Below are positions 1-13,644 of a stretch of DNA of 13,644 nucleotides, piece after piece (position 1 is the stretch's first letter; each line of letters starts with the position of its first letter). The notes beneath the pieces are model-generated. The model worked only from the letters and a program-made list of their open reading frames with translations, was not told the DNA's origin and made no database searches. Source of the DNA: Sphingobacteriales bacterium (GTDB lineage Bacteria; Bacteroidota; Bacteroidia; Chitinophagales; Chitinophagaceae); contig JAHEFC010000060.1 of the NCBI GenBank assembly GCA_024640385.1, positions 1-13,644 of the forward strand, in the 5' to 3' direction. Position numbers and translations under genes: made by a program.

Positions 1-2130
1 CCAGATATTGCCTACATCAGTGAACAAAGCTCCCCTGAACCAGAATCCAAACAGCCGGAACAGGTTGAACCGGTATTCAAGGTTGGCTTCCAGTCTTATG
101 TCAGCGTATTTATCGTTGAATGTTCCATTGGCCAGTGTATCGAAATAGACACTGGAGCCGATTCCCAGTTTACGGATCTGCCATCCTCTCATACTGTTAG
201 GGCCACCGGAATAATAACTCTTGAAGAAGGGCAAGGTAACATCACCCTGCCTGGATTCAGTATTGAATGCAAGCCCGTAACCGGCAAAGGCCCGAAATAC
301 CCAACTGGTTTTTTTATTATTGATATAATGCCTGTAGTCCACATCCAATCTCAAAAACCTGTAAAGATCCCCAAACAGTTTACCCGATGCGGTCTGGCTT
401 TTGAAGAGCTCACCCAGCAGCAGACCCGACTCTTCTCCGTATAGCCTTATGGAACTCGCATGCCTTGGACTACGATGATTGAAATTGCGCGAATAACTGA
501 GATTGGTGCCAAACACAAAACCATTGTTATATGCATAAACCAGCAAAGGATTCTGTTGAATGGCATCTTTAAACAGGCTGTCCGGCCTGATCCTGGTCAG
601 TTCAATGTTCAGGGGTTTGAACTGCCAGGTCACATTGGGTTTGGGTTTCCACTCGTAACCCAGGAATGTGTTGATGGTGAACAGTTCATAATACTGGAAC
701 CTGTTTATATAGGAGATATCAAAAGCAACAATGGTTTTGGCACTCTGGAACTTGTTCTCGAATTTCTTGCTGAAAGGCGTAAGCAGCCAGGGTATGGTGA
801 TCCTGTTGCCCTGGGTGATCTCGGAAGACAGGATCTTGGTAAAATCATTGAATTCTATACCGGTTCTGAGCGTGTTTTCCAGCTGAATCGCCCTTTTGCC
901 TATGTTTCTGTTCCGGAGCCTGAAATTGACATAAAGACCAACCTTGCCCGATCCAACCAGTACCAGCTGGTTGGTATTGAGTACACTACTGCCTTCAAGG
1001 TCCACACTGAAAAATTGTTTTTTGGCGGGGCTCAGGCGGAGGAAATAGTCAATGGTTTTAAGACTGTCGTTGGTTCTTGGCAGGATATTGATATTCTGCC
1101 ATACACCCAGTTTATTCAGGTTGTTCAGTGTCCGGGAAAAATGGTCCTGGCTGAATTCATAGCCGGGTTTCAGCTCGATCTGGCTGGCAATGAACGAAGG
1201 TTTAAATGTATTCTGGAACGAAACGATCTTGAAACCTTCAATATACGTTTCAGTGGTATCTCTTTCCTGGGTGTTCAATTCGTTGGGGGCATCCGGGTAT
1301 ACTGTAAAGGTGCCGATCGTGTATGTTGAAAATCTCGATGAATCCCGTATCGGGTATTGCCTGATATATAGATCCACCTGGGGGTTCTCCCTTCTTCTTT
1401 CTTCTATCTCTGCCAGTCTGCGTATATATTCAAACGGGTCAATAGTAGGGTCGATCAAAGCGGCAAAGCCCGAATCAGCTTCAACAAAAAAATCTTCCCT
1501 CGAGATCTTATAGTAACCATGGTTCCGGAAAACATTGACCATGTTATTCAGCTCCTGATCTACCGAAGCGTAATCAAACGGTTCTCCTTTTTTCAGTTTT
1601 GGCGATTTATTATGCTCCTGCAATATCGATAGCAGGTTGGTGTCATTTAGGTTATAGGCAACAGAATCGATCCTGTACAGTTTACCCGCGTTGACTTCAT
1701 ATTTTACCTTTACCCGGTGTTGGTCTTTTTTAATGGTCAGGGAACTGTCGAAACTAACTGAAGCAGTTCTGTATCCCTTGCTGATCATCAGATTCGTCAT
1801 GTTGACCGTGGACCGTAAAACATGGACACTGTCAAATACAGAGGGGTTCTGGATAACCGGCACGGGAATAATCCAGGGTGCCTTGGGCCAGGGCAGCTTA
1901 CTGTTGGCAAAAACTGCAGCACTGTCCTCGATCTGCTTTTCAAGCTCGGATTTGAGGTCGGCCTTCTTGTCCTTTTCAACTTCTCCTTTGATATTTACCG
2001 TATTTTCGAAAATGAAGGGTGTGTTCTTTGGATATTTCTTTACTACTGTACAGGAACTGATCACACTCAAGCATAGCCCTAATGCAAAAAGGAGAAAGGA
2101 GTTGAAATGTTTTGTTTCGATTAGGGGCAT
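1..2130 (-). CDS. tamL: TamL: lipoprotein-type TamA/BamA-family outer membrane assembly protein (3' end cut by window)
   Basis: The first 710 codons are present; the C-terminus lies left of position 1. The start is the ATG at 2130-2128. Residues 1-27 form a lipoprotein signal peptide ending in the lipobox ISSC (Cys27), so the mature protein should be lipidated, as is typical of the Bacteroidota TamA homologue. Family hallmarks follow: a KKYPKNTPFIFENTVNIKGE stretch shortly after Cys27, POTRA-like segments (one begins near residue 150, another near 265-345), then the barrel from about residue 365. The barrel carries the signature GGPNSMRGW (about 642-650, Arg648), the conserved loop that folds into Omp85 barrels. 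The last visible residues, ALFTDVGNIW, are typical of a late barrel strand, so probably about 50-100 residues are missing. Established role: TamA/BamA proteins insert proteins into, or connect envelope layers at, the outer membrane. It diverges from the RNA methyltransferase across 14 bp. Confidence 0.9.
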   Translation of the reverse strand, partial: MPLIETKHFNSFLLFALGLCLSVISSCTVVKKYPKNTPFIFENTVNIKGEVEKDKKADLKSELEKQIEDSAAVFANSKLPWPKAPWIIPVPVIQNPSVFDSVHVLRSTVNMTNLMISKGYRTASVSFDSSLTIKKDQHRVKVKYEVNAGKLYRIDSVAYNLNDTNLLSILQEHNKSPKLKKGEPFDYASVDQELNNMVNVFRNHGYYKISREDFFVEADSGFAALIDPTIDPFEYIRRLAEIEERRRENPQVDLYIRQYPIRDSSRFSTYTIGTFTVYPDAPNELNTQERDTTETYIEGFKIVSFQNTFKPSFIASQIELKPGYEFSQDHFSRTLNNLNKLGVWQNINILPRTNDSLKTIDYFLRLSPAKKQFFSVDLEGSSVLNTNQLVLVGSGKVGLYVNFRLRNRNIGKRAIQLENTLRTGIEFNDFTKILSSEITQGNRITIPWLLTPFSKKFENKFQSAKTIVAFDISYINRFQYYELFTINTFLGYEWKPKPNVTWQFKPLNIELTRIRPDSLFKDAIQQNPLLVYAYNNGFVFGTNLSYSRNFNHRSPRHASSIRLYGEESGLLLGELFKSQTASGKLFGDLYRFLRLDVDYRHYINNKKTSWVFRAFAGYGLAFNTESRQGDVTLPFFKSYYSGGPNSMRGWQIRKLGIGSSVYFDTLANGTFNDKYADIRLEANLEYRFNLFRLFGFWFRGALFTDVGNIW

Positions 2131-2144
2131 ATAAACGATCACCA

Positions 2145-2888
2145 ATGCTGAGTAAAACGCAGATCAAATATATCCAATCTTTATTCCATAAAAAATTCAG
2201 GGAAGAGTATGGTCAATTTATCGTGGAAGGCCCTAAAATGGCCGAAGAGGCCATTGCCCTTTCCCCTTCGGATATCATCAATATCTATGCCTGCAGTGAC
2301 TGGATTGACTGGAATAACAGTATTCATCAGAATTTGATACAAAAGATCGTGGAAGTATCGGTTCAGGAAATGGAAAAGCTGTCGTCACTACATACTCCTT
2401 CCAATGTTCTTGTGGTACTTCGGAAACCAATGGTAAAGCTTCCTCAAACCTGGGAAGGAATCACGCTTCTGCTCGATGGGATCCAGGATCCGGGAAACCT
2501 GGGCACAATCATTAGGACTGCAGACTGGTTTGGCGTTAAGAACCTGGTTTGTGGAGCGGGTACCGCTGACTGTTATAATCCCAAGGTGATCCAGTCGACA
2601 ATGGGAAGTATATTCAGGGCAACCATATTTTATGAAGACCTCAATAGTTTCCTGGCTCAGAACAGTTCCATACCTGTTATCGCAACCAGCCTTGATGGCG
2701 TTCCCCTCGGGCCCGACGAAAAATGGAAGAATGCTTTCGTGGTAATTGGGAATGAATCAAAAGGTATCCAGCAAAGCATACTGGCCGGGGCTGCAAAAAG
2801 AATATTTATTCCCCGGATCGGCGAGGCCGAATCACTGAATGCTGCCGTAGCAGCCGGGATCATTCTATATGAATTGACGGCAAAATAA
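2145..2888 (+). CDS. SpoU/TrmH-family RNA 2'-O-methyltransferase
   Basis: This 247-residue protein has the three SpoU motifs of the SPOUT (trefoil-knot) methyltransferases: motif 1 around PGNLGTIIRTADWFGV (116-131; Asn118 and Arg124), motif 2 VIGNESKGI (200-208), and motif 3 IPRIGEAESLNAAVAAG (222-238), which forms the SAM-binding knot. The N-terminal part (MLSKTQIKYIQSLFHKKFR) resembles the small substrate-binding domain of RlmB/TrmH-like enzymes. Members transfer methyl groups from SAM to a ribose 2'-OH of rRNA or tRNA; the target cannot be read from sequence. The ATG at 2145 was chosen over an in-frame TTG at 2112. The longer form adds 11 non-conserved residues and would overlap the divergent tamL start, while the family's conserved opening begins at the ATG. 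The gene converges on the permease gene with an 11-bp gap and no clear terminator. Confidence 0.88.
   Translation: MLSKTQIKYIQSLFHKKFREEYGQFIVEGPKMAEEAIALSPSDIINIYACSDWIDWNNSIHQNLIQKIVEVSVQEMEKLSSLHTPSNVLVVLRKPMVKLPQTWEGITLLLDGIQDPGNLGTIIRTADWFGVKNLVCGAGTADCYNPKVIQSTMGSIFRATIFYEDLNSFLAQNSSIPVIATSLDGVPLGPDEKWKNAFVVIGNESKGIQQSILAGAAKRIFIPRIGEAESLNAAVAAGIILYELTAK
2165..2172 (-). promoter_or_regulatory. Putative Bacteroidota -7 element (TATATTTG) for tamL
   Basis: Read on the minus strand, 2172-2165 is TATATTTG, an exact match to the Bacteroidota -7 consensus TAnnTTTG. It would start a transcript near 2159, giving a leader of about 30 nt before the tamL ATG at 2130. No convincing TTG is seen at the -33 position. 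The element lies inside the 5' coding sequence of the divergent RNA methyltransferase, which is expected because the two genes are only 14 bp apart. Confidence 0.4.
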
Positions 2889-2899
2889 AAAGCCGGCGA

Positions 2900-4168
2900 T
2901 CAACTGAATTGTATGGCTTTGGCTGGGCTTATCCGCCTGCTGATCCAGGAAGGGATAAGCAGTATTGCAAAGCAAACCAGGAAGGTCCCGATAGTTACTG
3001 CGATCACCTGCCACCAGATAATATATACAGGCGCCACCTTCATGTAGTAGGCTTCTTCATTTAAAGTGATGAACCCGGTTTTCAGCTGAAGATAACTGAG
3101 CCCAAGCCCTGTTATCAGCCCGAAGAACACGCCCGTCAACGCAATGTAGGCGCCTTGCTGCATGAAGATCTGCTGCACCTTCCAGTCGTTGCTTCCCAAA
3201 GCTTTCAGAACCCCTATCATCCTGGTTCTTTCCAATACCAGAATAATAAGGCAGGTGATCAGGTTGATCACAGCTACAATGGTCATCACGATCAGCAGTA
3301 TATATTTATTCGTGTTCTGAAGATTAAGCCAATCGAATATTTCGGGATAGATCTCTTTCATGGTTTTACTGTCCCATCCAATGGGTAAGGAGGTATAAAT
3401 GCTCTCACTCGTTTCATCCATGGTACTGTAATCCTTAAGGAATACTTCGTATCCACCAATAAGTCCATCGTGCCAGTCGTTCAGTTTGCGGATCAATCCA
3501 ATATCTCCCAGTGCATATGTTTTGTCGTAGATCTCTATGCCTGTCTTATAGATTCCACAGACCTTTAACTTCCGGGTTCTTGGCGCTTCCTGTCCAGGTT
3601 GGATGAAATAGATCAGCAGTTCATTCCCAACCTCGAGTTTGAGTTGCTGGGCATGATATTCTGATATCATGATGTCTGAAGAATAGCCGTCTCCATTGAA
3701 TGAAGGCCATTTCCCCTTCATCCTGAACTGCTCGATCTCTTCAAAATGATAATCTTTATCAACGCCTTTGAACAGGATGCCTTCAATAGTTTCGGTAGAC
3801 TTCAGGATCGCGGATTTAGTGGCAAAGGACTGAAGGTATTTGACCCTGCTGTCAGAAATAATGGCTTTTTCGGCGGTATCGTTTTTCTGAATGGGAAATT
3901 CTTCTGCAATGCTCACCTTAAAAGGCTCAAAATGCTGCACCCTGATATGACCCCAAAAGCTGAAAACCTTTTCGCTGACCACCTTTTGAAAACCATTGAT
4001 AAAAGAAAGGGAAAGGATCATGGCTGCAACACTTAATGCTGTAGCAGCGATGGATAATCTGATAATAAAACGTGAAAACGACTGTTCCCTGTTGAAAGCG
4101 ATACGCCTGGCTATGAAAAACGGAAGATTCAGAACAATGGTTTTTGTTAATTTGTGAAGATAAACCAT
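2900..4168 (-). CDS. LolC/LolE-like ABC transporter permease (FtsX/MacB fold)
   Basis: This is a 422-residue inner-membrane protein with the one-plus-three layout of the FtsX/LolCE family. TM1 is about 36-60, a large periplasmic MacB_PCD-type domain spans about 61-285, and three closely spaced helices follow at about 289-312, 339-362 and 382-407. Two family signatures are visible: the cytoplasmic coupling segment after TM2 (ERTRMIGVLKALGSND, 313-328) and the C-terminal PAKAIQF (415-421). LolCDE-type systems extract lipoproteins from the inner membrane for transfer to the outer membrane, using a LolD ATPase. No ATPase gene is adjacent here, so the partner must be encoded elsewhere, and a different FtsX-fold exporter cannot be excluded. 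The start is uncertain: the ATG at 4168 gives the more family-like length, while the ATG at 4195 adds nine residues and would overlap the divergent gene. Confidence 0.85.
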   Translation of the reverse strand: MVYLHKLTKTIVLNLPFFIARRIAFNREQSFSRFIIRLSIAATALSVAAMILSLSFINGFQKVVSEKVFSFWGHIRVQHFEPFKVSIAEEFPIQKNDTAEKAIISDSRVKYLQSFATKSAILKSTETIEGILFKGVDKDYHFEEIEQFRMKGKWPSFNGDGYSSDIMISEYHAQQLKLEVGNELLIYFIQPGQEAPRTRKLKVCGIYKTGIEIYDKTYALGDIGLIRKLNDWHDGLIGGYEVFLKDYSTMDETSESIYTSLPIGWDSKTMKEIYPEIFDWLNLQNTNKYILLIVMTIVAVINLITCLIILVLERTRMIGVLKALGSNDWKVQQIFMQQGAYIALTGVFFGLITGLGLSYLQLKTGFITLNEEAYYMKVAPVYIIWWQVIAVTIGTFLVCFAILLIPSWISRRISPAKAIQFS

Positions 4169-4173
4169 TTTCA

Positions 4174-5448
4174 ATGCGCATCGGGCTTGTTGCATTTTTG
4201 TTTTTCATCTCATCTGTACCTGCTTTGGCTCAACGGGAGCCGGACCGGATCTTCATGAAAAACATACGAACCGTTAAGTTCCACCAGTTTGGAGATCCGG
4301 TATCATATCCCATCATCAGTTTAACAGGTAACGACAAGCTTGAACTTCATTTTGATGACATGGACGGGGATGTGAAGTATTATTATTATACGCTGGAAAT
4401 GAGAAATGCAGACTGGAGTGCCGTCCAGATGAGTTATTTCGATTATGTCAAAGGATTCACACAGCAGCGCATCAATAATTACAAACTGTCTTCTGCCATG
4501 CTGAGCAGGTATACCCATTACCAGGCTACCATGTTCGACAAGAACCTGATGCCATTCAAAAGCGGTAACTATGTGCTCAAGGTCTTTGTGAACGGTGATA
4601 CATCTAAACTTGCATTCACCAGGAGGGTGTTGGTTGTAGATCCCAGGTTTGGCGTTGCAGCGCAGGTTCAACAACCCTTTTCCCAGCAGTATTTCAGATC
4701 ACACCATCGTTTATTGGTACAGGTGGGTACAAATGGATTTGATATCAGGTATCCCCAACAGCAGGTGAAGCTTTTTATTCTTCAAAATTACCGGTGGGAT
4801 AATGCATTGAGTAATATACAGCCTACCTATCTGAAACAGGACCGTATGGAATTTGTCAATGAACAGCAAATGCTTTTTCCGGCAGTGAAAGAATGGCGAT
4901 GGGCAAATCTCCGAAGTTTCAGATTATTGGGCGACAGGATCAGTGGACAAAAAAATACAGACAGCAGTTACGCTGTTCAGGTGCAGGAAGAGAAACCCAG
5001 AACCAGCCTTTCCTATTTCTATTTTAACGATATGAACGGCATGTATTTCATTGAAACCGTGGAAAGGATAAATCCATTATGGGAAGCCGAGTATGGAAAT
5101 GTGCATTTCACATTCATACCACCCGGGGGTTCCCCGTTCCGTAACCGCGAGCTTTACCTGGTAGGCGAAATGACTGGTTATGGTAACAATGAAGGAGCTA
5201 AGCTGGTATTTAATACTGAAAAGAAAGTATACGAAACTGACCTGAAGCTTAAGCAGGGGTATTATGACTATATATATGCCTTGAAAGATCCTCGTGGTGG
5301 GCCTTTCGAAACGGAACAGACTGAGGGGAATTCCTGGGAAACAGAGAACCGGTATCTTATTTTGATCTACTTCCGTGAGCTGGGTGGCAGGTACGACCAG
5401 TTACTGGGCATAAACATGGTGAATTCGGTCTTCAACCGTCCGAAGTAG
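4174..5448 (+). CDS. Type IX secretion system plug-like protein (DUF5103 family)
   Basis: This 424-residue protein has a Sec signal peptide, MRIGLVAFLFFISSVPALAQ (1-20, cleavage after Ala-Gln). The mature N-terminus carries the conserved start of the DUF5103 family: IRTVKFHQFGDPVSYPII (31-48), LELHFDD (56-62), a YYYYTLEMRNADW stretch (69-81), SRYTHYQATMF (111-121) and SGNYVLKVFV (130-139). The C-terminal third (about 326-370) looks like a small beta-sandwich. From family knowledge, the founding member binds the SprA translocon of the type IX secretion system and closes its periplasmic opening, so a periplasmic, outer-membrane-associated role is expected. I recognise the family from its conserved pattern and did not search. 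The ATG at 4174 was chosen over an in-frame TTG at 4144 because it starts the signal peptide directly. The gene lies 5 bp from the divergent permease start. Confidence 0.82.
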   Translation: MRIGLVAFLFFISSVPALAQREPDRIFMKNIRTVKFHQFGDPVSYPIISLTGNDKLELHFDDMDGDVKYYYYTLEMRNADWSAVQMSYFDYVKGFTQQRINNYKLSSAMLSRYTHYQATMFDKNLMPFKSGNYVLKVFVNGDTSKLAFTRRVLVVDPRFGVAAQVQQPFSQQYFRSHHRLLVQVGTNGFDIRYPQQQVKLFILQNYRWDNALSNIQPTYLKQDRMEFVNEQQMLFPAVKEWRWANLRSFRLLGDRISGQKNTDSSYAVQVQEEKPRTSLSYFYFNDMNGMYFIETVERINPLWEAEYGNVHFTFIPPGGSPFRNRELYLVGEMTGYGNNEGAKLVFNTEKKVYETDLKLKQGYYDYIYALKDPRGGPFETEQTEGNSWETENRYLILIYFRELGGRYDQLLGINMVNSVFNRPK

Positions 5449-5450
5449 GT

Positions 5451-5536
5451 GATTGTCGGATTGGCGAATTAGCTGATTGGCGAATTGTTTCTAAATAATC
5501 CGAAAATCCGTCAATCCGTTTATCCGAAAATCCTTA
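5451..5536. repeat. 8-bp-periodic imperfect palindrome between the plug gene and the SRP RNA promoter
   Basis: The left half (5451-5490) consists of 8-base units: gattgtcg, gattggcg, aattagct, gattggcg, aattgttt. The right half (5497-5536) has units aatccgaa, aatccgtc, aatccgtt, tatccgaa, aatcctta. The right-hand unit read backwards contains CGGATT, which matches the left-hand units, so the halves can pair imperfectly; for example CGGATTG (5457-5463) is complementary to CAATCCG (5512-5518). Perfect 12-mers recur within each half: GATTGGCGAATT at 5459 and 5475, and ATCCGAAAATCC at 5498 and 5522. It begins two bases after the plug gene stop and could act as a weak terminator or be a dispersed intergenic repeat. 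The function is unknown. Confidence 0.7.
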
Positions 5537-5542
5537 CTTTTG
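5535..5542 (+). promoter_or_regulatory. Bacteroidota -7 promoter element (TACTTTTG) of the SRP RNA
   Basis: TACTTTTG matches the Bacteroidota -7 consensus TAnnTTTG exactly. It ends 5 bases before 5548, where the first paired base of the SRP RNA stem lies, as expected for a start site about 5-7 nt downstream. No good TTG is seen near -33; the upstream DNA there is the 8-bp periodic repeat. Confidence 0.65.
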
Positions 5543-5547
5543 CGGCC

Positions 5548-5647
5548 GGCAGGTCTTACACGACCAGCTCCTGCTGAACTCCCCCAGGGCCGGAAGGCAG
5601 CAAGGGTAGGTGGTTGAGCGGTGTGATGTAAATCACCTGCCTTTTTT
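5548..5647 (+). ncRNA. ffs: Small signal recognition particle RNA (4.5S type)
   Basis: The core CCCAGGGCCGGAAGGCAGCA (5583-5602) and the following AGGG form the universally conserved SRP helix 8: a GGAA tetraloop closed by GCC/GGC and the asymmetric internal loop that binds the Ffh M domain. The outer stem closes with GGCAGGT (5548-5554) pairing to ACCTGCC (5635-5641). Inner helices continue the single hairpin (TTACAC with GTGTGA; GACCA with TGGTT). A run of six T residues (5642-5647) directly after the closing stem serves as the intrinsic terminator. With Ffh and FtsY, this RNA targets membrane and some exported proteins to the translocon. It is the short form without an Alu domain, about 94 nt plus the T-run. 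Transcript ends are estimated from the stem and promoter. Confidence 0.93.
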
Positions 5648-5680
5648 ATTTTCTCAAACTAACCAGCTTAAAGTTTTTGT

Positions 5681-6337
5681 ATGAAATTCTTCATAGATAC
5701 CGCTAATCTCGACCAGATCAAAGAAGCCAATGACCTGGGTGTTCTTGACGGGGTTACCACCAATCCTTCCCTGATGGCGAAAGAAGGTATCAAGGGTGAA
5801 GAAGCAGTAATGAAACACTACGAAGCCATTTGCGACCTGGTTGACGGTGACGTTAGTGCCGAAGTGATCAGTACAGATTTCAAAGGCATTGTTGAAGAAG
5901 GGAAGAAACTGGCGGCCATCCATCCGCATATTGTTGTAAAAGTACCTATGATCAAGGATGGTGTAAAAGCTTTAAAATGGTTTTCAGATAACGGTATCAG
6001 AACAAATTGTACACTTATCTTTTCTGCAGGACAGGCGATCCTTGCTGCCAAGGCAGGCGCTACCTACATGTCTCCTTTCATTGGCCGGATTGACGACAGC
6101 AACTGGGACGGGATGGAACTCATCGGCCAGATCTCACATATATACAGTGTACAGGAATACAAAACGCAGATCCTTGCAGCCTCGATCAGAAGCCCGCTGC
6201 ATATTGTGAAGGCCGCCGAACTGGGCGCTGATGTTTGTACATGCCCACTGGACTCGATCCTTGGGTTATTGAAACATCCGCTGACAGATATCGGGCTGGC
6301 AAAATTCCTGGAAGATGCCAAAAAAATGAACGCCTGA
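5681..6337 (+). CDS. tal: Short-type transaldolase (TalC / fructose-6-phosphate aldolase family)
   Basis: This 218-residue class I aldolase of the small transaldolase subfamily opens with MKFFIDTANLDQI and GVTTNPSL (24-31). Lys87 in IVVKVP (85-89) is the Schiff-base lysine, equivalent to Lys85 of E. coli FsaA. Other conserved barrel positions are Asp6, Asn28, and the segments LAASIRSP (165-172) and DVCTCPLD (184-191). Transaldolases move a dihydroxyacetone unit between sugar phosphates in the non-oxidative pentose phosphate pathway. At the position of FsaA Tyr131, this protein has Phe133 (SPFIGRIDD), the residue found in true transaldolases, so transaldolase rather than fructose-6-phosphate aldolase activity is inferred. 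The gene starts 33 nt after the SRP RNA T-run, with no separate promoter recognised, so read-through or a short leader is possible. Confidence 0.9.
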   Translation: MKFFIDTANLDQIKEANDLGVLDGVTTNPSLMAKEGIKGEEAVMKHYEAICDLVDGDVSAEVISTDFKGIVEEGKKLAAIHPHIVVKVPMIKDGVKALKWFSDNGIRTNCTLIFSAGQAILAAKAGATYMSPFIGRIDDSNWDGMELIGQISHIYSVQEYKTQILAASIRSPLHIVKAAELGADVCTCPLDSILGLLKHPLTDIGLAKFLEDAKKMNA

Positions 6338-6365
6338 CCGGGTTCATACCGGCTTCATTGCTATT

Positions 6366-8702
6366 CTAATGTCCCATCGGGATAGACCATTCCACCAGGT
6401 CATTCATTCCTGCTCCATTTGAGCGTGCGCCTGTTGTGCTGGTAATATCACTCCACCTCAGTCTCCCATGCTGCGAATAAGGTATGAAACGAACTTTATG
6501 TGTTGAGCGTTCTACCCTGATCTCCATAAAGCTCTGGAAAAACGGCGCTACGTTATAATCAAATGCCGCGGATAGCCATTCTGCACTGAAAGGCCAGCCG
6601 TCAAATTGCCTGGTATACCACCAGACAGGATATTTATACCATGAAGTGTTGGCCTCGATTTTTCTTACAAGGGGATCATGGCTTGGATAAAATGCATAAT
6701 CCTTCGTTGGCATACTCCCTGGTTTTGCCATGGCTGTTCCTATACTCAGGTATGCGCCACCTCCGCCATTGACAAAATGATGCATGATATGCCCATCGTT
6801 ATTTTTTGGAGCTTCTATGTAATATTCTAAATCATGAGTGTCGCCCGCCATTACTACCGGAACCTTATATGCCCTCAGCAATTCATGAAGTTTTTGAAAT
6901 TCCGGATTCATACTTCCCTGATACTCGCCAATGGCATAGAAAGGATGGCCCAACAGCGCCATCACAAATTTACCTTTGCTTTTCTCAAGTACCTGCTTTA
7001 CCCACGACATCTCCAGGGAATCAAGCTGACGTTTCACACCTGTATCGATGCAGAGTAACACAAACTGATCATTGCTTACCTGGAAATAAGGGGCCTGTTG
7101 AAATCCCGTGGGCACTCTGTATTCATCACGCAGGAATTCAGCCTTGCTGATCATTTCATCGATATTTTTCCTTGAAGTGGATGATATACTGAGATCCTTA
7201 TTGATACGGGCCTGCATAGCTTTCCGGGCAGCATCCGGCTCATAGAAATTGGCCGCAAAGCCTTCGAGTGCATCATACCAATCGTGATTTCCGGGGATGG
7301 CATACACTGGCTTGGTTACTCCTTTCATCGGCATATAGAATTTCCGCTCGTAATCTTTCATGGCGCCAGAAGGATAGATCACGTCGGAAGAGATCACAAC
7401 AAATTTTACATCCGGCTTTTCAGCAACTTTCTGGATCATATCTTTTAAAACCAACTGCGAAGCATCACCCTCGCCCGGATCGCCAACTACAACAAAAGAA
7501 AAATCATCTTTATCATTAACTCCCTGTGGCAATAACCTGAATGAATTGGCAGATACGATCTTGTTGGTTGCAGATGACATCGCCGATCTCCACTCGTCAG
7601 TTCTTTTCGCTGCCCAGGAGTCCCAGACTCCGGAAGCCCAGTTCTCGGTATCAAAATACCAGCTCATGCCCAATACAGGCATTATGGCTGCCAGCAAGGC
7701 AGATAATGGCAGACCAACTTTAAGCCCTGTCCGTACCGCAGTTTGAAATGAGTAACCTGCTTTCCTTATCCTGATCCTTGTTCTCAGCCTCCTTTTAAGC
7801 GCTGCTGCAGTTAAACCTCTTGGAGAAAATGTTCTCCTGTTTTCCTTCGGCACTTCCTGCACCCATCGCCATAAAGATTTTTCTATGGATTTGCTGGCAG
7901 AACGGATTCCACCGGTAAGGGGCGCTATAATGGCATAACTGATGATTAGTGCTATGGCCATATCACCGATTACGGCAACACTTGGAGAGAGAAATCCCAG
8001 GAAACTCCTGTCAAGCCCCATTCTCCCCACATGGATAACGAACAGTACTACAATAAAAGTGATGATCCAGTATTTGTCTATATCTGCCCTTGCTGATTCT
8101 TCTATTTCCATTTCTTCGGCGAGCTCGGAGATCTCCTTGTTATCACTCAGCTTCATACTCACCATCAGGTCCTCACTTACGTCTTCCAGTCTTCCGATTT
8201 CCGCCGTAAGTATATTATACGTGATTCCGAAAATTCTCAATGCAACAGCAATGGCTAACGCAATATGCACGCCTCTTTCCCTCAGGAATATCATCAACAG
8301 GAGCACTGCCAGGTTTCCCGCGGCAGCCAGCCAGTCTTTCTTCTTTTTGGCAAGATCCGATTCCTGTAAAGCATGCTTTGAATAAATGAATACATCAAAA
8401 ATAAAAAGTGAAGCCACCATGATGGTCAACGCCCTGTCCATGAAAAGATCAGCATTGATCAGAAATACTCCCATCAGAAGGCTTATACCAGCGGTTTTCC
8501 AGGCCAGGGTCCGCTGGTCAGGCTTTGCCCGGCGGAAGCCATGGAACATTTCAATGAGTGCTGCAATTGTGATCAGGCCGCCCAGATCAGAAGCTGCCCC
8601 GGGGTCGGTGCTGAACATGTAAAAAAGGGACCAAAGGCCCAATAGGGTAACTATTACAGCAAATATGCGGCTCTCTTTATTTGGTTTGATTGCTCTCTGC
8701 AT
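6366..8702 (-). CDS. Polytopic membrane protein with C-terminal purple-acid-phosphatase-like metallophosphoesterase domain
   Basis: The protein has 778 residues. About nine hydrophobic segments are visible (roughly 13-30, 40-57, 68-84, 92-107, 122-140, 145-164, 212-229, 240-265, 328-348). The first six, in short helix pairs, vaguely resemble HdeD/DUF308 proteins. A very basic stretch (about 288-316) before the last helix suggests that loop is cytoplasmic, which places the enzyme domain in the periplasm. The calcineurin-like domain runs from about 400 to 750, with metal-ligand motifs GDPG (407-410), SDVIY (439-443), GNHD (471-474), GHPF (585-588) and GDTHD (620-624). The DxG plus DxxY pattern, rather than DxH, is the purple acid phosphatase type, with the Tyr as an iron ligand. 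Substrate is unknown; a phosphomonoester or phosphodiester hydrolase is likely. It is the last gene of a three-gene minus-strand cluster, 49 bp after the GH16 gene, and converges on the transaldolase gene. Confidence 0.82.
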   Translation of the reverse strand: MQRAIKPNKESRIFAVIVTLLGLWSLFYMFSTDPGAASDLGGLITIAALIEMFHGFRRAKPDQRTLAWKTAGISLLMGVFLINADLFMDRALTIMVASLFIFDVFIYSKHALQESDLAKKKKDWLAAAGNLAVLLLMIFLRERGVHIALAIAVALRIFGITYNILTAEIGRLEDVSEDLMVSMKLSDNKEISELAEEMEIEESARADIDKYWIITFIVVLFVIHVGRMGLDRSFLGFLSPSVAVIGDMAIALIISYAIIAPLTGGIRSASKSIEKSLWRWVQEVPKENRRTFSPRGLTAAALKRRLRTRIRIRKAGYSFQTAVRTGLKVGLPLSALLAAIMPVLGMSWYFDTENWASGVWDSWAAKRTDEWRSAMSSATNKIVSANSFRLLPQGVNDKDDFSFVVVGDPGEGDASQLVLKDMIQKVAEKPDVKFVVISSDVIYPSGAMKDYERKFYMPMKGVTKPVYAIPGNHDWYDALEGFAANFYEPDAARKAMQARINKDLSISSTSRKNIDEMISKAEFLRDEYRVPTGFQQAPYFQVSNDQFVLLCIDTGVKRQLDSLEMSWVKQVLEKSKGKFVMALLGHPFYAIGEYQGSMNPEFQKLHELLRAYKVPVVMAGDTHDLEYYIEAPKNNDGHIMHHFVNGGGGAYLSIGTAMAKPGSMPTKDYAFYPSHDPLVRKIEANTSWYKYPVWWYTRQFDGWPFSAEWLSAAFDYNVAPFFQSFMEIRVERSTHKVRFIPYSQHGRLRWSDITSTTGARSNGAGMNDLVEWSIPMGH

Positions 8703-8751
8703 GCTTTAAGGTAAATAAACCCTTTGAACTTGGGTATGTTTCCCCCGGCAA

Positions 8752-9537
8752 CTATTTTTGATACACCCTCACATAATCAATTTCCATCTTCCTGGGCCAA
8801 ATGGTTGAATCAACTCCTTTTTGTCCGCCCCAGTTTCCCCCGACTGCAACATTCAGCAACAGATGCATTTTATTATCAAAGGGCCATGCTTCATAACCGG
8901 TATGTTCATTGCCAAACCTGAAATAGTTGTTTCCATCAATGCCGATCCGCACAGAGTCCTTATCCCACTCAACCTGGTAAATGTGAAATGCCCTGGTTAT
9001 ATCAGGGACAGCAATAGTTGCTGTTTTTTGTGTGCCAATACTATGATAGTATTTTTTGCAATGCACCGAGCCATGCAGGGTGCCTTCGTTATAACCAACA
9101 TGTTCCATAATATCTATCTCGCCGTCGTCGGGCCATTTCAGCGGGGTAGTGGATCCAAGCATCCATATCGCCGGCCAGGTACCTAAACCGGCCGGGATCC
9201 TTGCTTTGACCTCGATCTTTCCATATTGCCAGTCTGCCTTGCCTTTCGTGACCAGTCTTGCTGAAGTATATTCACGGTTCTGCCATTTTTCCTTCCTGGC
9301 TTCAATGATCAGGTGTCCGTTTTCGACATGGGCATTTTCCAGCCTGTCTTTTGTATAGAACTGCCATTCGTTGTTTCCCCACCCGTCTCCGCCAACATCA
9401 TAGCTCCATTTTTTAGGATCTGGAAGCCCTTTGTAGTTGAACTCATCGGACCAGACCAATTTGTATCCGGGCCCTGGAAAAAAAGCTGCAGATATCAGGT
9501 ATACTAAAGCTAATGCTGGGATCAGTAACTTCTTCAT
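8752..9537 (-). CDS. Secreted glycoside hydrolase family 16 beta-glucanase (laminarinase-like)
   Basis: This 261-residue protein has an N-terminal Sec signal peptide (MKKLLIPALALVYLISAAFF) without a lipobox cysteine. A single GH16 jelly-roll domain fills the rest, from YKLVWSDEFNY (25-35) to the typical ending MEIDYVRVYQK. The catalytic signature is GEIDIMEHVG (139-148): Glu140 is the nucleophile, Asp142 assists, and Glu145 is the acid/base. Other family features are WGNNEWQFYT (53-62), ARIPAGLGTWPAIWML (112-127) and LLLNVAVGGNWGG. The methionine inserted in E-I-D-I-M-E is the beta-bulge form common in laminarinase and beta-1,3-glucanase subfamilies; exact polysaccharide specificity is not readable. 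No type IX C-terminal sorting domain is present, so it is probably periplasmic or released by another route. It starts 9 bp after the stop of the upstream anchored protein and is probably co-transcribed with it. Confidence 0.92.
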   Translation of the reverse strand: MKKLLIPALALVYLISAAFFPGPGYKLVWSDEFNYKGLPDPKKWSYDVGGDGWGNNEWQFYTKDRLENAHVENGHLIIEARKEKWQNREYTSARLVTKGKADWQYGKIEVKARIPAGLGTWPAIWMLGSTTPLKWPDDGEIDIMEHVGYNEGTLHGSVHCKKYYHSIGTQKTATIAVPDITRAFHIYQVEWDKDSVRIGIDGNNYFRFGNEHTGYEAWPFDNKMHLLLNVAVGGNWGGQKGVDSTIWPRKMEIDYVRVYQK

Positions 9538-9546
9538 GAGCTGAAT

Positions 9547-10500
9547 TTATGTATTAGATTTCGATTTTGGTTTTCTGAGCAGGAAGATGATGATGCCTAT
9601 CAGGATGATCCAGGGTACACTGAATAAGATGAAATAAACAATAGATCCGAATAGGCTCCTGGTATTTGTGGTAAAGTCAGTTTTTTCAATGGCCCTGAAG
9701 CCCGGCGCATCGTAAAATGCTACATCAAAATCATTGATATCTTCATACAGCAGATGCTGCTGAGGGATCACTTTTTTTTCGAACTTGTAATCGGGTGCCT
9801 GCCCCTCATACCATACCACCATGGTTTCATTAAGTGAATCCGGCATCCATTTCAACTGCTGCATTGTTCCAGTGACTGTTTTTGGATATACGCCCTTGAC
9901 ATTGGTGAGGGTGAGGCCACCCATCAGTTTGACAAATACCTGCCGGATGCCCTGTTGCTTCCATTTGTCAAAACTGAAAACAAATGCATTCAGTTCTTTC
10001 ACTGTTTCGTCCCCTGATAATTTGCCCTGGTTATTCGGCGTGAGCTGATATGTTGTGATAGTGGTCACCTGGCCGGGTGGAAGTTGGGTGCCGAAGACGA
10101 GGGATCCTTCAACTGCCCGGGGCTTTATGGTGTCTTTGCCGATCAACACTTTCATGCCGGCTGATCCAAGGTTATTTAATTGATGGAAGAATCTGTGTGC
10201 AGTGGATAGGGTATCAGTCCAATGGAATTCTGCATAAAAACTGTCCTGGTGGGTATTCCGGATGTCGTACACCGACTTTACTACCGAAAAACCAGGGTAG
10301 ATCTGTACGAGGCTCAGTTGTTTCTGCAGTATAAGGCTGTCGTCATCATTTAAGGATGTGATACTGAAAGCGCGCCCGGAATTCCACAATCCATCCTCTA
10401 TTTTCTGTGCGGAAGCGGTTATGCATACCTGAAAAACGAAAACAAGCAGTAACAATGGTCTCATGCCCCGAATTTCATAAAATATTATTTGATTTTGCAT
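9547..10500 (-). CDS. Unrecognised exported protein with C-terminal membrane anchor
   Basis: I do not recognise a family. The 317-residue form starts at the ATG at 10500, preceded by an AGGA four bases upstream. An in-frame ATG at 10464 (Met13) would give 305 residues and a cleaner signal peptide (MRPLLLLVFVFQVCITASAQ), so that start is a real alternative. After the signal peptide comes a beta-rich, soluble-looking ectodomain (about 33-280), with no enzyme motif and no cysteines. A single strong hydrophobic helix follows (about 286-308), then a short basic tail (RKPKSKSNT). This predicts a type I inner-membrane protein exposing its bulk to the periplasm. It is the first gene of the minus-strand cluster with the GH16 enzyme and the phosphoesterase, and is divergent from the his leader. 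A sensing, scaffold or binding role is possible but unsupported. Confidence 0.75.
   Translation of the reverse strand: MQNQIIFYEIRGMRPLLLLVFVFQVCITASAQKIEDGLWNSGRAFSITSLNDDDSLILQKQLSLVQIYPGFSVVKSVYDIRNTHQDSFYAEFHWTDTLSTAHRFFHQLNNLGSAGMKVLIGKDTIKPRAVEGSLVFGTQLPPGQVTTITTYQLTPNNQGKLSGDETVKELNAFVFSFDKWKQQGIRQVFVKLMGGLTLTNVKGVYPKTVTGTMQQLKWMPDSLNETMVVWYEGQAPDYKFEKKVIPQQHLLYEDINDFDVAFYDAPGFRAIEKTDFTTNTRSLFGSIVYFILFSVPWIILIGIIIFLLRKPKSKSNT
10490..10497 (+). promoter_or_regulatory. Possible -7 element (TGATTTTG) for the his leader transcript
   Basis: TGATTTTG differs from the TAnnTTTG consensus at one base and lies 22 bases before the leader-peptide ATG at 10520, so a transcript would start near 10503. 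No clear -33 TTG is present. It overlaps the 5' end of the divergent coding region. This is a weak call made mainly from position. Confidence 0.25.
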
Positions 10501-10519
10501 TTTTCCTTATTTTCGTGCC

Positions 10520-10570
10520 ATGAATTCAAACATGCATGTACATCATCATCATATCTTACCCAGCAGGTAA
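10520..10570 (+). CDS. hisL: his operon leader peptide (16 residues, five His codons)
   Basis: A short open frame reads MNSNMHVHHHHILPSR and stops with TAA at 10568-10570. Five of its codons are CAT (10535 and four in a row at 10541-10552), so a shortage of charged tRNA-His would stall the ribosome there. It sits 74 bp upstream of hisG, immediately before a 1:2 hairpin, an antiterminator segment and a terminator, which is the arrangement of enteric his leaders. The peptide itself is presumed to have no function beyond translation sensing. No strong Shine-Dalgarno sequence precedes the ATG, as for most genes in this window. The call rests on the run of His codons combined with the RNA structure, not on homology. 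Confidence 0.88.
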   Translation: MNSNMHVHHHHILPSR

Positions 10571-10626
10571 GCCGGTGGTGTTTTATGCATAATCGATAAA
10601 ACTTTAAGGGCTTACAGATGTAAGCC
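10555..10626 (+). promoter_or_regulatory. his operon transcription attenuator (alternative RNA hairpins 1:2, 2:3, 3:4)
   Basis: Segment 1, CTTACC (10555-10560), pairs with GGTAAG (10566-10571) to form the 1:2 hairpin around the leader stop codon. Segment 2, GTAAGCC (10567-10573), is base-for-base identical to segment 4, GTAAGCC (10620-10626). Both are exactly complementary to segment 3, GGCTTAC (10609-10615). Between 2 and 3, GTTTTAT (10580-10586) and ATAAAAC (10596-10602) form a separate hairpin that would bring 2 and 3 together. Predicted logic: a ribosome stalled on the His codons covers segment 1, so 2:3 forms and transcription continues into hisG. With ample histidine, the ribosome reaches the stop in segment 2 and the 3:4 terminator forms. 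This is classical ribosome-mediated attenuation, inferred from complementarity. Confidence 0.87.
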
Positions 10627-10633
10627 TTTTTTT
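10606..10633 (+). terminator. Intrinsic attenuator terminator upstream of hisG
   Basis: A perfect 7-bp stem, GGCTTAC (10609-10615) with GTAAGCC (10620-10626), closes a 4-base loop and is followed by seven T residues (10627-10633). Flanking AAG/TTT extends the stem by up to three weaker pairs. It ends 11 bases before the hisG start codon, so it would block the whole his operon when formed. Confidence 0.9.
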
Positions 10634-10644
10634 ATTAGCAGAAT

Positions 10645-11499
10645 ATGAAACTCAGAATCGCTATTCAGAAGTCAGGCAGGTTGTATGAAGATTCCGTAAG
10701 CCTTCTCAGGGAGTGTGGAATAGACCTGCGAAATGTAAAAGACAGGTTGAAAACGGAATCGGATAATTTTCCGCTGGAGGTGTTTTTTCTCAGGGACGAT
10801 GATATACCGCAATATGTGCAGGACGCCGTTGCAGATATCGGGATCGTAGGAGAAAATGTATTGCTGGAAAAAAACAAATCAGTAGAAATTGTTGAGAACC
10901 TGGGATTCGGCAAGTGCCGATTGTCAGTGGCCGTTCCCCGTAACCAGGAATATGCGGGTATTGGATCTTTGTCTGGTAAAAAAATTGCCACCAGTTATCC
11001 GGGAATCCTCTCCAGGTATCTATCTGATCACAGTGTAACAGCGGAGATCCACGAGATCAGCGGCTCCGTAGAGATTGCACCGGGCATTGGCCTTGCAGAT
11101 GCTGTCTGTGACCTGGTCAGCAGCGGAGGTACTCTGTTCATGAATGGATTGAAAGAAGTGGAAACCATTTTGTCTTCACAGGCAGTGCTGGTCAGAAACC
11201 ACGACCTGAGTGCCGGCAAACTCGCCATACTGGAAAGGCTATTGTTCCGGATAAGGGCTGTTAAGAAATCCAAGCGGAACAAATATGTTCTCCTCAATGC
11301 GCCGAACGATAAACTGGATGAGATCGTTGCCCTTTTGCCCGGCATGAAAAGTCCCACGATCCTGCCGCTGGCGGAATCTGGCTGGAGCAGTGTTCACAGC
11401 GTTCTGAGTGAAGATACGTTCTGGGATATCATCGAGCAATTGAAGCAGGCCGGTGCGCAGGGTATACTGGTAGTGCCGATTGAAAAAATGATCATTTAA
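10645..11499 (+). CDS. hisG: ATP phosphoribosyltransferase, long form (first enzyme of histidine biosynthesis)
   Basis: HisG condenses ATP with PRPP to give phosphoribosyl-ATP, the committed step of histidine synthesis in the cytoplasm. The 284-residue length is that of the long HisG form, which carries its own regulatory domain and needs no HisZ. The catalytic part opens with MKLRIAIQKSGRL (1-13) and contains ADIGIVGENVL (63-73). The PRPP-binding region is SGSVEIAPGIGLADAVCDLV (139-158), followed by SSGGTL. The C-terminal ACT-like domain (about 208-284, ending AGAQGILVVPIEKMI) is the site of feedback inhibition by histidine in characterised long HisG enzymes. It is the first gene behind the attenuator and is followed by hisD after 9 bp. 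Control is therefore expected both of transcription (leader) and of enzyme activity (histidine binding). Confidence 0.96.
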   Translation: MKLRIAIQKSGRLYEDSVSLLRECGIDLRNVKDRLKTESDNFPLEVFFLRDDDIPQYVQDAVADIGIVGENVLLEKNKSVEIVENLGFGKCRLSVAVPRNQEYAGIGSLSGKKIATSYPGILSRYLSDHSVTAEIHEISGSVEIAPGIGLADAVCDLVSSGGTLFMNGLKEVETILSSQAVLVRNHDLSAGKLAILERLLFRIRAVKKSKRNKYVLLNAPNDKLDEIVALLPGMKSPTILPLAESGWSSVHSVLSEDTFWDIIEQLKQAGAQGILVVPIEKMII

Positions 11500-11508
11500 T
11501 TATTCAAT

Positions 11509-12783
11509 ATGGATATTGTACTTTATCCGGATAGGGGCAAATGGCCGGAGCTAATGAAAAGACCGGCTAATGATACTGCGCTGTTGGAGCGCCCCGTGAG
11601 CCGTATGTTGAAAGCAGTGAGATTGAAAGGAGATGCAGCGGTAAGAAAATACACTGCTGAGTTTGATAAGGTGAAGCTTCGTAAACTTGAAGTCAGTGCG
11701 AAAGAGATCAGGCAGGCCACGGCAGCCCTGGATCCTGTTTTAAAAGAATCAATCCTTCAGGCCGCAGAAAATATCAGGAAATTCCATTCCCTTCAGAAAC
11801 AGGGCGGTGAGGAGATCGAGACCATGCCCGGCATCATCTGTAAACGAAAAGCAGTGGCTATTGAAAATGTGGGGCTTTATATTCCGGGGGGTACAGCTCC
11901 TTTGTTCTCCACTATCCTAATGCTTGGTATCCCAGCTGTACTTGCAGGATGCAAAAATATCATTCTCTGTTCACCTCCTTCTGCAGATGGTTCATTACAT
12001 CCGGCCATACTATTTGCAGCTGATGCAGTTGGCATTAAGAAAATATTCAAAGCCGGGGGAGTGCAGGCTATCGGTGCCATGGCCTACGGTACTGCCAGCA
12101 TTCCCAAGGTGGATAAAATATTCGGTCCGGGCAACCAGTATGTGACACTGGCCAAACAAATGGTTCAGCAGGATGGTGTGGCGATCGACATGCCTGCAGG
12201 CCCGAGCGAGGTTTGTGTACTGGCAGATGCTTCAGCGGAGCCTGCTTTCATTGCATCGGATCTTTTATCGCAGGCTGAGCATGGTGTGGACTCACAGGTA
12301 TTGCTGGTAACCACATCCGAATCTCTCGTCCACAATGTGTTGAAGCAACTCAATGAGCAACTGAATAAGCTTCCCAGGAAGAAGATAGCAGAGAAAGCAC
12401 TGGAGAACAGCCGAGCCATTGTTCTTGACAATATGGATGAAGCTATGGCCCTGGTGAATGCCTATGCGCCGGAACACCTGATCATATCCTGTGTTGACTA
12501 TAACAAACTGGCGGAGCGAGTGGTGAATGCAGGTTCTGTTTTCCTTGGAAACTTTTCACCAGAGTCTGTGGGCGATTATGCAAGCGGCACCAATCATACT
12601 TTACCAACCCATGGTTATGCACGCGCTTACAGTGGCGTTAGCGTAGACAGTTTTGTGAAGAAGATCACTTTCCAGGAATTGACGAGAGCTGGCCTTGAAC
12701 TGATTTCCCAAACAGTGATCACCATGGCGGAACATGAAGGGCTGCAGGCCCATGCAGAAGCAGTAAGACAAAGATTAAAATAG
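11509..12783 (+). CDS. hisD: Histidinol dehydrogenase
   Basis: HisD carries out the last two steps of histidine synthesis, oxidising L-histidinol through the aldehyde to L-histidine with two NAD+. The 424-residue length is normal. Visible family segments are VGLYIPGGTAPLFST (121-135), AGGVQAIGAMAYGT (182-195), KIFGPGNQYVTLAK (203-216) and DMPAGPSEV (227-235). The expected zinc ligands are all present: Gln255 and His258 (SQAEHG), Asp356 (SVGDYASG) and His415 (LQAHAEA). They align with E. coli Gln259, His262, Asp360 and His419 at a constant offset of four. The catalytic pair Glu322-His323 (PEHL) also matches E. coli Glu326-His327. It is translated from an ATG 9 bp after the hisG stop and is followed by hisC after 12 bp, so the three genes should form one transcript. 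Confidence 0.97.
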   Translation: MDIVLYPDRGKWPELMKRPANDTALLERPVSRMLKAVRLKGDAAVRKYTAEFDKVKLRKLEVSAKEIRQATAALDPVLKESILQAAENIRKFHSLQKQGGEEIETMPGIICKRKAVAIENVGLYIPGGTAPLFSTILMLGIPAVLAGCKNIILCSPPSADGSLHPAILFAADAVGIKKIFKAGGVQAIGAMAYGTASIPKVDKIFGPGNQYVTLAKQMVQQDGVAIDMPAGPSEVCVLADASAEPAFIASDLLSQAEHGVDSQVLLVTTSESLVHNVLKQLNEQLNKLPRKKIAEKALENSRAIVLDNMDEAMALVNAYAPEHLIISCVDYNKLAERVVNAGSVFLGNFSPESVGDYASGTNHTLPTHGYARAYSGVSVDSFVKKITFQELTRAGLELISQTVITMAEHEGLQAHAEAVRQRLK

Positions 12784-12795
12784 AATTGAATTACG

Positions 12796-13644
12796 ATGAG
12801 TTTCGATATTAACGCGATCATTCGCCCCAACATACGCAACCTGGTTCCTTATTCTTCGGCAAGAGATGAATTTAAGGGAGAAGCCAGTGTTTATCTGGAT
12901 GCCAATGAGAACAGTCTTGGCTCTCCGCTGATCAAATGGTATAACCGTTATCCTGATCCGCTTCAATGGGAAGTAAAGAGGAAATTATCCATGATCAAGG
13001 GGATTGCTCCCGAACAGATCTTCCTGGGGAACGGCAGTGACGAAGCGATCGATTTGCTGTATCGTGCGTTTTGTGAGCCCGGGATCGATAATGTGGTGAT
13101 CTGTCCTCCAACCTATGGGATGTATGAAGTCAGTGCGAACATCAATAACATCAGGCTGAAAAAAGTTCCCCTTACGCCGGCGTTCCAGCTGGACCTGGAA
13201 GCCATAGAAGATGCTATCGATCCCCACACCCGGATCATCTGGCTCTGTTCGCCCAATAATCCTACCGGGAATTCTCTGAACAGGGGAGATGTTGAGATCA
13301 TCCTGAATAATTTCGATGGCCTGGTTGTGATCGATGAAGCCTATATCAATTTTTCCAGGCAGAGGTCATTTATACCAGAACTGGCAGACTATCCTAACCT
13401 GGTTGTGTTACAGACCATGAGCAAGGCATGGGGCCTGGCGGCATTGAGGATAGGTATGGCCTTTGCCAGCAGGGAGATCATTGAAGTGCTGAACCGTATC
13501 AAACCGCCTTACAATATCAGCCAGGCCGCGCAGGAGCTGGTGCTGGAGGCATTGGACAAAGTGGAAGAAGTGAACGATATGATCAGGATACTGGTTGAAG
13601 AGAGAAATCAACTGGCCGAGGAACTTGTAAAACTTCCCCAGGTG
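12796..13644 (+). CDS. hisC: Histidinol-phosphate aminotransferase (3' end cut by window)
   Basis: The first 283 codons run open to the right edge; the family is usually about 345-360 residues, so roughly 60-75 are missing. HisC is a PLP-dependent class II aminotransferase that converts imidazole-acetol phosphate and glutamate to histidinol phosphate. Typical features are NIRNLVPYSSAR (12-23), LDANENSLGSP (34-44), GNGSDEAIDLL (78-88) and SPNNPTG (152-158, including Asn155). They continue with the PLP-contacting VIDEAYINF (178-186; Asp180, Tyr183), the Schiff-base lysine Lys210 in TMSKAWGLAALRIG, and Arg218. The ATG at 12796 lies 12 bp after the hisD stop, and the protein opens in a family-like way from it. 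The order hisG-hisD-hisC is that seen in many Bacteroidota, where hisB usually follows. Confidence 0.96.
   Translation, partial: MSFDINAIIRPNIRNLVPYSSARDEFKGEASVYLDANENSLGSPLIKWYNRYPDPLQWEVKRKLSMIKGIAPEQIFLGNGSDEAIDLLYRAFCEPGIDNVVICPPTYGMYEVSANINNIRLKKVPLTPAFQLDLEAIEDAIDPHTRIIWLCSPNNPTGNSLNRGDVEIILNNFDGLVVIDEAYINFSRQRSFIPELADYPNLVVLQTMSKAWGLAALRIGMAFASREIIEVLNRIKPPYNISQAAQELVLEALDKVEEVNDMIRILVEERNQLAEELVKLPQV

Follow-up and report, generated by a model that had tools for sequence, protein, structure and literature searches.

Leader-peptide attenuation has been described mainly from Proteobacteria and Actinobacteria and from some Firmicutes, according to the accounts in PMC2965389 and PMC9413887. 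The latter describes His leader attenuators in the Bacillus cereus group, in Peptostreptococcaceae with Lutispora and in Erysipelotrichales (17 genomes). As described there, these share with the element reported here a short ORF with 3-5 consecutive His codons and an attenuator/terminator with an antiterminator; they come from another phylum, and the likeness is drawn from their description. From Bacteroidota, PMC9723704 reports a structured 5' element before hisG in Flavobacteriaceae that has no Rfam hits, and suspects leader-peptide attenuation before amino-acid operons of that family. The phylum and the gene are the same as here, although the text of PMC9723704, as far as available, gives no leader peptide or segments for hisG; signs of such control in Bacteroidota thus predate the leader described below. 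In Bacteroides thetaiotaomicron, of the same phylum, some long 5' UTRs contain short ORFs that have been called 'reminiscent' of leader peptides (PMC7366714); unlike the present case, histidine and hisG are named nowhere in the main text of that paper (0 occurrences).

The present work concerns a his operon in the window, by which we mean the whole stretch of 13,644 nucleotides that was analysed. Its leader resembles the enterobacterial his leader (RF00514) in having His codons, mutually exclusive pairings and a terminator before the his operon. The enteric leader has six segments and the element in the window four, which follow the 1:2, 2:3 and 3:4 logic of the trp-type four-segment attenuator. 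Attenuators in Bacteroidetes may already be listed by Lopatovskaya et al. 2010 (Mol Biol 44:128), a reference cited in PMC4833913. As a mechanism, the ribosome-mediated His attenuator is already known; the class to which the window belongs is, within the literature searched, a new and widespread sequence class.

At the gathering threshold no Rfam family matches the his element. Neither RF00514 (His_leader) nor the T-box models match it at gathering or at E <= 10, and the nearest leader families, Phe_leader (20.9 bits) and Thr_leader (13.3 bits), both lie far below their gathering score of 55. An earlier note on this DNA, made from the sequence alone, had called the leader unrelated in sequence to those of enteric bacteria and perhaps lineage-specific; as far as tested this holds, since RF00514 is unmatched and other families use other sequences.

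The leader region upstream of hisG

The features of the locus are collected in Table 1. Downstream of the leader, hisG, hisD and an incomplete hisC run in the same direction, and the first gene thus belongs to the histidine pathway. The leader ORF contains five CAT codons, four of them consecutive, and within the region of segment 2 the sequences GGTAAG (10566-10571) and GTAAGCC (10567-10573) overlap. The leader, its five CAT codons, segments 1-4, the T7 tail and the 11-base spacing to hisG were all found at the bases where the earlier note had placed them. An outer stem, in which the His-codon stretch pairs with the bases following segment 2, is absent from that note. The terminator scan gave a single site (10606-10629 plus tail), where shuffles average 0.2. 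The region 10515-10640 folds better than shuffles (z = -3.67), as does the terminator (z = -3.48), which has an energy of -12.7 kcal/mol by itself.

Table 1. Features of the his leader region and operon in the window
Feature	Position	Strand	Evidence and remarks
Possible -7 promoter element TATTTTCG, TAnnTTTG with one mismatch	10508-10515	+	4 nt before leader ATG
Leader peptide ORF MNSNMHVHHHHILPSR	10520-10570	+	ATG 10520, TAA 10568-10570; 16 codons plus stop
Whole attenuator	10529-10637	+	Covariance model R1 match, 96.8 bits; window among R1's own training sequences
His codons CAT GTA CAT CAT CAT CAT, putative sensing stretch	10535-10552	+	Sequence; conserved in relatives
Segment 1, CTTACC	10555-10560	+	Sequence, alignment, folding
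Segment 2, GGTAAGCC, leader stop codon inside	10566-10573	+	Sequence, alignment
Outer stem, 3' side, pairing with His-codon stretch 10532-10547	10574-10590	+	Folding
Whole terminator stem	10606-10629	+	Terminator scan and folding
Segment 3, GGCTTAC, terminator 5' arm and partner of segment 2	10609-10615	+	Sequence, alignment, folding
Segment 4, GTAAGCC, terminator 3' arm	10620-10626	+	Sequence, terminator scan, folding
T7 tail of intrinsic terminator	10627-10633	+	Sequence, terminator scan; 11 bases, then hisG ATG 10645
hisG, ATP phosphoribosyltransferase, long form with C-terminal domain	10645-11499	+	TIGR00070 190.7 bits (cut-off 75.75), TIGR03455 102.1 (cut-off 40.05)
hisD, histidinol dehydrogenase	11509-12783	+	TIGR00069 534.4 bits (cut-off 243.8)
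hisC, histidinol-phosphate transaminase, runs off contig end	12796-13644	+	TIGR01141 295.7 bits (cut-off 276.55)

A divergent gene of 317 aa (9547-10500, - strand), with no Pfam or NCBIfam match, lies on the other side of the leader. Its start codon is separated from the leader ATG by 19 bases, so the two promoters may overlap. Elsewhere the window holds a Bacteroidales small SRP RNA (RF04183; 5540-5646, + strand, 84.8 bits) and a protein of 778 aa (6366-8702, - strand) with a calcineurin-like phosphoesterase domain (PF00149) at residues 402-624.

Conservation of the leader

Conservation was assessed over 110 hisG loci: the best 80 contigs among the matches listed, 29 loci from same-genus genomes (the best among the 33 of 41 genomes with a match) and the window's own. 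The 80 contigs come from Niastella, Chitinophaga, Lacibacter, Flavihumibacter, Sediminibacterium, Hydrotalea, Puia and others, many of them named Chitinophagaceae. Seven pairs of identical regions occur in the set, in addition to the duplicates L006/L084. A His-rich ORF was picked by rule in 104/110 loci; two of the misses, L037 and L081, have almost no upstream DNA. The element is present in 108/108 loci having upstream DNA (of these 110, the best of those listed), and 107 of them, like the window, have a short ORF rich in the amino acid of the pathway. The exception is L050 (1823-1935), in which the RNA parts are intact, the peptide has a single His codon and N bases occur nearby in the contig. 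In L002 the ORF picked by the rule is spurious and the real leader lies farther upstream. In this locus, in L006 (duplicate L084) and in L063, the His-rich leader (79-84 bits) precedes an ORF of 129-157 aa, followed by hisG, and so stands in front of both; the intervening ORF may be of the GxxExxY type.

The frequency of such ORFs was compared with controls. A short ORF with a run of at least three His codons is found in 180 of 269 hisG upstream stretches (duplicates included), whereas each of ten dinucleotide-shuffled sets yields 0-4 and the reverse strand a single one. With a looser counting rule the count rises to 213/269; shuffles then average 17.15 and reach at most 29, the reverse strand gives 11, and control stretches 13/140.

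Pairing and covariation

Of 120 family rows in which the rule picked a leader, 105 distinct copies went into the alignment, after omission of L002 and with identical stretches counted once. L006, L037, L050, L063, L081 and L084, with no leader by rule, lie outside it. Segments 2, 3 and 4 hardly vary from GGTRRGCC, GGCTTACC and GGTRRGCC. At least 8 of 10 pairs of 3:4 can form in 104/105 copies and at least 7 of 8 pairs of 2:3 in 96/105. The 1:2 pairing is weaker (at least 5 of 6 pairs in 69/105 copies; 84.8% of cells paired), and the outer stem is weaker again, its alignable parts pairing in 39.8, 73.7 and 67.0% of cells in the relatives. A terminator with a T run was picked by rule in 94 of 97 distinct family copies; three of these picks are wrong (L032, L057 and L080), the correct hairpins being visible by inspection.

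The leader stop codon falls exactly within segment 2 in 84 of the 105 copies, which distinguishes the class from the trp-type attenuator and the window's element from the enterobacterial his leader. TAG (55 copies), TAA (33) and TGA (17) are all used, and each is able to pair with the UUA of segment 3 through A-U or G-U. The shared end of the peptide, L-P-x-R/G, is dictated by segments 1 and 2 and need not imply that the peptide has a function.

The earlier note had proposed to look in relatives for conservation of the His run and the alternative pairings, and for compensatory base changes in the segments. The His run is kept in 107/108 loci, all except L050. The pairings are kept as well, through segments that are nearly frozen in the family and, elsewhere, in 34/56 leaders. 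The compensatory changes are clear in the terminator. For 1:2, the outer stem and 3:4 combined, two-sided changes number 133 cells; shuffles give 35.8 and slid versions 19-82. The 2:3 pairing, however, has 7 such cells against 2.6 in shuffles, yet 2-13 in slid versions, and its covariation in the 105-copy alignment is not above controls, the score being reached in 69/500 shuffles. The lack of an excess can be explained by segment 3 having to fit both 2 and 4 in a sequence that is nearly frozen. Support for 2:3 therefore comes from sequence identity and from other families. In L028 and L088 all three segments have changed in step. When 2:3 was tested in individual leaders, 75/99 copies of the window's family, f1, reached p <= 0.05 and 24/99 missed; outside f1, the 34 of 56 leaders with a terminator by rule already mentioned reached p <= 0.05, 21 of them at p <= 0.01, and 22 missed (L140 was omitted as a duplicate of L116).

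A probable promoter close to the leader

The sequence TAnnTTTG is the -7 consensus of Bacteroidetes promoters (PMC7366714). An exact match lies within 45 nt before the leader ATG in 88/104 copies, compared with 4.2 in mononucleotide shuffles, and ends 4-10 nt before the ATG in 75/104. With one mismatch allowed, as in the window, the count is 102/104, but about 50/104 shuffles also match. The position of the element in the relatives suggests that transcription starts within a few nucleotides of the leader ATG, and so close a promoter would leave little room for a Shine-Dalgarno site. Bacteroidota mRNAs are without classical Shine-Dalgarno sites, and in B. thetaiotaomicron 5' UTRs of less than 10 nt make up only ~3.7%, as reported in PMC7366714. 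The leader is probably nearly leaderless, read from an RNA that would start just before its ATG.

Proposed mechanism

The conserved element, the codons matched to the pathway and the mutually exclusive pairings support the interpretation put forward in the earlier note, and we consider it very likely that the element controls the hisGDC... operon by ribosome-mediated transcription attenuation. What the sequence itself shows are the parts, how far they are conserved and that the pairings exclude one another; from these we infer the start of transcription, the stalling of the ribosome, termination and the response to histidine. When charged His-tRNA is present, the ribosome would reach the stop codon inside segment 2 and cover that segment, whereupon the 3:4 hairpin and the U tract would stop RNA polymerase short of hisG. 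Under a shortage of charged His-tRNA, the ribosome would stall on the CAT run, mask segment 1 and disrupt the outer stem; the freed segment 2 would pair with segment 3 ahead of the synthesis of segment 4, and the polymerase would continue. Without translation, 1:2 and 3:4 would form and the operon would be off. With an ordinary ribosome footprint, a ribosome at the later CAT codons would lie over segment 1 with segment 2 exposed, and one at the stop codon would lie over segment 2.

Alignment pairings, the 2:3 test and staged folds agree in making the antiterminator and terminator mutually exclusive. The fold is 2:3 when segment 1 is masked in an RNA that still lacks segment 4 (-16.2 kcal/mol; 0/200 shuffles as good), and with segment 2 covered it is 3:4 (-14.8 kcal/mol; 1/200 shuffles as good). 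The untranslated RNA folds into 1:2 together with the outer stem that involves the His codons (-21.4 kcal/mol), with a z of only -1.49 (20/200 shuffles). The single helices have energies of -5.6 (1:2), -9.1 (2:3) and -12.7 kcal/mol (3:4). Once segment 4 is included, masking segment 1 does not keep the terminator from being the equilibrium fold; antitermination must therefore be kinetic, decided during transcription.

Other explanations of the same features were considered. The terminator is strong alone (-12.7 kcal/mol), as would be expected of a constitutive terminator that merely insulates hisG from upstream transcription, with a chance ORF in front of it and no role for the peptide. We regard this as barely credible given the His runs, which occur in 180/269 stretches against 0-4 in shuffles, and an alternative pairing that different sequences preserve in other families (34/56). 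Moreover, the exact promoter element stands shortly before the leader in most relatives (88/104), where a plain terminator would cut the operon's own transcript. Alternatively, the switch might be set not by the ribosome but by a ligand, a protein or an uncharged tRNA, that is, by a riboswitch, an RNA-binding protein or a T-box. The near-frozen sequence of segments 2, 3 and 4 in the family is what a binding site might look like, and L050 has retained the RNA with one His codon. Against this, no T-box or riboswitch family of Rfam matched at gathering or E <= 10, other families preserve the layout with other sequences, and the leader codons match the pathway. They follow the operon from His before hisG to Lys and Thr before asd (both with controls) and, in sets without controls, to Trp at trpE and to Phe/Tyr at pheA. 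Recognition of the RNA by such a factor is thus highly improbable.

The leader could also work through translation, mRNA decay or Rho instead of intrinsic termination. This would suit the His leaders of families f41, f23, f19 and f39, which have no terminator by rule, and the thrA leader of the source genome, which is also without one. It is very unlikely for the window, whose family has a terminator with a T run picked in 94/97 copies (three picks misplaced) and 3:4 pairs in 104/105. The reading that we prefer for the window remains ribosome-mediated attenuation by intrinsic termination.

Distribution across the order and phylum

A hisG match is present in 65/149 genomes of the order and in 128/148 of the phylum, from which 159 upstream stretches were read (59 loci and 100 fetched); these cover a part of the phylum set, such as 9 of the 30 f35 matches. 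Leaders that satisfy the loose rule are present in f1 (16/16, one genome counted twice), f8 (7/7), f12 (6/7), f18 (9/11), c_f25 (14/14), c_f23 (5/5), c_f28 (4/4), c_f24 (2/2), p_f34 (12/12), p_f41 (16/16), p_f39 (3/4), f19 (6/11) and f21 (2/7). They are rare or absent where hisG starts LGLPKGS-like (f35 1/9, f31 0/3, f46 0/4, f33 0/2, f48 0/2), and none was found by this rule in f30 (0/4 stretches). The link with the type of hisG is not strict, as AIQKSG-like proteins are without a leader by rule in f36 (0/2), f32 (0/2), f43 (0/1) and most of f21. The segments are CTCAAGCG/CGTTTGAG in c_f25 and mostly GCGCCGG-like in p_f34. Family c_f25, in which 14/14 stretches have a leader, may correspond to the element of PMC9723704, the name of the family being a guess. 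Since His leaders also occur in families that do not share the window's class, the his switch may be ancestral or may have arisen several times.

No terminator was found by rule for the His leaders of p_f41, c_f23, f19 and p_f39, so the mechanism proposed above does not apply to those families. His leaders without a terminator by rule were seen in p_f41, c_f23, f19 and f9 (e.g. L141, L163, L172 and L195), and in f19 and f9 the peptide stops at HHS or one residue after it. The terminator-less leaders of p_f41, c_f23, f19 and f9 probably act in another way.

The covariance model R1 matches 111/147 family genomes at E <= 0.001, of which at least seven (G074, G328, G366, G407, G412, G414 and G447) have only weak matches before genes other than hisG; hisG is present in every locus of its 30 best matches. 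Because R1 was trained on family members, these matches are no independent test. In the order set R1 matches 28/149 genomes; G060, where the rule picks a leader before hisG, is not among them. Twenty extra matches of R1 include four before hisG (L405, L412, L414 and L415) and 11 before an aminotransferase, aspartokinase, asd or lysA gene, each with a Lys-containing ORF. The other five stand before other genes (L396, L398, L402, L403 and L404), one of them scoring 51 bits; weak R1 matches do not prove kinship.

Related leaders before other amino-acid genes

The asd gene, which encodes aspartate-semialdehyde dehydrogenase of lysine and threonine synthesis, was found in 58/60 family genomes and the best 30 loci were read (L446-L475). 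The common peptide is KHTKRTKK and the segment trio GGAAGG/CCTTCC/GGAAGG, with a terminator. At least four Lys in eight residues occur in 23/30 loci; 20 shuffled sets yield 0-4 each and the reverse strand none. A loose rule, applied without control, picks a Lys-rich ORF in 30/30, at least one of which (L464) is not the leader. The 2:3 pairing reaches p <= 0.05 in 26/30 leaders and p <= 0.01 in 18/30; the four failures are L460, L464 and L470, where the wrong ORF was taken, and L465 (p 0.075). TAnnTTTG lies within 45 nt before the leader ATG in 21/30. The asd leader of the source genome is MTMNKHTKQTKKHFRLGKV (L471, G000:C50; asd from locus base 1501), with a fold z of -2.95, beaten by one of 200 shuffles.

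In the source genome trpE (L317, G000:C206) is preceded by MNLNNKHWWWHTHS and a terminator made of a hairpin and a T run. Judged by eye, Trp-containing leader ORFs, 12 of which have a single Trp codon, stand before 15/16 trpE loci of the same genus, and a Phe/Tyr-rich short ORF (e.g. MISNRTRYFFYFYYYFTGGTGTFC) before 12/17 same-genus pheA loci (L300-L316), in the former case without a shuffle control and in the latter without control. In the pheA set loci at contig ends are badly placed, and the source genome's pheA match begins at base 52 of its contig. A Thr-rich ORF precedes thrA in 8/13 regions (without control), including that of the source genome, where MVKNQSYNSLSNVALSIAAIITTTITTR stands before the aspartokinase-homoserine dehydrogenase gene (L476, G000:C83). 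This thrA leader has no T run, no intrinsic terminator and no folding signal (z +0.58).

Lys-containing leaders were found before an aminotransferase gene in L397, L400, L401 and L406-L408, with aspartokinase next in L400, L401 and L408, and directly before aspartokinase in L410 and L411; in the genome of L397 the two genes are on different contigs. L406 has the core of the his element, CTTACC...GGTAGGC...AGCTTACC...GGTAAGCT, with a T run and the peptide MTRKLHKSKKHLPNR. Aspartokinase, asd and lysA passed curated cut-offs in L410, L411, L409 and L413, other genes being read by eye; the aminotransferase, scanned in L397 only, reached no NCBIfam curated cut-off. None of nine sister or distant loci matched Rfam at gathering.

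Leaders before two further genes were sought and rejected. An Ile/Leu/Val-run rule gave 0/30 ilvD loci, three of which have fewer than 200 bases upstream; in the source genome the DNA upstream of ilvD looks coding by eye and overlaps the ilvD start (TGATG). For lysC, 27/30 loci were scanned, and seven have an ORF with at least three Lys near the start, none of them convincing.

Implications

Within the literature searched, what is new is the reach of the class, its architecture and the codon-exchanged leaders, above all the Lys/Thr leader KHTKRTKK before asd. Two features of the design stand out: the stop codon is built into the antiterminator segment, and the leader is probably nearly leaderless. 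The evidence inclines us, with some reserve, to the view that in Bacteroidota one promoter-proximal, nearly leaderless leader design, in which codons are exchanged and the 2/3/4 trio is kept, serves as a general control of amino-acid operons, that it includes a Lys-sensing class, and that its his switch is ancestral or was repeatedly invented. The Lys/Thr leaders of this design (asd) and its Lys leaders (aspartokinase, the linked aminotransferase and lysA) form a class absent from the literature searched, in which, most subscription journals being outside it, no lysine-codon attenuator was found.

The covariance model R1 describes an element that is missing from Rfam 15. The hisG and asd leaders represent a natural codon exchange, which makes the sensing step directly testable. 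A family-wide, possibly phylum-wide set of such leaders poses the question of how stalling-based attenuation works with nearly leaderless initiation, and raises that of whether ribosome and polymerase are coupled in Bacteroidota. If the Lys leaders act as proposed, lysine supply would be sensed in these bacteria by ribosome stalling and not by a lysine riboswitch.
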